Source: Veillonella intestinalis (lineage in GTDB: Bacteria; Bacillota; Negativicutes; Veillonellales; Veillonellaceae). From it: a stretch of DNA of 64,000 nucleotides. The DNA is taken from positions 1 through 64,000 of the forward strand of contig NZ_CALPDB010000003.1 in the NCBI RefSeq assembly GCF_943193155.1, written 5' to 3'. The number at the start of each line of letters is the position of its first letter. Position 1 is the first letter of the stretch. The position numbers were made by a program, and so were the translations under genes. The notes beneath the pieces are model-generated. The model made no database searches, was not told the origin of the DNA, and saw only the letters and a program-made list of their open reading frames with translations. This document shows, piece by piece, positions 1 through 64,000 of the stretch.

Positions 1-97
1 TTAGTAAGATCCCATGTAGACGACATGGTTGATAGGCCAGGTGTGGAAGAGCTGTGAGGCTTGGAGCTGACTGGTACTAATAGATCGAGGGCTTTAC
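1..97 (+). rRNA. rrl: 23S ribosomal RNA, 3' end (partial)
   Basis: The first ~97 bases carry the conserved 3' terminal sequence of bacterial 23S rRNA, including the near-universal stretch GGTACTAATAGATCGAGGGC at about 71-90. The rest of the gene lies outside the window to the left. A spacer of about 140 bases without a tRNA separates it from the 5S gene. The exact 3' end is estimated. Confidence 0.95.
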
Positions 98-237
98 TTT
101 TAAATAGTGAACCAGATTAAAATGGTAGTCACTAGACTGTAGGGACAAACTTCAATTAAAGAATTATATATAATCTAATGTGTAACTTACAAGATCTACA
201 CTTCTATGTGGTTTTCAGAGTACAAGCTCTGACAGAT

Positions 238-352
<115 letters not shown>

Positions 353-360
353 TAATGAAA

Positions 361-400
361 ATAAGAGGTCGTGTCGAAAGACACGGCCTCTTATTTTTGT
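361..400 (+). terminator. rRNA operon terminator
   Basis: A 15-bp stem (361-375 with 380-394, one G-T pair, GAAA tetraloop) is followed by a T-rich tail. It directly follows 5S rRNA and ends the rrn operon. Confidence 0.92.
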
Positions 401-495
401 TAATCTAATGAGTAACAATCTGTCTGGCCGCTTCCAAGAAGCGAGTGAAGCGAAGCGTAGCATGATAGATCGTAATAAAATAATACAAAAAATAC

Positions 496-549
496 AAAAA
501 GAAGGATGTATCTATTACTTACTATAGTTATAGATACATCCTTCTTTTT
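496..549. terminator. Bidirectional terminator
   Basis: A perfect 19-bp stem (496-514 with 531-549) has an A5 run on its left and T5 on its right, so it can act in both directions. It lies downstream of the minus-strand MazG-like gene and backs up the rRNA terminator. Confidence 0.8.
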
Positions 550-632
550 ATGCTAGTATATATTAAATAAATAATTAATTATTAGAACTATGGTGTAATG
601 TAATTTATAGAAATTGGATAAATAGTGGTGAA

Positions 633-974
633 TTATTTAGGTAATTCACTTTCTTTTGTTTCCACAAAGTCCATAATGGCTTTTTCAAAATCAATTCCCA
701 TGCGATCTGCAAGAGCTGCTAACCACCAAACACATTCACCTAATTTGTGAGGTAATAAAGTCTTAAGATCATCTTCTGTATTGGCTGTAGGCCATGTTTT
801 TTCATGAGCCATAGCTAGGCGTCCTACAAGAGCTGCATCTGTTAAGAAACCGAGTGCATCTTCTTCAATAGTCCAGCGTTGGCCATTGAATTTATCTTCT
901 AATTTATGATAGGATTCACGAATCGCTAAATTTCGTTCAATGACTTCTTGTAAAGTTATGTTTTGCTTTTCCAT
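633..974 (-). CDS. MazG-like nucleotide pyrophosphohydrolase family protein
   Basis: A 113-residue all-helical protein. The C-terminal half, with KLGECVWWLAALADRMGID at about residues 77-95, resembles the helix of MazG-fold proteins that carries metal-binding acidic residues (usual form ELGDVLWYLA). In this family the fold hydrolyses nucleoside triphosphates to monophosphates, often clearing non-canonical nucleotides. Only some of the typical EExxE/ExxD acids are evident, so catalytic activity is uncertain. The start is the ATG at 972-974, preceded on the minus strand by AAGGAGGCC. It stands alone between the rRNA operon and a long AT-rich gap. Confidence 0.7.
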   Translation of the reverse strand: MEKQNITLQEVIERNLAIRESYHKLEDKFNGQRWTIEEDALGFLTDAALVGRLAMAHEKTWPTANTEDDLKTLLPHKLGECVWWLAALADRMGIDFEKAIMDFVETKESELPK

Positions 975-1489
975 TAAGGCCTCCTTAGTTATAGATATGT
1001 AATAGAAATTAAAATTTTAATTATAGTATAGCATAATTATATGCAATATTCATTTTTAATTTTAGTATTAAGTATATATAAATTTCAATAAACAAAATGA
1101 TAAAAATTATTAAAATTGTATTTATTAACTTTAGAGACAGTACAAAAATATATATACAATTATGTATTTAAGATTATGTACAGCTATATGTTTTAGACTA
1201 CATATGACTATATATCTCTGTGTATGTATAACTGTATATGGATATTATAAAAGGCTACGAGAATCTATATATCTTAGATACAGATAATTATATATTTGGT
1301 GCACAGGTAATCATATACATGTGATTTGTGTGATGATTTGTGTGAATATGTTTTAATTAGGGTGTAATCATATATTCTTATAAAGTGTTCATCTAACTAG
1401 AAAAATAATTTTTGAGAATATATATCAATTTTAGAAGCGATTAAAAGATGGCGTGTATTCTATTTATTCTAATGTAATAGTATATCCTA
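975..1489. other. AT-rich intergenic stretch with no recognisable gene
   Basis: About 515 bases, very AT-rich, with many TATA-like steps. I see no ORF with a ribosome binding site, no tRNA and no strong stem-loop. Promoters of the divergent MazG-like gene must lie near its right end side at 975-1040, but none is clear enough to call. Confidence 0.5.
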
Positions 1490-1518
1490 TTGACAATGTA
1501 TGATTTAAAACGTACAAT
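1490..1518 (+). promoter_or_regulatory. Promoter of the sulfate assimilation operon
   Basis: A near-consensus sigma-A promoter: TTGACA (1490-1495), 17-bp spacer, TACAAT (1513-1518). The predicted start near 1525 gives a leader of about 265 nt before the first gene. An inverted repeat (TTTAAAACG 1504-1512, CGTTTTAAA 1543-1551) overlaps the -10 region and could be an operator; that is inference. Confidence 0.7.
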
Positions 1519-1601
1519 TACAGACAGCTTTATAAATACGTGCGTTTTAAATACCTGTTAAAAATGTAGGAATTAAATATTAGCTAAGCTATACGAATTA
1601 A

Positions 1602-1632
1602 ATAAGCTAGGATTAGGGGAATCCTAGCTTAT
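1602..1632 (+). promoter_or_regulatory. Leader hairpin upstream of the sulfate operon
   Basis: A perfect 13-bp stem (1602-1614 with 1620-1632, 5-nt loop) lies inside the predicted leader. A T5 run follows only after about 8 bases, so it is at best a weak terminator and may be an attenuator or RNA-stability element. Confidence 0.5.
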
Positions 1633-1791
1633 GTAGATATTTTTATAGTAGTAAATTAGCTTACTGAAATAAAGAAAGGATAAATATATAGGGTATTTCA
1701 AGCACGCCATAGTTGAGAAAGAAGCAAGGTAGATTAGCGCAGATGTGTGCTAATTAAAAAGAGAGAGTTAAAAGAGAATGAAGGTATGTCT

Positions 1792-2814
1792 ATGAAACGA
1801 AGAGGTTGGTATTTACTTCTCTCCGTAGGTATAGTGGGGGCTATATTATGGAGCACAGAACAGGCATTTTCATCGTCTAGTGAAGAGACTACGATGACCT
1901 TGATTAATGTGTCCTATGATGCTACGCGAGAGTTTTATGAAGCCTATAATACTGATTTTGCAGCGTATTATAAGGCTCGTACAGGTAAAGAGATAATAAT
2001 CCATCAATCGCACGGTGGCTCAGGCAATCAAGCTAGAGCCGTGGTAGAAGGCTTTGATGCAGATATTGTAACTTTAGCTTTGGCACAAGATGTGAATTTA
2101 TTACAAAAGGTTCACCTATTAGATTCTAATTGGGAGTCTAGTTTACCAAATTATTCGGCCCCTTATACTTCAACCGTTGTATTTTTAGTGCGACAGGGGA
2201 ATGCATTAAAAATTAGGGATTGGGATGATTTAGTTAAACCAAATGTCCGTATTATTGCACCTGATCCAAAGAGTAGTGGTGGGGCTTGTTGGATTTTTTT
2301 AGCTGCTTATGCTTATGGAGCAGGTTTGCCTGATGATACAGCTAAAGCTACTAATTTTGTGAAGCGATTATATGAAAATGTAGTAGTTATGGATGCTGGA
2401 GCTCGGGGGGCTACCACAACATTTGTAGAAAATAAACAAGGCGATGTATTGCTTGTTTGGGAAAATGAAGCTAAGCAGATTTTACAACACTATCCTGGTG
2501 AATATAAGCTAGTAACGCCATCAGTGTCTATAGTAGCCGAACCTAGTGTGGCAGTAGTCGCTAATATTGCTCGAAAACGAGGCACATATGAAGTAGCCGA
2601 GGATTACTTAACTCACTTATATGCGCCGGAGAGTCAGCGTTTAATAGCTCAATATGGATTTAGGCCCACAGATTCTACTGTTATGACAGAGGTAGCCAAG
2701 GAATATCCAACACCTCAGCGCATGGTAACAATTCGTGATTTTGGTGGTTGGGCCGCTGCTTATGAGCGTTTCTTTGAAGATGGTGCCCTATTCGATATGA
2801 TTCGGGACGAATAG
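1792..2814 (+). CDS. Sulfate ABC transporter substrate-binding protein
   Basis: An exported solute-binding protein of the CysP/Sbp family that captures sulfate (possibly thiosulfate) and hands it to the CysT-CysW permease. The N-terminus is a signal peptide: basic residues, then a hydrophobic stretch LLLSVGIVGAILW. Family motifs seen are VSYDATREFYE, QSHGGSGNQARAVVEG and DADIVTLALAQD. Total length of 340 residues matches the family. I chose the ATG at 1792 because GAAGG lies 7 bases upstream; an in-frame ATG at 1786 and a GTG at 1747 are less well placed. First gene of the operon, 9 bases before cysT. Whether it should be called sbp or cysP cannot be decided from sequence. Confidence 0.92.
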   Translation: MKRRGWYLLLSVGIVGAILWSTEQAFSSSSEETTMTLINVSYDATREFYEAYNTDFAAYYKARTGKEIIIHQSHGGSGNQARAVVEGFDADIVTLALAQDVNLLQKVHLLDSNWESSLPNYSAPYTSTVVFLVRQGNALKIRDWDDLVKPNVRIIAPDPKSSGGACWIFLAAYAYGAGLPDDTAKATNFVKRLYENVVVMDAGARGATTTFVENKQGDVLLVWENEAKQILQHYPGEYKLVTPSVSIVAEPSVAVVANIARKRGTYEVAEDYLTHLYAPESQRLIAQYGFRPTDSTVMTEVAKEYPTPQRMVTIRDFGGWAAAYERFFEDGALFDMIRDE

Positions 2815-2823
2815 GAGGGCTTT

Positions 2824-3675
2824 ATGAGACAAACTATGCAAACAAATAGTAGAGCGCCTCGTCTATTACCAGGTTTTAGACTGACCTTAGGTGTGACCTT
2901 AACCATTTTGTCTATCATTGTTATTTTGCCAGTAGGTACTATTTTAGGCTATGCGGTGCAAATTCCGCCCATGACATTGTGGCAAACCATTGCTAAACCT
3001 GTAGTTTGGCACGCTTTTGCTACGAGTATTATGACATCGTTGGTAGCAGCAACTATTAACTTAGTCTTTGGCACATTATTAGCTTGGATTTTAGTACGAT
3101 ATACATTCCCAGGGCGACGTTTCATTGATAGTCTTATTGAGTTACCTTTTGCACTACCTACAGCTGTAGCAGGGATTACCTTATCTAAGTTATATTCAGA
3201 TACTGGCTTATTGGGTAGTACACTTATACAGTGGGGAATTTCTTTAGTGTATACGAAGATAGGTATTAGTATTGCACTAATTTTTGTAGGGATTCCTTTT
3301 GTAGTTCGCTCTGTTGAGCCTGTATTAGCTAAATTGGATGGTTCGTATGAAGAAGCGGCAGCTGTATTAGGGGCGAATAACTTCACAATATTCCGGCGTA
3401 TTATTTTACCTGAAATTTTGCCCGCTGGGTTGGCTGGATTTGCCCTTGCGTTTGCTCGAGGGCTTGGGGAATACGGAAGTGTCATTTATATTTCAGGTAA
3501 TAGCGCTAAAGCCCAGACACAAGTAGTATCTTATGTAATTATGCAGAAGTTGAACTATATTGATTATGAAGGTGCTACAGCGATGGCATTGCTTTTATTA
3601 ATATTGGCCTTTTTCATTTTGCTTAGCGTTAATTTATTGCAATTGCGTCAAGCGAAGCGGTTAGGAGGTCGATAG
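2824..3675 (+). CDS. cysT: Sulfate ABC transporter permease CysT
   Basis: A 283-residue inner-membrane permease with about six hydrophobic segments. The cytoplasmic EAA loop that docks with the ATPase is visible at about residues 176-205 (EEAAAVLGANNFTIFRRIIL, then a conserved G). It pairs with CysW to form the sulfate channel. Of the two permeases it is the first in the operon, as in other cysTWA clusters. AGGAGG precedes its ATG, and the next gene starts 1 base after its stop, suggesting translational coupling. Confidence 0.93.
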   Translation: MRQTMQTNSRAPRLLPGFRLTLGVTLTILSIIVILPVGTILGYAVQIPPMTLWQTIAKPVVWHAFATSIMTSLVAATINLVFGTLLAWILVRYTFPGRRFIDSLIELPFALPTAVAGITLSKLYSDTGLLGSTLIQWGISLVYTKIGISIALIFVGIPFVVRSVEPVLAKLDGSYEEAAAVLGANNFTIFRRIILPEILPAGLAGFALAFARGLGEYGSVIYISGNSAKAQTQVVSYVIMQKLNYIDYEGATAMALLLLILAFFILLSVNLLQLRQAKRLGGR

Positions 3676-3676
3676 G

Positions 3677-4510
3677 ATGAAAGAATTAAAGTGGGTGCAA
3701 TATAGCTTAATTATAGTGGGGTTTCTTTTCGTTATTTTAATGTTAGTTTTTCCACTTATAACGGTAATTCTCAGTTCTTTGGCACAAGGCTGGACATTTT
3801 ATGTAAAGGCTATTACAACGCCTTATGTAGTATCTGCACTAGGTCTCACTTTAGTAGCTGCTTTGGTAGCGGTATTAGTAAGTGGGATATTTGGTCTTTG
3901 TGCGGCTTATAGCATTGGTAAGTTTGATTTTAAAGGTAAGCAGTTGTTAATGACGTTAATTGATGTGCCCTTTTCTATTTCACCGGTCATTGCAGGTTTA
4001 GCCTTTATTATGGTGTTTGGCCGTATTGGATGGGGTTACAGTATTTTAGAGAGTCTTAATCAGTGGTTAGGTACGAACTGGCGTGTGGTCTTTGCTTTAC
4101 CAGGTGTATTCTTAGCTACAATTTTTGTAACCTTACCCTTTGTTTTCCGTGAAGTGATAGGCGTTATGCATACAAGAGGACGTGAAGAGGAAGAAGCGGC
4201 TGTTTTAATGGGGGCATCGGGATTGACTGTTTTTTGGAAAATTACCTTTCCTCAGATTAAATGGGGTTTCCTCTATGGCGTATTACTGTGTGCCGCCAGA
4301 GCGTTAGGCGAATTTGGAGCCGTAGCAGCCTTATCGAAAGTACGTGGCAGTACCTTTACTTTGCCTTTGGAAATTGACGCTTTGTATTTATCTGGTTCTG
4401 CTACAGGCGTTACAGCTGCTTTTGCGGCATCCTCTGTATTGGTTATGTTAGCAATCGTCTTATTAATTTTACGGGCTTATGTAGAACAACGAGTGGGTCA
4501 TAATGGCTAG
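3677..4510 (+). CDS. cysW: Sulfate ABC transporter permease CysW
   Basis: A 277-residue membrane protein, paralogous to CysT, with about six membrane spans. Its EAA loop reads EEEEAAVLMGASGLTVFWKI at about residues 171-190, followed by the CysW-type RALGEFGAVAALSK. It forms the permease heterodimer with CysT. A ribosome binding site (TTAGGAGGT) overlaps the end of cysT. A 164-base gap follows before cysA; it holds a duplicated 13-mer (4508-4520 and 4530-4542) and a weak AT-rich hairpin but no clear promoter. Confidence 0.93.
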   Translation: MKELKWVQYSLIIVGFLFVILMLVFPLITVILSSLAQGWTFYVKAITTPYVVSALGLTLVAALVAVLVSGIFGLCAAYSIGKFDFKGKQLLMTLIDVPFSISPVIAGLAFIMVFGRIGWGYSILESLNQWLGTNWRVVFALPGVFLATIFVTLPFVFREVIGVMHTRGREEEEAAVLMGASGLTVFWKITFPQIKWGFLYGVLLCAARALGEFGAVAALSKVRGSTFTLPLEIDALYLSGSATGVTAAFAASSVLVMLAIVLLILRAYVEQRVGHNG

Positions 4511-4674
4511 GTATTGTAATAAATATGGTTAGGTATTGTAATGAAATGGATATAAAAATAATGTTAATATTATTTTTATTATTAAGAACTATATAGATTG
4601 ATTTTTAGTTTATTAAGGGTAATTTAGGGATAATAAAGAAATATTGAAGAATTGAGAGAGTTTGAGGTGATGAG

Positions 4675-5754
4675 ATGGAACAAGGAGCGTCTCAGTATGT
4701 AGCCATGGAGGGAATTTATAAGCAATATGGCCATTATGAAGCATCTAAAGATGTGAGTTTTCATATTGCTGAAGGCAAGATTGTAGCTCTATTAGGCCCC
4801 AGTGGGAGTGGTAAAACCACAATTTTACGTATGTTAGCAGGACTAGAGCAACCAGATCAGGGTGATATCTATATTGCTGGTAAGCGTGTGAATGCTATTG
4901 TACCGGCTAAGCGTGGTATAGGTTTTGTATTTCAAAATTATGCGCTATTTCGTCATATGACGGTATTTGATAATATTGCCTTTGGTCTTACCGTGCAAAA
5001 AGAGGAGCAACATGTGATTCATAAGCGAGTGTTAGAATTACTAGATTTAGTTGGTCTTGCTAATTTGCAAGATCGTTATCCTGGTGAATTATCTGGTGGA
5101 CAGCGGCAGCGTGTAGCCTTTGCAAGGGCTTTGGCACCAAGGCCTGATGTATTGTTATTAGATGAACCTTTTGCGGCTATTGATGCAAAGGTTAAGCATG
5201 AGCTCCGTCAATGGTTAAAAGCTACCATTAAGAAATCGGGGATTACGAGTATCTTTGTGACTCATGATCAAGAAGAAGCCGTAGAATTAGCTGATGAAAT
5301 TATTGTAACTAATAATGGTTGTATTGAACAAATGGGCACACCAGAAGAGATTTATGGACAACCAGCAACCCCCTTTGTGGCTGGATTTATGGGGAAGGCC
5401 AAGGGGATTATGGAATATGAAAGCCTTAACGGTTTTGAACGAGAGGCCGGTTTTGATTGGGCAATTATTCGCCCCGAATTCGTAGCTGTTTTTAAAGCAG
5501 ATGCAGACCATGAAGATAAAAGTGCTGTTGAAACGGGTAGTGTAGAAGCGGTAACGTTTCAGGGAACGCGCCTTAGCATGCGCATTCGTATTGGGAATCA
5601 TCTGATTGAAGCAGAACAGCCTATTGAAGCGGCTTCGTTTGTTGTAGGTGAAACGGTTCAGGTCTTGATTTATCGGCTTTTCTTGTGTAGTAATACGGAG
5701 GTTCATATTGTGAAAAATAAAGCTCTTGAACCAGGTCAAGTATTCTATATTTAA
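4675..5754 (+). CDS. cysA: Sulfate ABC transporter ATP-binding protein CysA
   Basis: The ATPase that powers sulfate import. Walker A GPSGSGKT is at residues 41-48, the ABC signature LSGGQRQRVAFARAL at about 141-155 and Walker B VLLLDEPF just after, followed by the D-loop and the switch histidine in FVTHDQEEA. A C-terminal TOBE-like domain (about residues 240-359) is typical of CysA/PotA-type importers. Length of 359 residues is normal. It closes the transporter part of the operon, and the reductase genes follow 42 bases later. Confidence 0.93.
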   Translation: MEQGASQYVAMEGIYKQYGHYEASKDVSFHIAEGKIVALLGPSGSGKTTILRMLAGLEQPDQGDIYIAGKRVNAIVPAKRGIGFVFQNYALFRHMTVFDNIAFGLTVQKEEQHVIHKRVLELLDLVGLANLQDRYPGELSGGQRQRVAFARALAPRPDVLLLDEPFAAIDAKVKHELRQWLKATIKKSGITSIFVTHDQEEAVELADEIIVTNNGCIEQMGTPEEIYGQPATPFVAGFMGKAKGIMEYESLNGFEREAGFDWAIIRPEFVAVFKADADHEDKSAVETGSVEAVTFQGTRLSMRIRIGNHLIEAEQPIEAASFVVGETVQVLIYRLFLCSNTEVHIVKNKALEPGQVFYI

Positions 5755-5796
5755 GAGAGTTTGACAGACTTTAGGAAATTAGGTGGGATAGGACGT

Positions 5797-7515
5797 ATGA
5801 AAATTGAGAAACGAGAGCGAATTGAAACGGATGTGCTTATCATTGGTGGCGGTACAGCTGGTTGTTATGCAGCGTTGACTTTGCAAAAACAAACAGATGC
5901 TAACGTTTTAATTGTAGAAAAGGCAGTAATTCGTCGCAGTGGCTGTTTAGCAGCAGGGGTTAATGCACTGAATGCGTATATTGTAAAAGGTCGCAAGCCA
6001 GAAGATTATGTTGAGTATGCCACAAAAGATGCAGCTGGCATTGTGCGTCATGATTTATTATTATCCATGAGTGAACGACTGAATGGCGTTACTAAAGTAT
6101 TAGAAGATTTAGGTTTAGTTATTTTAAAAGACTCTAATGGAGAGTATATAGCCCGTGGTAATCGCAATATAAAAATCAATGGGGAAAATATTAAGCCTTT
6201 GTTAGCGGAAGTGGTTTTACAATTGCCAAATACAACGGTGATGGAACATGTCATTATTACCGATTATTTGGTAGAGGATGGTGAAATTAAGGGGGCTGTA
6301 GGCTTTTCGTTGCGTCATCAGGTGGCGTATGAAATTTATGCGCCCTATGTGATTTGTGCTACCGGTGGGGCCGCTGGGTTATATCGGCCTAATAATCCTG
6401 GTTTTTCACGGCATAAGATGTGGTATTCACCTTTTAATACGGGAGCTGGTTATGCCATGGGCATTCAAGCTGGTGCAGAAATGACGACCTTTGAAATGCG
6501 TTTTATTGCCTTGCGTTGTAAAGATACTATTGCGCCGACGGGCACTATTGCTCAAGGGGTGGGTGCTAAGCAGATTAATGCAGATGGCGAAGTATATGAA
6601 ACTAAATATGGATTGACTACTTCACAGCGTGTTTATGGCACAGTAAAAGAAAATTTAGAAGGTCATGGTCCTTGTTATTTAGCCACAGAAGGAATTAGTA
6701 GTGAGCAAAATATGGATCTTTTGAAGGCCTATCTTAATATGGCGCCAGGTCAGACTTTAAAATGGCTAGAATCGGGGGAAGGACCACAACAGCAGAATGT
6801 AGAGATTGAAGGAACAGAACCTTATATTGTAGGCGGTCATACGGCGAGTGGCTATTGGGTTGATACGAATCGTGAAACGACAATTCGCAATTTATATGCC
6901 GCTGGTGATGTAGCTGGTGGTTGTCCACAAAAATATGTAACTGGTGCTTTAGCGGAAGGGGAAATTGCAGCCCTAGCGATTGCTAAGCGATATGAAGCGG
7001 CTAAGGCTCATGATGAGAGGCATAATGGTAATGGTCATTTTGTTTCAGAGGGGCTTAAAGTGAAAGCAGAGGCCTATTTGTCGGCTTATGATGCTTATCT
7101 TACGGGCGAATCTCCATTATATACAACGGAACAGCTAGAAGAAGCGATGCAACGAACTATGGACAGCTATGCAGGTGGTATTGGTGCTTATTATCGTTTC
7201 AATAGTAAACAATTGAAGAAAGCGAAAACGAGAATTCAAGAATTGCAAAAAATGGCACAACATTTGAAAGCTCAAAATTTGCACGACCTATTATTTATTT
7301 ATGAATTAAAAGAGCGTTTAGTTGTATGTTTAACATTGATTGCTCATTTAGAAGGGCGTAAAGAAACACGCTGGCACAGCTTTGCAGAAAATTTAGATTA
7401 TCCTGAAAGTAGTGATGAATGGCTTTGTTATGTTAATTCGATAGCAACCGATAGAGGGATTGAAATTCGACAACGGCCATTAGTGAAGGAGGCGTATTAT
7501 GAGCATCAGAATTGA
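5797..7515 (+). CDS. aprA: Adenylylsulfate reductase alpha subunit (flavoprotein)
   Basis: An FAD protein of the fumarate reductase/APS reductase family. The dinucleotide-binding motif IIGGGTAG lies at about residues 15-22, and RRSGCLAAGVNALNAY and SPFNTGAGYAMG are typical of AprA-type flavoproteins. In partnership with AprB it would reduce APS to sulfite and AMP. Its position after a sulfate transporter and before the APS-forming CysDN supports APS reductase over fumarate reductase. At 572 residues it is shorter than dissimilatory AprA (over 600), as in assimilatory clostridial-type versions. The ATG at 5797 with GGTGGG/AGGA upstream is preferred over the TTG at 5761. It overlaps aprB by 17 bases. 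Confidence 0.85.
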   Translation: MKIEKRERIETDVLIIGGGTAGCYAALTLQKQTDANVLIVEKAVIRRSGCLAAGVNALNAYIVKGRKPEDYVEYATKDAAGIVRHDLLLSMSERLNGVTKVLEDLGLVILKDSNGEYIARGNRNIKINGENIKPLLAEVVLQLPNTTVMEHVIITDYLVEDGEIKGAVGFSLRHQVAYEIYAPYVICATGGAAGLYRPNNPGFSRHKMWYSPFNTGAGYAMGIQAGAEMTTFEMRFIALRCKDTIAPTGTIAQGVGAKQINADGEVYETKYGLTTSQRVYGTVKENLEGHGPCYLATEGISSEQNMDLLKAYLNMAPGQTLKWLESGEGPQQQNVEIEGTEPYIVGGHTASGYWVDTNRETTIRNLYAAGDVAGGCPQKYVTGALAEGEIAALAIAKRYEAAKAHDERHNGNGHFVSEGLKVKAEAYLSAYDAYLTGESPLYTTEQLEEAMQRTMDSYAGGIGAYYRFNSKQLKKAKTRIQELQKMAQHLKAQNLHDLLFIYELKERLVVCLTLIAHLEGRKETRWHSFAENLDYPESSDEWLCYVNSIATDRGIEIRQRPLVKEAYYEHQN

Positions 7516-7813
7516 TCAGCGTAGCTGCATCGGTTGTCAACGTTGTGTTAATATTTGTCCTGGTAGCTTACCAGCTATGAATGAAGAGGGTAAAGCCTAT
7601 ATGGCTTATCCTAAGGACTGCTGGGGCTGTATGGCATGTATAAAAGAATGTCCTGTTGGGGCCATTGCTTATTTTTTAGGACCCGATATGGGTGGCAAAG
7701 GGGGCACGATGAAGGCGCAGCGTGAAGGTCATTTTTGGCGTTGGGAATATATAGCGCCTAATGGGGAGAGCCAAACCATTGTTGTAAATGCGCAAGAATC
7801 CAACCAATATTAG
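7499..7813 (+). CDS. aprB: Adenylylsulfate reductase beta subunit (ferredoxin-like)
   Basis: A 104-residue iron-sulfur protein with two 4Fe-4S motifs, CIGCQRCVNICPG at about residues 11-23 and CWGCMACIKECPVGAI at about 41-56. It would pass electrons to the AprA flavin. It is shorter than dissimilatory AprB (about 150), lacking much of the C-terminal tail. The start overlaps the end of aprA and has GAAGGAGG in good position, so the two subunits are probably translationally coupled. Confidence 0.85.
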   Translation: MSIRIDQRSCIGCQRCVNICPGSLPAMNEEGKAYMAYPKDCWGCMACIKECPVGAIAYFLGPDMGGKGGTMKAQREGHFWRWEYIAPNGESQTIVVNAQESNQY

Positions 7814-7897
7814 ATATATAAAGAGTCTAAACTTTGTACTAGATATTAATCCATCTTGCATTAGGGTATAAGAGAGTAAAAGAGAGAAGGTAGTAAT

Positions 7898-8797
7898 ATG
7901 AGTGAGTATAGTCATTTAGATGAATTAGAGGCAGAGGCTATATATATTATCCGTGAAGTGGCGGCACAATGTGAGAAGCCCGTTATGTTGTATTCCATTG
8001 GGAAAGATAGTTCTGTTATGCTACATTTAGCACGAAAGGCCTTTTATCCTGAAAAGCCCCCATTTCCATTTTTGCATGTGAACACAACTTGGAAATTTAA
8101 AGAAATGATCAAGTTCCGTGATGAAACAGCTAAGAAATTTGGCTTAGATATGATTGAATATATCAATCAAGAAGGGGTTGCACAAGGTATTAATCCGTTT
8201 GACCATGGCTCAGCTTATACGGATATTATGAAAACCCAAGCTCTAAAGCAAGCATTAAATACATATGGTTTTACTGCGGCCTTTGGGGGTGGTCGTCGTG
8301 ATGAAGAAAAATCCCGTGCGAAAGAACGAATTTTTTCCTTCCGCAATGCCTCTCATGGTTGGGATCCTAAAAATCAGCGCCCTGAAATGTGGAAACTATA
8401 TAATGCTAAGATTAACAAAGGGGAAAGTATTCGCGTATTTCCTCTATCTAACTGGACTGAAAAGGATATTTGGCAATATATTAAACGTGAAAATATAGAT
8501 ATTGTATCCTTATATTTTGCGAAAGAACGACCTGTTGTATATCGTGATGGCAATATTATTATGGTAGATGATGATCGTTTTAAATTACGACCTGGTGAAA
8601 CCATTGAACAAAAGAAAGTGCGTTTCCGTACATTAGGTTGTTATCCTTTAACGGGTGGTACTGAATCTGAAGCCACTACCTTAGATGAAATCATTGAAGA
8701 AACCTTATCGGCTGTTTCCTCTGAACGTACGACACGCGTTATTGATAGTGAAGCGGCTGGCAGCATGGAACGGCGTAAGCGGGAAGGGTATTTCTAA
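7898..8797 (+). CDS. cysD: Sulfate adenylyltransferase subunit 2 CysD
   Basis: The catalytic ATP-pyrophosphatase subunit that makes APS from sulfate and ATP. The PP-loop motif SIGKDSS is at residues 33-39, and [19 protein letters not shown] and the C-terminal [12 protein letters not shown] are hallmarks of CysD. Length of 299 residues matches E. coli CysD. AGAGAAGG lies upstream of the ATG. It works with the GTPase CysN, whose gene follows 31 bases later. Confidence 0.95.
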
Positions 8798-8828
8798 TAT
8801 AGGTATTGGGTAAAGAGAGGATACAATC

Positions 8829-10517
8829 ATGAAAGGACTTTTAAAATTTATTACTTGTGGCAGTGTAGATGATGGTAAATCTACTTTAATTGGCCACATT
8901 TTATATGATGCTAAATTATTATATGCGGATCAGGCTAAAGCACTTGAATTAGAAAGTAAAGTAGGCAGTCGTGGTGGTGCCATTGATTATTCATTACTAT
9001 TAGATGGGTTGATGGCTGAACGTGAACAAGGGATTACCATTGATGTAGCATATCGTTATTTTACGACGGATAATCGTAGTTTCATTGTAGCAGACACACC
9101 TGGTCATGAAGAATATACGCGTAATATGGCTGTAGGAGCATCTTTTGCTGACTTGGCGATTATTTTGGTGGATGCTTCACAAGGTATTTTAGTGCAGACC
9201 CGTCGTCATGCTCGTATTTGTGCTCTTATGGGCATTGAGTCATTTGTGTTTGCTGTGAATAAAATGGATTTAGTAGGCTATAAAGAAGACGTATTCCGTC
9301 AGATTGAAGCGGATATTGCAAACCTTGCTAAGGAAGTGGGCCTTACTAATGTACAGGTAATTCCTGTATCAGCGACCGAAGGCGACAATATTACGACCAA
9401 AGCGACAACTATGCCTTGGTATGAAGGGCCCGCTTTGTTACCCTATTTAGAAACTGTAGATGCGTCTGGTACGGCTGAAGATGGTTTTTATATGCCAGTA
9501 CAGCGGGTATGTCGTCCTAATCATACTTTCCGTGGTTTTCAGGGGCAAGTAGAAGCAGGTCAGGTCGCAGTAGGTGATACCTTAACAGTATTACCTAGTG
9601 GTGAAAGTGCTAAGGTTGAATCTTTGTTAGTTGGTTTTAATACGGTGCAAGCGGCCCAGCTAGGCCAACCTTTAACGGTGCAACTAGACCGTGAAATTGA
9701 TGTTTCACGGGGCAGTGTGTTGGTTAAACAAACAGGAATTGGTACGGCGCAGACTGCCAGTGTAAAATTACTTTGGATGGACGATGAACCCTTAGAAGTG
9801 GGGAATGAATATCTGGTTAGTTTAGGCACTAAGCAAGTAGCCGCCACGGTCACAGACATTCAGTATCAAATTGATGTAAATAGTGGCGAGCATCTACCAG
9901 TTGCTGAACTTGGAAAAAATAGTATAGCCCTTTGCACCTTGCACTTCCAGACACCTGTAGTTATGGATGAATTCCGTCATCATAAAACACTAGGTGAATT
10001 GATCTTAATCAATCGTGTTAGCAATATGACATCTGCTTGTGGCGTTATTGAAGCAGTAGGCACAGTAGCTGAGCAGCATACTTTTGAAGGTAATGGTTTG
10101 CATGCTCGTGGTGATGTATTTGATGAGTTTTATTATAATGTGGAAGGTCTAAAAGTAGATAAAATTCGACCAACTCGAACGACGTTCCAAATTGGTGATG
10201 CGTTACCGATTACAGGGGCGAGCTATAGTTATCCAGCTAATTTTGATATTTTAGTAGTTCGTGATAAAGTGGCTATTCTAGTTCGTGACGGTCAATTCAT
10301 GGATATTGTGGATTTAGCGTCATATGTGTATAGCGATGTACCTGTAGTAAATGGACGTGGCTTTGCAATACAGATTAATAGTGCCGATGAGGTAGCGCAG
10401 TTTATAGCTGAATCTGCTGATGATAGTTTGCAACGTGATGGCTCCTGGCATGATAGATGGCTTCGTTTTGAAACATATCGTAAAATTATTTTCCATGATT
10501 CCTTTTGGTCTATTTAA
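8829..10517 (+). CDS. cysN: Sulfate adenylyltransferase subunit 1 CysN, with C-terminal extension
   Basis: A GTPase of the elongation-factor superfamily that couples GTP hydrolysis to APS synthesis by CysD. G1 is GSVDDGKST (residues 11-19), G3 DTPGHEEYTRN and G4 NKMD. EF-Tu-like domains II and III follow to about residue 412. The protein is 562 residues, roughly 90 longer than E. coli CysN. The last ~150 residues hold no Walker A motif, so this is not the APS kinase domain of CysNC fusions; its role is unknown to me. Last gene of the operon, followed by a terminator. Confidence 0.93.
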   Translation: MKGLLKFITCGSVDDGKSTLIGHILYDAKLLYADQAKALELESKVGSRGGAIDYSLLLDGLMAEREQGITIDVAYRYFTTDNRSFIVADTPGHEEYTRNMAVGASFADLAIILVDASQGILVQTRRHARICALMGIESFVFAVNKMDLVGYKEDVFRQIEADIANLAKEVGLTNVQVIPVSATEGDNITTKATTMPWYEGPALLPYLETVDASGTAEDGFYMPVQRVCRPNHTFRGFQGQVEAGQVAVGDTLTVLPSGESAKVESLLVGFNTVQAAQLGQPLTVQLDREIDVSRGSVLVKQTGIGTAQTASVKLLWMDDEPLEVGNEYLVSLGTKQVAATVTDIQYQIDVNSGEHLPVAELGKNSIALCTLHFQTPVVMDEFRHHKTLGELILINRVSNMTSACGVIEAVGTVAEQHTFEGNGLHARGDVFDEFYYNVEGLKVDKIRPTRTTFQIGDALPITGASYSYPANFDILVVRDKVAILVRDGQFMDIVDLASYVYSDVPVVNGRGFAIQINSADEVAQFIAESADDSLQRDGSWHDRWLRFETYRKIIFHDSFWSI

Positions 10518-10534
10518 AAAATTCATACTAATAC

Positions 10535-10573
10535 AAGCGGTTGTATTTCTTTTTGAGGTACAACCGCTTTTGT
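10535..10573 (+). terminator. Terminator after cysN
   Basis: An 11-bp stem (10535-10545 with 10559-10569) is followed by TTTTG. It closes the sulfate operon 18 bases after the cysN stop. Confidence 0.85.
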
Positions 10574-10768
10574 ATTGCCTGTTTTTAGTGCATTTGAATA
10601 ATATAGAATATATTTAGCTATGCAAAAGAGGTATTTTAAAAATGACATTAGAATATATATAATAGAAAGCACGAAGGATAATATCTAAAATTATCAATAT
10701 ATTCTATAGACTTTTTTAGGGATTTATTTTGTATTTTTAATACAGTATATTATACAAGGAGAAACAGC

Positions 10769-12049
10769 ATGGAACGATTTGAAGCAATTGTTGTAGGTGG
10801 CGGCTTAGCAGGGGCAGCAGCGGCTTATCGTATGGCTAAAGCAGGTGTGAAGGTGCTCTTAGTAGAACGAGGGAGTTATGGGGGCGCTAAGAATATGACA
10901 GGTGGTCGTATTTATACACATTCGTTAGAAGCACTTATTCCTAATTTCCGTGAAACAGCACCGCTTGAACGGAAGGTGACTAAAGAACGGATTTCTATTC
11001 TTGAAGGCGGTAAAGCAACCACCGTTGAGTATGAAGCAACACCAGCTAAACCAGAGGACGAATCCTATGTTGTATTGCGGAGTGTATTTGATAAGTGGTT
11101 AGTGGATCAAGCGGCAGCTGCTGGTGCCGTTGTAGTTAATCGTATCCAAGTAGATGAATTGCTCAAAGAAGGGGATACCGTAGTAGGTATTCGTTGTGGC
11201 AAAGATACGATGTTAGCCGATGTAGTTGTATTGGCTGATGGGGTGAATTCGTTACTAGCTGAACGGGCTGGTTTACGTGCGCCAGTGACAGCAGCTGAAG
11301 TAGCAGTAGGGGCTAAGGAAGTATATACCTTTAATAAAGGTGTGTTAGAGGAACGACTTGGCTTGGATGGTAACGATGGCTTAGCGTGGCTCTGCATGGG
11401 GGATATAACTCATGGTTTAATGGGCGGTGGCTTTTTATACACTAATAAAAACAGCCTTTCGCTAGGTGTTGTTGTCGGTCTAGAGCATATTGGTGAAGCG
11501 GATGCTACTATCGAAGACATGATGAATGAATTTATGAGCTATGGACCGATTGCTCGTTTATTAAAAGGTGGTAAATTAGTAGAACGCAGTGGCCACATGG
11601 TGCCAGAAGCGGGCTATAAAGCAGTGACAACACTTAGTGGCAACGGGTTTATTATCGTCGGTGATGCGGCTGGCTTCTGTATTAATATGGGCTATACCGT
11701 GCGTGGTATGGATTTTGCCATTGCTTCTGGTATGTATGCGGGCGATGCTATTATTAAAGCCAAGAAATTACAAGACTTTTCAGCGGGTGCCTTACGTTAT
11801 TATGATATTTTAATAGAAGATAGCTTTATTGGTAAGGATTTAAAAACGTATCGCCACTTCCCTGAATTCTTAAATAATCCTCGCATTTTCCAAAAATATC
11901 CATCCATGGTAAATGGTATTATGGAAGATGTGTTTACTGTAAATGGTAATGGAGCAAAACCATTAGTTCCTAAATTATTGAAACGAGCCACTGGTGTGGG
12001 CCTTGTAAATCTAGCTATGGATGCGCTTAAAGGAGGGCGTGCCTTATGA
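10769..12049 (+). CDS. fixC: FixC-type electron transfer flavoprotein-quinone oxidoreductase
   Basis: A 426-residue flavoprotein. The N-terminal FAD fold begins EAIVVGGGLAGAAAAYRMAK (residues 5-24), and a second FAD motif, GFIIVGDAAGFCINMG, is near residue 292. It is the size of FixC, not of full ETF-QO, because the ferredoxin domain is a separate gene (fixX) that overlaps it by 4 bases. In FixABCX the FixC subunit passes electrons from the EtfAB-like pair towards quinone. AAGGAGAAA precedes the ATG. Confidence 0.92.
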   Translation: MERFEAIVVGGGLAGAAAAYRMAKAGVKVLLVERGSYGGAKNMTGGRIYTHSLEALIPNFRETAPLERKVTKERISILEGGKATTVEYEATPAKPEDESYVVLRSVFDKWLVDQAAAAGAVVVNRIQVDELLKEGDTVVGIRCGKDTMLADVVVLADGVNSLLAERAGLRAPVTAAEVAVGAKEVYTFNKGVLEERLGLDGNDGLAWLCMGDITHGLMGGGFLYTNKNSLSLGVVVGLEHIGEADATIEDMMNEFMSYGPIARLLKGGKLVERSGHMVPEAGYKAVTTLSGNGFIIVGDAAGFCINMGYTVRGMDFAIASGMYAGDAIIKAKKLQDFSAGALRYYDILIEDSFIGKDLKTYRHFPEFLNNPRIFQKYPSMVNGIMEDVFTVNGNGAKPLVPKLLKRATGVGLVNLAMDALKGGRAL

Positions 12050-12327
12050 TGAATTTAGAAGAAAAATTAGGTGTTAATAAATATTATGTAAATGAAGGAC
12101 ATCCTCATATTGAAATCATCCATGACTACCCTGATATGAAGGAAAAAATGAAACTTGTCAATGCTTGTCCAGCTGGTTTGTACACACTTAATGAAGATGG
12201 TACCTTAGCTTTTGATTATGCAGGTTGTGTAGAATGTGGTACTTGCCGTGTATTGTGTGGTAACACTATCGTGACAAAATGGGAATATCCAGATGACACG
12301 AAGGGTGTAGAATTTCGTCAAGGTTAA
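12046..12327 (+). CDS. fixX: FixX ferredoxin-like protein
   Basis: A 93-residue iron-sulfur protein. Cysteines in NACPAGLY (about residue 39) and CVECGTCRVLCG (about residues 64-75) fit the single 4Fe-4S cluster of FixX. It is the electron exit unit associated with FixC. The start overlaps the fixC stop (ATGATG), indicating translational coupling, and fixA follows 14 bases later. Confidence 0.92.
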   Translation: MMNLEEKLGVNKYYVNEGHPHIEIIHDYPDMKEKMKLVNACPAGLYTLNEDGTLAFDYAGCVECGTCRVLCGNTIVTKWEYPDDTKGVEFRQG

Positions 12328-12341
12328 TAGGGAGGACCATT

Positions 12342-13142
12342 ATGGAATTACTCGTATGTATTAAGCAAGTGCCTGATACGTCTGAAATAAAATTAGACCC
12401 TGAAACGAATACATTGATTCGTACAGGCTTACCAAGTATTGTCAATCCTTTTGATATGAATGCCTTAGAGGCCGCATTGAAGGTAAAAGACACCTATCCT
12501 GGGACTCGTGTGTCTGTCATTACTATGGGGCCACCACAAGCGACGATTGCCTTGAAAGAGTGTATTTCTATGGGCGCTGATGAGGCGTATTTAATTACAG
12601 ATAGGGCCTTTGCTGGGGCTGATACATTGGCCACTAGCTATACGATTGCACGGGCTATTGCTAAAGTGCAGGACGACCAGGGCAAGCCGTTTGACATTAT
12701 TTTCTGTGGCAAACAAGCCATTGATGGTGATACAGCACAAGTAGGGCCACAAATTGCGGAAGAATTAGGTATTCCACAAGTAACCTATGTCTGCAATATT
12801 GAAGTAAATGATGGTATTGTACGGACACAGCGCGAACATGAAGAAGGTTTTGAAGTATTAGATACACCAGTGCCTATGTTGATGACAGCAGTTAAAACGT
12901 TGAATGAACCAAGATATCCAACTTTACATCACTCTATTCGAGCTACTCAGTATGAAGTAAAGTTGATTACGGCTAATGACATGGAAACAGATCCTAAGAG
13001 ATTAGGCTTACAAGGCTCGCCAACGCGTGTTCGCAAGGTGTATAGTCCACCAATGCGTTCAGCTGGCACAATGCTTACGGGCCCTGTTCAGGAGTCTGTA
13101 GAAACGATTTTAGGCGTTTTAAAACAAAAGGAACTTATCTGA
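12342..13142 (+). CDS. fixA: FixA, electron transfer flavoprotein beta-type subunit
   Basis: A 266-residue EtfB/FixA-family protein, beginning MELLVCIKQVPDTSEIKLDP and carrying GKQAIDGDTAQVGPQIAEEL (about residues 125-144), a family signature that contacts the bifurcating flavin. It forms a heterodimer with FixB. Bifurcating members oxidise NADH and send electrons to both ferredoxin and quinone; this is inferred here from the full four-gene set. AGGGAGG precedes the ATG. Confidence 0.92.
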   Translation: MELLVCIKQVPDTSEIKLDPETNTLIRTGLPSIVNPFDMNALEAALKVKDTYPGTRVSVITMGPPQATIALKECISMGADEAYLITDRAFAGADTLATSYTIARAIAKVQDDQGKPFDIIFCGKQAIDGDTAQVGPQIAEELGIPQVTYVCNIEVNDGIVRTQREHEEGFEVLDTPVPMLMTAVKTLNEPRYPTLHHSIRATQYEVKLITANDMETDPKRLGLQGSPTRVRKVYSPPMRSAGTMLTGPVQESVETILGVLKQKELI

Positions 13143-13162
13143 TAGCATAAGGAGGTATTACG

Positions 13163-14164
13163 GTGTTTGAAGAATATACAGGTGTTTATGTGATTGCCGA
13201 CTGCTTTGATGGGCAGGTGCGCAAAGTAACCTATGAATTAATTGGTCAGGCCCGCCTTATTGCTGATCAGCTTAATGAAGAAGTACATACTTTGATTTTA
13301 GGCGCGCAAGTTGCTTCGCAAGCACAAAGTTTAATTGAATATGGTTCCGACCATGTACATGTATTTGAGCATCCTTTATTAGCTCGCTACTCTACGGACG
13401 GCTATACAAAGGTTATTACAGACTTTTTTGGTCAAAATAAACCAAATGTTATTTTAATTGGCGCTACGAATGATGGCCGTGATTTGGCGCCTCGTATTTC
13501 AGGGCGTATGAAAAATGGCGTTGTGGCGGATTGTACAATCTTGACTGTAAGTCAATCTGACGGGCTTGTAGAATGGACACGACCTGCTTTGGGTGGTAAT
13601 ATTTTAGCAGAAATTATATGCCCAGAACATCGTCCACAAATGGGCTCTGTAAGACCTAATGTATTTAAAATGCCAGATCGCATAGAAGGGCGCGCTGGTC
13701 AGATTCATCAAGAAGTAGTAAACCTTACCGACAACGATATTCGTAATCGTTTTGTAGAAATGATTAAAGTGGATATGAATGATGTGAATATTGAAGAAGC
13801 TGAAATTATTGTAGCTGGTGGACGCGGTATGGGTTCCCCTGCGAACTTCAAAGTTTTGGAAGAATTGGCTGATGTATTAGGCGGTGTATTAGGGGTAACA
13901 CGCCCTATCGTTGAAAAGGGTTGGTATCCACTAAGTCGTCAAATTGGCCAAACTGGTAAAACAATTGCGCCTAAGTTGTATTTAGCATTTGGGATTTCTG
14001 GAGCTATACAGCATACGGCGGGGATTACTGGTTCTGAAACGATTGTAGCGATTAATACAGATTCTGAAGCGGCTATTTTCAAAGTGTGTGACTATGGTAT
14101 CGTAGGCGATGCTGTAGAAGTTGCTAAGGAAATGATAGCAAAGTTTAAGTCCGCCAAGGGCTAA
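13163..14164 (+). CDS. fixB: FixB, electron transfer flavoprotein alpha-type subunit
   Basis: A 333-residue EtfA/FixB protein. The C-terminal FAD-binding domain is clear: SRQIGQTGKTIAPKLYLAFG, then SGAIQH and AINTDSEAAIF. It starts with GTG at 13163 behind AAGGAGG. It ends the fixCXAB operon, an order different from the classical rhizobial fixABCX. A terminator with an unusual conserved tip follows within 20 bases. Confidence 0.92.
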   Translation: MFEEYTGVYVIADCFDGQVRKVTYELIGQARLIADQLNEEVHTLILGAQVASQAQSLIEYGSDHVHVFEHPLLARYSTDGYTKVITDFFGQNKPNVILIGATNDGRDLAPRISGRMKNGVVADCTILTVSQSDGLVEWTRPALGGNILAEIICPEHRPQMGSVRPNVFKMPDRIEGRAGQIHQEVVNLTDNDIRNRFVEMIKVDMNDVNIEEAEIIVAGGRGMGSPANFKVLEELADVLGGVLGVTRPIVEKGWYPLSRQIGQTGKTIAPKLYLAFGISGAIQHTAGITGSETIVAINTDSEAAIFKVCDYGIVGDAVEVAKEMIAKFKSAKG

Positions 14165-14182
14165 ATTATAAGTGGATAGATA

Positions 14183-14256
14183 GAAAGTGCCATAGGCCCG
14201 AGAAACCTACGAGTCAAGCTCTGAAGGTATTCTCTTAGCCTATGGCACTTTCTTTT
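14183..14256 (+). terminator. Terminator after fixB carrying a conserved apical element
   Basis: A 15-bp perfect outer stem (14183-14197 with 14238-14252) is followed by TTTT. The apex holds a 23-nt sequence (14206-14228, starting CCTACGAGTCAA) that folds on itself (GAG/CTC, ACCT/AGGT). The exact reverse complement of this 23-mer occurs at 35019-35041 in another terminator whose outer stem is unrelated. Confidence 0.8.
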
Positions 14257-14304
14257 GCTGTTATATAATTTAGCGACTTGACGGAGCTTAAGGGGGGAAG
14301 GAGT

Positions 14305-14342
14305 GAGTCAATCTCTGAAGTATTCTCTTAGCTTCTGGCACT
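14305..14342 (+). repeat. Degenerate copy of the terminator's right half
   Basis: These 38 bases match 14211-14249 with four differences (a gap and substitutions), covering the 23-mer's 3' part and the right stem arm. No matching left arm is present, so the copy cannot form the long hairpin. It looks like a partial duplication. Nothing else is evident between 14257 and 14504 apart from AT-rich promoter-like sequence. Confidence 0.75.
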
Positions 14343-14504
14343 ATTATCAACTTTAGAATTTTGTATGATTTATAAGATTATATAAGTATGATAAAATAAA
14401 ATAAAAATAATCTTTTTTTGATTGCTGACGTAATGAATAGACTATGATTTTATGATGTATAACTTGATGAATATAATAAGAAATAGTGAGAGAGGTATGT
14501 TAGA

Positions 14505-15863
14505 ATGTCTCAGTGGAATAAATTTTTTAATTTAAGAATTGATAGTGCCTCTTATGAAGAGATTAATGAGAGAGTTACTTCTGACTCTATGTTAAAAGGT
14601 GGAAATTCAATTATTTTGGTAATGGCCATTTTAACAGCATCTATAGGGCTTAATATGAATAGTACTGCTGTGGTTATTGGTGCTATGTTGATGTCGCCTT
14701 TAATGGGGGCTTTAGTAGCTATTGGATTTGGTATGGCTACATATGATACTAAATTTATTAAAAGTTCAATGATAAAGTTGAGTTTTCAGATTTTTGTATC
14801 TCTTGTTACCTCAATGATTTATTTTACATTATCACCGATTAGTAATGCATCTTCGGAAATTCTTACTCGTACGGCACCAACTGCATGGGATGTATTGATT
14901 GCTCTTAGTGGTGGGCTTGCAGGTGCTATTGGTAATACTAGGCAAGAAAAGAGCAATGTTATTCCTGGGGTGGCTATTGCGACTGCATTGATGCCGCCTT
15001 TGTGTACGGCTGGATATGGTTTAAGTAGTGGAGTTTATTCTTATTTTTTAGGGGCAATGTATTTATTTTTTATAAATAGCTTTTTTATTATATTATCAGC
15101 TTTTATTATATTTAAATTACTTCGTGTACCTCCTAAAAAATATGCAGAAGATAGTCATAAAAACTATCAAAAGGGAATCTTAGTTTTGTTAGGAATCTTG
15201 ATTACTGTTCCCAGTATTTATATGGCGTATTTGACTGTGGACAAGACTATAAGAGATGATCAAATTCAGACGTTTTTAGCTACAGAGCTTAACATGGTAC
15301 ATACAAGTATCGTATCTTATGCTTATGAGGATCATGTATTAACTTTAGATTTAATAGGTAGACCTTTAACAGAGGGACAAATTAATCGATTGGAAGAATC
15401 AATGCAGACTTTTAATCGTTTAAAGGGGACGAAACTAAAAGTGGTACAAGGATATAATGCGCAGTTAGATTCTTCAGAAGTTCAACAAATTATAAATAAA
15501 AGTATGGCTAATATGATGGCTAAAGAAAAAGGAAAATCCTATAAAGAGTTAGCAAATACATATTATCCAGCATATCAGAGAAGTGAAAATAATCAAGAGC
15601 AAATACGTTTGCTAAATAATGAATTGCCTATTTTGTTCCCTGAAATAAAATTAGTTAAACTTTCACCTATTATTTCAGTTGATGATGATGGCAAAGTGAT
15701 TTATAGTGGGGTATTAGTGACTCTTATTGTTAGGGATCCATTAACCACTGATGATGTAAAAAAAATTCAACGATGGATAGTTGAGCAAGTAGGTGATGAG
15801 GTGTCTTTAATTGTTCAATTAGAAGAACAACCAAGTCAGTTTTATGGAAATGGGATTAAGTAA
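14505..15863 (+). CDS. DUF389 family membrane protein
   Basis: A 452-residue protein. Residues about 30-215 form several membrane segments, with the DUF389 hallmarks NSTAVVIGAMLMSPLMGALVAIG and GVAIATALMPPLCTAGYG. The C-terminal half is soluble. The family is widespread in bacteria, but its function is unknown to me. AGAGAGG lies upstream of the ATG. It stands alone, with a tRNA gene on the other strand downstream. Confidence 0.85.
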   Translation: MSQWNKFFNLRIDSASYEEINERVTSDSMLKGGNSIILVMAILTASIGLNMNSTAVVIGAMLMSPLMGALVAIGFGMATYDTKFIKSSMIKLSFQIFVSLVTSMIYFTLSPISNASSEILTRTAPTAWDVLIALSGGLAGAIGNTRQEKSNVIPGVAIATALMPPLCTAGYGLSSGVYSYFLGAMYLFFINSFFIILSAFIIFKLLRVPPKKYAEDSHKNYQKGILVLLGILITVPSIYMAYLTVDKTIRDDQIQTFLATELNMVHTSIVSYAYEDHVLTLDLIGRPLTEGQINRLEESMQTFNRLKGTKLKVVQGYNAQLDSSEVQQIINKSMANMMAKEKGKSYKELANTYYPAYQRSENNQEQIRLLNNELPILFPEIKLVKLSPIISVDDDGKVIYSGVLVTLIVRDPLTTDDVKKIQRWIVEQVGDEVSLIVQLEEQPSQFYGNGIK

Positions 15864-16088
15864 TGTATTATTGCGTAATATATGGAAAACTCTTGAGATG
15901 GAAATAGTTTTATTGAAGAATACAGTAAAATCAAGGGTTTGTAACAAGGCGGAAATAGAAAATAGCCCATCTTGAATATCTAGTTATAATTCAAAAACAA
16001 GACGGAAATTAGACGGAAAACATTGAATATTTAAGGATATTTCACCCTTAATTGAGAACGAAAAATGTCTAAAAAAGGATATAAAAAG
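15864..16088. other. Intergenic stretch, nothing recognised
   Basis: Between DUF389 and the tRNA-Ser terminator lie about 225 AT-rich bases with near-repeats of AAGACGGAAAT/AAGGCGGAAAT (about 15945-16020). I see no gene. The site next to a tRNA 3' end would suit an integrative element, but no integrase fragment can be read. Confidence 0.4.
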
Positions 16089-16126
16089 ACCCCTACTTTC
16101 TAGGTGTTTCCTAGTTTTGTAGGGGT
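16089..16126 (-). terminator. Terminator of tRNA-Ser
   Basis: Stem ACCCCTAC/GTAGGGGT (16089-16096 with 16119-16126) with an inner CTAGG/CCTAG helix. It has A-runs on the left and TTTT on the right. On the minus strand it follows tRNA-Ser and ends in TCTTTTTAT. Confidence 0.8.
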
Positions 16127-16169
16127 TTTGAATACTCTTGGCAATTATCAGACAAAAGTATAAAAGTTT

Positions 16170-16260
16170 TGGCGGAGGATTAGGGATTCGAACCCTAGCG
16201 ACGGTAACCCGCCCTAACGATTTAGCAAACCGTCCTCTTCAGCCTCTTGAGTAATCCTCC
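16170..16260 (-). tRNA. tRNA-Ser (anticodon GCU)
   Basis: The minus strand reads GGAGGAT at the 5' end and ATCCTCC plus G and encoded CCA at the 3' end. The anticodon loop is TTGCTAA inside a 5-bp stem, giving GCU (plus-strand 16224-16226). A long variable arm and GGTTCGAATCC T-loop fit a class II serine tRNA. Length is 91 nt including CCA. Confidence 0.96.
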
Positions 16261-16387
16261 AAATCTAATTACTAAAATATCATATCATTTGAATTAGTAT
16301 TTTGTCAAGATTATGTCCACATTAATTCTTTGAAATATCATAGTCCAATAATACAAGCAAACTTTGATGTTACCTAGATGATTTGTG

Positions 16388-16396
16388 TGCTATAAT
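16388..16396 (+). promoter_or_regulatory. Extended -10 element upstream of the DUF554 gene
   Basis: TGCTATAAT is a perfect extended -10 motif, about 60 bases before the ATG. No good -35 is visible, which is common with extended -10 promoters. Confidence 0.5.
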
Positions 16397-16455
16397 CAAT
16401 AATTAAATACTTATAAAAGTATTTGGTGTATATTTTATGAAAAAGGAGAGATTAT

Positions 16456-17166
16456 ATGCCTGGAGTAGGTACATTGCTTAACATGTTAATCATTGTAGTC
16501 GGGGGGCTCATTGGATTAACGGCACGTAATTATTTGAATCAGCGCTTGCTTGAAACGTTAATGGCAGCGATGAGCGCTTGCATTTTATTTATTGGTTTTG
16601 TTGGCGCTACAAAGGAGTCTTTAGTTTTTGTTAATGGGGAGTTAGTAGTAACTAATATTATGATGCTAGTTATTACATTCATTATTGGTACTGTCATTGG
16701 TGAAATTTTAGATTTAGATAAAAAATTAGAACAATTCGGTGCATGGTTAAAGATTAAAAGTAAAAACGAAGGTGAAGGGGGCTTTATAGAGGCTTTTTTA
16801 ACAGCTTCTTTTACTGTATGCATTGGGGCTATGGCTATTATAGGCTCTATTAAAGATGCCTCTGGTGATCCTACTATTTTATTGGCAAAAGCTATGATGG
16901 ATGGGATTGTAGTTATGATTATGACAACCACATTGGGGAAAGGTTGTATTTATTCGGCCGTACCAGTCGGTATCGTGCAAGGGGTGGTTACATTACTGGC
17001 GTTTTTCATAACACCGTGGTTGACAGAACAGGCTCTTAGTAATATTTCGTTTACTGGTTCTATTATGATTTTCTTGGTAGGGGTTAATTTACTATGGGAT
17101 AAACGAATTCGTATTGCTAATATGTTGCCTACGTTAGTAGTGGCTGCCTTGTGGGCGTGGCTTTAG
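16456..17166 (+). CDS. DUF554 family membrane protein
   Basis: A 236-residue protein with about seven hydrophobic segments. The opening PGVGTLLNMLIIVVGGLIGL and the central FTVCIGAMAIIGSIKDASGD are typical of the DUF554 family (YqgA/YdfK-like). Transport activity has been suggested for such proteins but is not shown by the sequence. AAAGGAGA precedes the ATG, and a terminator follows 24 bases after the stop. Confidence 0.87.
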   Translation: MPGVGTLLNMLIIVVGGLIGLTARNYLNQRLLETLMAAMSACILFIGFVGATKESLVFVNGELVVTNIMMLVITFIIGTVIGEILDLDKKLEQFGAWLKIKSKNEGEGGFIEAFLTASFTVCIGAMAIIGSIKDASGDPTILLAKAMMDGIVVMIMTTTLGKGCIYSAVPVGIVQGVVTLLAFFITPWLTEQALSNISFTGSIMIFLVGVNLLWDKRIRIANMLPTLVVAALWAWL

Positions 17167-17190
17167 TAAGATATAATTATAAAATAAAAA

Positions 17191-17214
17191 ACACCGTTTA
17201 AGCGGTGTTTTTTT
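17191..17214. terminator. Terminator between DUF554 and folT-like gene
   Basis: Stem ACACCG/CGGTGT with a 6-nt loop, A5 to the left and T6 to the right. It can serve both convergent genes. Confidence 0.85.
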
Positions 17215-17262
17215 ATTTGTAGTATTTTTTATTTATAGTGTTTTAATTTTAGAAATAGAGAA

Positions 17263-17817
17263 TTATGTATTCGGTGTTGCTTCCTTTGGGGTAGTCGTTA
17301 ATTTTGAAGGATTCAGAGCAGGGATAATACGGCCTAGTGTTTTATATACGGCAAAAAATAGAACAATTTCAATAGGATAGCAAATGATATTTTTGATTAA
17401 ACGGCCCATAAAAATAGCAGAAGCCGCCTTTTGATAAAAAATCACGAGCCATAAGGTGTTAAGGCCTAAGTGAATTACTATAGTAATAATGAGGAATGGT
17501 ATGGCTACACGTTTTAAAGTAATCGGCTTCTTATATAAGAAGTGACCAAAGGTATAGCCTACGAGGAATTCAGACAGCATAAAGCCGGGGAAAAATACGC
17601 CTTGACCAAAAAGTAGCATGCCTATGAAACAAGCAATGGCGGCCATAATACCAGCACGAAGAGGGCCGTGCATAACAGCAAAAATAGCGGTAGAAAGGAA
17701 CCCAAAGGTGATATGGATAAAGGTAGTGTGGATAGCAAAGACATAAGATAATAGCACAGTGAGTGCAATAAAGAGACTTGTTTGGGTAATTAAAGAAATA
17801 GACGATGTTTGTTTCAT
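17263..17817 (-). CDS. folT: ECF transporter S component, folate family
   Basis: A 184-residue integral membrane protein with five to six hydrophobic segments. HITFGFLSTAIFAVMHGPLRAGIMAA, near residues 35-60, resembles folate-family ECF substrate-binding (S) components. Such subunits bind the vitamin and borrow a shared energizing module (EcfA, EcfA', EcfT) encoded elsewhere; none is in the window. Substrate assignment rests on family resemblance only. It lies 164 bases downstream of cfa on the same strand, with no riboswitch I can recognise between them. Confidence 0.72.
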   Translation of the reverse strand: MKQTSSISLITQTSLFIALTVLLSYVFAIHTTFIHITFGFLSTAIFAVMHGPLRAGIMAAIACFIGMLLFGQGVFFPGFMLSEFLVGYTFGHFLYKKPITLKRVAIPFLIITIVIHLGLNTLWLVIFYQKAASAIFMGRLIKNIICYPIEIVLFFAVYKTLGRIIPALNPSKLTTTPKEATPNT

Positions 17818-17981
17818 GCGATCCTCGTTAATTAGAAAAATAATAAATAGAGTTTTCTTAGATTTGATTATTGAATTATACCTTTCTATTATATAGGGTG
17901 ATTGAGGCTGTTAGCAAGCTAGTAGCATGAGTATTTATAATGGATATTTAAAGAATTTGAAGAATTTGAAGTCTAAACTTT

Positions 17982-19166
17982 TTAATACCATCGCGTAATA
18001 GGCAAGTCGTTATTTATGCCTTTCGTAGCTAAGATTTGGTGTAAATCCATCATGCCATTGGCAAAGGCAGCGGCACAGCCATTTAGGTACAAGTCCCACA
18101 TGCGAATAAAACGTTCATCAAACTTTTCACGAATAATCGATAAGTTAGCTCTAAAATTTTTATCCCATTCGAGTAATGTCATATTGTAGTGCATACGGAG
18201 ATTTTCTACATCAAGTACGTGAAAATTATCGTCTGTCATGTCCGCAATCATTTCACGAAGGCTTGGCAACATACCACCGGGGAAAATATATTTACTCATC
18301 CATGCATCACCAGGCTTTTCATTCATACCACTGATAAAGTGAAGTAGGAATACGCCACCGTTGACTAGGACGGAGTCGACACAATCATTAAATAGTTGGT
18401 AGTTTTCACGACCTACATGTTCAACCATGCCTACGCTTACTACGCGGTCGAATGAAAGCCCTGATTTAGGTAAATCACGATAATCCATCAATTTAACGGT
18501 TAAATAGTCTTCTAAGTGATTTTCTTTAATGCGTGCTTGGAACTTTTCATATTGTTCATGGCTAAGTGTAATGCCCGTCCCTTTGATTTTATATTTCTTA
18601 GCGGCTTCGATAAGCAAAAAGCCCCAACCACAACCGATATCAAGAAGGCGGAGACCTTCTTTTAAATATAGCTTATCAAGAATACGATGAATCTTATTCA
18701 TTTGTGCTTCGTAGAGGGTGTTATTAGGATTTTCAAAGTAAGCACAAGAATATTGCATTGTTTCATCAAGCCAGAGCGAGTAGAAGTCATTACCGATGTC
18801 GTAATGGCTTTGAACTTCTTCTGCTTGGTGTTTTTTTGTTAAGGGATTATGGGTTAATTTATTAAGTACATCGCCAGCTGTGGAAAATTCATCCATTTGA
18901 CCTAGAAAATGGTTTAGTGCGAAGTATAAATCGCCTTCAATTTCTAAATTGCCGTCCATGTATGCTTCGCCGAGTGCAATGGATGTGCTGGCTATGAGTT
19001 GACTAGCAGGGATAGGTTCTTTCATGTGTACAGTAAAAAGAGGATCCCCTTTGCCAATTATATATTCATTATCTTTAAATTTTACTTTAAATGGATTGGC
19101 ATCAAATCGTTTTAAGAAACTTATCATCGACTTCTCTTCTATTTTTTCTCCTAAGTTGCCTAACAT
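17982..19166 (-). CDS. cfa: Cyclopropane-fatty-acyl-phospholipid synthase
   Basis: A 394-residue SAM-dependent enzyme that adds a methylene bridge across double bonds of membrane phospholipid acyl chains. The SAM-binding motif LLDIGCGWGFLLIEAAKKY is in the middle, preceded by the family motif EEVQSHYDIGNDFYSLWLD with MQYSCAYF. I place the start at the ATG at 19164-19166 because AAGGAGG lies 9 bases upstream; the longer frame to 19226 has no such signal. Cyclopropanation usually rises in stationary phase or acid stress. Confidence 0.93.
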   Translation of the reverse strand: MLGNLGEKIEEKSMISFLKRFDANPFKVKFKDNEYIIGKGDPLFTVHMKEPIPASQLIASTSIALGEAYMDGNLEIEGDLYFALNHFLGQMDEFSTAGDVLNKLTHNPLTKKHQAEEVQSHYDIGNDFYSLWLDETMQYSCAYFENPNNTLYEAQMNKIHRILDKLYLKEGLRLLDIGCGWGFLLIEAAKKYKIKGTGITLSHEQYEKFQARIKENHLEDYLTVKLMDYRDLPKSGLSFDRVVSVGMVEHVGRENYQLFNDCVDSVLVNGGVFLLHFISGMNEKPGDAWMSKYIFPGGMLPSLREMIADMTDDNFHVLDVENLRMHYNMTLLEWDKNFRANLSIIREKFDERFIRMWDLYLNGCAAAFANGMMDLHQILATKGINNDLPITRWY

Positions 19167-19486
19167 TATGAGGTTCCTCCTTATTAAAAATTTAACTATC
19201 TTGTTTTTATATACTAAAACTATCATAATTAAATGTCAATAAAGTCGGCGTTTCTAATAACTTATAACAGATATTGGAAATATAAATAGATAAAATAAAT
19301 TTACACGATTTGTGTTTAAAATAATTGATAAATTGTTTTGTTATAACTATCGAGGTTATAAGCGTGTACATTGATAACTTTGAATGTATTGTGTTGGTTT
19401 ATGAAATATATGTATTAGCTATAGGAAATAATGGTGTGGCTGTTATAGGAGTTCACGAATTGTGAAATTGGATTTTAGTGCATAGG
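19167..19486. other. Intergenic stretch upstream of cfa
   Basis: About 320 AT-rich bases with a small TTCAC-GAATT-GTGAA hairpin (about 19452-19466). It must hold the minus-strand cfa promoter, but no clear pair of hexamers stands out. No gene is seen. Confidence 0.4.
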
Positions 19487-19520
19487 AATACCCGTGAACG
19501 AGAGGGGGTTCACGGGTATT
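19487..19520. terminator. Hairpin downstream of the lyase fragment
   Basis: A perfect 13-bp stem (19487-19499 with 19508-19520, loop of 8). The T-tail is poor on either strand. It probably ended the original minus-strand lyase gene. Confidence 0.55.
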
Positions 19521-19588
19521 TAGAAATAAGTATATATTAGTTTTAGAGGGAACGTGTTTGAAAATAGAAATGTTGAAGGTTATTTTTA

Positions 19589-19873
19589 TTAAGCAATGGT
19601 ATTTAAAGCTTGTTCTAGGTCGGCAATGATATCTTTAGCATCTTCTAGACCAACAGAGAGACGAACTAAACCTTCACTAATGTTAGCGGCAGCTAATTCT
19701 TCTTTAGTATAGGTGGAATGTGTCATGGAAGCAGCATGTTCAATAAGGGTTTCTGCATCCCCTAATGATACGGCTAAACGACAAAGTTTTACTGAATTCA
19801 TTACTTGGGCCCCTTCTTTGACACCACCTTTTAATTCAAAGGAAACCATGCCACCAGGTAAGGCCATTTGTTG
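19589..19873 (-). pseudogene. 3' fragment of a methionine gamma-lyase-like gene
   Basis: The minus strand encodes only about the last 95 residues of a PLP enzyme of the Cys/Met metabolism family: [16 protein letters not shown], then [20 protein letters not shown] and [22 protein letters not shown]. These match the C-terminal domain of methionine gamma-lyase/cystathionine lyase-type enzymes of about 400 residues; the PLP lysine domain is absent. Homology ends abruptly at 19873, where an in-frame stop lies just upstream, and the other strand begins a different gene fragment. An internal ATG (19865-19867) could be read as a start but has no sensible ribosome binding site. Non-functional as it stands. 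Confidence 0.88.
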
Positions 19874-20373
19874 CTAGTGGTAAACGGACGAAGAAAAAAG
19901 ACCTTGGTATGATTGCTATGTCTTATGGCTATGTGTATGTAGCGCAAGTGGCTATGGGGGCCGATAAGAATCAGCTTCTTAAAGCAGTAACGGAAGCAGA
20001 AGCCTATCCAGGACCATCACTAATCATTGCGTATGCACCTTGCATTAACCATGGCATTAAGAGCGGTATGGGCACGACTCAAGAAGAAACCCGTCGCGCT
20101 GTAGCTGCTGGTTATTGGGATTTATATCGATATAATCCAGCCTTACGTGGCACTGGTAAAAATCCATTTAGCTTAGATTCTAAAGAGCCAACTGAAAGCT
20201 TCCGTGACTTCCTCATGGGTGAAGTGCGATATGCTTCGTTACAACAATCTTTCCCTGAAATTGCGGAAGAATTATTTGAAAAAACAGAGCAAGATGCTAA
20301 AGAACGACGTGCCTCGTATGTGCGCTTGCAAGCTGGCTTTGAGCAAGAAATAGGTAAACACACTGTTAATTAA
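19867..20373 (+). pseudogene. 3' fragment of pyruvate:ferredoxin oxidoreductase
   Basis: The plus strand encodes about 168 residues matching the C-terminus of PFOR (about 1170 residues when whole): [29 protein letters not shown] and GPSLIIAYAPCINHGIKSG, the last including a conserved cluster cysteine. Reading is open from about 19861, with no start codon or ribosome binding site before residues that are plainly internal, so this is a truncated gene and not a small protein starting at 19909. It meets the lyase fragment head to head at about 19867-19873. A terminator follows the stop. Confidence 0.88.
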
Positions 20374-20534
20374 TAGGTAAACAGGCTGTACATTAGTAGA
20401 CCTTTTAGTATAAGTCTTAATCAGACATTCAAAGTTAAGAACTTATTCATTGAAAGGTATTCTGTGATAATTATAGGTATCTTTTTAACTCCTTAAAGGA
20501 TACCGTGTAATTATAGCCTCATATAAAGCCTCAT

Positions 20535-20590
20535 AAGGAACTGTATGGAAATGAGCAATTGCAAATTTCCGTACAGTTCCTTGCTTTGTT
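20535..20590 (+). terminator. Terminator after the PFOR fragment
   Basis: An 18-bp stem (20535-20552 with 20565-20582, one G-T pair) is followed by GCTTTGTTTTG. It probably belonged to the intact PFOR gene. The rest of 20374-20725 shows nothing else recognisable. Confidence 0.7.
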
Positions 20591-20725
20591 TTGTGATAGA
20601 ATAAATACAAGCATATATTGATATGGCGAAGTACAGGAGTTATTACAACAAGGCTTAGTGTACGATAGCATCATATGAGAAGAAGTTTTCGTGATATATA
20701 TTATTTTTAGTGAAAGGAGCATACC

Positions 20726-23700
20726 ATGGCTATTTCCGCCTTTATAGGACGAGCTGGGACGGGTAAGACTCAGGCTTGTTTTGAACGGATTAAAGAGATT
20801 ATTGCCACTTGTCCGGGAGAGCCTATTTTATATATTGTGCCAGAGCCGGCAACGTATACAATTGAACGAAGTTTGGCAGAATTTATGCCTGAAGAAGGCT
20901 TTACCACTGTTCGCGTAGTGGGGTTTAATCGACTGGCTTATCAGGTATTTCAGTCTGTTGGTAAAGTTCGTGAAACAACCTTATCTGATGTGGGGCAAAA
21001 GTTATTATTGCGTCTCATTATGAAACGTCATAGTGGCTCCTTAGAGCTATTAGGACAAGCAGCACGACAACCTCATTTTGCTGATGTATTACAGGGGCTT
21101 TTAAGTGAATGTAATTCGTTTAAGGTAACCGCGACGGATTTAAGACAAGGGGCTGAGCAAGTAGAGTCCATGATTTTGCAACGTAAATTGCAAGAATTGG
21201 CTCAGCTAATGGAAGCCTATGAAGCATTGGTCGGTGAAACTTGTGGCACTGTGACAGATCGGCTACAGGAATTGATGGAGGTGTTGCCTTCTAGTCCGCT
21301 TATGAAGGACTCACATGTTATTGTGGACGGGTTTCATTGGTTTACGCCATTACAAATGGAATTGCTGTATACTTTATTTGATTTGGCGAAAGAGAGTATT
21401 ATTACGCTTACTTTGCCACCAGATTTAGCAAAACTTACAGTGCCAGAGCATAAGTTGCGAATTTTTGGACGACCTCATTCCGTGTATAAAGATTTATATA
21501 CTACCTATGGGACGGAGTTGTTGGTTCGTCAGTTTACAAACAATGAGCGATTTATAACACCTGTTTTAAAGGAGTTAGAAAGTTGCTATTTTAATACGCC
21601 CTTAAAAGGAAATTCTACGGATGAACAAATTCCAATTACAGCCGGTTATAATCGAGAACGAGAAGCAGATGCTGTATGTCGCCAGATTTTAACAGTTATG
21701 ACAGAGCCTAAACGGCGTTGGAAGGACATTACCATTATGCTTCGTGAGTCAGAAACATATAGTGATGTGTTAGAAAAGGCGTTAAAACGTTATGAAATAC
21801 CTTATTTTTCTGACCGCCGTCGCCCTATGGTGAGTCATCCTTTAGGCGAGTTTTTAGTTAGTGTACTGGAAGTTGTACGACGTGGCTTTGATCATGATGC
21901 GCTATTTCGTTTATTAAAAACAGATTTTTGGCCCATAAGCCGTGAAGCGGTGGATGAATTAGAAAATTATTGCCTTGAATTTGGTGTGCGCGATTTTATG
22001 TGGCTCAAAGACGAATGGCCGTATAAGCGGAAAGATCGTTTTGCCAGTGAGGATGAAGAAATACGGAGTGTTATCGATGACAGCGAAAATATTGTCAGTA
22101 TTGGTGATGAAGAGCTAAGTCATACTGTGTCTGAAGAAACCGTCGATGTAGAAGAAGTGCGGCGTTTGCGAGTTAATGAAACACGAACTTTGATTATGAG
22201 GCATTTACAGCCTTTTTGGGAATTTGCTAAGACGGAACACACCGGCTATGAGTGGTGTGAGCAGCTTTTTAACTTACTCACTGCTGTGGGTATTCCGGTG
22301 CAATTAGCCCAGTGGTGTGAAACAGCTGAAGCGATGGGCGCCGCCGAAACTGTGGCTGCTCATGAGCAAATGTACAAGCGTGTAGTGGCTTTATTTGATG
22401 AAATCATGAATCTTAATTTGCCAGATCCAATGAATGTAGGGGATATGGAATTATTGGTTCAAGAAGGTTTAGAGGAAGTGTCCTATTCATTAGTACCACC
22501 AAGTTTAGACCATGTAATGGTAACAACGGTAGAACGTGGTTATACTCATGAAAGTGATATAGTATTTTTGATGGGCCTTAATGAAGGTGTTTTTCCGCAG
22601 CACATGGGTGATGAAGGTCTGTTAAATGATAAAGAACGGCAGGACTTAAAAGCGGCGGGTATTACTTTGGCAGAAGGTGCCTTAGTACGGGCTTTTAATG
22701 AAAACTTTTTGCTCTATTTAGCCTGCACTCGAGGTCGAAACGAATTATATTTGTCCTATGCTGGCGCCGATGAAGAAGGTGGGGCTTTAGAAAGTGCTTT
22801 GGCTATTAAACGATGGCAGCAGTTAGGGTATAGTCAGGTACCACAGGTAGAACCTTTAACAATTTCGCCTACAGCAGCACCACAGTATTTATGGCGGCCT
22901 ATGCAAAGTCTGGCGCTATTAGCTGGTCAAATGGGGAATGTCACACAAGGGCAGGATTTGGGTGCTCTTTGGCGAAGTCTATATGATTGGAGTTTAAAAG
23001 GCCATTATCGTGAAGCTTTGCGTATCGCCACTCGTGGTGTGACAGATACGAATGAAGTGCCGTTAGTGGATCGCTCGGTGGTACAAGCCTTGCTATTTCG
23101 TCAGGACGCTTTGAGTGGTTCTGTAACACGGTTAGAGAGTTATCAACGTTGTCCGTTTGCCTTTTATGCTAAGTATGGTTTGAAATTGGAACAACGGAAG
23201 GTAAAACAATTTGGCGCCCCTGAAATAGGGATTTTCTTACATGAAAGTTTACGTGCTTTAGGCATGCAATTATTAGCTCAAAATCGCCAGTGGCGTGATG
23301 TAAGTGTGGAAGAAGAAGCCCAGTTATGCCAAGCCGTAGTGGCAGAGATTAGTAATGATTTATTGCTTGGTGAAGCAGGTGATATTTATGAAACGGTGTT
23401 ACAACAGCGTTTAGAAGCGACCTTGCGACGTACCGTTCAACGATTGAGTGATTGGTCTAGTAAAAGTGTGTTTAATACGCGTTATTTAGAAAAAAACTTT
23501 GGTGGTGGCCCAAGCAGTTGGCCAGCAGTACAAATTCCTTTAGACGATGGGAATTACATTCGTTTACAAGGGCAGTTAGACCGTGTTGATGAGTGGACGT
23601 ATGAGGGTAAGACGTATGGCCTTGTGGTAGATTACAAATCAGGTGGCGCTAGTGTAAAAGCGGCCGATGTTTATTATGGCTTGAAATTGCAGTTAGTGAC

Positions 23701-24268
23701 GTATTTATTAGCTTTAGAAAAGGCCCAATGGACGGACCATATTGAGCCGGCGGCCTTAGTATATACATATGTAAAAAATCCGCGCGTTTCAAAAAGAGAA
23801 GTATTAACCGAAGAAGGCGCAGCTGCTTTGCTTAACACAGAGTCTTCCTTGCGCAATACGGGGTATTTTTTAAATAATCCAGAGTTGTTAATGAAGATTG
23901 ATGAGACTGTTGGGAGCAAGACTACACCGTATGTTCCTGTTCGTTTAACGAAAGCGGGGACGGTGAATGGCAATGATAAGGATAAAGTAAAAACGACGGA
24001 ACAGTTTAAAATATTGACGGACTATGCACAGCAAGTCATGGGGAAAGCAGGGCAACATATTTTGGCTGGTCATTTTCCGGTGAGCCCATATAATATGAAT
24101 CACAGTATTCCGTGTAATTATTGTCAGTATCAGGCCTTATGTCGTTTTGAAAATACACGCAATGCATATCGCTATTTAGAGGGCATGGCAGAGGAATCTT
24201 GTTTAGCACGTATGGCGGAAGGAGGCGATGTATATGAAGTGGACAAAGGCACAAGAACAAGCAATTAA
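20726..24268 (+). CDS. addB: ATP-dependent helicase/nuclease subunit AddB
   Basis: A 1180-residue subunit of the AddAB enzyme that resects double-strand breaks for recombination. The Walker A motif GRAGTGKT is at residues 8-15. The C-terminal RecB-type nuclease domain has VVDYKSGGA near residue 969 and four cluster cysteines: one in YQRCPFAFYAKYGL (about residue 808) and three in CNYCQYQALC (about 1131-1140), the iron-sulfur staple of AddB. AAAGGAGC precedes the ATG. It overlaps addA by 35 bases. Confidence 0.95.
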   Translation: MAISAFIGRAGTGKTQACFERIKEIIATCPGEPILYIVPEPATYTIERSLAEFMPEEGFTTVRVVGFNRLAYQVFQSVGKVRETTLSDVGQKLLLRLIMKRHSGSLELLGQAARQPHFADVLQGLLSECNSFKVTATDLRQGAEQVESMILQRKLQELAQLMEAYEALVGETCGTVTDRLQELMEVLPSSPLMKDSHVIVDGFHWFTPLQMELLYTLFDLAKESIITLTLPPDLAKLTVPEHKLRIFGRPHSVYKDLYTTYGTELLVRQFTNNERFITPVLKELESCYFNTPLKGNSTDEQIPITAGYNREREADAVCRQILTVMTEPKRRWKDITIMLRESETYSDVLEKALKRYEIPYFSDRRRPMVSHPLGEFLVSVLEVVRRGFDHDALFRLLKTDFWPISREAVDELENYCLEFGVRDFMWLKDEWPYKRKDRFASEDEEIRSVIDDSENIVSIGDEELSHTVSEETVDVEEVRRLRVNETRTLIMRHLQPFWEFAKTEHTGYEWCEQLFNLLTAVGIPVQLAQWCETAEAMGAAETVAAHEQMYKRVVALFDEIMNLNLPDPMNVGDMELLVQEGLEEVSYSLVPPSLDHVMVTTVERGYTHESDIVFLMGLNEGVFPQHMGDEGLLNDKERQDLKAAGITLAEGALVRAFNENFLLYLACTRGRNELYLSYAGADEEGGALESALAIKRWQQLGYSQVPQVEPLTISPTAAPQYLWRPMQSLALLAGQMGNVTQGQDLGALWRSLYDWSLKGHYREALRIATRGVTDTNEVPLVDRSVVQALLFRQDALSGSVTRLESYQRCPFAFYAKYGLKLEQRKVKQFGAPEIGIFLHESLRALGMQLLAQNRQWRDVSVEEEAQLCQAVVAEISNDLLLGEAGDIYETVLQQRLEATLRRTVQRLSDWSSKSVFNTRYLEKNFGGGPSSWPAVQIPLDDGNYIRLQGQLDRVDEWTYEGKTYGLVVDYKSGGASVKAADVYYGLKLQLVTYLLALEKAQWTDHIEPAALVYTYVKNPRVSKREVLTEEGAAALLNTESSLRNTGYFLNNPELLMKIDETVGSKTTPYVPVRLTKAGTVNGNDKDKVKTTEQFKILTDYAQQVMGKAGQHILAGHFPVSPYNMNHSIPCNYCQYQALCRFENTRNAYRYLEGMAEESCLARMAEGGDVYEVDKGTRTSN

Positions 24269-27200
24269 GTCACCCCGTCAAGGGACACTTCCGTCGCAGA
24301 CCTTATTGGTAGCAGCGGCAGCAGGTTCCGGTAAGACGGCTGTGTTGGTAGAGCGTATTATTCAGCGTTTACAAGACAAAGAACGACCACTATCGATTCA
24401 GGAACTCTTAGTGGTTACATTTACTAAGGCCGCTGCCGCTGAAATGAGTGCGCGTATTGGGGCTAAATTAGCAGATGTATTTAATAGCACAGGTGATCCT
24501 AAATTAGAAGAACAATTGAGTCTTTTACCATCAGCGCATATTTCAACCTTGCACTCTTTTTGCCAGTGGGTGATTAGCAGCTATTTTTATCGTCTTGATA
24601 TTGACCCTTCCTATCGCATTGGGAATGAAGGGGAGTTAATGCTCCTTAAGACTGATGTACTGGCTACATTGTTGGCTAAGGCTTACGAAGAAAATAAATA
24701 TCATATATTTGCTATTGCTGACATGTTTGGCAATGACCGTTCCGATGATGGTATTATAGAGCAAGTTTTAGCCCTTCATCGTTTTGCAGTAGCCCAAGCA
24801 GATCCAGAAGCTTGGCTTGTAGACTCTAAAAATAGATATGAATTAGCATTAGAACAGCCGATTCTAGATACTATTTGGGGTGAATACTTCTGGCGACAAC
24901 AGCAACAGCTTATAGGTGAAATTGCGACGCGTTATGAAACTATGCGAGAATTGACTAGTTTGCCTGATGGGCCGGCTAAATGGTCGGAACAGGTAGATTC
25001 GGTGCAATATATTATGAATGCTTTAGGCGAAGCTACGACTTGGGATGCTATGCATGAAGCGGTGGCCCTAATAGGACAGCATAAGTTTAAGTCTTTTGAT
25101 ACCCGCTCTTTTAAAAAAGATTTAGATGCTGGTATTCTCAGTGATGGCTTAGTATCTCAAGTGAAAGCCTTAGGGGTAGCGAATAAAGAGGCTTTGCAGG
25201 CTATGCAAACAGGGCCGTTTGTTATTACAGAAGCACAATTTCATGCACAGATTAAGCAAATGCTACCATATGTGCAAGGGCTGGTGGATTTAACCTTAGC
25301 TTTTATGGTTGAGTTTACAGCGGCTAAGCAAGAATTAGGTATGCTTGATTTTTCAGATTTAGAACATCTATGTTTGGCTTTGTTGCGCACCAAACAAGCC
25401 GATGGGACTTGGGCTCCTTCTGAAGTAGCCCTTGAATTGCAACAGACTTTTAAAGAAGTTATGGTCGATGAATATCAAGATACAAGTGGTGTGCAAGAAG
25501 CGATTGTAAACTTAGTATCACGTAAGGATAATCGATTCTATGTAGGCGATGTGAAGCAGAGTATTTATCGCTTCCGCATGGCGAATCCGTTACTCTTTAT
25601 GGAGAAATATCATCGTTTTGGCCATGGTGTAGATGATGTGGAAATGCGCATTGATTTATCGGAGAATTTTAGATCTGACGCTAATATTTTAAAATTTACT
25701 AATTTTGTATTTCACCAAATTATGTCAGCAGAAGCAGCAGAATTGGAGTATGGTGAGAAGGAAGCTTTAAATCCAGGACGCAAAGTAGAGGATGCCCCAG
25801 AAAATTGGGTAGGTGGCCCAGTGGAATTGCATTTAATTGATGTAGGGGAGGGCGCGAAATCTACTTTTGCTGATGAAGGGACAGAAGATACTAATAAAGC
25901 TAGCAAAGGACAAGGCTCAATGTGGACAGTTAGTGATACTAGTGCCAGTGGCAGTGAGTTTGCTAGTGAGGATGATGTAGATTTAGAAAATGATGAAAAA
26001 GAGATTGCTTTTATTATTGAAAAACTACAAGCGTTGAAAGAACAGGCAAAAGTTGTGCAAAATCCCGATGGTTCATATCGACCAATGGCTTGGCGTGATG
26101 TAGTGATTTTGCTTCGGTCTGTTAAAGTTAAGGCTGGCCGCATGGTTGAAGCTTTACGACAAGCGGGGATACCGGCGTATGCAGAGGAAAATAGTGGGTA
26201 TTTTAGTGCCTTAGAAGTGAAATTATTATTAGCGTTACTACAAGTTATTGATAATCCAGAACAAGATTTGCCAATGGCGGCGGTCTTGGGTTCTCCTTTT
26301 GTAGGCTTAGATGCTAATGAACTTGGCCATTTGCGCATGAGCGGGGAAGGGTCCCTGTGGTCCTTATTAGCTAGTTATGGTAAAACTACAGACAATGAAG
26401 GGGTATTGCATTTTGTAGAACGATTGGAACGGTGGCGCACTTATTCAAGACAGCATAGTGTAAGTGATTTGTTGTGGACTATCTACGAAGAAATGAATTA
26501 TTTAGATTATGTTAGTGCGATGCCTAATGGTTTAGTTCGGCGAGCCAATGTAATGGCCTTGTATGAACGGGCTAAGCAATATGAAGCAGGTAGCTTCCGT
26601 GGTATTTTCCGCTTTTTACGATTCTTAGAAAGTTTACAAGAAGCGGGGCAAGATTTAGGGATTGGTAAAACGGTTAGTGAAGCCGATGATGTGGTGCGTA
26701 TTATGAGCATCCATAAAAGTAAGGGCTTGGAGTTTCCAGTCGTATTTTTAGCTTCCTCACAAAAGGGCTTTAATTTACGCGATATTCAGGCGCCTATGCT
26801 ACTTCATGGTGACAGTGGTGTGGCTGTTAAAGGCTATTTTGAAGCGTATCGAGTTTTATATGGTTCTTTGCCTTGGGTGCATATGCGGGAGCAACTTCGT
26901 TTAGCGGCGAAGGCCGAAGAGGAACGTATTTTGTATGTAGCCTTAACACGAGCTCGCGATAAACTTTTTATTACTGGTTTTGTTAAAGATTTTAAAGCGC
27001 TTTGCCAAAAGCAAGCTGGTCCTGCGCTCGTGGCTAATTCAGAAAAGTTACCAACCTCTTTAATTACAGGTGCTAATTCTTATTTGGATTGGTTTATTAT
27101 GAGCTTAAGTCGCCATTTGGAAGGCAATCCAATTCGTGTATATAGTAAAGTAGAAGATGTAGCGCTGATGGATTTACCAGATAAGAAGTGTAGGCTTAGC

Positions 27201-28223
27201 ATTACGCTACATGATGGTGCTAAGTATACTAGTACGCCAAAGCATGCTGTTAAAGAACCAGCTTTATTGGCTGCTGTTGAACGGTTAGAGCCAATTCAAG
27301 CAGAGCCATTGCATGAGGAAATAGTAGAACGCTTTAATTTTGCTTATCCTTATATGGGGGCTGTACAACGAGCGGCTAAGATCTCTGTTAGTGAATTGAA
27401 ACGACGTTTTGCTGAGCCCGAAGAAGAGGCGGTTAGCATAGTTTCAGATACGATAGGTCTTATAGATCTTGCAGACTCTATAAATTCTACAAATACTACA
27501 GCTATTACAGAGTCTGCAAATACTGCAAATACTGCAAATACTGCAAATACTGTAAATACTGTAAATACTGTAAATACTGAAAACATGGAAAACACTGCAA
27601 ACACCACAGTTACTACAGACTTTGCGTCTCCTATGCAAATAAAAGAAACACCTTCTAATTTGGGCGCTTTTGATGTAAAACCACAAGCCTTGATGGATAA
27701 GGAAGAAGTGGCGTCAGGTGCACGTTGGGGTACATTGATGCACGAAGCTATGCAATGGTTGCCGTTAGAAGCATATACAGCACAACATTTGCGTGATACT
27801 TTGGATCGATTGACCTTAGAAGGATATTTCACTACGGAAGAACGACAGGTGCTTAATGAGCGGGCTTTACATCGTTTCTTTACCTCTGATTTAGGTCAAC
27901 GGCTCTTGGCTTCGCCACAAGTGGCTAGAGAATGGCCATTTAGTATGCTCATTGAAGGGCATGAAGTATATCCCGAGGTAGAACCAGGAGAAAAGCTGTT
28001 CTTACAAGGGATTATTGATACGGCCTTTTTAGAAGATAATCAATGGGTGTTAGTGGATTATAAAACAGATCGGGTACCTGATGGGGAAGCGTTGATAAAA
28101 CGATATGGCGTGCAATTACAGATATATAGTAAAGCTTTGGAGAGATTAACTGGATTACCGGTAAAAGCTTGTTATATATATTCTTTCCGTTTACATGAAG
28201 CGGTATTAGTGGATGTGGAGTAG
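24234..28223 (+). CDS. addA: ATP-dependent helicase/nuclease subunit AddA
   Basis: A UvrD-like helicase with a C-terminal nuclease domain, partner of AddB. Walker A is AAAGSGKTAVLVERI near residue 27, Walker B VDEYQDTSG, motif IV-VI features are YVGDVKQSIYRFR, IHKSKGLEFPVV and ALTRARDK, and the nuclease motif LVDYKTDR is near the C-terminus. The protein is 1329 residues, longer than usual (about 1230), owing to two low-complexity inserts: acidic and serine-rich near residues 545-590, and an Asn/Thr/Ala repeat near 1093-1125 encoded by a 9-bp minisatellite. The ATG at 24234 is 8 bases from AAGGAGG; that at 24228 is too close. Confidence 0.95.
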   Translation: MKWTKAQEQAIKSPRQGTLPSQTLLVAAAAGSGKTAVLVERIIQRLQDKERPLSIQELLVVTFTKAAAAEMSARIGAKLADVFNSTGDPKLEEQLSLLPSAHISTLHSFCQWVISSYFYRLDIDPSYRIGNEGELMLLKTDVLATLLAKAYEENKYHIFAIADMFGNDRSDDGIIEQVLALHRFAVAQADPEAWLVDSKNRYELALEQPILDTIWGEYFWRQQQQLIGEIATRYETMRELTSLPDGPAKWSEQVDSVQYIMNALGEATTWDAMHEAVALIGQHKFKSFDTRSFKKDLDAGILSDGLVSQVKALGVANKEALQAMQTGPFVITEAQFHAQIKQMLPYVQGLVDLTLAFMVEFTAAKQELGMLDFSDLEHLCLALLRTKQADGTWAPSEVALELQQTFKEVMVDEYQDTSGVQEAIVNLVSRKDNRFYVGDVKQSIYRFRMANPLLFMEKYHRFGHGVDDVEMRIDLSENFRSDANILKFTNFVFHQIMSAEAAELEYGEKEALNPGRKVEDAPENWVGGPVELHLIDVGEGAKSTFADEGTEDTNKASKGQGSMWTVSDTSASGSEFASEDDVDLENDEKEIAFIIEKLQALKEQAKVVQNPDGSYRPMAWRDVVILLRSVKVKAGRMVEALRQAGIPAYAEENSGYFSALEVKLLLALLQVIDNPEQDLPMAAVLGSPFVGLDANELGHLRMSGEGSLWSLLASYGKTTDNEGVLHFVERLERWRTYSRQHSVSDLLWTIYEEMNYLDYVSAMPNGLVRRANVMALYERAKQYEAGSFRGIFRFLRFLESLQEAGQDLGIGKTVSEADDVVRIMSIHKSKGLEFPVVFLASSQKGFNLRDIQAPMLLHGDSGVAVKGYFEAYRVLYGSLPWVHMREQLRLAAKAEEERILYVALTRARDKLFITGFVKDFKALCQKQAGPALVANSEKLPTSLITGANSYLDWFIMSLSRHLEGNPIRVYSKVEDVALMDLPDKKCRLSITLHDGAKYTSTPKHAVKEPALLAAVERLEPIQAEPLHEEIVERFNFAYPYMGAVQRAAKISVSELKRRFAEPEEEAVSIVSDTIGLIDLADSINSTNTTAITESANTANTANTANTVNTVNTVNTENMENTANTTVTTDFASPMQIKETPSNLGAFDVKPQALMDKEEVASGARWGTLMHEAMQWLPLEAYTAQHLRDTLDRLTLEGYFTTEERQVLNERALHRFFTSDLGQRLLASPQVAREWPFSMLIEGHEVYPEVEPGEKLFLQGIIDTAFLEDNQWVLVDYKTDRVPDGEALIKRYGVQLQIYSKALERLTGLPVKACYIYSFRLHEAVLVDVE
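27512..27606 (+). repeat. In-frame 9-bp minisatellite inside addA
   Basis: About ten tandem units of the type ACTGCAAAT or ACTGTAAAT, decaying at the right end. They encode repeats of Asn-Thr-Ala/Val in the linker between the helicase and nuclease domains. The 9-bp unit keeps the reading frame whatever the copy number. Confidence 0.9.
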
Positions 28224-28273
28224 TAAATAGTCAGTCCATTAAGTTAGATATTATAAGTTAAATAGTAATAGAA

Positions 28274-28325
28274 AATCAATAGACAGCCCTTACAGTATTC
28301 ACGCTGCAAGGGCTGTCTATTGATT
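28274..28325. terminator. Bidirectional terminator between addA and the LysR gene
   Basis: A perfect 18-bp stem (28274-28291 with 28308-28325). Its right arm overlaps the stop codon of the convergent LysR gene. A-rich and T-rich flanks are modest. Confidence 0.75.
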
Positions 28326-29208
28326 ATTTATGAGGCTGATTTTTCATATATTCTAGCATATAGTCTATAAAGGCTTGTACTGGTTTACGCTGTGGATCCC
28401 GTAGGTGGTAGTACAGATTAGTCTCTCGTTCGATGGGTGTGCCGTCATCCCATTGGAGCGGTTCTATATTAATGTCGTCTTTAAAATATTCAAGTCCTGT
28501 GTAAGGTAAGATTGACCAGCCAAGATTCTTTTGAATAAATCGACGACAGGTGGCCATAGTATCTACATATAAGCATGTATTTGGCGGGGTGTCAAAATTT
28601 TGATTCCACCAAGTATCCATAATGGTATACAAAGAAGGGTCAGTGGTATAGCGGATTTGAGGAACGGTAGGCAATGTTTGACGATTACAAGCTTTAGAGG
28701 TAACTAGACAGATGGGTTCTGTGCTTAAGTATATTTTTTCTCCCGTTGGAGCATGATGGCCGCGCATAATACCTATATGAATATCATTGTTGGTAAATAG
28801 TTGAGCAATTCGGGAGCTAATGCCTGTTTGGAGATGCAATTTAATATGGGGATAGCGGTTTGTGAAACCCGCTAAGATAGAAGGTAGTTCATAGTTGGCA
28901 AAAATAGACGAGGAACCTAATTGGAGTGTGCCAGTTATGGTTGTTTTGCGATTTTCCAGAGACTCTTCAAATTCTTTTTTTCGTTTTACACTGTCAAGTG
29001 CATATTGGTAATATAACTCACCTGTTTCTGTGAGGATAACCCCTTTCGTTGTCCGAATAAAGAGAGGTTCATCAAAGCCTTTCTCTAGCTGCGTTAAGCG
29101 ATAACTTAAGGCTGGTTGCGACATAAAGAGTTTATTGGCGGCTTTGGTTATATTTTGTTCCTGAGCAATGGTAAGAAATAGTTCCCAATCCTTTTCTATA
29201 CTATCCAT
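28324..29208 (-). CDS. LysR family transcriptional regulator
   Basis: A 294-residue regulator. The N-terminal winged helix-turn-helix reads NITKAANKLFMSQPALSYRL (residues 19-38), followed by a dimerisation helix and a substrate-binding effector domain. It is divergent from the aconitase-prpF pair with 158 bases between, the classical layout in which a LysR protein controls its neighbour. That gap holds an inverted pair ACTTG/CAAGT (about 29242-29281) enclosing an AT-rich palindrome, a candidate T-N11-A site. The effector may be a tricarboxylate; this is inference. Confidence 0.9.
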   Translation of the reverse strand: MDSIEKDWELFLTIAQEQNITKAANKLFMSQPALSYRLTQLEKGFDEPLFIRTTKGVILTETGELYYQYALDSVKRKKEFEESLENRKTTITGTLQLGSSSIFANYELPSILAGFTNRYPHIKLHLQTGISSRIAQLFTNNDIHIGIMRGHHAPTGEKIYLSTEPICLVTSKACNRQTLPTVPQIRYTTDPSLYTIMDTWWNQNFDTPPNTCLYVDTMATCRRFIQKNLGWSILPYTGLEYFKDDINIEPLQWDDGTPIERETNLYYHLRDPQRKPVQAFIDYMLEYMKNQPHK

Positions 29209-29366
29209 GATGGTTCTCCTTACGTTTACTTACTTATATAATACTTGCAATATAAAAATTTTATCACAAAATATACAAGTTATCTATTTTTCTTATTTTA
29301 AAAATGAGTATATGATAAATGCATAAGATACATGTAATTTAATCAATTTATATAGGAGGCATAGCG

Positions 29367-31301
29367 ATGGCTGGTAAAAGTTTAATGTATAAAATTTTGG
29401 AATCTCATTTATTAGAAGGGGAATTGAAGGCCGGTACAGATATTGGAATTAAAATAGACCAAACTCTTACACAGGATGCATTAGGCACTATGGCTTATCT
29501 TGAATTTGAAGCATTAGGTGTAAATCAGGTAAAAACACTATCTGTTTCTTATGTAGATCATAATACTTTACAAGATGGCTTTGAAAATGCTGATGACCAC
29601 AAATACTTACAAGATGTAGCGAGTAAATATGGAATTTATTATTCCAAAGCAGGTAATGGTATTTGTCATCAAGTGCATGTTGAACGTTTTGCCCGTCCTG
29701 GTCAGACGTTAGTTGGTTCTGATAGCCATACACCAACGTCTGGTTCGTTAGGTATGTTTGCGATGGGCGTAGGTGGCATGGATGTAGCAGCCTCTATGGC
29801 AGGCCATGCGTTTCATTTAATTTGTCCAAAGGTTATTAATATTAAATTAACTGGCGCTTTACCTGCTTGGTGTGCCGCGAAAGATATAGTACTAAAAGTA
29901 TTGAGTATTTTAACAACAAAAGGCAATGTAGGAACGGCATTAGAATACACTGGTGAAGGGATTGCCAGCTTAACCGTGCCAGAACGAGCTACGATTACTA
30001 ATATGGGGGCTGAAATGGGGGTTACTACCTCAATTTTCCCAAGTGATGAACGAACTCGTGAGTTTTTAAAAGCGCAACAACGCGAAGATATGTGGTTACC
30101 TTTAGAACCGGATGCTGATGCTGTATATGATGATGTTATTGAAATTAATTTAGATGAATTAGTGCCTCTAGTAGCTTGCCCTCATTCACCAGATAATGTT
30201 AAAACTGTGGCTGAAATGAATGAGATTCCAGTGGATCAAGTTTTAGTAGGCAGTTGTACCAATTCCTCTTATCGTGATTTGATGGTAGTAGCGGCCATGC
30301 TAAAAGGGCGTAAGATTCACCCTGATGTTAGTTTTGGTGTGGCGCCTGGTAGTCGGCAAGTATTAGAAATGATTTCTAAAAATGGCGCATTGGCCGATAT
30401 TATTAGCTCTGGTGCTCGTATTTTAGAAAGTACCTGTGGCTTCTGTGTAGGCTGTGGACAAGCACCTCGCTCTAAGAGCATTTCCTTGCGTACCAACAAC
30501 CGAAATTATGAAGGTCGTAGTGGCACTAAAGATGCTCTTGTTCATTTGGTAAGTGCAGAAACCGCTGTAGCGTCTGCTTTGACGGGTAAATTTACAGATC
30601 CTCGGACATTAGACTTTGAATTACCAAAGATTACCTTGCCAGAAGTATATGAAATTGATGACTCTATGATTGTAAAACCCGCTATGGAGGCAGAACAGGA
30701 AATTTTACGAGGCCCTAATATTGGTAATCCTCCAAGCAATGAACCAATGCCAAAGGTTGTAAACGCTAGAGTAGCGATTAAGGTAGGCGATAAAATTACG
30801 ACCGACCATATTATGCCAGCAGGTCCATATTTGAAATTCCGTTCTAATGTACCTAAATACAGTCAATATACATTCTGTCATGTGAAACCAGATTTTGCAG
30901 ATACTTGTAAAGCAAATGTGGAGCAAGGTCAATTTAATATTATTGTAGCGCATGAAAGTTATGGTCAAGGTTCATCTCGTGAGCATGCGGCTTTATGTCC
31001 TATGTATTTAGGCGTTAAGGCGGTTATGGCAAAATCTATTGAACGAATTCATATGGATAATTTAGTGAATTTTGGGATTTTACCATTGTTCTTTGAATCT
31101 GATGAAACGTATGAATTACTTCAAGATGGTGATGAATTAATCTTGCATATGGATGATGCTTCCTTTGAAAAGGGCGAATTTGTTGTAGAATTAGCGACAA
31201 AAGGTATAAAATTTACGATGAAAACTCCGTTAAATGAACGTCAGAAAGAGATTGTTCGAGCTGGTGGTAAATTAAACTTCTTACGCGTAGGAGGTAAATA
31301 A
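29367..31301 (+). CDS. Aconitate hydratase family protein
   Basis: A 644-residue iron-sulfur hydro-lyase. Cluster cysteines appear in VGSCTNSSYRD and in CGFCVGCGQAPRS; GSDSHTPTSGSLG and the C-terminal swivel domain SYGQGSSREHAAL are further aconitase signatures. It is shorter than AcnA/AcnD (about 870-890) and fits the short bacterial aconitase/homoaconitase-like group. Substrate could be citrate/isocitrate or a methylated or other tricarboxylate; the prpF gene 2 bases downstream suggests an aconitate-type intermediate is isomerised. TAGGAGGC precedes the ATG. Confidence 0.9.
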   Translation: MAGKSLMYKILESHLLEGELKAGTDIGIKIDQTLTQDALGTMAYLEFEALGVNQVKTLSVSYVDHNTLQDGFENADDHKYLQDVASKYGIYYSKAGNGICHQVHVERFARPGQTLVGSDSHTPTSGSLGMFAMGVGGMDVAASMAGHAFHLICPKVINIKLTGALPAWCAAKDIVLKVLSILTTKGNVGTALEYTGEGIASLTVPERATITNMGAEMGVTTSIFPSDERTREFLKAQQREDMWLPLEPDADAVYDDVIEINLDELVPLVACPHSPDNVKTVAEMNEIPVDQVLVGSCTNSSYRDLMVVAAMLKGRKIHPDVSFGVAPGSRQVLEMISKNGALADIISSGARILESTCGFCVGCGQAPRSKSISLRTNNRNYEGRSGTKDALVHLVSAETAVASALTGKFTDPRTLDFELPKITLPEVYEIDDSMIVKPAMEAEQEILRGPNIGNPPSNEPMPKVVNARVAIKVGDKITTDHIMPAGPYLKFRSNVPKYSQYTFCHVKPDFADTCKANVEQGQFNIIVAHESYGQGSSREHAALCPMYLGVKAVMAKSIERIHMDNLVNFGILPLFFESDETYELLQDGDELILHMDDASFEKGEFVVELATKGIKFTMKTPLNERQKEIVRAGGKLNFLRVGGK

Positions 31302-31303
31302 GA

Positions 31304-32446
31304 ATGGATGGTTATGTAAAATTACCAATTGTATATATGCGCGGTGGTACAAGTAAAGGCGCTTATATTAATATGGCAGACTTACCTACAGAGCCAGCTG
31401 CTCGTGATGCTTGTATCCTTTCTTTATATGGTAGTCCTGATAAACGGCAGATTGATGGTATTGGCGGGGCTGATCCGTTAACGAGTAAAGTAGCCTTAGT
31501 AGGGATTTCACAACGAACAGATATAGATGTAGACTATACATTTGGTTATGTTGGTATTGATGATGCTGCTGTTGACTATGAAGGGAATTGTGGCAATATG
31601 TCAGCTGGTGTTGGCGTATTTGCAATAATGCAAGGTTTTGTTAAAGCAGTGGAGCCAGAAACAGTGGTTCGTATATATAACACAAATACGGATAAAGTAA
31701 TTGAGGCGCATATTCCTGTAAAAAATGGGGAACCACAAGTAGACGGTGATTTTGCTATTGATGGTGTTCCTGGTAAAGCGTCTAAGATTATTCTTTATTT
31801 TAAAGAACCAGCAGGGGCTAAGACGGGTAAATTATTGCCTACTGGTCAGGTGAAAGATGAGATTACGTTAGCGGATGGCCGTACAATTTCTGTGAGTCTA
31901 GTGGATGCAGCGACACCGGCTATTTTTGTGCGAGCCGATGCATTGGGCTATAAAGGTACAGAATTGCCGATAGATATTGAAAATGACACACAAGGGCTGT
32001 TACAAACATTGGAAGATATTCGCTGTCAAGGTGCGGTTATGATGGGGTTAGCTGATTCCAAGGAATCAGCTAGTCCTGCAGTGCCTAAGGTGTGCATGGT
32101 ATCAGCACCACAATCTTATGTAGCTATTGATGGCCGGCGTATAGAGGCTTCTGATATTGATGTAGTAGCGCGTACAAAAGCCTTAAAGGTTATTCATAAG
32201 GCTTATGCTGTGACTGGTGGAATTTGCACAGCTACGGCGGCTTTAATTCCTGGTACAGTTGTTAATGAAGTTGTGAGTGAACGGGCTAAATTAAGTAGAA
32301 ATGTTGTTTTAGGTCATCCATCTGGCTCCTTTAGTTTTAGTATTGATATTAAAAATGATGGGCCAGACTATGTTTTATATAAGGCTGGGGTTGCTCGTAC
32401 AGCGCGCCCTATTATGGAAGGGATAGCCTATGTAAAAAGAGACTAA
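31304..32446 (+). CDS. prpF: PrpF family aconitate-type isomerase
   Basis: A 380-residue protein of the PrpF/DUF453 family, with diaminopimelate-epimerase-like fold. Family motifs MRGGTSKGAYI (residues 10-20), GIGGADPLTSKVA and DYEGNCGNMSAGVG are present. Characterised relatives isomerise 2-methylaconitate, methylitaconate or trans-aconitate by proton shift across a double bond. Pairing with an aconitase recalls acnD-prpF of the methylcitrate route, but no prpB or prpC is present here, so the substrate is open. AGGAGG lies at the end of the aconitase gene. The terminator stem begins inside its last codons. Confidence 0.85.
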   Translation: MDGYVKLPIVYMRGGTSKGAYINMADLPTEPAARDACILSLYGSPDKRQIDGIGGADPLTSKVALVGISQRTDIDVDYTFGYVGIDDAAVDYEGNCGNMSAGVGVFAIMQGFVKAVEPETVVRIYNTNTDKVIEAHIPVKNGEPQVDGDFAIDGVPGKASKIILYFKEPAGAKTGKLLPTGQVKDEITLADGRTISVSLVDAATPAIFVRADALGYKGTELPIDIENDTQGLLQTLEDIRCQGAVMMGLADSKESASPAVPKVCMVSAPQSYVAIDGRRIEASDIDVVARTKALKVIHKAYAVTGGICTATAALIPGTVVNEVVSERAKLSRNVVLGHPSGSFSFSIDIKNDGPDYVLYKAGVARTARPIMEGIAYVKRD

Positions 32447-32466
32447 ATTTTACAATTTAGTCTCTT
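32437..32466. terminator. Bidirectional terminator after prpF
   Basis: A perfect 13-bp stem (32437-32449 with 32454-32466, 4-nt loop) that includes the prpF stop codon. On the minus strand it follows the binding-protein gene and runs into TTTTTAC. Confidence 0.85.
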
Positions 32467-32481
32467 AGAAAGCTTATAATT

Positions 32482-33273
32482 TTATTTTTTTACAGCACCA
32501 AACCATTTTTCATAAATTTTATCGTAAGTGCCATCAGTTTTTAACTCTTCTAATGCTTTATCAGCCGCTTCTTTTAGCTGTTTATCATCTTTACGGAAGG
32601 CCCATACAAATGGTTCTGGATCAACTGGTTCGCCAATAATTTTGGCATCAGCATCAGCGCCTTGTTTTAAGTAATAAAGTGCTACAGCATTATCAAGCAC
32701 GATAGCATCAGCAGTACCTGCATTTAATTCATTAAATAATTGAGAGTTGCTGTCTACAGATTTTATTTGTGCATTAGGAATTTTTTCAGCTACATCTAAG
32801 GCTACGCTGCCGATTTGAACGACAATGCGTTTACCAGCCAAATCATTCATACTAGCAGCTGTATCGTCTTTTTTAACGATAGCTACGAAACCACCTTTAT
32901 CAAAATATGGTGTACTGAATAATACGGCTTTTTCACGTTCTGGTGTAGCGCTTAGACCAGATGCAATCATATCGATGTCTTTACTTTGTAAAGCTGGGAT
33001 TAAGGCATCAAAGCCCATGCTCTTAAATTCCATTTTGTAGCCCATTTTTTTAGCTACAGCATCAGCTAAATCGATGTCGAAACCTACATATTTATCCCCT
33101 TCGGTGAATTCAAAAGGTGGGAATGTAGTTTCTGCCCCTACTTTAATTACTTTTTCTTTAGAATCGCTGCCAGTACTGCTACCACAGCCTGCAATTAAAC
33201 CGGCTGTTAACAATGCAGCTGTTAGTGTTACCACTACTTTTTTGCTTGCAAATTTTTTTAGACTATTAAACAT
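32482..33273 (-). CDS. Amino-acid ABC transporter substrate-binding lipoprotein
   Basis: A 263-residue periplasmic solute-binding protein of the polar amino-acid family. The N-terminus is a lipoprotein signal with lipobox LIAGC, then KVIKVGAETTFPPFEF and KYVGFDIDLADAVAKKMG, typical of glutamine/arginine/histidine binders. The ATG at 33271-33273 has GGGGGCGG 5 bases upstream; the frame opens earlier at 33288 without a signal. No permease or ATPase gene is adjacent. Paralogous to the next gene upstream (about half identical by eye). Confidence 0.88.
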   Translation of the reverse strand: MFNSLKKFASKKVVVTLTAALLTAGLIAGCGSSTGSDSKEKVIKVGAETTFPPFEFTEGDKYVGFDIDLADAVAKKMGYKMEFKSMGFDALIPALQSKDIDMIASGLSATPEREKAVLFSTPYFDKGGFVAIVKKDDTAASMNDLAGKRIVVQIGSVALDVAEKIPNAQIKSVDSNSQLFNELNAGTADAIVLDNAVALYYLKQGADADAKIIGEPVDPEPFVWAFRKDDKQLKEAADKALEELKTDGTYDKIYEKWFGAVKK

Positions 33274-33411
33274 AATGTCCGCCCCCATTTACATAAGTAT
33301 TAATTAGGAATTAATTATAAGCATATTATAGCTTCTTTTTGTATAAATATCAACAAAATAAAAATATTTTGTATATCTATTCAGTGGAATTTTAATTTTG
33401 ACTAGTAAAAT

Positions 33412-33447
33412 AAAGCATCCCTATGCATATTTACATAGGGATGCTTT
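33412..33447 (-). terminator. Terminator after the second binding-protein gene
   Basis: A perfect 14-bp stem (33412-33425 with 33434-33447). On the minus strand it follows the stop at 33455 and leads into ATTTTA, separating the two paralogues into different transcription units. Confidence 0.8.
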
Positions 33448-33454
33448 GTTTACA

Positions 33455-34285
33455 TTAAAATTCAGAAGGGCCAAACCATTTTTCATATATTGTTTTATAT
33501 GTACCATCTGCTTTTAATTCGTCTAATGCTTGGTTAATTTGATCGCGTAATTCTGTATCATCTTGGCGGAAGGCCCATACAGTACCACGTGGGTCACTAG
33601 GTTCACCAGCTAAACGAAGATCCTGATAGGAGTCTTGTTTTAAATAATACGTAGCAACTACTGTATCGATAATAACGGCATCAGTTTCAGATTTTTGTAA
33701 TGCTTTGAAGGCATCTTCATTATTTTTGACTTCTTTAACTGTGGCACCTGGAATATGTTTTGCCATATCGGTGGAAATAGTACCAGTTTGTGTGATTACG
33801 TTTTTGTTGGCTAAATCTTGCATACTATGGATAGTATCATCTGTTTTACGAACAACTGTGATGAAACCATTATCTTTGAAATATGGTTCTGAGAAGATGA
33901 CAATTTCGGAACGATCTTCTGTAGGATTAATTCCGGCTGCAATCATATCAATTTCGTTAGTTTCTAAGGCTGGAATTAATTCATCAAAATCTACACTTTT
34001 TAATTCCATTTTATAGCCAATTTTTTGAGCGATAGCTTCCATCAAATCAATATCAAAGCCTATATATTTTTTACCATCTTTAAATTCATAAGGGGCAAAG
34101 GTTGTTTCGGTACCTACACGTAATACTTTTTCAGTAGAAGGGGGATTGGCAGGCACGGCTGTATTAGTCGTACTGGCTTTGCTACTACAACCAGCTAATA
34201 AGGCTGTTATTAAAAGACTTGCTGTAATCCCTAAGAGCATTTGTTTGTTTACTACACGTTTAACTCGCTCCAATAGATTCATCAT
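33455..34285 (-). CDS. Amino-acid ABC transporter substrate-binding lipoprotein (paralogue)
   Basis: A 276-residue lipoprotein with lipobox LLAGC and the same layout as its neighbour: KVLRVGTETTFAPYEF, KYIGFDIDLMEAIAQKIG and a closing DGTYKTIYEKWFG. The last motif is shared with the neighbour, so the two arose by tandem duplication. The start is the ATG at 34283-34285 behind AAGGAGGA; the longer frame to 34342 lacks a site. No transporter subunits lie nearby, so it must share a permease encoded elsewhere. Confidence 0.88.
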   Translation of the reverse strand: MMNLLERVKRVVNKQMLLGITASLLITALLAGCSSKASTTNTAVPANPPSTEKVLRVGTETTFAPYEFKDGKKYIGFDIDLMEAIAQKIGYKMELKSVDFDELIPALETNEIDMIAAGINPTEDRSEIVIFSEPYFKDNGFITVVRKTDDTIHSMQDLANKNVITQTGTISTDMAKHIPGATVKEVKNNEDAFKALQKSETDAVIIDTVVATYYLKQDSYQDLRLAGEPSDPRGTVWAFRQDDTELRDQINQALDELKADGTYKTIYEKWFGPSEF

Positions 34286-34366
34286 AATAAACTCCTCCTT
34301 ACCGTAAAGCAAATCATTTTGTTGTGCTTTACTTACATCCACTACTACTACTTCATCTTCTTCTTT

Positions 34367-34389
34367 TTCATTTGCAATTATTGCAAATG
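34367..34389 (-). promoter_or_regulatory. Palindrome upstream of the paralogous binding-protein gene
   Basis: A perfect 10-bp inverted repeat with 3-base centre (TCATTTGCAA and TTGCAAATGA), about 82 bases before the ATG. It could be a repressor operator or a leader hairpin. No regulator is adjacent. Confidence 0.45.
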
Positions 34390-34802
34390 AACTATCTTAT
34401 GGGCTCATTATAGTCCTGTAATCGGTAAATAGCAATAGGTGGCAATTTCGATAAAGTGAGTGTTTATCAAGGTTTTTAGAGCATAAATTAGGCGAGTTAA
34501 TTAATGGTGAATAGTAATTTGTATTTTTAATAAATGAAATTTTATATAAATTTATGAATTGCTAGCTTGAATAATATACTTGCGTATAAAATTATTTTAT
34601 GCTGGGCATAAGATAATTTTTGAGATAATTTCGGAGAATTTAAAGAAATTTCCAAGAAATAGAAAATTTGCTTCAAAAATAGATATTAATAAATTAGATT
34701 GTAGTTATAAAAAAGTGCGTATAATAAAATGTGAAAATTTTTCTACTTTTCTCAGCTTTTTATAAAGAGTGTAGTTAATGGGCAAAACAAAAGCATGTAA
34801 TT

Positions 34803-35021
34803 ATTCCTGAACGACCGTCCTCCTTCTCTAAAAGGAGATACGGTAGAATTAAAAAAAGATAGTCACTGCTTCTGTACGACCGTTTCTTTCCCCCCTCATA
34901 AAGTTGTATAGTTAATGAGTGGAAATAAAAAAGAGTGACAGTATTCCTGAACGACCGTTCTCCTTCTCTAAAAGGAGATACGGTAGAATTGAAAAAAGAT
35001 AGTCACTGCTTCTGTACGACC
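34803..35021. repeat. Tandem repeat of about 140 bp, two copies
   Basis: A 79-base block at 34803-34881 recurs at 34943-35021 with two mismatches (period 140). Similarity extends weakly to TAGTTAATG before each copy. Each unit can form a hairpin around the CTCCTT/AAGGAG arms, closed by CCGT/ACGG. The second copy supplies one arm of the terminator at 34994-35066. No protein is encoded. Confidence 0.9.
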
Positions 35022-35066
35022 TTCAGAGCTTGACTCGTAGGAAGTAAGAAGCAGTGACTATCTTTT
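34994..35066 (-). terminator. Terminator after the AGCS gene carrying the conserved apical element
   Basis: A perfect 20-bp outer stem (34994-35013 with 35047-35066). Read on the minus strand, it follows the symporter stop by 25 bases and ends in TCTTTTTTC. Its tip (35019-35041) is the exact reverse complement of the 23-mer at 14206-14228, so both elements have the same sense relative to their upstream gene. Confidence 0.82.
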
Positions 35067-35090
35067 AATTCTAACTATACGCTTTTACAC

Positions 35091-36512
35091 TTACGCATCT
35101 TCATGTTTAGCATCTTTATGCCACCATACGATACCGTCCTGATTTGGTAACGTGCTACGATCAAAGGTTGGCTCTACAATGCCAGCTTTTTTCTGTTTGA
35201 AATAATCAAGCATAGCCACTTTACTTTGTCTAGCTAATAATAGAATGGCGGTTAAGTTGGTAAGTACCATAAAGGCCATAAACAAATCGGCTAGGTTCCA
35301 TACGAGATTAAGAGAGGCAATGGAACCAAAGTATACCATTATAACTACGAAAATACGGAAAATATTGAGATATAACGTGTTTTTGGTTAAATGAGCAATA
35401 TTAATTTCACCATAGTAGTAGTTGCCTACGATGGAAGAAAAGGCAAACATAAAAATAAAGATTGCCATAACACTAGGAGCCCAATCGCCTAATTGCATTG
35501 CTAAGTCATGCTGTACAAGTGCAATGCCTGTCAAACCAGAACCTTCATAGTTACCTGATACAAGGACGATAAAAGCTGAGGCTGTACATACTAAGAAGGT
35601 GTCTACGAATACACCAAAACTTTGGATAAGACCTTGCTTTACTGGGTGACTTACATCAGCTGTAGCTGCTGCATTTGGTACAGAACCTTCACCAGCTTCG
35701 TTGGAGAATAAGCCACGTTTAATACCATTCATGATAGCGGCGCCAAAGAAACCACCAGAAGTAGCATCAAAGGTAAACGCTTTGGTAAAAATAGCATAGA
35801 ATACATTAGGCAATTCAGTAATATTAACAAGAACAATATAGATAGCCGTTAAGATATATACACCAGCCATAAGTGGTACTAGCCATTCGCTAAGACGAGC
35901 TACACGGGCAATACCACCGAAGATAACAAGGGCTGTTAAAACAGTAACGGCGATAGCTGTATGTTGAGGGTCGATTTGAACCGTTTGAAGGGCGCTAGCC
36001 AATGTATTTGCTTGTACTGAATTATAAATAAGACCGTAAGTAACACTGATAAGAACAGCAAAAATAAAGGCAAATACAGGGCTTTTTAGGCCAAGTTTGA
36101 TATAGTACGCAGGGCCACCATGGAAGCCACCTTTTTTAGAAGGGACTTTATAAATTTGTGCTAAGGTACTTTCTACAAATCCTGTAGCGGCCCCTAAGAA
36201 GGCGATAAACCACATCCAGAAAACAGCACCAGGGCCACCAAGAACAACAGCGATAGCAATACCGGCAATATTACCAACCCCTACACGAGAAGCAGAGCTT
36301 ACGCAGAAGGCTTGGAAGGAAGAGATACGATTGCCATTAGTTTTAGTTCCGACACCTTCGCCTAAGAGGCGAACCATTTCTTTCAGGTAACGAATTTGGA
36401 TAAAGCCCGTGGAGAACGAGAACCAAAAACCAGCAGCTACTAGGTAGATAATGATGATATAATCCCAGAGAAAGCCGGTTATGGTGCTGATGAGAGAGTT
36501 AAACGCGTCCAT
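35091..36512 (-). CDS. Alanine or glycine:cation symporter (AGCS family)
   Basis: A 473-residue membrane protein with about ten or eleven hydrophobic segments. Signatures GVGNIAGIAIAVVLGGPGAVFWMW and NGIKRGLFSNEAGEGSVPNAAA are diagnostic of the sodium-coupled alanine/glycine carriers. It would import small neutral amino acids. GAAAGGAATG lies upstream of the ATG on the minus strand. It is a single-gene unit with its own terminator. Substrate preference cannot be told from sequence. Confidence 0.93.
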   Translation of the reverse strand: MDAFNSLISTITGFLWDYIIIIYLVAAGFWFSFSTGFIQIRYLKEMVRLLGEGVGTKTNGNRISSFQAFCVSSASRVGVGNIAGIAIAVVLGGPGAVFWMWFIAFLGAATGFVESTLAQIYKVPSKKGGFHGGPAYYIKLGLKSPVFAFIFAVLISVTYGLIYNSVQANTLASALQTVQIDPQHTAIAVTVLTALVIFGGIARVARLSEWLVPLMAGVYILTAIYIVLVNITELPNVFYAIFTKAFTFDATSGGFFGAAIMNGIKRGLFSNEAGEGSVPNAAATADVSHPVKQGLIQSFGVFVDTFLVCTASAFIVLVSGNYEGSGLTGIALVQHDLAMQLGDWAPSVMAIFIFMFAFSSIVGNYYYGEINIAHLTKNTLYLNIFRIFVVIMVYFGSIASLNLVWNLADLFMAFMVLTNLTAILLLARQSKVAMLDYFKQKKAGIVEPTFDRSTLPNQDGIVWWHKDAKHEDA

Positions 36513-36682
36513 ACTACATTCCTTTCATGTGACGAATTAAAATATAAATAATATCTATAGAATATAAATCTATAGAATATTATACTATATAGAAAGAATG
36601 GCGTATATATCTTTGTGCGTATAGATGAGGTTTGTCTTTGAAAGTCGTGCGTGATTATTTTCCACTTTAAAGTGGCATTAAC

Positions 36683-36711
36683 TTGAGTTTTTCCACTTAT
36701 TAGTATATAAT
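36683..36711 (+). promoter_or_regulatory. Promoter of the SRP RNA gene
   Basis: TTGAGT (36683-36688), 17-bp spacer, TATAAT (36706-36711). The predicted start at about 36718-36722 matches the 5' end of the folded SRP RNA. Confidence 0.75.
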
Positions 36712-36721
36712 AATATAGCTA

Positions 36722-36876
36722 GCCGTAATGCAGGACTGGATTATGGCAGTCTTGTGGGGCTCGTGCAATGGAAGCCTGTGAATCGTGTCAGGATCGAGAG
36801 ATAGCAGCACTAAGCGGTTACTTTCATGTGCCACGAGGGAACCTATGAGGCTGTCATAATCGAGTGTTGCAGCGGC
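36722..36876 (+). ncRNA. ffs: Signal recognition particle RNA (4.5S/scRNA)
   Basis: The apical SRP hallmark is GTCAGG-ATC-GAGA-GAT-AGCAGCAC (about 36788-36813), with the symmetric loop GTCAGG/AGCAG that binds Ffh and a GAGA tetraloop. The 5' and 3' thirds pair along their length (GCCG at 36722 with CGGC at 36873-36876; ATTATGGCAG with CTGTCATAAT; CTCGTG with CACGAG). About 155 nt, between the E. coli 4.5S and the B. subtilis 271-nt form, so a full Alu domain seems absent. T7 directly follows. Location just before dnaX is that seen in Firmicutes. Confidence 0.9.
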
Positions 36877-36940
36877 TTTTTTTGCTAACTAGCGTAAAAT
36901 GCGCTGTCAAATAAAAGGCAGATAGGAAAGGAGGTAAGTT

Positions 36941-39271
36941 ATGAGTTATGTAGCATTGTATCGTAAATGGCGTCCCCAAACCTTTACTGATGTGGTGGGG
37001 CAAAAGCAAGTGAGCGAAACTTTGATGCGCGCGATTCGGGAAGATAAAGTGGCTCATGCTTACCTTTTTTCAGGGCCACGAGGAACCGGTAAAACCAGTG
37101 TGGCTAAGATATTTGCGCGGGCTATCAATTGTGAAAAAGGCCCCACAGATCATCCTTGTAATGAATGTACTTCTTGCAAGCAGATTTTAAGTGGTCAATC
37201 TATGGATGTCTTAGAAATTGACGCGGCTTCCAATCGAGGGATTGATGAAATTCGCTCATTGCGGGAAAGTGTTAAGTTCTTGCCTGTAGAAGGACGTAAA
37301 AAGATTTTTATCATCGACGAAGCCCATATGTTGACGAATGAAGCGTGGAATGCGTTACTCAAGACAATTGAAGAACCACCACCTCATATTATGTTTATTT
37401 TTGCTACCACTGAAGTGGATAAGTTACCTGTTACAATTTTGTCACGGTGTCAACGCTATACATTCCGGCGTATTACGGCTGATGATATTGCTGAGCATTT
37501 ACTGCATGTAGCTACAGAAAGTCAGATTCAATTAGCCCCTGAAGCGGCGCAATTAATTGCGATTCATGCTGACGGAGGTTTGCGTGATGCATTGAGTATT
37601 CTTGACCAATGTTCTGGTATGGCCGAGGGCATGATTACTGCTGAAACGGTAGAATCTATGATTGGCTTGGTCGGTAAAGAATGGATAATGTCATTCTTAG
37701 AATATTTACGACAAGGTGATGGCGCGTCTGTGTTAGTGGCTTGTAAAAAAGCCCTTAGTGAAGGACGTGACAGCAAACAAATTATTGAGGCTCTTATTCA
37801 ACATGTACGAGCTTTAGTGATAGAAAAAGTATTGCCAGAGGCAGAAGAATTAGCTTTATATGCACCGTTTAAAGAGCAATTCAATGCACAAGCAGCGGAA
37901 TTTTCTGTAGATAATCTAAATTATTATGTCAAAGAATTGCAGCAAATTTTAAATGATGCTAAACGTGTAGATAATCCAAGGATTGTTATTGAAATGGGTT
38001 TATTAGGGATGTGTGCCCGTGTGCAGGTTAGTGAAGACGATGTAATCGAGCGCTTAGCTGCTGTAGAAAGCCGTTTAGATTCAGCTGATAACCAATGGAG
38101 TGCTCGGTTAGCTCAGCTGGAAAGCCAATCACCTGTTATGATGGCAGCGCCCATGCAGGGCGCTACAGTGCAGACGGCTGGTTCAGTGGCGATTAACAAT
38201 ACTATAGCAGAAGGAACAGCTCCCAATAGTTTGCCAGTAGGTGCAGTGCCACCAAATCATGGAGGGCCTGGAAGAGTTCCACCACCAGGATTAAAATCGC
38301 CCAAACGCTCGTCTAGTTCAGTAACAGCTGGCACTACTATTTCTGAAAATAGACCTTCAAAAGGACCTGCGGTTGGTGGGGCGTCTGCGAAGGCTACAGG
38401 ACCTACGCCGGTATCTTCTGTTGAAGATAAAAATGTAGTTTTAGGAGCACATATCGTAAATCCTAAAACTTATGGTAAAATAAAATCGGATATGTTAAAT
38501 TATGCCTCTAGTCGTTCGTGGAATTTAGTGAGTGGTTTTTATAAAAATGCAGAATTAATTTATGCAGATGAAAGTCGCGTTGTATTTTTATTTTCACAAG
38601 CCCCGCTAGTAGCGATTGCTGGGCATTCACAACGGCTTTATGAAGTAGAGCAGAGTGTACATCAGGCCTTAGGCTATCCAGTACAAGTTCAGCTATTTAG
38701 TAAAGTAGATCCAGAAGCTAGAGAATATTGGCAAGCTGCTAAGGATGTAGCGACTGGTGTAGCTGGTCAAAGTGCTACGCATAAAAAGGCAGAACCGCAA
38801 AGCGTAGCGCAACAACCGGTGGTTCAACCGCAGACTACACCTAAGGTAACCCCGACTAAGGTGGCGTCAGAGGCTATCGATGATTTTGGCGCAAGCCCCT
38901 CTGTGACGGAACCGACTTCTACAGTACGACCAGTAGAGTCTACTAAGACAGCGGCACCTGCAGTTGATGACTTTGGGGCGAGTGATTTTGAAACACCGCC
39001 ACCACCAATCGATGAATTTGAGTCAGCTACTCCTGTAGTAGATGATTTTGGAGCTACTTCGGTGTTACCAGACAATTCTGATGCCACTTCGGCATCGGAT
39101 GAAAAAAAAAAGACCGTAATAGCCACGGATTTACAGAATTTACCTAAATGGGATCCCACTCACTGTAGTCCGGAAGAATTAGATAATCCCGTACTTATAG
39201 GAGCATTGGCGCATGCGGCCGCTGAAGGTAATGATATTTATGTAGAAATTATACCTGATGATGAGGATTAA
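36941..39271 (+). CDS. dnaX: DNA polymerase III gamma/tau subunit
   Basis: The clamp-loader ATPase. The N-terminal AAA+ domain has Walker A GPRGTGKT (about residues 45-52), a zinc motif with CEKGPTDHPCNECTSC, Walker B IFIIDEAHML and the sensor ATTEVDKLP. After domain III the 776-residue protein has a Pro/Thr/Ala-rich tail with four copies of a VDDFGAS-like motif (about residues 645-706). No obvious slippery sequence for a separate gamma form was found. GAAAGGAGG precedes the ATG. First gene of the dnaX-ybaB-recR-bofA run. Confidence 0.96.
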   Translation: MSYVALYRKWRPQTFTDVVGQKQVSETLMRAIREDKVAHAYLFSGPRGTGKTSVAKIFARAINCEKGPTDHPCNECTSCKQILSGQSMDVLEIDAASNRGIDEIRSLRESVKFLPVEGRKKIFIIDEAHMLTNEAWNALLKTIEEPPPHIMFIFATTEVDKLPVTILSRCQRYTFRRITADDIAEHLLHVATESQIQLAPEAAQLIAIHADGGLRDALSILDQCSGMAEGMITAETVESMIGLVGKEWIMSFLEYLRQGDGASVLVACKKALSEGRDSKQIIEALIQHVRALVIEKVLPEAEELALYAPFKEQFNAQAAEFSVDNLNYYVKELQQILNDAKRVDNPRIVIEMGLLGMCARVQVSEDDVIERLAAVESRLDSADNQWSARLAQLESQSPVMMAAPMQGATVQTAGSVAINNTIAEGTAPNSLPVGAVPPNHGGPGRVPPPGLKSPKRSSSSVTAGTTISENRPSKGPAVGGASAKATGPTPVSSVEDKNVVLGAHIVNPKTYGKIKSDMLNYASSRSWNLVSGFYKNAELIYADESRVVFLFSQAPLVAIAGHSQRLYEVEQSVHQALGYPVQVQLFSKVDPEAREYWQAAKDVATGVAGQSATHKKAEPQSVAQQPVVQPQTTPKVTPTKVASEAIDDFGASPSVTEPTSTVRPVESTKTAAPAVDDFGASDFETPPPPIDEFESATPVVDDFGATSVLPDNSDATSASDEKKKTVIATDLQNLPKWDPTHCSPEELDNPVLIGALAHAAAEGNDIYVEIIPDDED

Positions 39272-39306
39272 TGTATAAATGTGTATGAATTAAAGGAGGA
39301 ACAACA

Positions 39307-39642
39307 ATGTTCGGTAAAGGTATGCCAAATATGGGCAATATGCAAGGTATGATGAAAAAAGTGCAGAAAATGCAAGCAGATATGCAGAAAATGCAGGAAG
39401 AATTAAAAACTAAAACAGTAGATGCATCTGTTGGTGGTGGCGCTGTTACCATTGTTATGAATGGTGAAAAAATTGTGCAATCTGTTAAAATTGATCCATC
39501 CGTAGTGGATACAGACGATATGGAAATGCTAGAAGATTTAGTGTTATCCGCAGTAAATGCAGCTGGTCAAAAAGTAGATGATATGATGGCTCAAGAAATG
39601 AGCAAAGTGACTGGTGGCATGAAATTACCAGGGATGTTCTAA
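39307..39642 (+). CDS. ybaB: YbaB/EbfC family nucleoid-associated protein
   Basis: A 111-residue DNA-binding protein. The N-terminal Met-rich helix ([22 protein letters not shown]) leads into the family core [26 protein letters not shown]. Members form tweezer-like dimers that coat DNA. It sits between dnaX and recR, as in most bacteria, and its stop is 1 base before the recR start, so the two are probably coupled. AAAGGAGG precedes it. Confidence 0.95.
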
Positions 39643-39643
39643 A

Positions 39644-40234
39644 ATGACCAATCCCTTAGAACGGTTAGTAGAAGAGTTGCGCCGTTTACCAGGCATTGGT
39701 GCTAAATCGGCGCGTCGCTTAGCGTATCATTTAGTCGAACTTCCTAGTGAAGACGTAGATGCTTTAGTAGCGACTATTGTACAGGCTAAGGAAGCGACTA
39801 AGCGGTGTTCTATGTGTTTCAATTTGTCAGCCCAAGATCCTTGTGAATATTGTGCTAATGATAATCGAGACCACAGTATTATCTGTGTGGTTGAAACATC
39901 CCGTGATGTGATTGCTATTGAGCGCAGCGGTGACTATAAAGGCGTGTATCATGTGCTAGAAGGCGCTTTATCACCATTAGAAGGTATCGGGGTCGAAGAT
40001 ATTCGGATTAAAGAATTATTAGATCGATTACGTGATGAAACGGTAACGGAAGTAATTTTAGCGACGGATCCTGATCCAGAAGGTGAAGCAACAGCCCTGT
40101 ATTTAGCGCGTTTATTAAAGCCAATTGGTATTAAAGTAACTCGTATTGCTCGTGGTGTGCCAGTAGGTGGCGATATTGAATATGCAGATGAGTTAACTAT
40201 CGGTGGTGCAGTTATGAATCGCCGCGAAATGTGA
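39644..40234 (+). CDS. recR: Recombination mediator protein RecR
   Basis: A 196-residue protein of the RecFOR pathway that helps load RecA at single-strand gaps. Visible parts are the helix-hairpin-helix LRRLPGIGAKSARRLAYHL (residues 13-31), the zinc finger CSMCFNLSAQDPCEYC (about 54-69) and the Toprim domain ICVVETSRDVIAIE with ATDPDPEGEATALYL. Length is normal. It has no strong ribosome binding site of its own apart from the end of ybaB. Confidence 0.96.
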   Translation: MTNPLERLVEELRRLPGIGAKSARRLAYHLVELPSEDVDALVATIVQAKEATKRCSMCFNLSAQDPCEYCANDNRDHSIICVVETSRDVIAIERSGDYKGVYHVLEGALSPLEGIGVEDIRIKELLDRLRDETVTEVILATDPDPEGEATALYLARLLKPIGIKVTRIARGVPVGGDIEYADELTIGGAVMNRREM

Positions 40235-40243
40235 GGTATTTAA

Positions 40244-40477
40244 ATGGATTTAATAGTAACAGCTGTTGTTGCTGTAGTTGTAATTTATATAATTTTTAAA
40301 GTGGCATTTTATACGGTAAAAAAAGTAGGCTTAAATTTAATTTTAGGTTATGCTGCTTTTTATGTTTGCAATAATTTCTTTCATATCCCTGTGGATATGA
40401 CCGTGCTCATGTGGTTTTTAACAGCAGTATTAGGGCCAATTCCTGTGATTGTGGTGGCTCTCATGCATAGTATGTAA
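40244..40477 (+). CDS. BofA-like sigma-K processing inhibitor family protein
   Basis: A 77-residue membrane protein with two or three hydrophobic segments. The central KKVGLNLILGYAAFYVCNNFF and closing GPIPVIVVALMH resemble BofA, which in Bacillus inhibits the SpoIVFB protease during sporulation. Its place directly after recR is the same as in Bacillus. Retention in a lineage thought to be non-sporulating suggests another role or a relic; the gene is intact. TGTGAGG lies 13 bases before the ATG. Confidence 0.8.
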   Translation: MDLIVTAVVAVVVIYIIFKVAFYTVKKVGLNLILGYAAFYVCNNFFHIPVDMTVLMWFLTAVLGPIPVIVVALMHSM

Positions 40478-40492
40478 GGAGGCTAAGAGTCC

Positions 40493-43063
40493 ATGGCGCA
40501 GTTAAACGAAGCCCAACAGCGTGTTGTAGCAACGTTGGACAAGAATATACTGTTATTGGCCTCTGCTGGCACTGGAAAAACGAATACCTTGGCTCACCGG
40601 GTAGCTCACATTTTACAAAGTGGGGCGGCGCAAGGCGATGAAATTCTCTGTATGACCTTTACGAATAAGGCTTGCCGTGAGATGAAAGATCGCATTCTTG
40701 CCATGGCAGGGTCAGTGGCTAAAGCTGTGGAGGTTAGTACCTTTCACAGCTTTTGTTATAAAGTGTTGCAAGAGGAAAGTAAGCGTAATGATACGCTTTA
40801 TATGGATATGTCCATTTATGATGAAGTGGATTGTCAGGAATTATTAGCCCCTTGGCTGCCTATAGGAATGAAAGAGCCTGTATTTATGAATTTAATTAGT
40901 CATGTGAAAGAATATCGCTCTTTGTGGGGCTATTATACAGAGCCACCAGCTGAAGATTATCGCCGTACTATTGATCGTTTGTTTATTGAACAACGGGCAA
41001 TGATGGAGCGATTTTTTAACGGACTTTCGATGAGCACATTAGCTGATTTTCGTGAAACGGGCTATGAAACTTTAGTAGGTTATGAAGAAGCGTTAGCCAA
41101 TGTGCATGGTGTAGATTTTACTGATTTAATAACACAGGTACATCGCTTGTTTCAAGATGAAACGATTCGTGAGCGTTGGCGTAGTCGTTATTCTTATATT
41201 TCTGTTGATGAAATGCAAGATACCAGTGATTTAGAGGCTGAAGTGATGAAACTGCTGTGGCAGGGTAATCATATTTTGCTTTGTGGAGATTACTTTCAAA
41301 CAATTTATGAATGGCGAGGTTCCAACCCAGAGCGTCTATTAGCTGAGTATAAACAAGAATTTCAGCCAGAAGTCATTGTATTCTATGAAAACTATCGAGC
41401 TAATCGTCAATTATTTGATGCTTCTTTTGCTGTACTAAAGCGTATGTTTCCACGCTTGATTGCAGAGTTTTATGAAAAACCTCCCTTTGCTGCGACTGAG
41501 GAAGAAGGGGAGCCCATTGTAGTGCATAGAGCTCCTACGGAATGGAAAGAAGGGGCTTATATCTTTGATACAATTCAGTCGCTACCAAAAGATGCTAATG
41601 TTGGTGTTTTAGTGCGGGGCAACAAGCAGGCTCAATATTTGAGTGGTTTATTTAGGCGTTGCAATGATAATTTGCCACCAGCAGAACAGCGGCAGTTTAT
41701 GATTATTGATGAATATAAATTTTTTAGGCGTCAAGAAATTAAAGATGTAATGGCTTATTTTAAATTGCTCCTAAATCCACATGATGCTATTAGTGCTAAG
41801 CGTTTAATTAAGCGTTATGTGAAGGGGATTGGGGAAGCGCGTATTCAACAGATTGAGAGTGAATCGGTTCGAACAATGGGACTTCGCCTCACTGATTTTA
41901 TGGATATGCAAATTTTTGAAAGTGAGCCCTATGATGGTTTACTAAAAGGTTTGGTCGCTGGCAAGGTTATTGTTTATGATGTAGAAAGTACAGGTACAGA
42001 TACGACTAAAGATGAGATTATTCAAATCGCCGCTTTTACTTTGAACCCTGATGGTTCAGAAGGTAAGGTATTTGAACGTTTTATTCGACCAAGTAAGCCT
42101 GTGGGTGATTCAGAATTAGTGCATGGGTTTAGTGATGACTATTTAGCTGAACATGGTGAAGAGGCAGCTACTGTATTAGCTGAATTTAAAGAATTTACTA
42201 AGGATGCTATTATTGTGGGGCATAATGTAAATTATGATATCAGCATTTTTACGAGTGAACTGCAACGTCATAAGTTAGGTACGCCTCAGTTTGCTGGCGT
42301 ATATGATACATTAGATATTTATCGTCGTTTTTATCCACGGTTAGCCAATCATAAATTAGGTTTTTTAAGTGAAACTTTCCCTATTAATTACACTCCAACC
42401 CATAATGCGATGGATGATATTCGCGCAACGGCACGACTTTTGTTGTATGCGATTAAAGAAAATATTGAACCGACAGCTGATCAGCGTAGAGCGTTAATTA
42501 GTAATTTTAAAAATGCCTTTGCTACGATGGCATCACAAATGGCTACATTACGTCGTAAAATTGTAACCGATAAGCCATCTCAATTGTTGGCTTACATTAT
42601 GAATGATATGGGGGTACTGGCCCATTATACGGAGCGAAAAGAGCATGAGCGTGTGGAATATATTCGTGATTTATATCGTCTTATGGTAGATTTAGAAGGG
42701 CAAGATAATCACTTAGCAGGTCGTGAATATTTACAGCGCATGTTAGAGCAAGCAGCGTTAACGGCTGGTGAACCGGATCAGCGCTTGAAGAATAATGAGA
42801 GAATTCCTATTATCACAGTTCATCAGGCTAAGGGCAGCGAATTTGACTATGTGTTTTTAGCTGGCTTACGAGAAGGTGTATTCCCTAGCTTTTTAGCCCT
42901 AAAAGAGGGTAAATTGTCCGAAGAACAGCGTTTATTTTATGTCGCAATTACTAGGGCAAAACAGCGTTTATTTATTTCATATGCTACTACTAATGATCGC
43001 GGGAAACCTTGCAAAGCGAGTGAATTTTTGCAGTATTTACCTAATAATGTGGTATGGGAATAA
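40493..43063 (+). CDS. UvrD-type helicase with inserted DEDDh exonuclease domain
   Basis: An 856-residue superfamily 1 helicase. Walker A SAGTGKTNTLAHR lies at about residues 22-34, Walker B SVDEMQDTSD and motif IV GDYFQTIYEWRGSNP follow, and the C-terminal motifs TVHQAKGSEFDYVFLAGL and LFYVAITRAKQRL close the motor. Between them, at about residues 488-660, sits a DnaQ/PolC-like 3'-5' exonuclease: VYDVESTGTD (Exo I), GHNVNYDIS (Exo II) and HNAMDDIRAT (Exo III, DEDDh type). All four acids and the histidine are present, so it should be active. AAGGAGG precedes the ATG. It follows the recombination genes, and a repair role is likely but its partner pathway is unknown. Confidence 0.88.
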   Translation: MAQLNEAQQRVVATLDKNILLLASAGTGKTNTLAHRVAHILQSGAAQGDEILCMTFTNKACREMKDRILAMAGSVAKAVEVSTFHSFCYKVLQEESKRNDTLYMDMSIYDEVDCQELLAPWLPIGMKEPVFMNLISHVKEYRSLWGYYTEPPAEDYRRTIDRLFIEQRAMMERFFNGLSMSTLADFRETGYETLVGYEEALANVHGVDFTDLITQVHRLFQDETIRERWRSRYSYISVDEMQDTSDLEAEVMKLLWQGNHILLCGDYFQTIYEWRGSNPERLLAEYKQEFQPEVIVFYENYRANRQLFDASFAVLKRMFPRLIAEFYEKPPFAATEEEGEPIVVHRAPTEWKEGAYIFDTIQSLPKDANVGVLVRGNKQAQYLSGLFRRCNDNLPPAEQRQFMIIDEYKFFRRQEIKDVMAYFKLLLNPHDAISAKRLIKRYVKGIGEARIQQIESESVRTMGLRLTDFMDMQIFESEPYDGLLKGLVAGKVIVYDVESTGTDTTKDEIIQIAAFTLNPDGSEGKVFERFIRPSKPVGDSELVHGFSDDYLAEHGEEAATVLAEFKEFTKDAIIVGHNVNYDISIFTSELQRHKLGTPQFAGVYDTLDIYRRFYPRLANHKLGFLSETFPINYTPTHNAMDDIRATARLLLYAIKENIEPTADQRRALISNFKNAFATMASQMATLRRKIVTDKPSQLLAYIMNDMGVLAHYTERKEHERVEYIRDLYRLMVDLEGQDNHLAGREYLQRMLEQAALTAGEPDQRLKNNERIPIITVHQAKGSEFDYVFLAGLREGVFPSFLALKEGKLSEEQRLFYVAITRAKQRLFISYATTNDRGKPCKASEFLQYLPNNVVWE

Positions 43064-43119
43064 GTCTGTAGTTATGCGCTGTATAGGTCTATATATATAT
43101 GAAGGTAAGGAGGTGTTGT

Positions 43120-44046
43120 ATGGCACGAAAAACATTTCGATCTGATGATGTAAATTTTTTATTAATGCCTGAGGATGTGGCATCAGGTATTACGACGGTG
43201 AGCGAATGGCTAGATGCTAAACAAATGTCACGGGCTGTGATGAAACAGTTGTTTCAGGAAAAACTAGTCTTATTAAATGGCAAAAAAACAAAGCCGACGG
43301 AATCAGTCGTATTAAGCGATGAGCTGCGGTTGCAACTACCTAAAGAAAAAATAGATTACGAGCCGATTGAAGTAGCATTGACTATTTTATATGAAGACGA
43401 TGATTTGCTTATTTTAGATAAACCGGTAGGGATTACTGTTAATTCAAAAGGTCAAATATCCCTAGCCAATGGGGTTGCACAGTATTTTAAAGATAATGGT
43501 ATTAAACGAAAAGTTCGCTTTTTAAATCGTTTAGATAGAGATACGTCAGGTTGTATTGTCGTAGCTAAAAGTGCATTAGCACAAAGTTTTTATCAAAAAC
43601 AAATTGAAGATCAGCGCTTTGAAAAGTGGTACACTACAACAGTACAAGGTCGCTTAGAAGGCGTTAATATTGTGGAACTACCGATGGGACGTAGTGAAGA
43701 TGGTATTCATTATGAAGTCCGTGATGATGGTAAAATGACGCGGACGGCGTATAATGCGTTAGGTATATATGCGGAAGATGGGACGGAATTAAAATTAGTA
43801 GATAGCGAAACGTTAGATACTTTATCTGCAGCAGAACAAGCAAAATTAGTCACAAAGGTTGATGTTCGCTTATATACGGGGAAAACGCACCAAATTCGGG
43901 TGGCTATGGCTCATTTAGGTCATCCTCTAGTCGGTGATGCTCTGTATGGTTGTGAGCGACCAGGCAGAACCTATCAATTACGGGCTAAACGAGTAGTATT
44001 TACCTCTTTGCGAACCGGTCAAATGGTGACTGTGGAAGCGGATTGA
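43120..44046 (+). CDS. RluA family pseudouridine synthase
   Basis: A 308-residue enzyme that isomerises uridine in RNA. An N-terminal S4-like RNA-binding segment (about residues 20-75) precedes the catalytic domain with DDLLILDKPVGITV and the active-site RFLNRLDRDTSGCIVVAK, the aspartate being in RLDRDTSG; the C-terminal GKTHQIRVAMAHLGHPLVGD is also typical. Target (large-subunit rRNA or tRNA) cannot be assigned. The ATG at 43120 has AAGGAGG 6 bases upstream; the earlier ATG at 43099 does not. Terminator follows. Confidence 0.9.
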   Translation: MARKTFRSDDVNFLLMPEDVASGITTVSEWLDAKQMSRAVMKQLFQEKLVLLNGKKTKPTESVVLSDELRLQLPKEKIDYEPIEVALTILYEDDDLLILDKPVGITVNSKGQISLANGVAQYFKDNGIKRKVRFLNRLDRDTSGCIVVAKSALAQSFYQKQIEDQRFEKWYTTTVQGRLEGVNIVELPMGRSEDGIHYEVRDDGKMTRTAYNALGIYAEDGTELKLVDSETLDTLSAAEQAKLVTKVDVRLYTGKTHQIRVAMAHLGHPLVGDALYGCERPGRTYQLRAKRVVFTSLRTGQMVTVEAD

Positions 44047-44088
44047 GGATTACGTGTTGGAAGTAAGTGTAAAGTAGTATCTATTGAA

Positions 44089-44132
44089 AAAACCTCTTAT
44101 TGCTAATTGCACAATTAGTAGTAAGAGGTTTT
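44089..44132 (+). terminator. Terminator after the pseudouridine synthase gene
   Basis: A 21-bp imperfect stem (44089-44109 with 44112-44132) ending in TTTT. Its outer arm AAAACCTCTTATTG is shared with the terminator at 45610-45654. Confidence 0.82.
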
Positions 44133-44155
44133 ATTATGATTAAAAATCATAATAA
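44131..44155. promoter_or_regulatory. 25-bp palindrome upstream of the MFS gene
   Basis: A perfect inverted repeat, 11 bp each side of a 3-base centre (left arm TTATTATGATT, right arm AATCATAATAA). It overlaps the tail of the preceding terminator and lies about 110 bases before the transporter ATG. AT-rich arms recall Fur-type or other dimeric operators; the binding protein is unknown. Confidence 0.5.
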
Positions 44156-44264
44156 TCAAGAGTTTTTGTTATTTTTACTCTAGCTTTTTTACCTTCTTTT
44201 GTACTATAATTAACCTCGTGTTTAATTTTTAGTGTTATGTTTTAAGTTTGAAGGAGGTTTTACA

Positions 44265-45590
44265 ATGAGTGAAGCGTTACAAGCTACGAAAGAACGATTT
44301 CTACGCTTGCAGATGCATTCATTAATTGGGATATGGATTGGCTATGCTATGTACTATGTAGTGCGAAGCAACTTCAATTTAGCCTTACCATATTTGTCGG
44401 GAGAGATGGGATTAACTAAGACACAGCTAGGTTTATTGACGAGCTGTATGTTAATTACTTACGGTCTTAGTAAAGGCTTTATGAGTGTGTTAGCCGATAA
44501 AGCTAATCCTAAGTATTTTATGGCCACAGGCCTAGCTCTTTGTGTTGTTATTAACATAGTTATGGGCTTCACTACACATTACAGTCTATTTATTGCACTT
44601 ATTATTTTATTAGGATTGTTCCAAGGTATGGGTGTAGGCCCTTCGATTATTACGGTAGGTTATTGGTTCCCGCGGTCACAACGTGGTCGGGCGAGTACCA
44701 TTTGGAATATGTCTCATAACCTAGGTGGTGGTATTGTAGCACCTATTGTAGGGGCTGCGGTAGGCTATTTAGGGACAGAACATTGGCGTTTAGGTACCTT
44801 TACAGTACCTGCTATGTTAGCCGCTATTGGCGTATTATTGATTTTGTATTTTGTTCGTAAACGTCCTGCTGAAGAAGGTTTGCCAACTGTTGAAGAAATG
44901 TATCATGAAGAGGCAGCTGGGCAAAAATCAGCTAAGATGGACAGCGAACGACCAGAAAATATGAATGCGTTCCACGTGTTTTATCATTATGTTTTTAAAA
45001 ATCCAAATTCTTGGTATTTAGTGCTTATTGACGTATTTGTTTATATGGTTCGCTTTGGCATGTTGACTTGGATTCCACTATACTTATTAAAAGTAAAAGG
45101 CTTTAGTAAAGCTGAAATGAGTGTGGCCTATATGTTATTTGAATGGGCAGCGATTCCATCAACGATTATTGCAGGCTACTTAGTAGATAAATACTTTAAA
45201 GGCCGTATTATGCAATTGCCAATTTATTGCTTAGTCGTTATTTTTGCTTGTGTTATTGGTTATATGAATTCCAATTCTATTTTATGGGCGACTATTTTTG
45301 CTTGTATTACGGGCTGTTTAATTTATATTCCGCAATCTATGATTCCTGTACAGGCGATGGAAGTAATTCCTACTTTTGCATTAGGTTCGGCCGTAGGTTT
45401 ACGTGGCCTTATGAGTTATTTAGTAGGTAGCTCTTTGGGGACGACTCTATTTGGCTTTGTTGTCGACCATTATGGTTGGGACATGGGTTTCTATACATTG
45501 CTTGTGGGTGTAGTCCTTTGTATGTTCTCCTGTTATTTATCTAACCGTGGGGTTCAAAAGATTTATAAACAAGCAGCTGAATTAAAATAG
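44265..45590 (+). CDS. MFS transporter, organophosphate:phosphate antiporter family
   Basis: A 441-residue, 12-span transporter. MYYVVRSNFNLALPYLSGEMG (about residues 28-48) and GMGVGPSIITVGYWFPRSQRGRAS (about 123-146) resemble the GlpT/UhpT/UhpC branch that exchanges sugar or glycerol phosphates for phosphate. Exact substrate unknown. The ATG at 44265 has AAGGAGG 8 bases upstream; the frame is open from 44232 but without a site. It is a single-gene unit between two look-alike terminators and downstream of a 25-bp palindrome. Confidence 0.85.
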   Translation: MSEALQATKERFLRLQMHSLIGIWIGYAMYYVVRSNFNLALPYLSGEMGLTKTQLGLLTSCMLITYGLSKGFMSVLADKANPKYFMATGLALCVVINIVMGFTTHYSLFIALIILLGLFQGMGVGPSIITVGYWFPRSQRGRASTIWNMSHNLGGGIVAPIVGAAVGYLGTEHWRLGTFTVPAMLAAIGVLLILYFVRKRPAEEGLPTVEEMYHEEAAGQKSAKMDSERPENMNAFHVFYHYVFKNPNSWYLVLIDVFVYMVRFGMLTWIPLYLLKVKGFSKAEMSVAYMLFEWAAIPSTIIAGYLVDKYFKGRIMQLPIYCLVVIFACVIGYMNSNSILWATIFACITGCLIYIPQSMIPVQAMEVIPTFALGSAVGLRGLMSYLVGSSLGTTLFGFVVDHYGWDMGFYTLLVGVVLCMFSCYLSNRGVQKIYKQAAELK

Positions 45591-45609
45591 TATGTGTGAT
45601 GTAGTGTGA

Positions 45610-45654
45610 AAAAACCTCTTATTGTTAATGTTATGTTAACAATAAGAGGTTTTT
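45610..45654 (+). terminator. Terminator after the MFS gene
   Basis: A perfect 19-bp stem (45610-45628 with 45636-45654) ending in TTTTTGTTTTG. Confidence 0.9.
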
Positions 45655-45680
45655 GTTTTGTAGTAAAAAGTTGTAGAAAA

Positions 45681-45714
45681 TACAAGTTTGTGCTATTGAT
45701 AGCATAAACTTGTA
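45681..45714. other. Strong hairpin of unknown role
   Basis: A 15-bp stem (45681-45695 with 45700-45714, one G-T pair, 4-nt loop), 27 bases after the previous terminator and 160 bases before the aldo/keto reductase gene. No T-tail on the plus strand; a weak one on the minus strand. Confidence 0.5.
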
Positions 45715-45872
45715 AAAATAAAAAGTTTTTGCTATGCGTGAAATTATGGAAGATGGTTATATATCTATCAATACTTTTTCTAGCTTAGTATAGTTACCTT
45801 TAGTATAATAAAAGCAAAGAGCTATCTATCATAATACAATTGACTAAGAGATTCACCATGAAAGGAGTCTTT

Positions 45873-46850
45873 ATGCGCTACACTACAATTCCTACAACAG
45901 ATATTAAAATATCTCCTATCACCGTAGGCTGTATGAGCTTTGGCAAAGATGTATTGGGGCAAAAGTGGAGTTTAAATCCAGAAGAAACGGAAGCTATGGT
46001 CAAACTTTCACTTGATTTAGGCCTTAATTTCTTTGATACAGCTAATCAATATGGGGATGGGACTAGTGAAGAGTATTTAGGGAGGGCTTTGAAGAAATTT
46101 GTCGCTCGTGACCAAGTGGCGATTGCTAGCAAAGTATATTTTAATGATGGTAAATTATCTAAAGAAGCGATTGCCCGTGAAATTGACGGATCTTTAAAGC
46201 GCTTAGGTACAGATTACCTCGATTTATATATCATTCATCGTTTTGATTATGAAACACCTGTAGAAGAAACACTGGAAGCGCTACATAACTTAGTGAAAGC
46301 AGGTAAAGTAAGAGCTTTAGGGGCTTCCTCTATGTTTGCGTTTCAGTTTCATACCATGCAACATGTGGCGGAGCTCAATGGGTGGACACAATTTGTAGCT
46401 ATGGAAAACCACTATAATTTGTTATATCGTGAAGAAGAACGTGAAATGATTCCTCTTTGTAAGCAACAAGGGGTTATGTTAATGCCTTATAGTCCGTTAG
46501 CTGGCGGCCGTTTAGCGCGTGTTAATTGGCAAGAAAAAACAAAGCGTAGTGAGATTGATACGATTGCAAAACGTAAATATGATAGTACAGAGGAGCAAGA
46601 TTTGCCAATTGTACAGCGTGTAGCGGCACTAGCGCAAACTCATGAGGTAACTATGTCACAAATTGCCTTGGCTTGGCAATGGGCGAAAGGGATTACAGCA
46701 CCTATTGTAGGAGCCACTAAGGCCAGTCACATTGAAGATGCTGTAAAAGCGCTTGATGTAAAGTTAACTGGTGAAGAAATTACATATTTAGATGAATTGT
46801 ATTTACCTCACAAAATGATGGGGCCTATTCCAGTACCCACTGATAAATAA
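45873..46850 (+). CDS. Aldo/keto reductase
   Basis: A 325-residue NADPH-dependent oxidoreductase with TIM-barrel fold. The catalytic tetrad is visible: Asp in FFDTANQYGDG, Tyr of the same motif, Lys in AIASKVYF and His in YIIHRFD. GPIPVP near the C-terminus is found in YghZ/IolS-like members. Substrate unknown. Of three in-frame ATGs (45840 region, 45858, 45873), the last is chosen because AAAGGAG lies 5 bases before it. Monocistronic, with a terminator after it. Confidence 0.9.
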   Translation: MRYTTIPTTDIKISPITVGCMSFGKDVLGQKWSLNPEETEAMVKLSLDLGLNFFDTANQYGDGTSEEYLGRALKKFVARDQVAIASKVYFNDGKLSKEAIAREIDGSLKRLGTDYLDLYIIHRFDYETPVEETLEALHNLVKAGKVRALGASSMFAFQFHTMQHVAELNGWTQFVAMENHYNLLYREEEREMIPLCKQQGVMLMPYSPLAGGRLARVNWQEKTKRSEIDTIAKRKYDSTEEQDLPIVQRVAALAQTHEVTMSQIALAWQWAKGITAPIVGATKASHIEDAVKALDVKLTGEEITYLDELYLPHKMMGPIPVPTDK

Positions 46851-46885
46851 TGTCTATGGGTTTATTGTATGTAGAGGTATAAACA

Positions 46886-46925
46886 AAAGAGGTGTAACCG
46901 CAGGCAAATTCGGTTACACCTCTTT
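46886..46925 (+). terminator. Terminator after the aldo/keto reductase gene
   Basis: A perfect 15-bp stem (46886-46900 with 46911-46925) flanked by A and T runs. Confidence 0.88.
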
Positions 46926-46980
46926 ATATTTAGGGTTTAGTTATATGGTTACATGTAAAGCTTACATCATAGGTTTATAT

Positions 46981-47013
46981 AACAGTGTATATAATAAGTA
47001 TATATACACTGTT
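46981..47013 (-). terminator. Terminator after dps
   Basis: A perfect 13-bp AT-rich stem (46981-46993 with 47001-47013) lying just past the dps stop on the minus strand. T-tail is poor, so the call is moderate. Confidence 0.55.
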
Positions 47014-47050
47014 AGTTAGCTTTGTAAATTATAATACTATAAACGTGCTA

Positions 47051-47485
47051 TTAAGCTAAGCTAGCGCGTAAGAACCAAAGTTGTTTTTCATAGTAAGCCA
47101 AGTGATCTTCCATAAGAGCCACTAAGGCAAAATTATCTTCTTCATCAGCTACACTGCGAATTTCAAGAGCTAGGTCAGACATAAGTTTGAAGTCTGCTTG
47201 TAAGATTTCGTATACTTCTTTTACGCTGAAGTTACGACCATCTAATTCTTCGATAGAAGCAATTTGTAAGTATTCAGATACACGAACTGCTGGTTCTTCG
47301 CCTTTCATTTTTAGAAGTTCGGCAACAGCATCATAGTACTCAAAGGCATTGTCATATACACTTTCAAGATATTCGTGAGTTGGTACGAATTGAGAACCAA
47401 CTACATTGAAATGTAGGTTGTGTAATTTTACATTCCAAATGGCTAAGTTTGCTAAATATTTGTTTACTTCTTGTACGTTTTTCAT
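47051..47485 (-). CDS. dps: Dps family ferritin-like DNA-protection protein
   Basis: A 144-residue four-helix protein that forms 12-mers, oxidises ferrous iron with peroxide and shields DNA. The first helix has NVKLHNLHFNVVGSQFVPTHEYLESVYD, with the His and Asp/Glu ligands of the inter-subunit ferroxidase site; DAVAELLKMKGEEPAV follows. GGAGGAAAA precedes the ATG on the minus strand. A PerR-box-like site lies about 125 bases upstream, so peroxide or iron control is likely. Confidence 0.93.
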   Translation of the reverse strand: MKNVQEVNKYLANLAIWNVKLHNLHFNVVGSQFVPTHEYLESVYDNAFEYYDAVAELLKMKGEEPAVRVSEYLQIASIEELDGRNFSVKEVYEILQADFKLMSDLALEIRSVADEEDNFALVALMEDHLAYYEKQLWFLRASLA

Positions 47486-47607
47486 AAGTTTTCCTCCTAA
47501 ATTGACTGCTGATTGATTCTCAGCAATTTACATTACCTATTAAATCGCTTCAATCATTATGTGATTGAAATTGAATGTTTAATTAGTTGCGGATAATTGT
47601 TTTTAGT

Positions 47608-47622
47608 TTATAATAATTATCC
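47608..47622 (-). promoter_or_regulatory. PerR-box-like operator upstream of dps
   Basis: TTATAATAATTATCC matches the PerR consensus TTATAATNATTATAA at 13 of 15 positions. It is also nested in a wider inverted repeat (CGGATAAT at 47590-47597 and ATTATCCG at 47616-47623). Assignment to PerR as against Fur is inference. Confidence 0.6.
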
Positions 47623-47778
47623 GTTGCTATGTGTATATCTTAACATAGGCAATAATGAATGTCAACTAATTAATAATGATTTTCTGTTAATATTATTTTT
47701 AATTTAACTTTAGGGAATAATTTTAACGTGTAAACTCTATTTATAGTTAGATATTAATATGTACTTAAGGATATAAAA

Positions 47779-47847
47779 AGCCCTCATCAATTATCATAAC
47801 AATTAGCTACGCCTTGCTTTTCATGTTATGAAGCATTGATAAGGGCT
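47779..47847 (-). terminator. Terminator after narK
   Basis: A long stem with small bulges (AGCCCTCATCAA region 47779-47800 with 47825-47847) and a 24-nt loop. On the minus strand it lies past the narK stop and leads into TTTTTATATCC. Confidence 0.75.
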
Positions 47848-47916
47848 ATGAAGATTGTATTATAATAGGATAATTTCTTAATCAATTAATGGTTAAAAGT
47901 TACTTGTGGTTAATGG

Positions 47917-49254
47917 TTAGCATTTTATACCAGCTGCTTTACGTGCATAAAACCAGTAAGTTAAGAAAATTGTAATGACCATAAAGACCAAGATAATATA
48001 GAAGGCAGGCATTACAGAATGATAGCTACTATAAGCCCAGCCGAATACTTTGGGAATGAAGAAGGCACCATAGGCACCGATAGCAGCTGTGAAGCCTGTA
48101 ACTAAGGAGGATTGCATGCCATTGGTGAAAATATAAGGAATCATGCGGAAAGAAGCACCTGTTTCAAGGCCTGTCATAAAGAATAAAAATAAGAAGGCAC
48201 TGAAGAAAATAATAAAATTATGAGCCGTTATGCCATACATAATGAATATAGCACCAATGAGCATACCTACTAAAGACCAAAGTGTAATAGTTGTGCCACT
48301 GTTAATTTTATCGGCCAGCCAACCACCGATAGGGCGAATACCAGCACCGATGAATGGGCCAAGGAATGCGCCATAGGCAAAGGGAATTTCAGGGAATTCT
48401 TTTTGTACTAATAAACTAAGGGCTACAGAGAAACCAATAAAAGCACCAAAACCACAGGTATAAATCCAAGTCATAATCCAGGTATGTTTATTGGTAAAGA
48501 TACTCATCATGGAGGCAGGACTTTGTTTTGGTAATGGTAGGTTGTCCATATATTTAATAATCAGGCCTAAGGTAATTAAGATTTGAATAATGCCCACATA
48601 GCAGGTATTTTGTAAGAATAAGACCGTGCCATCTTGCATTGTTTGAGGCGTTCCAACAAAAGGGGCAAATACAGTCATGCCCATAACGATAGGTGCCATA
48701 AGAAAGATGATGGAAACACCTAAATTCCCGATACCAGCATTGATGCCTAGGGCTGTGCCACGTTGTGAACGGGGAAAGAAATGTCCGATGTTTGCCATGG
48801 AGTAAGAAAAGTTAGCCCCCGCAATCCCTAATAAAGCCACATAAATAAAGAAGGTTTCATAAGAGGTGGTCGGATCTTGTAAGGCTTGAGCAAGGCCCCA
48901 TAAAGGTATGAGTAACAAAGCGGTGGCAAAGAATGTCCAGTTACGGCCTCCTAGGATGCCTGGCATATAGGTGTAAAGTAAGCGTCCCGTAGCACCAACT
49001 AGTCCAGGCATAGCTGCTAGGGTAAAGAGTTGTTCGTCAGTAAAATGAAAGCCCACGGCATTGAGTTTCACTGCTATGGTTGACCATAGTGTCCATACAC
49101 AAAATGATAGTGTTAAAGCGAGTGTAGATACGATTAAGTTTTGTTTAGCAATACGTTTACCATGTTGATTCCAGAATTGTTCATTGTCAGGCTGCCACTG
49201 AGCTAGGATTTCGCGACGACTCAGTGAAGCAGTAAGGTCGGACGTAGATGACAT
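47917..49254 (-). CDS. narK: Nitrate/nitrite transporter NarK
   Basis: A 445-residue MFS protein of the nitrate/nitrite porter family with about 12 membrane spans. The family signature is SQRGTALGINAGIGNLGVSI (about residues 162-181), with a second copy-like motif ASFRMIPYIFTNGM later. It would import nitrate and/or export nitrite for the respiratory reductase encoded divergently. AAAGGAG lies 8 bases upstream of the ATG. It is preceded by a structured leader with an internal terminator and by a Crp/Fnr-type box. Confidence 0.93.
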   Translation of the reverse strand: MSSTSDLTASLSRREILAQWQPDNEQFWNQHGKRIAKQNLIVSTLALTLSFCVWTLWSTIAVKLNAVGFHFTDEQLFTLAAMPGLVGATGRLLYTYMPGILGGRNWTFFATALLLIPLWGLAQALQDPTTSYETFFIYVALLGIAGANFSYSMANIGHFFPRSQRGTALGINAGIGNLGVSIIFLMAPIVMGMTVFAPFVGTPQTMQDGTVLFLQNTCYVGIIQILITLGLIIKYMDNLPLPKQSPASMMSIFTNKHTWIMTWIYTCGFGAFIGFSVALSLLVQKEFPEIPFAYGAFLGPFIGAGIRPIGGWLADKINSGTTITLWSLVGMLIGAIFIMYGITAHNFIIFFSAFLFLFFMTGLETGASFRMIPYIFTNGMQSSLVTGFTAAIGAYGAFFIPKVFGWAYSSYHSVMPAFYIILVFMVITIFLTYWFYARKAAGIKC

Positions 49255-49501
49255 AGATAAGCTCCTTTTCAGTGTTAATTCGTTACATTTGTTTTTTTTT
49301 GCGTTTTAACATTTTATAGTTAAAAAAATTACTCCCCTTTGAGGAGCCTAGATTGGGAATAGGGAGTATTATTGACTATAATTAGGTGCTATAAGTTTAG
49401 GGTTCATCAATCTAGGCTACGAATAGATGATATTACTAATAGAATTGTAGGGCTTAGTAGCATCATCTATACAGGGGATGACAGGCGTAGAGTCCTTGTC
49501 T
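49255..49501 (-). promoter_or_regulatory. Structured leader RNA of narK (candidate attenuator)
   Basis: The predicted minus-strand transcript starts near 49501 (-10 TATACT at 49513-49508) and runs about 247 nt to the narK ATG. It can fold a stem closed by CTACG/CGTAG, carrying ATAGATGAT/ATCATCTAT (49423-49431 with 49462-49470), then an 11-bp helix AGCCTAGATTG/CAATCTAGGCT (plus-strand 49408-49418 with 49345-49355). The second arm of that helix overlaps the first two bases of an intrinsic terminator. A further pairing, ACTCCC/GGGAGT (49362-49367 with 49331-49336), would compete for the terminator arm. No known riboswitch class is recognised. Confidence 0.6.
49321..49346 (-). terminator. Intrinsic terminator inside the narK leader
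   Basis: On the minus strand CTCCTC-AAA-GGGGAG (plus 49332-49346) is followed by TAATTTTTTTA. It lies 67-92 bases before the narK start codon, so unless bypassed it would stop transcription ahead of the gene. Confidence 0.75.
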
Positions 49502-49534
49502 AATTGGAGTATAAGAGAAATAAAAAACCTTGTA

Positions 49535-49550
49535 TGTGATATTTATCACG
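49535..49550. promoter_or_regulatory. Crp/Fnr-type binding site between narK and the regulator gene
   Basis: TGTGATATTTATCACG fits TGTGA-N6-TCAC(A). Its centre (49542.5) is 41.5 bp from the inferred narK start at 49501, the class II activator position. In the other direction a weak -10 (AATGAT, 49571-49576) lies at nearly the same spacing for the regulator gene, so the site may serve both. Confidence 0.7.
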
Positions 49551-49723
49551 GAATTGAAAGATTGCTAAAAAATGATGAGATTCATTAGCATAAATAAAAC
49601 ACACATTATATAGAATCATAGAAAGACATCGATATATAGTAGTAGATATGCTATAATGAAAAAGAAAAATGCTTATAGGGAAAGGGCGTTGAAAGGGACA
49701 AATCATTGGCTGAGGTGTTACGT

Positions 49724-50404
49724 ATGAAGTATACGTTTGAAATGGTAAAGGAGTTAAGGGCTTTTAAGGGATTAAGTGAAACTGAATTTAAAGATGTTAT
49801 TAAAAGTATAGGGGCTTACAGTAAAAACTTTAAAAAAGGGGGCTACATAACATTAGCGGAGGAAGAAATTCGTTGCGTTAGTGTTATTATTAAGGGCACC
49901 GTTCATATGATGAGTGAAGATATTTGGGGAAATCGTTCGATTCTAGTCTTTATGAATCGAGGCGATTTATTTGGTGAATCCTTTGCTTGTAGTTCTAATC
50001 AAGTATCGCTAGTCAATTTTTATGCAGCGTCTGATGTGACGGCGCTCTATATTCCATTTGATAAGCTATTAGCTTTTGCGTCTAAAGATGTAGGACCCTA
50101 TCGCCAGCTGGTGCAAAATATTATGACCTTAGTGGCCGATAAAAATGTACGCATTTTGCAAAAGCTTGAGATTGTTTCGAAGCGAAATTTGCGAGATAAG
50201 TTGATGGCGTATTTTTCCTATATGGCAAAGGTTTGGGGGCGTATGGAGTTTGAAGTGCCTTTAGGCCGTGTGGCGCTTAGTGAGTATTTATGTGTAGATC
50301 GTAGTGCGTTGACTCGAGAATTATCTCGTATGCGTGACGATGGTCTTATTGAATTTGAGAAGAATCATTTTAAAATATTGGTGCCTGCTGAATCCTTAAC
50401 TTAG
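49724..50404 (+). CDS. Crp/Fnr family transcriptional regulator
   Basis: A 226-residue regulator with an N-terminal cyclic-nucleotide-binding-like beta-barrel (GDLFGESFACSS near residues 86-97) and a C-terminal winged helix (VALSEYLCVDRSALTRELSRMRDDGLI, about 185-211). The N-terminal cysteine cluster of FNR is missing, so it is not an oxygen-sensing iron-sulfur FNR; the recognition helix also differs from that of CRP. Location between narK and narG suggests control of nitrate respiration. The ATG at 49724 has GAGGTG 6 bases upstream; TTG at 49706 is an alternative. Confidence 0.88.
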   Translation: MKYTFEMVKELRAFKGLSETEFKDVIKSIGAYSKNFKKGGYITLAEEEIRCVSVIIKGTVHMMSEDIWGNRSILVFMNRGDLFGESFACSSNQVSLVNFYAASDVTALYIPFDKLLAFASKDVGPYRQLVQNIMTLVADKNVRILQKLEIVSKRNLRDKLMAYFSYMAKVWGRMEFEVPLGRVALSEYLCVDRSALTRELSRMRDDGLIEFEKNHFKILVPAESLT

Positions 50405-50424
50405 TAGACTACACAGTAGCTTTG

Positions 50425-50508
50425 TGAAGTTTACGCCATGAAGTTTACTCTATGAAGTTTACGCCATGAAATTTGCGCCATGGAATTTGGAGTATGGAAT
50501 TTGCTGTT
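50425..50508 (+). repeat. Six tandem copies of a 14-bp repeat
   Basis: Units such as TGAAGTTTACGCCA follow one another without gaps from 50425 to 50508, diverging to TGGAATTTGCTGTT at the right. They lie between the regulator's stop and its terminator. No coding role is seen. Confidence 0.88.
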
Positions 50509-50534
50509 AGGATAGTAAAGTAGATATGAATTAG

Positions 50535-50563
50535 AGTCGGTGTGATAAGCACCGACTTTTTTT
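50535..50563 (+). terminator. Terminator after the Crp/Fnr regulator gene
   Basis: Stem AGTCGGTG/CACCGACT (50535-50542 with 50550-50557) followed by T6 to T7. Confidence 0.9.
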
Positions 50564-50627
50564 ATTGGTTCAGTTTTATTTAATCATTTATATTAGTTTG
50601 TCCGATTGGATTAAATTTCTTAAATTC

Positions 50628-50671
50628 ATGTGATTAAAATCACATAAGGGGATAAGTTCCTTTGGTATGCT
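50628..50671 (+). promoter_or_regulatory. narG promoter with Crp/Fnr-type box
   Basis: An 8-bp perfect inverted repeat, ATGTGATT-AA-AATCACAT (50628-50645), contains TGTGA-N6-TCACA. A -10 TATGCT lies at 50666-50671, giving a start near 50678 and placing the box centre at -41.5. There is no good -35, as expected for an activator-dependent class II promoter. Confidence 0.75.
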
Positions 50672-50695
50672 GAAAGTAATAAGGAGGGACACAGC

Positions 50696-53600
50696 ATGAA
50701 CACGTTCTTTAAGAAATTTTCCTATTTAGTGCCTAAAAATAAAAGTGAATCAGGTCATCAAGCCATTTATGAAGGAGGCCGTGACTGGGAATCCATGTAT
50801 CGTAATCGTTGGTCTTACGACAAAGTAGTGCGTTCAACACATGGTGTTAACTGTACAGGTTCTTGTAGTTGGAATGTTTTTGTCAAAAATGGCATTGTCA
50901 CTTGGGAGAATCAGAATCATGATTATCCTGAAACAAGCCCTGACATGCCAGATTTTGAGCCTCGTGGTTGTCCTCGTGGGGCATCGTTTTCATGGTATAT
51001 GTATAGCCCATTACGGGTGAAGTATCCCTATGTGCGTGGAGAGTTAGCGGATATGTGGCGTGCCGCTAAAAAAGAATATCCGAATGCGTTAGAAGCTTGG
51101 AAATCCATTGTGACAGATCCAGAAAAAGCGAAGCGTTATAAATCGGCTCGTGGTATGGGTGGTTTTGTGCGTTCTACTTGGGAAGAAGCGTCTGAAATTA
51201 CTGCAGCTTCTATGCTATATACAGTGCAGACCTATGGGCCTGATCGTAACTTTGGTTTTTCCCCAATTCCAGCCATGTCTATGATTAGTTACGCTGCAGG
51301 GGCTCGTTTTATGAACCTTATGGGTGGTGCCTGCCTTAGCTTCTATGATTGGTATGCTGATTTGCCTCCAGCTAGTCCGCAAGTGTGGGGCGATCAAACG
51401 GATGTGCCAGAAAGTAGTGATTGGTATAATGCGGGCTATATTATGACTTGGGGATCAAATGTGCCACAAACACGTACCCCAGATGCTCACTTTTTAACTG
51501 AAGTGCGTTATAAAGGGACCAAAGTAATTTCTGTATCTCCTGACTACGCAGAATCTACTACCGCTGCCGATACTTGGCTTAATGTGAAAGCTGGCTCTGA
51601 TGGTGCCTTAGCTATGGCTATGGGGCATGTTATTTTAAAAGAATATTATGTAGACAATACGACGCCTATGTTTGTAGACTATGCTAAGCGATATACGGAT
51701 TTTCCATTCTTAGTACAGCTTGAAGAGAAGGATGGTAAATTAGTAGCAGGTCATTTCTTAACAGCCAAAGATATGGGCGATACCTCTGAACATAGTGAAT
51801 TTAAGTATTATGTACTCGATGAGACTACGGATACTTTAGTTATTCCTAATGGACAAATGGGTCATCGTTGGAGTGACAAAACAAAATGGAATTTAAAATT
51901 AGAAAATAGTGAGAATGGGGCACCGATTAATCCTGTATTATCGTTTATTGATAGTAATGATGCTGTGAAGGCTGTTACGTTACCATTCTTTGGTCATTTA
52001 GATGAAAAACGTACACTAGACCGTCATGTACCAGTTAAGCAATTGCATACTCGTACAGGCATTGTATATGTGACAACTGTATATGATTTATTACTTGCTA
52101 ATTATGGTGTAGACCGCGGGCTAGGTGGCGAGGTTAATGCTGATTATACTAGTGATACGCCCTTTACACCAGCATGGCAAGAAAAATATACCGGCATTAC
52201 ACCAGACATGGTGATTCATACAGCTCGTGAATTTGCAGATAATGCGATTGCTACGGGTGGTCGTTCTCTGATTATTATGGGTGGTGGTATCAATCACTGG
52301 TTCCATGCGGATGTAATTTATCGCGCTGTATTGAACCTTGTACTATTCTGTGCTTGTGAAGGTAAAAATGGTGGCGGTTGGGCGCATTATGTAGGCCAGG
52401 AGAAACTTCGTCCTGCTGAAGGTTGGGGCGCTATTATGAGTGCTAAAGATTGGCAGCCAGTTCCTCGTTTACAAAATGGTACGTCTTTCTTCTATTTCGC
52501 TACGGATCAGTGGCGTACTGATGAAATGGATACAGACGATTTAGTATCGCCATTGGCATCGCCACGATATCGTCATGTAGGTGATTATAATGTATTAGCG
52601 GCTCGTCTTGGTTGGTTGCCTTCCTATCCAACCTTTAATAAAAGTGGAGCAGCTATTTTTGAGGAGGCTAAACAAGCAGGTCTTACAGAGTTTGGCGATG
52701 TAAAAACGTTTGTAGCCGAGCAATTAAAGAAGAAAGAATTAAGCTTTGCTGTGGAAGATCCAGATGCACCAGAAAACTTCCCGCGCAATCTTATAGTATG
52801 GAGGGCAAATTTAATTACTTCATCTTCTAAAGGGCACGAATATTTTATGAAACATTTGTTAGGTACGAAAAATGGCCTTTTAGAAAATAACGAGCTTGTA
52901 GCAAAACCAACAGAAATCAAGTGGCGTGAACAGGCAGGTGAAGGCAAGTTGGATTTGCTGGTTGATTTAGACTTCCGCATGGCTGGGTCTGCTTTATATT
53001 CTGATATTGTATTACCGACGGCAACTTGGTATGAAAAGACAGATTTATCATCAACCGATATGCATCCGTTTGTGCATCCTTTCCAGCCTGCTGTTGATCC
53101 AGGTTGGGAAGCTAAGACAGACTGGGATATATTCTTAACTTTAGGCAAAGCCGTTTCAAAACTAGCAAAAGAAGTGAATATGCCTGTATACCGTGATATG
53201 GTGGCGATGCCTTTGCAACATGATTCTGAAGCAGAATTAGCGCAACCAGGTGGAGTGGTGAAGGATTGGAGCCGTGGTGAATGTGAACCAATTCCAGGTA
53301 AAACAATGCCTCAACTGGTAGAAGTGACGCGTGATTATACACGCATTTTTGAAAAGCAGCGTGCTTTAGGCCCTAATTTAGCGAATGGTGCTGTAGGGGC
53401 ACATGGTATTGCTGTTAATATTGGTGAACAATATGAAGAATTAAAAGCTCGTAATGGTGTGATTCGTGGTGCTAGCTTAGGCGGTGTTAAAGAAGGCAAT
53501 ACGACGGATGTTTTGGCTGATGATGTGGGCATTGGCTGTCCTTCGATTGAAGATGCATATCAAGCCTGCCAAGCCGTGCTTACCATGTCTTCCGCTACGA

Positions 53601-54418
53601 ATGGTGCAGTAGCACATAAGAGTTGGGCCAAAGCCGAAGAGTTGACGGGACTTACGGATTTAACCAAAATGACAGGTGGTCGTAGTGGTGAACATATTAC
53701 CTTTGAAGATATTGTGGCTCAACCACGCTTAGTTATTAGTACGCCAATCTTCACTGGTAATGGTAAGGATAATCGCCGTTATACGCCATTTACGAATAAT
53801 GTGGAATTACTTATGCCATTCCGCACTATTACAGGTCGTCAATCGTATTTCTTAGATCACGATGTTATGGCAGAATGGGGTGAACAGATGGCAACGTACA
53901 AACCTATTTTGGCCTACGCACCAATGCGGGAAGCGTTGCCAAATGATGGGACTCCAGAAATTACACTTAAATATTTAACGCCACATAATAAATGGAGTAT
54001 TCACAGTATGTACTTTGATACGCCACAGATGTTGACTTTATTCCGTGGTGGTCAGTCTGTATGGCTTAATGAAGATGATGCGAATGAAATTGGCGTAGCT
54101 GATAATGATTGGATTGAATTATACAATAGTAATGGTGTAGTAGCATCCCGAGTTGTGGTAACGCCTCGTATTCCACGTGGCCTTGTATATATGCATCATG
54201 CTCAGGATCGTCACATTAATGTGCCAGGTACTAGTTTGACTGGCGGTCGTGGCGGTACTCATAATACACCGACACGAATTCATATGAAACCAACCCATAT
54301 GATTGGGGGCTATGGACAATTAAGTTATGGGTTTAACTATTACGGACCTACCGGTAATCAACGCGACATGCTTGTGGTAGTGCGTAAGATGAAGGAGGTT
54401 GATTGGCTTGAAGATTAA
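50696..54418 (+). CDS. narG: Respiratory nitrate reductase alpha subunit
   Basis: The 1240-residue molybdenum (bis-MGD) subunit that reduces nitrate to nitrite at the cytoplasmic face of the membrane. The FS0 cluster ligands fall at His49, Cys53, Cys57 (THGVNCTGSCSW) and Cys92 (EPRGCPRGAS), the same numbering as in E. coli NarG. The Mo-ligand aspartate is in CLSFYDWYADLPPASP, and VGQEKLRPAEGW and GGWAHYVG are conserved. No twin-arginine signal is seen. AAGGAGGG precedes the ATG. First gene of narGHJI, whose frames overlap throughout. Confidence 0.97.
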   Translation: MNTFFKKFSYLVPKNKSESGHQAIYEGGRDWESMYRNRWSYDKVVRSTHGVNCTGSCSWNVFVKNGIVTWENQNHDYPETSPDMPDFEPRGCPRGASFSWYMYSPLRVKYPYVRGELADMWRAAKKEYPNALEAWKSIVTDPEKAKRYKSARGMGGFVRSTWEEASEITAASMLYTVQTYGPDRNFGFSPIPAMSMISYAAGARFMNLMGGACLSFYDWYADLPPASPQVWGDQTDVPESSDWYNAGYIMTWGSNVPQTRTPDAHFLTEVRYKGTKVISVSPDYAESTTAADTWLNVKAGSDGALAMAMGHVILKEYYVDNTTPMFVDYAKRYTDFPFLVQLEEKDGKLVAGHFLTAKDMGDTSEHSEFKYYVLDETTDTLVIPNGQMGHRWSDKTKWNLKLENSENGAPINPVLSFIDSNDAVKAVTLPFFGHLDEKRTLDRHVPVKQLHTRTGIVYVTTVYDLLLANYGVDRGLGGEVNADYTSDTPFTPAWQEKYTGITPDMVIHTAREFADNAIATGGRSLIIMGGGINHWFHADVIYRAVLNLVLFCACEGKNGGGWAHYVGQEKLRPAEGWGAIMSAKDWQPVPRLQNGTSFFYFATDQWRTDEMDTDDLVSPLASPRYRHVGDYNVLAARLGWLPSYPTFNKSGAAIFEEAKQAGLTEFGDVKTFVAEQLKKKELSFAVEDPDAPENFPRNLIVWRANLITSSSKGHEYFMKHLLGTKNGLLENNELVAKPTEIKWREQAGEGKLDLLVDLDFRMAGSALYSDIVLPTATWYEKTDLSSTDMHPFVHPFQPAVDPGWEAKTDWDIFLTLGKAVSKLAKEVNMPVYRDMVAMPLQHDSEAELAQPGGVVKDWSRGECEPIPGKTMPQLVEVTRDYTRIFEKQRALGPNLANGAVGAHGIAVNIGEQYEELKARNGVIRGASLGGVKEGNTTDVLADDVGIGCPSIEDAYQACQAVLTMSSATNGAVAHKSWAKAEELTGLTDLTKMTGGRSGEHITFEDIVAQPRLVISTPIFTGNGKDNRRYTPFTNNVELLMPFRTITGRQSYFLDHDVMAEWGEQMATYKPILAYAPMREALPNDGTPEITLKYLTPHNKWSIHSMYFDTPQMLTLFRGGQSVWLNEDDANEIGVADNDWIELYNSNGVVASRVVVTPRIPRGLVYMHHAQDRHINVPGTSLTGGRGGTHNTPTRIHMKPTHMIGGYGQLSYGFNYYGPTGNQRDMLVVVRKMKEVDWLED

Positions 54419-55880
54419 AGCACAAATTTCCATGGTCATGAATTTAGATAAATGTATCGGCTGTCATACCTGTTCGATTACATGTAAAAATACGTGGACC
54501 AATCGTGAAGGCGCGGAATACATGTATTTTAATAATGTAGAAACAAAACCTGGCATTGGGTATCCGAAACATTGGGAAGATCAGAATCGTTGGAAAGGCG
54601 GTTGGGTGTTAAAGAATGGCAAGCTAGAGTTAGCGACAGGCTCTAAAAGCAATCGTTTGATGAAACTATTTTTCCATCCAGAGCAGCCAGAATTAAAGGA
54701 TTATTTTGAGCCTTGGACATATGACTATGAAACTTTAATTCATTCTAAGCGCAAGAATAATCAGCCTGTGGCACGACCTCGTTCTTTGATTACTAAAGAA
54801 AAAATGGAAATAGAATGGGGGCCTAACTGGGAAGACGATTTAGCCGGTGGTAGCACAGCTCGCGCTGATGTGAATTTACAGAACTTAGGACAGAATATCG
54901 CTCTTGATTTCCACGATATTTTTATGAAATATTTGCCACGTCTTTGTAATCATTGTTTGAATCCTGCTTGTGTAGCCGCTTGTCCATCAGGAGCTATTTA
55001 TAAGCGCGACGAAGATGGGGTTGTATTGATTTCACAAGATGTATGTCGTGGTTGGCGTCATTGTGTACCGGCTTGTCCGTATAAAAAGATTTATTATAAC
55101 TGGCAGACTAATAAAGCCGAAAAATGTGTGTTCTGTTATCCCCGTTTAGAAAATGGTCTGCCACAGATTTGTGCTGACACTTGTGTAGGTCGCATGCGTT
55201 ATGTAGGTGTGCTTTTATATGATTTAGATAAAGTAGCTGATGTAGCGGCTACTGAAAATCCGCAAGACATTTATGGCAATATGTTGGATGTGATTTTAGA
55301 TCCTCATGATCCAGCAGTAGTACAAATGGCACGAGAACAAGGCATTCCAGAGAATTGGCTAAAAGCGGCCAAAGAGTCGCCCGTTTATCGTTTAATTAAA
55401 GAGTGGCAAATTGCTTTACCTCTTCATGCGGAATATCGTACGGTTCCTATGGTGTGGTATGTACCGCCAATGAGCCCCATTTTACATAAACAAGCGTCGT
55501 CAGTTCATTTCCCTGAAGCAGAAGCCATGCGAATTCCGGTAGCTTACTTGGCACAATTATTGTCTGCAGGGAATGAAGCGGTAATACGCCGTGTGTTAGA
55601 TACTTTATTGGACTTACGTCGTTATATGCAACAGCGTACGCGTGGTGAAGCGACGACTGACTTTGATGAAAAATATGGGCCTCATGCTTTATATGATATG
55701 TATCGCTTACTAGGGGTTGCTAAATATAAAGACCGTTTTAGAATTCCCGCTGGGGTGAATGCTTCTCAAGAAGAAAAACGGTTACACCAAGGCGTAGGTG
55801 GTTTTAGTGACTGTGCGTTTGGCGGTTGTTCTGGCAGTACGGGAGCAGGTAGTTGTTCAGGAGGTGGTTGCCATGAGTAA
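54408..55880 (+). CDS. narH: Respiratory nitrate reductase beta subunit
   Basis: A 490-residue iron-sulfur subunit relaying electrons from NarI to NarG. Four Cys groups are visible: CIGCHTCSITCKN near the N-terminus, CNHCLNPACVAACPSG, CRGWRHCVPACPYKK (with the Trp that makes one cluster 3Fe-4S) and CVFCYPRLENGLPQICADTC. The start is TTG at 54408, 9 bases after AAGGAGG and aligned with the usual MKI opening; it overlaps narG by 11 bases. The last ~25 residues are unusually Gly/Ser/Cys-rich (GGFSDCAFGGCSG, ending GGGCHE). Confidence 0.96.
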   Translation: MKIKAQISMVMNLDKCIGCHTCSITCKNTWTNREGAEYMYFNNVETKPGIGYPKHWEDQNRWKGGWVLKNGKLELATGSKSNRLMKLFFHPEQPELKDYFEPWTYDYETLIHSKRKNNQPVARPRSLITKEKMEIEWGPNWEDDLAGGSTARADVNLQNLGQNIALDFHDIFMKYLPRLCNHCLNPACVAACPSGAIYKRDEDGVVLISQDVCRGWRHCVPACPYKKIYYNWQTNKAEKCVFCYPRLENGLPQICADTCVGRMRYVGVLLYDLDKVADVAATENPQDIYGNMLDVILDPHDPAVVQMAREQGIPENWLKAAKESPVYRLIKEWQIALPLHAEYRTVPMVWYVPPMSPILHKQASSVHFPEAEAMRIPVAYLAQLLSAGNEAVIRRVLDTLLDLRRYMQQRTRGEATTDFDEKYGPHALYDMYRLLGVAKYKDRFRIPAGVNASQEEKRLHQGVGGFSDCAFGGCSGSTGAGSCSGGGCHE

Positions 55881-56445
55881 TAGAGTGGCAGCGACTGTAG
55901 GCGTAGATGCTACACAACGAATGCAGACTGAGCAGGACGTATTACAAGTTTGTGCGTATTTGTTGAGTTATCCTAGCGAAGCTTGGTGGAGTTCGCTCCA
56001 TGAAGTAGAAACTATATTGGCCGCTTGGGCTGAGGGGCCTATAAAAGATAGCTTAGGATCTGTTGTAGAATACATTATGAGTCAAACTCAGCGTGAGTAT
56101 GAGGATGAATATGTGCGAGTGTTTGATTTTAGTGGTAACACTAATATGTATTTAACGTCGTATGATGCGACTAATGCAGAAGAACAAGCGGCAGAATTAT
56201 TAGTATTTAAAGAGTTTTATCAAAAACATGGTTTTGATGTGGCTAGAGAGCTACCAGATTATGTGCCTGCTTTATTAGAACTTTGTAGTACTTTACAAGC
56301 TGATGAAGCTTTGCCGATCTTAACGTATAGCCGAGAGGGGTTAACAGTATTGCGGCAGCGATTAATCGATAGCCAACAAGTACAAGCCTTTGTTTTAGAT
56401 GTGATTTTACAAATTATTGAACGTTGGGAGGGGGCTACACGATGA
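55873..56445 (+). CDS. narJ: Nitrate reductase assembly chaperone NarJ
   Basis: A 190-residue TorD/NarJ-family chaperone that holds NarG during cofactor insertion. Features are QVCAYLLSYPSEAWW near residues 23-37 and YEDEYVRVFDFSGNTNMYLTSYD (about 75-97), typical of NarJ. The ATG at 55873 lies behind AGGAGGTGG and overlaps the end of narH, giving coupling; the longer frame to 55798 is narH sequence in another frame. Confidence 0.92.
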   Translation: MSNRVAATVGVDATQRMQTEQDVLQVCAYLLSYPSEAWWSSLHEVETILAAWAEGPIKDSLGSVVEYIMSQTQREYEDEYVRVFDFSGNTNMYLTSYDATNAEEQAAELLVFKEFYQKHGFDVARELPDYVPALLELCSTLQADEALPILTYSREGLTVLRQRLIDSQQVQAFVLDVILQIIERWEGATR

Positions 56446-57104
56446 GTGAATTTGTATGGGTCGCCTTACCGTATATAGCGTTTACCTTTTTGGTGATTGG
56501 ATCGGCGGTGCGCTATACGGTATCGGAGCGCAATTGGACTACTAAGTCGAGTCAATTTTTGGAGAAAAAACAGTTACGTATAGCGGGCCCTTTGTTCCAT
56601 TTTGCACTACTATTGGTTTTCTTTGGTCATGTTGGTGGTATTTTGGTGCCTCAAGAAGTGACTGAAAAGGTAGGTGTAGATGAACATCTTTATCATGCAG
56701 GGGCATTGTACATTGGAGGACTAGCTGGTATCTTATTAGTTGTTGGTTTTCTTCTTCTTATGAAACGACGTTTTGGTACTTCTTATATGAAGGTCAATAC
56801 ATCGTCCATGGATGTGTGGCTCTTTGCATTTTTAGGTATTACTATTTTGACGGGCTTTTTAGGGACTATGATGAATGCAGATGGGGCGTTTAATTATCGT
56901 GCGTATATTGGACCTTGGTTTCGTAGTTTATTAATTTTGCAACCACAACCAGAATTAATGGTGAATATTCCTCCTATTTTTAAGGCTCATATGCTATCTT
57001 GGATGATTGTATGTATTATTTTTCCGTTTAGCCGATTAGTTCATTGTTTGAGTTTTCCCTTCCGTTATTTGAATCGTAGTGCTATTGTATATCGGAAGCA
57101 TTGA
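56442..57104 (+). CDS. narI: Respiratory nitrate reductase gamma subunit
   Basis: A 220-residue cytochrome b membrane anchor with five spans that oxidises menaquinol and sends electrons to NarH. Haem-ligand histidines fit FHFALLLVFFGHVGG (first pair) and KAHMLSWMIVCIIFPFSRLVH (second pair). The ATG overlaps the narJ stop (ATGA) and GGGAGG lies upstream. Last gene of the operon; a terminator follows 150 bases later. Confidence 0.94.
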   Translation: MSEFVWVALPYIAFTFLVIGSAVRYTVSERNWTTKSSQFLEKKQLRIAGPLFHFALLLVFFGHVGGILVPQEVTEKVGVDEHLYHAGALYIGGLAGILLVVGFLLLMKRRFGTSYMKVNTSSMDVWLFAFLGITILTGFLGTMMNADGAFNYRAYIGPWFRSLLILQPQPELMVNIPPIFKAHMLSWMIVCIIFPFSRLVHCLSFPFRYLNRSAIVYRKH

Positions 57105-57254
57105 GTGCGTAGGTTTGTGTAGTTTGATATAGATTAAGACAGTTTTATATACTTTTAATAGTGAAATATTAAATCAAGTAAAAAGTAATTAATGAGTGCT
57201 ATACGCTTGCTATTGAGAGTATAGTATTGATATATTTAATTAATTTATACTTTT

Positions 57255-57292
57255 ATAGGGTTTCATAACTTTTAGTTGTGAAACCCTATTTT
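57255..57292 (+). terminator. Terminator of the nar operon
   Basis: A 15-bp stem (57255-57269 with 57275-57289, one G-T pair) followed by TTTTTTC. Confidence 0.85.
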
Positions 57293-57825
57293 TTCATTAG
57301 AAATTAATGATGAAAAAGAAGAATTGCCTATATCAATTGCGTATAGGTGTCTGTAAAACGTCAAAAAAATGAAGTGGAGAGGCTTTTTTTTGATTTGTAT
57401 AGCGTCAAAAAAGAGCAAATAAATTATATTATTGGTAATAATTATCATTTAGTTAATTAAGGAAATTCGATTAGATATTTCTAGCTATGGAATTAAAATT
57501 TAAATTTTGTGGAATTCAATACTATGGAGATGGCAAATTATTGTATAGTATGTGCAGAAAAAACGTATGTATATGGTATGAGGAAATGCAATTATATACA
57601 GGCATATAATAGAAAAGCTATGTGGCAAACGGTTGTGTATTGATTGCATAGTATTGCGCTTTATGGAGGTGTATATTTGCTGAATATTAATGCATAAAAT
57701 GGATGAAAAAGGTGGCTTTTAACTAGCGTATGTGCGCTAGAGGTATAGATATTGTCATCAATCTTTTGATTTTGCGAAAAATTCTCATTAGACATAAATA
57801 CTTGATTAAACTGCATAGGACTTGT
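57293..57825. other. Long intergenic stretch before the fumarase genes
   Basis: About 530 AT-rich bases. A near-repeat of GTCAAAAAA occurs at about 57360 and 57404, and a small CTAGCG/CGCTAG hairpin at 57723-57740. One 40-codon frame (57487-57609) lacks a ribosome binding site. I see no convincing gene or known RNA. Confidence 0.4.
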
Positions 57826-57854
57826 TTGAAAGGCCTTGTCATGTGTGCTATGAT
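57826..57854 (+). promoter_or_regulatory. Promoter of the fumarase operon
   Basis: TTGAAA (57826-57831), 17-bp spacer, TATGAT (57849-57854). The start would fall near 57861, leaving a short leader of about 36 nt. Confidence 0.75.
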
Positions 57855-57896
57855 TAAGTCATCAGAAAACTCGTTTTAAGTTGAGGAGGGATTACT

Positions 57897-58739
57897 TTGC
57901 GTACTATCGATGTAGCAAAAGTGACGGAAACAGTAGCCCAAATGTGTAAAAATGCGGCTTACTATTTACCACAAGATGTATATGAAGGCTTAAAAGCAGG
58001 TCGTGAAACAGAAAAATCTCCAGTAGGTTGTGTTGTATTAGACCAAATCATTAAAAATGCTGAAATTGCTCGTGAAGAAGATCGTCCAATTTGCCAAGAT
58101 ACTGGTTACACTATCGTATTCTTAGAAGTTGGTCAAGATGTACACTTCGAAGGTGGCAATTTAGAAGATGCTATTCAAGAAGGGGTAGCTAAAGGCTATG
58201 TAGAAGGTTACTTACGTAAATCTGTAGTTGCAGAACCTTTATTCAACCGTAAAAACACTGGTAACAATACTCCTTGTATCATTTATACTCGTATTGTTCC
58301 TGGCGATAAAGTTAAAATTGACATGGAACTTAAAGGTTTCGGTTCTGAAAATAAATCTGGCGTAAAAATGCTTGTACCAGCTGATGGTGTTGAAGGCGTT
58401 AAAAATGCTGTTATGGAAATTGTTAAAAAAGCAGGTCCTAACCCTTGCCCTCCAATGGTACTTGGTGTTGGTATCGGCGGTACTATGGACTATGCAGCAT
58501 TGCTTTCCAAAAAAGCATTACTTCGTTCCACTAAAAAACGTAATGATATGCCAGAATACGCTAAATTAGAAGAAGAACTATTAGAAATGGTTAACAAAAC
58601 TGGCATTGGACCTCAGCTTGGTGGTACCACTACAGCGTTAGCAGTTAATATCGAATGGGCTGCTACTCATATTGCTGGTCTTCCTGTAGCCGTGACAATT
58701 TGCTGCCATGCAAGCCGTCATGCTGAAGAAATTATTTAA
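57897..58739 (+). CDS. Class I fumarate hydratase alpha subunit
   Basis: A 280-residue iron-sulfur subunit that, with the next gene, interconverts fumarate and malate. Three cluster cysteines are visible in ICQDTGYTI, NNTPCIIYTRIVPGD and GPNPCPPMVLGVGIGGT. It corresponds to the N-terminal part of one-chain FumA/FumB and to TtdA of tartrate dehydratase; fumarase is preferred because this step is central to propionate-forming or succinate metabolism. The start is a TTG at 57897, set by GAGGAGG 7 bases upstream. Codon use appears strongly biased, suggesting high expression. Confidence 0.9.
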   Translation: MRTIDVAKVTETVAQMCKNAAYYLPQDVYEGLKAGRETEKSPVGCVVLDQIIKNAEIAREEDRPICQDTGYTIVFLEVGQDVHFEGGNLEDAIQEGVAKGYVEGYLRKSVVAEPLFNRKNTGNNTPCIIYTRIVPGDKVKIDMELKGFGSENKSGVKMLVPADGVEGVKNAVMEIVKKAGPNPCPPMVLGVGIGGTMDYAALLSKKALLRSTKKRNDMPEYAKLEEELLEMVNKTGIGPQLGGTTTALAVNIEWAATHIAGLPVAVTICCHASRHAEEII

Positions 58740-58756
58740 TAAGGAGGAAGATTGAA

Positions 58757-59317
58757 ATGGCTGAAACTAAACGTATCACCACACCTTTAACAGAAGAAGT
58801 ATCCAGAACTCTTAAAGCTGGCGACAGCGTATTGATTACTGGTAAAATTTATAGCGCTCGTGATGCTGCTCATAAAGTAATGACAGAAGCATTAGCTCGC
58901 GGCGAAGAATTGCCAATTGATTGGCATGATAAAATTGTATATTATCTTGGACCATCCCCAGCAAAACCTGGTGATCCAATCGGTGCGGCAGGTCCTACAA
59001 CATCTGGTCGTATGGATGCTTACACACCAACTATGCTTAATCAAGGTATCAAAGGTATGATTGGTAAAGGGTCTCGCTCTAAAGAAGTAGTTGATTCCAT
59101 GAAGAAAAACGGCGTAACTTACTTTGCTGCTGTTGGTGGTGCTGCTTCCTTAATCGCAAAATCTATTAAAAATTATGAAGTTATCGCTTATGGTGATTTA
59201 GGTCCAGAAGCATTAGCAGAATTAACAGTTGAAGACTTCCCTTGCATCGTAGTAATCGATAGCGAAGGTAATGACTTCTACAAACTTGGTCAAGAACCAT
59301 ATCGTCAAGAAGACTAA
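58757..59317 (+). CDS. Class I fumarate hydratase beta subunit
   Basis: A 186-residue subunit equal to the C-terminal domain of FumA/TtdB. Family motifs are YYLGPSPAKPGDPIGAAGPTTSGRMDAY (in parts, about residues 62-89) and GMIGKGSRSKEV (about 99-110). It completes the active site around the cluster of the alpha subunit. AAGGAGGAA precedes the ATG, 17 bases after the alpha stop. A terminator lies 118 bases downstream. Confidence 0.9.
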   Translation: MAETKRITTPLTEEVSRTLKAGDSVLITGKIYSARDAAHKVMTEALARGEELPIDWHDKIVYYLGPSPAKPGDPIGAAGPTTSGRMDAYTPTMLNQGIKGMIGKGSRSKEVVDSMKKNGVTYFAAVGGAASLIAKSIKNYEVIAYGDLGPEALAELTVEDFPCIVVIDSEGNDFYKLGQEPYRQED

Positions 59318-59435
59318 TTATGTCTAACATATCAACCCTAACTATTTGTATGGGCAACAGTAGTTGGTCTTGATATAGACGTCATTTAGAAACACTAAGG
59401 CATTCCAACAAATGCTAGTTATACCAAACAAACGT

Positions 59436-59464
59436 AAAACACGGCTTATATAAGCCGTGTTTTT
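59436..59464 (+). terminator. Terminator of the fumarase operon
   Basis: Stem AAAACACGGC/GCCGTGTTTT with an 8-nt AT loop (59436-59463), then TTGTT. Confidence 0.87.
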
Positions 59465-59614
59465 GTTATATATAATACATAATATAGTCAAAGGCGCTGC
59501 GCTTATATAGAGTCAACACTTTTATGCTTTAAAATAGCTAGTTATAACAAAATATCATAATCGATACCCCTATATTGACAATAGTTCTCGGGACATATAT
59601 AATGAATATATAGA

Positions 59615-59640
59615 AACATATGAATAATTGTTCATATGTT
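59615..59640. promoter_or_regulatory. ArsR/SmtB-type operator candidate upstream of the metal ATPase
   Basis: A perfect 10-bp inverted repeat AACATATGAA-N6-TTCATATGTT (59615-59624 with 59631-59640). The ATATGAA-N6-TTCATAT pattern resembles operators of ArsR/SmtB metal sensors. It lies 106 bases before the ATPase gene. No sensor gene is in the window. The rest of 59318-59745 shows nothing further. Confidence 0.6.
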
Positions 59641-59745
59641 ATTGCGATAGATACGAATATATAAATTTTAAACTCGCAAGTATAGGTTATTTATAATGTA
59701 TGTATTACATCATTTTAGTATCTGCAGACACACAAGGAGTCAACG

Positions 59746-61842
59746 ATGGAACGAATCTTATTACTTAAGAATTTAACATGTGCGAACTGTGCCGCTAAAA
59801 TCGAGGACCGTATTAAGGGATTAGAAACAGTTAGTGACGCCTCTTTTTCTATTGGTACGCAGCAATTGCGAATTACTTCTACGATACCAGATACATCGGC
59901 TTTAATCTCAGAAATCCAAACGATTTGTGATGCCATTGAAGAAGGTGTAGAAGTACAAGTATATCAACGAAAAGCTAAAGGCGCTCATGATCACGATCAT
60001 GACCATGCTCATGGCGGTGGCCTTATAGCCATTATTGTGGGTATTATAGTGATGTTAGTAGATGTGTTTGTAGAAGGTATTCCTAAAAATATTGAATTAG
60101 CTATGCTATTAGCTACCTATTTATTATTAGGTTGGGGCGTTTTGTGGAATGCTATTAAAAATATTGGCTCTGGTCAAATTTTTGATGAGAATTTCTTAAT
60201 GAGTGTGGCTACTTTGGGGGCATTGATTATTGGGGAGACCCCAGAAGCCGTTGGGGTTATGCTATTTTATCGTATTGGCACTTATTTTGAGGAAAAAGCG
60301 ACAGAACGAAGCCGCTCTGCCATAATGGAAGCTATTGATATGCGTCCTGAACAAGTTCGTGTAGTTGATCCACACGGTCATACCGGCTTAGTCAGTCCAG
60401 AAGATGTACAGATTGGGCAGACTATTGAAGTATTAGCGGGTGAGCGCATTCCTTTAGATGGCACTATCATAGAAGGGGCAACGCGTATTGATACAGCGCC
60501 GGTAACTGGTGAACCAGTTCCTGTACAAGCAGGCCCTGGTACAGAAATTTTATCAGGCTGTATTAATCAGAGCGGTCGTATTTTGATGCGTGTTGATAAA
60601 GAATTAAAAGATTCTATGGTAACACGGATTTTAGATGCTGTAGAGAATGCGGCGGCTACAAAGCCTCGATTAGATCGTTTCATTACACGCTTTGCCCGTG
60701 TGTATACGCCTATTGTGGTAGTTTTAGCTATATTAGTTGCTGTAGTACCATCGTTAATTACAGGGAATTGGTCGTACTGGATATATACGGCTCTTACCTT
60801 TTTGGTAATTAGTTGTCCATGTGCTCTCGTATTGAGTGTTCCTTTAGCTTTTTTCTCTGGTATTGGTCGTGGCTCCCGTGTAGGCATCTTGTTTAAAGGT
60901 GGTTTGTCCATGGAAGCAATTGCTAAGGTAAAAGCGGTAGCAATGGATAAAACGGGTACGATTACTACCGGTGAATTTGCTGTTCAGGCTGTTCATAGTG
61001 CTGATGGATTCGATGAATTGTCGGTGTTAAGTCATGCAGCTGCTTTGGAAGTGCGTTCGACACATCCCGTAGCTGTAAGTATTGCCAATGAAGCCAAAAA
61101 ACGTAATATGTTTATTGCCAGTGTGGATGAGTTAGCTGAATTATCCGGTCGTGGTATGACAGGGATTGTCAAAGGTGACACTGTAGCTGTGGGCAATCGT
61201 CGTTTAATGGATGAACTTAATATTTCAGGATATCCAACTGAGTCTACTACCTATGGCAGTGAAGTACTAATCGCAATTAATGGCCAATATGCAGGAGCTA
61301 TTTTAATTTCAGATAAATTAAAAGCAGATACAAAAGAGGCTATTTTAGAATTAACCAAACGTGGTCTAAAAACGATTATGTTGACTGGGGATACTAAAGC
61401 TGGTGCTGATTATATGGCTAAAGAAGCAGGTATTAGTGCCGTGCGAGCTGAGTTGTTGCCAGTGGATAAATTAAGTGTTATGCAAGAGCTTCGTCAAGAA
61501 TATGGATCTACTATGTTTGTAGGCGATGGCATTAATGATGCGCCTGTACTAGCTGGAGCTGATGTGGGCGGTGCTATGGGAAGTGGCGCCGATGCAGCGA
61601 TTGAAGCGGCTGATGTTGTGTATATGCGTCCTAGCATTAGTTCAGTAGTAGAATCTTTTAGAATTGCTAAGAATACAATTTCCATTGCCTGGCAGAATGT
61701 AGCAGTTGCCTTAGGTATCAAGGTGCTCGTTATGATTCTTGGGCTTTTTGGCTATGCTAATATGTGGGTAGCAGTATTTGCTGACACTGGTGTTTCCATA
61801 CTTTGTATTTTAAACTCCGTTCGAATTTTGTATAAAAAGTAA
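59746..61842 (+). CDS. Heavy-metal P-type ATPase (Zn/Cd/Co type)
   Basis: A 698-residue P1B ATPase that exports divalent metal. It has an N-terminal heavy-metal domain with CANCAAK (residues 13-19), a His/Asp-rich stretch HDHDHDHAHGG (about 82-92), the transmembrane metal motif SCPCAL (about 354-359), phosphorylation site DKTGT (about 401-405), the THPVAV histidine-proline motif and the hinge GDGINDAP. CPC together with the His-rich segment favours zinc or cadmium over copper, as in ZntA/CadA. ACAAGGAG precedes the ATG. An ArsR-type operator candidate lies upstream. Confidence 0.92.
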   Translation: MERILLLKNLTCANCAAKIEDRIKGLETVSDASFSIGTQQLRITSTIPDTSALISEIQTICDAIEEGVEVQVYQRKAKGAHDHDHDHAHGGGLIAIIVGIIVMLVDVFVEGIPKNIELAMLLATYLLLGWGVLWNAIKNIGSGQIFDENFLMSVATLGALIIGETPEAVGVMLFYRIGTYFEEKATERSRSAIMEAIDMRPEQVRVVDPHGHTGLVSPEDVQIGQTIEVLAGERIPLDGTIIEGATRIDTAPVTGEPVPVQAGPGTEILSGCINQSGRILMRVDKELKDSMVTRILDAVENAAATKPRLDRFITRFARVYTPIVVVLAILVAVVPSLITGNWSYWIYTALTFLVISCPCALVLSVPLAFFSGIGRGSRVGILFKGGLSMEAIAKVKAVAMDKTGTITTGEFAVQAVHSADGFDELSVLSHAAALEVRSTHPVAVSIANEAKKRNMFIASVDELAELSGRGMTGIVKGDTVAVGNRRLMDELNISGYPTESTTYGSEVLIAINGQYAGAILISDKLKADTKEAILELTKRGLKTIMLTGDTKAGADYMAKEAGISAVRAELLPVDKLSVMQELRQEYGSTMFVGDGINDAPVLAGADVGGAMGSGADAAIEAADVVYMRPSISSVVESFRIAKNTISIAWQNVAVALGIKVLVMILGLFGYANMWVAVFADTGVSILCILNSVRILYKK

Positions 61843-61902
61843 ACACTAGCTTGGACGTTAATATAGGGTAAGATTTTTACTTATTGTTTCGTTCATGCGA
61901 TT

Positions 61903-61956
61903 AAATCGCTCTTAGGAAAAGATAATGTCTGTTAAAGCACCTAAGAGCGATTTTTT
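61903..61956 (+). terminator. Terminator after the metal ATPase gene
   Basis: A perfect 14-bp stem (61903-61916 with 61940-61953) followed by T-run to 61956. Confidence 0.88.
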
Positions 61957-62041
61957 ATGGCCGTTTCACTGATTCTATACTTGACGAATGCTATGTTGGT
62001 TGGATATGATGAAGTATAAGCTAATGAATGGGAGGTGGCGT

Positions 62042-62995
62042 ATGCTCACGGTATACAAACATGAAGACGGCGAGCTTATATCAGATACAACCGTAGCTGA
62101 TGCAACAAAGGGCTCGTGGATTAACTTGGTGAATCCTGACCCCGATGAGCTGGCGCTTGTCAATATTATGACGGAAATCCCTACGGACGTTTTGAAAACA
62201 GCGTTGGATATGGAAGAACGTTCGCACGTGGAAATAGAAGAAAACTATATTTTTGTCGTTATTAACATTCCTGCTTTGCGGGGGAGCGACAGTTACGATA
62301 CAGTTCCGTTAGGTATCTTTTTAACACCTGATTTCTTTATTACCGTTTGTTTAGAAGAGTCAGAAGTAATGTATCCCTTCTTAAATAATCAGGTAGCTAC
62401 ATTTTATACATTTAAGAAAACGCGATTTTTATTTCAAATTATGTATCGTACAGCTACATTGTTCTTACGATACTTGCAACAAATTAATCGTCGTACCGAT
62501 GATATTGAAATCCAATTGCGTCATACCACTAAAAATAAAGACTTTTTCCAATTGTTAGAATTACAGAAGTCCATGACCTATTTTACATCGGCATTAAAAA
62601 CGAATGGTACTGTAATGGAGCGAATTTTGCGTATTCGCAGTCATGAAGATGTGCGTCATTTGCTTAAAATGTACGAAGAAGACGAGGATTTGCTAGAAGA
62701 CGTTATTATTGAAAATAAGCAGGCTATTGAAATGGTTGAAATGTACTCAAATATTCTAATGAACATGATGAATGCATTCACCTCTATTATTTCTAATAAT
62801 CTAAACATGGTTATGAAATTATTGGCGGCGGTAACGATTATTTTGGCGGTACCAACATTAATCTTTAGCTTGTGGGGCATTAATGTACCAGTGCCGTTTG
62901 AGGGCTTTGGTGATGGCTTTTCCTTTGTTATTGGCATTGCTTTGATTGCTACCTTTGTAGCAGGCATTTTGCTTTGGAAAAATGATTTCTTATAG
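62042..62995 (+). CDS. CorA-like divalent cation transporter with GIN motif
   Basis: A 317-residue member of the two-transmembrane GxN family. The N-terminal cytoplasmic domain and long helix (about residues 130-245) precede two C-terminal membrane segments. The signature loop reads LWGINVPVPF, where CorA magnesium channels have YGMN. GIN is known from ZntB-type zinc transporters, so zinc as well as magnesium is possible, notably beside a Zn/Cd ATPase. The ATG at 62042 has GGGAGGTGG upstream; an earlier ATG at 61988 lacks a site. It has its own upstream and downstream terminators. Confidence 0.87.
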   Translation: MLTVYKHEDGELISDTTVADATKGSWINLVNPDPDELALVNIMTEIPTDVLKTALDMEERSHVEIEENYIFVVINIPALRGSDSYDTVPLGIFLTPDFFITVCLEESEVMYPFLNNQVATFYTFKKTRFLFQIMYRTATLFLRYLQQINRRTDDIEIQLRHTTKNKDFFQLLELQKSMTYFTSALKTNGTVMERILRIRSHEDVRHLLKMYEEDEDLLEDVIIENKQAIEMVEMYSNILMNMMNAFTSIISNNLNMVMKLLAAVTIILAVPTLIFSLWGINVPVPFEGFGDGFSFVIGIALIATFVAGILLWKNDFL

Positions 62996-63018
62996 TACAT
63001 AGTAAATAGTTATAGAGC

Positions 63019-63056
63019 ATCTACGCTTTAATAGAGTATTAAAGCGTAGATTTTTT
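63019..63056 (+). terminator. Terminator after the CorA-like gene
   Basis: A perfect 14-bp stem (63019-63032 with 63038-63051) followed by TTTTT. Confidence 0.92.
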
Positions 63057-63173
63057 ATTATTAAAAAGTATGGATTATATAGTATAATAAGAAATATACG
63101 ATATATTTCGATATATTGTTTTTTAGTTATAAGTATGTATTAGATAAGACTGTTACGTTTTGGGAGGAACAAT

Positions 63174-63728
63174 ATGAAAAAGACATGGCTCATTGTTATT
63201 GCTGTTATTGCGGTAGTCGCAGTGTGGTTAGTAAGTGGATATAATGGTTTAGTACAAATGGATGAAACCGTAAATAATCAGTTAGCCCAAGTACAAACGC
63301 AATTGCAACGTCGTAATGACTTGATTCCAAATTTAGTAAGTACCGTTAAGGGGTATGCAGCTCATGAACAAGAAGCTATTAATGCAGTTTCTGATGCGCG
63401 TGCTAAACTAGGTGGTGCTCGCACAGTAGAAGATATGTCAAAAGCAGATGGAGAATTATCCAGTGCATTAAGTCGTTTGCTTATGATTACGGAAAATTAT
63501 CCAAATCTTAAAGCGGATCAGAATTTCAGAGCGTTACAAGATGAATTAGCTGGTACTGAAAACCGGATTGCTGTTGCTCGTAAGGATTATAATGATGTTG
63601 TGCGTGGCTATAATGCAAAGGTTCGCACATTCCCAACATCCATTTATGCAGGCATGCTTGGGTTCCAACAAAAAGCATATTTCCAAGCTGATGAAAGTGC
63701 GCAAGCAGCGCCTAAAGTATCCTTTTAA
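63174..63728 (+). CDS. LemA family protein
   Basis: A 184-residue protein with one N-terminal membrane segment (WLIVIAVIAVVAVWLVSG) and a helical domain containing NQLAQVQTQLQRRNDLIPNL and STVKGYAAHEQEAI, diagnostic of LemA. The family is often encoded next to TPM-domain proteins, as here, but its biochemical role is unsettled. TGGGAGGA precedes the ATG. The next gene starts 57 bases later, probably in the same operon. Confidence 0.93.
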   Translation: MKKTWLIVIAVIAVVAVWLVSGYNGLVQMDETVNNQLAQVQTQLQRRNDLIPNLVSTVKGYAAHEQEAINAVSDARAKLGGARTVEDMSKADGELSSALSRLLMITENYPNLKADQNFRALQDELAGTENRIAVARKDYNDVVRGYNAKVRTFPTSIYAGMLGFQQKAYFQADESAQAAPKVSF

Positions 63729-63785
63729 TGAGGTAGTAAAAGCGAATAGTTTTACTTAGGCGTTTCATATAGTTAGGAGGCTAGC

Positions 63786-64000
63786 ATGACTCGTAGCATA
63801 AATAAGTCTAGTAGGTCAAATAGGGATCCAATGCTGAAATGTATGCCACGAATCTTTGGGCTTGTTTTACTATTTGCCGTTTTATTGATTAATGTAGGAT
63901 TAGCCAATATACCTGCTAAGCCCCCAGCAGGGCAGTATGTGGTGGATCAGGCTAAGGTATTATCGCAACAGGAGTTACAAACTCTAAATGCAATTGGGAC
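63786..64000 (+). CDS. TPM-domain (YgcG-like) protein, 5' part only
   Basis: Translation from the ATG at 63786 (AGGAGG 5 bases upstream) gives 71 residues before the window ends. A basic N-terminus and a hydrophobic signal or anchor (IFGLVLLFAVLLINVGLA, about residues 23-40) are followed by YVVDQAKVLSQQELQTLN, the start of a TPM phosphatase-like domain exposed outside the membrane. The pairing with LemA supports this. The 3' end lies beyond the window. Confidence 0.8.
   Translation, partial: MTRSINKSSRSNRDPMLKCMPRIFGLVLLFAVLLINVGLANIPAKPPAGQYVVDQAKVLSQQELQTLNAIG

Follow-up and report, generated by a model that had tools for sequence, protein, structure and literature searches.

The window considered here, a stretch of 64,000 nucleotides from Veillonella intestinalis (genome size 2.03 Mb), carries on its minus strand a gene of the major facilitator type whose product is, by its best matches, a NarK/NarU-type nitrate/nitrite transporter. 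The matches to the NarU model (E 1.6e-96) and to the NarK model TIGR00886 (E 5.6e-77) both fall under the naming cut-offs, and the solved relatives of the protein include nitrite extrusion protein 2 (4iu8, E 2.8e-92) and the nitrate/nitrite transporter NarK (4u4t, E 4.2e-90). Identity to the NarK of the window species is 95% in Veillonella sp. R32 and 86-87% in V. ratti, V. seminalis and KGMB01456. A Crp/Fnr-family regulator is encoded divergently, followed downstream by narG, narH and narI, all three of which score above their cut-offs. The features of narK, its promoter and its inferred leader are as follows.

47917-49254, minus strand: narK-type nitrate/nitrite MFS transporter gene, best matches below naming cut-offs
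49262-49266, minus strand: Shine-Dalgarno-like AGGAG of narK
49255-49501, minus strand: inferred narK leader, 247 nt, with its start inferred from the promoter
49322-49328, minus strand: run of seven T after the T hairpin
49331-49347, minus strand: T, terminator-like hairpin GCUCCUCAAAGGGGAGU, -8.0 kcal/mol
49333-49338, minus strand: 3' strand of P1, AGGGGA, overlapping the 3' arm of T
49345-49355, minus strand: 3' strand of P3
49408-49418, minus strand: 5' strand of P3 (11-bp helix), sequence CCUAGAUUG
49423-49470, minus strand: P2, long hairpin with CCCUACAA in its apical loop
49473-49478, minus strand: 5' strand of P1 (UCCCCU), antiterminator pairing predicted with 49333-49338
49480-49500, minus strand: P0, 5'-terminal hairpin GACA-a-GG / CC-UGUC
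49508-49513, minus strand: -10 element TATACT
49535-49550, minus strand: Crp/Fnr-type activator box CGTGATAAATATCACA, centred at -41.5 from the inferred start
49724-50404, plus strand: divergent Crp/Fnr-family regulator gene, with ATG at 49724 and an open reading frame from TTG 49706

The promoter is the firmest of the features noted at this locus. A Crp/Fnr-type box and a TATACT -10 element, both proposed in an earlier sequence-only reading, are present, and the distance between them upstream of narK (29 bases from box centre to -10) is identical in all seven genus species examined; V. magna has the same spacing despite its otherwise short leader. Because this spacing is constant, the start proposed near 49501, which places the box centre 41.5 bases ahead, is well supported, and the leader length of about 247 nt given in that reading follows from it. 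The arrangement of a class II Crp/Fnr promoter, with a box centred near -41.5 and a -10 element, is accordingly found in 7/7 species when counted from this inferred start. Fnr-activated narK promoters of Escherichia coli and Bacillus subtilis also have a Crp/Fnr-type site near -41.5 of narK. The Veillonella case differs from them in its divergent regulator, which at 37.7 bits falls well short of the 228 bits set for naming a protein Fnr. The product of that gene is a possible candidate for the protein acting at the narK box.

Other repeats lie on the far side of the regulator gene. The interval between it and the narG promoter contains a tandem 14-base repeat, TGAAGTTTACGCCA, in 4.1 copies with an overlapping row of 3.4 copies (50425-50504), and a perfect Crp/Fnr-type palindrome, TGTGATTAAAATCACA, is found 5' of narG at 50629-50644. 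Nowhere else in the genome is TGTGATNNNNATCACA matched exactly; matches with one mismatch occur at six more places, the narK box among them, and the reversed control pattern gives four. By eye, the narG promoter is followed by a short leader only.

Below the narK promoter, the first 186 nt of the leader are predicted to fold at -44.3 kcal/mol with a z value of -4.1, none of 200 shuffles being equally stable, and the first 181 nt give z of -4.2 and, in a second run, -3.9 (0 of 100 shuffles), while over the whole 247 nt z is only -2.9 and two of 200 shuffles are equally stable. These and all other folding energies derive from a single parameter set and equilibrium folding. When 181-base tiles over both strands of the window were scanned (n = 282, 15 shuffles per tile), 12 had z below -3 and six had z below -4, so that the value for the leader is unusual, not rare. 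The six tiles represent four places, of which the three inspected all contain strong inverted repeats and the fourth is 27401-27581. The existence of equally structured tiles elsewhere in the window favors a reading in which the leader has no function and is simply AT-rich sequence with chance inverted repeats; comparison with relatives, described below, makes this unlikely.

Two sets of inverted repeats elsewhere in the window may be recorded here. One, at 496-549 (24-base, 96% complementary), lies shortly 3' of the 5S rRNA gene and is perhaps the terminator of the rRNA operon; on one strand tile 401-581 has a z of -9.3, on the other -6.1. Two similar repeats with AAAACCTCTTATTG in common, at 45610-45654 and 44089-44132, lie on either side of a transporter-like open reading frame (44232-45590).

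Within the leader, P2 corresponds to an inverted repeat of 17 nt (49423-49439/49454-49470, 88% complementary) and P3 to the 11-bp helix of the earlier reading (49345-49355/49408-49418), which is 100% complementary. The nested repeats CTACG and CGTAG described there can also be found by eye, but the predicted fold does not pair one with the other. Similarly, the claimed intrinsic terminator stands as a hairpin at 49331-49347 followed by a T run, with seven pairs and seven T that make it a good consensus terminator lying within the leader; the T run, however, spans 49328-49322, and 49321, to which it had been extended, is an A. Terminator-like sites in 45000-58500 number 18, against 8.8 (sd 3.2) expected from shuffles.

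The pairings first suggested to compete with this hairpin do not do so to any great extent. The 11-bp helix is hardly a competitor because its overlap amounts to two bases (49345-49346) and nine of its pairs are kept in the best fold with the terminator forced (49341-49346 with 49332-49337; -38.3 kcal/mol). The second, between 49362-49367 and 49331-49336, is poor, reaching -32.8 kcal/mol when forced, where the terminator gives -38.3 and the best fold -44.3. The strongest competitor, overlooked in that reading, is P1. Forcing the pairing of 49473-49478 with 49333-49338 returns -44.3 kcal/mol, the global optimum and 6 kcal/mol below the terminator fold. At equilibrium the pairs of P1 have probabilities of 0.87-1.0 and those of the terminator 0.0; in folds of the growing transcript, P1 appears in the minimum-energy structure once its 3' strand has emerged, by 167 nt. 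P1 and T are predicted to be mutually exclusive, with GGGGA common to both, and P1 is predicted to close a three-way junction enclosing P2 and P3. The situation is similar in the relative G001, where the P1 equivalent is CCCU/AGGG and the gap is wider than in the window (-39.3 kcal/mol for the P1-type fold, -24.2 for the terminator-type fold). Since the P1 fold is better by 6 kcal/mol and ties up the 3' arm of the terminator, read-through is the predicted ground state of the leader, as judged from these energies.

The same energies are what would be expected of a constitutive structured leader, in which the fold aids mRNA stability or insulates the start of translation; the hairpin resembling a terminator would then be incidental, going unused because P1 wins. 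This is possible, if doubtful, as an explanation: the hairpin in the window has the seven pairs and seven T of a good terminator, and during transcription a local hairpin may form ahead of long-range pairing, an effect to which equilibrium folding is blind. Two other candidate functions were rejected. An ATG-started frame that might encode a leader peptide lies within P2 of the window by eye, with no ATG there in G001 or R32 (also by eye), and sequestration of the Shine-Dalgarno sequence gives an inconsistent pattern, with mean unpaired values of 0.61 in the window, 0.16 in G001 and 0.22 in R32.

Comparison across the genus shows how narrowly the leader is distributed. By BLAST, a homologous leader is present in three of the seven genus genomes, including that of the window, at E 0.01 or better, and none was found in the other four species. 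When more of the promoter was included, six of 60 genomes matched, again counting the window's own, with three matches confined to the promoter part. Among 61 genomes of the order, three have the pattern CCCTACAA(15-45)CCTAGATTG, each a single time and always in the narK leader, and none has its reversed control. The four species in which BLAST found no homologue are compatible with a leader lacking function. So is the narK leader of V. magna, which at about 76 nt is no more stable than its shuffles (z -0.25 for the 82 nt used in folding). Against that reading, the blocks CCCTACAA and CCTAGATTG are identical across the three species although the matched leader parts are only 74-77% identical, and P2 is preserved between the window and R32 despite 11 substitutions, with 17 of 19 listed positions paired in an alignment made by hand.

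The preservation of P2 was measured against random substitutions (1500 replicates, indels ignored, counting those whose stability equalled or exceeded that of the relative). From the window to R32 the count is 5/1500 and from G001 to R32 0/1500; P2 is no better than chance from the window to G001 (289/1500) or from R32 to G001 (809/1500). At the fifth and sixth pairs from the loop the window has A-U and U-A, and G001 and R32 both have G-C and C-G, the G001 row being hand-aligned with one bulged base removed. In P0, six pairs are invariant in the three sequences, and an extra pair is A-U in G001, G-C in R32 and unpaired in the window. The P2 loop CCCUACAA and the tail CCUAGAUUG are kept in all three leaders, which give z values of -3.9 (window), -4.2 (G001) and -3.6 (R32), with 0/100 shuffles equally stable in each. 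For P3, the count from the window to G001 is 58/1500; in R32 its 5' strand is kept and its 3' strand is missing, by eye.

An alignment of the three leaders, A3, in which the R32 stem is placed imperfectly, has 76.6% of cells paired, a figure reached by 4/500 shuffles and approached by slid structures only to 50% at most. Six pairs in it are changed on both sides, as many as in 22/500 shuffles, and the structure slid by -2 still yields four. From this alignment RNAalifold predicts P0 and not P2, pairing the P2 loop with a P3 strand instead, which leaves the hand comparison, the substitution test with R32 and the A3 counts as the grounds for P2.

The terminator-like hairpin fares differently from these stems. 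G001 has a weaker hairpin of 21 bases at the homologous place (-4.6 kcal/mol), of which a 19-base piece (-3.6 kcal/mol) is no better than random substitution would leave it (583/1500), and R32 is without the 3' strand of P3 and the whole terminator region, its leader running straight into narK by eye. Attenuation, if real, would therefore be specific to one species. That T is unconserved whereas P0 and, in R32, P2 are kept, and that R32 retains both of these without the 3' strand of P3 or T, adds to the constitutive reading. The earlier proposal of a switch had been staked on conservation of the stems among relatives, and it is partly undercut because the terminator is at chance level in G001 and missing in R32, and no leader homologue was detected in four of seven species; P2 from the window to R32 and P3 from the window to G001 speak on the other side, P2 from the window to G001 does not. 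Of what was called the architecture of a switch, the promoter, the long structured leader, the terminator-like hairpin and a predicted fold mutually exclusive with it all stand, and conservation of the terminator does not.

A true riboswitch, with nitrate, nitrite or a cofactor as the small molecule that decides between P1 and T by binding either at the P1-P2-P3 junction or in the P2 loop, is improbable. It would make sense of the predicted three-way junction, of the mutual exclusion of P1 and T, and of the loop and tail common to 3/3 leaders. However, no family of Rfam 15 attains its gathering score, either in the leader, in agreement with the earlier reading, or in six relative loci; the best matches (E 4.5-8.3) are far under those scores, and the leader does not qualify as a riboswitch of a described class. 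The block pattern is limited to the three narK leaders mentioned, the expression platform is absent from R32, and a covariance model (R1) run on the 61 genomes of the order returned six matches at E 1 or better, of which three, at E 1e-24 to 6e-28, are the leaders it was trained on. The others (E 0.15, 0.31 and 0.49) are taken as chance, the first (G015, L108), which was inspected in its locus, lying by its expected place inside a 280-aa open reading frame. A pseudoknot joining the loop of P2 to the 5' strand of P3, suggested by the RNAalifold consensus, was rejected, as it is above chance only in G001 (23/2000) and not in the window (273/2000) or R32 (854/2000). Nothing points to a ligand for the narK leader. 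Very improbable too is a very young switch class confined to the three sister species, in which the P1-P2-P3 junction and the CCCUACAA loop would sense a signal of nitrate respiration and hold narK on, R32 having kept the same sensor with another output after terminator loss. In other sources, phage records gave no match, viral contigs gave no exact match to a promoter pattern, and among the literature matches listed no title deals with a riboswitch for nitrate or with a narK leader of Veillonella.

Attenuator-like leaders and structured leaders restricted to a genus are already known in kind, and the narK leader would be at most one more. Like terminator/antiterminator attenuators, it has two exclusive folds with a common strand, one of them an intrinsic-type terminator before the coding region; unlike attenuators generally, its antiterminator is the predicted ground state and its terminator is unconserved. 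PMC8632094 likewise reports structured leaders that precede one gene in the genus Veillonella, the ilvD and potE motifs, with 73 and 144 representatives (potE also from environmental samples) against three for the narK leader; in the main text of that paper "narK" and "nitrate" have no occurrences.

Protein-directed antitermination of the ANTAR kind was tested because the genome encodes two ANTAR proteins, each beside a histidine-kinase-like open reading frame by eye. In ANTAR-target leaders (NasR, EutV, NasT), too, a leader terminator can precede a nitrate-related gene, and ANTAR proteins are reported to control nitrate genes elsewhere. As PMC3369931 describes it, their target is a pair of small hairpins whose six-nucleotide loops have A at position 1 and G at position 4. 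In contrast, among hexaloop hairpins with at least four stem pairs in the seven narK leaders, none has both A1 and G4, and one ANTAR gene adjoins BMC-domain-like and alcohol-dehydrogenase-like open reading frames by eye, all of which leaves this mode of control extremely improbable. The two ANTAR response regulators (L100, L101) are located, again by eye, one near BMC-domain-like and iron-alcohol-dehydrogenase-like open reading frames and the other adjoining a groEL-like one.

The explanation preferred here, tentatively, is that an Fnr-type promoter is followed by a structured leader particular to this lineage, and that any attenuation in the window species is partial at most. Activation of narK from the class II promoter would come from a Crp/Fnr-type regulator, perhaps the one encoded divergently, and the 5' end of the narK mRNA would form a lineage-specific folded leader made up of P0, then P2, then P3. 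P1 would close P2 and P3 into the three-way junction and sequester the 3' arm of the terminator-like hairpin, so that the ground state leads to read-through, and some transcripts of the window species might instead form the terminator and stop near 49322, resulting in partial attenuation of narK. The occurrence of termination at all, the identity of the binding protein and any signal are putative throughout. Because just three closely related species were found to have the fold, and one of them a good stop signal, the narK leader resembles a local elaboration of regulation more than a new RNA switch class.

As it stands, this is a modest, testable regulatory leader. If termination is real, it would place post-initiation control of nitrate uptake beneath an Fnr-type promoter in bacteria with nitrate reductase genes. 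The three sister species, with a good, a weaker and no terminator-like hairpin in the leader, constitute a small natural series of attenuator gain or loss.

The leaders of V. ratti, KGMB01456 and V. seminalis were rejected as homologues, as they have no BLAST or model match. These species have a different narK leader, about 155 bases upstream of narK (L039, L040 and L041), with several short complementary segments by eye. The z values are -0.99 for V. ratti and -0.19 for KGMB01456; the leader of V. seminalis alone folds clearly better than its shuffles (z -2.65, 0/100).
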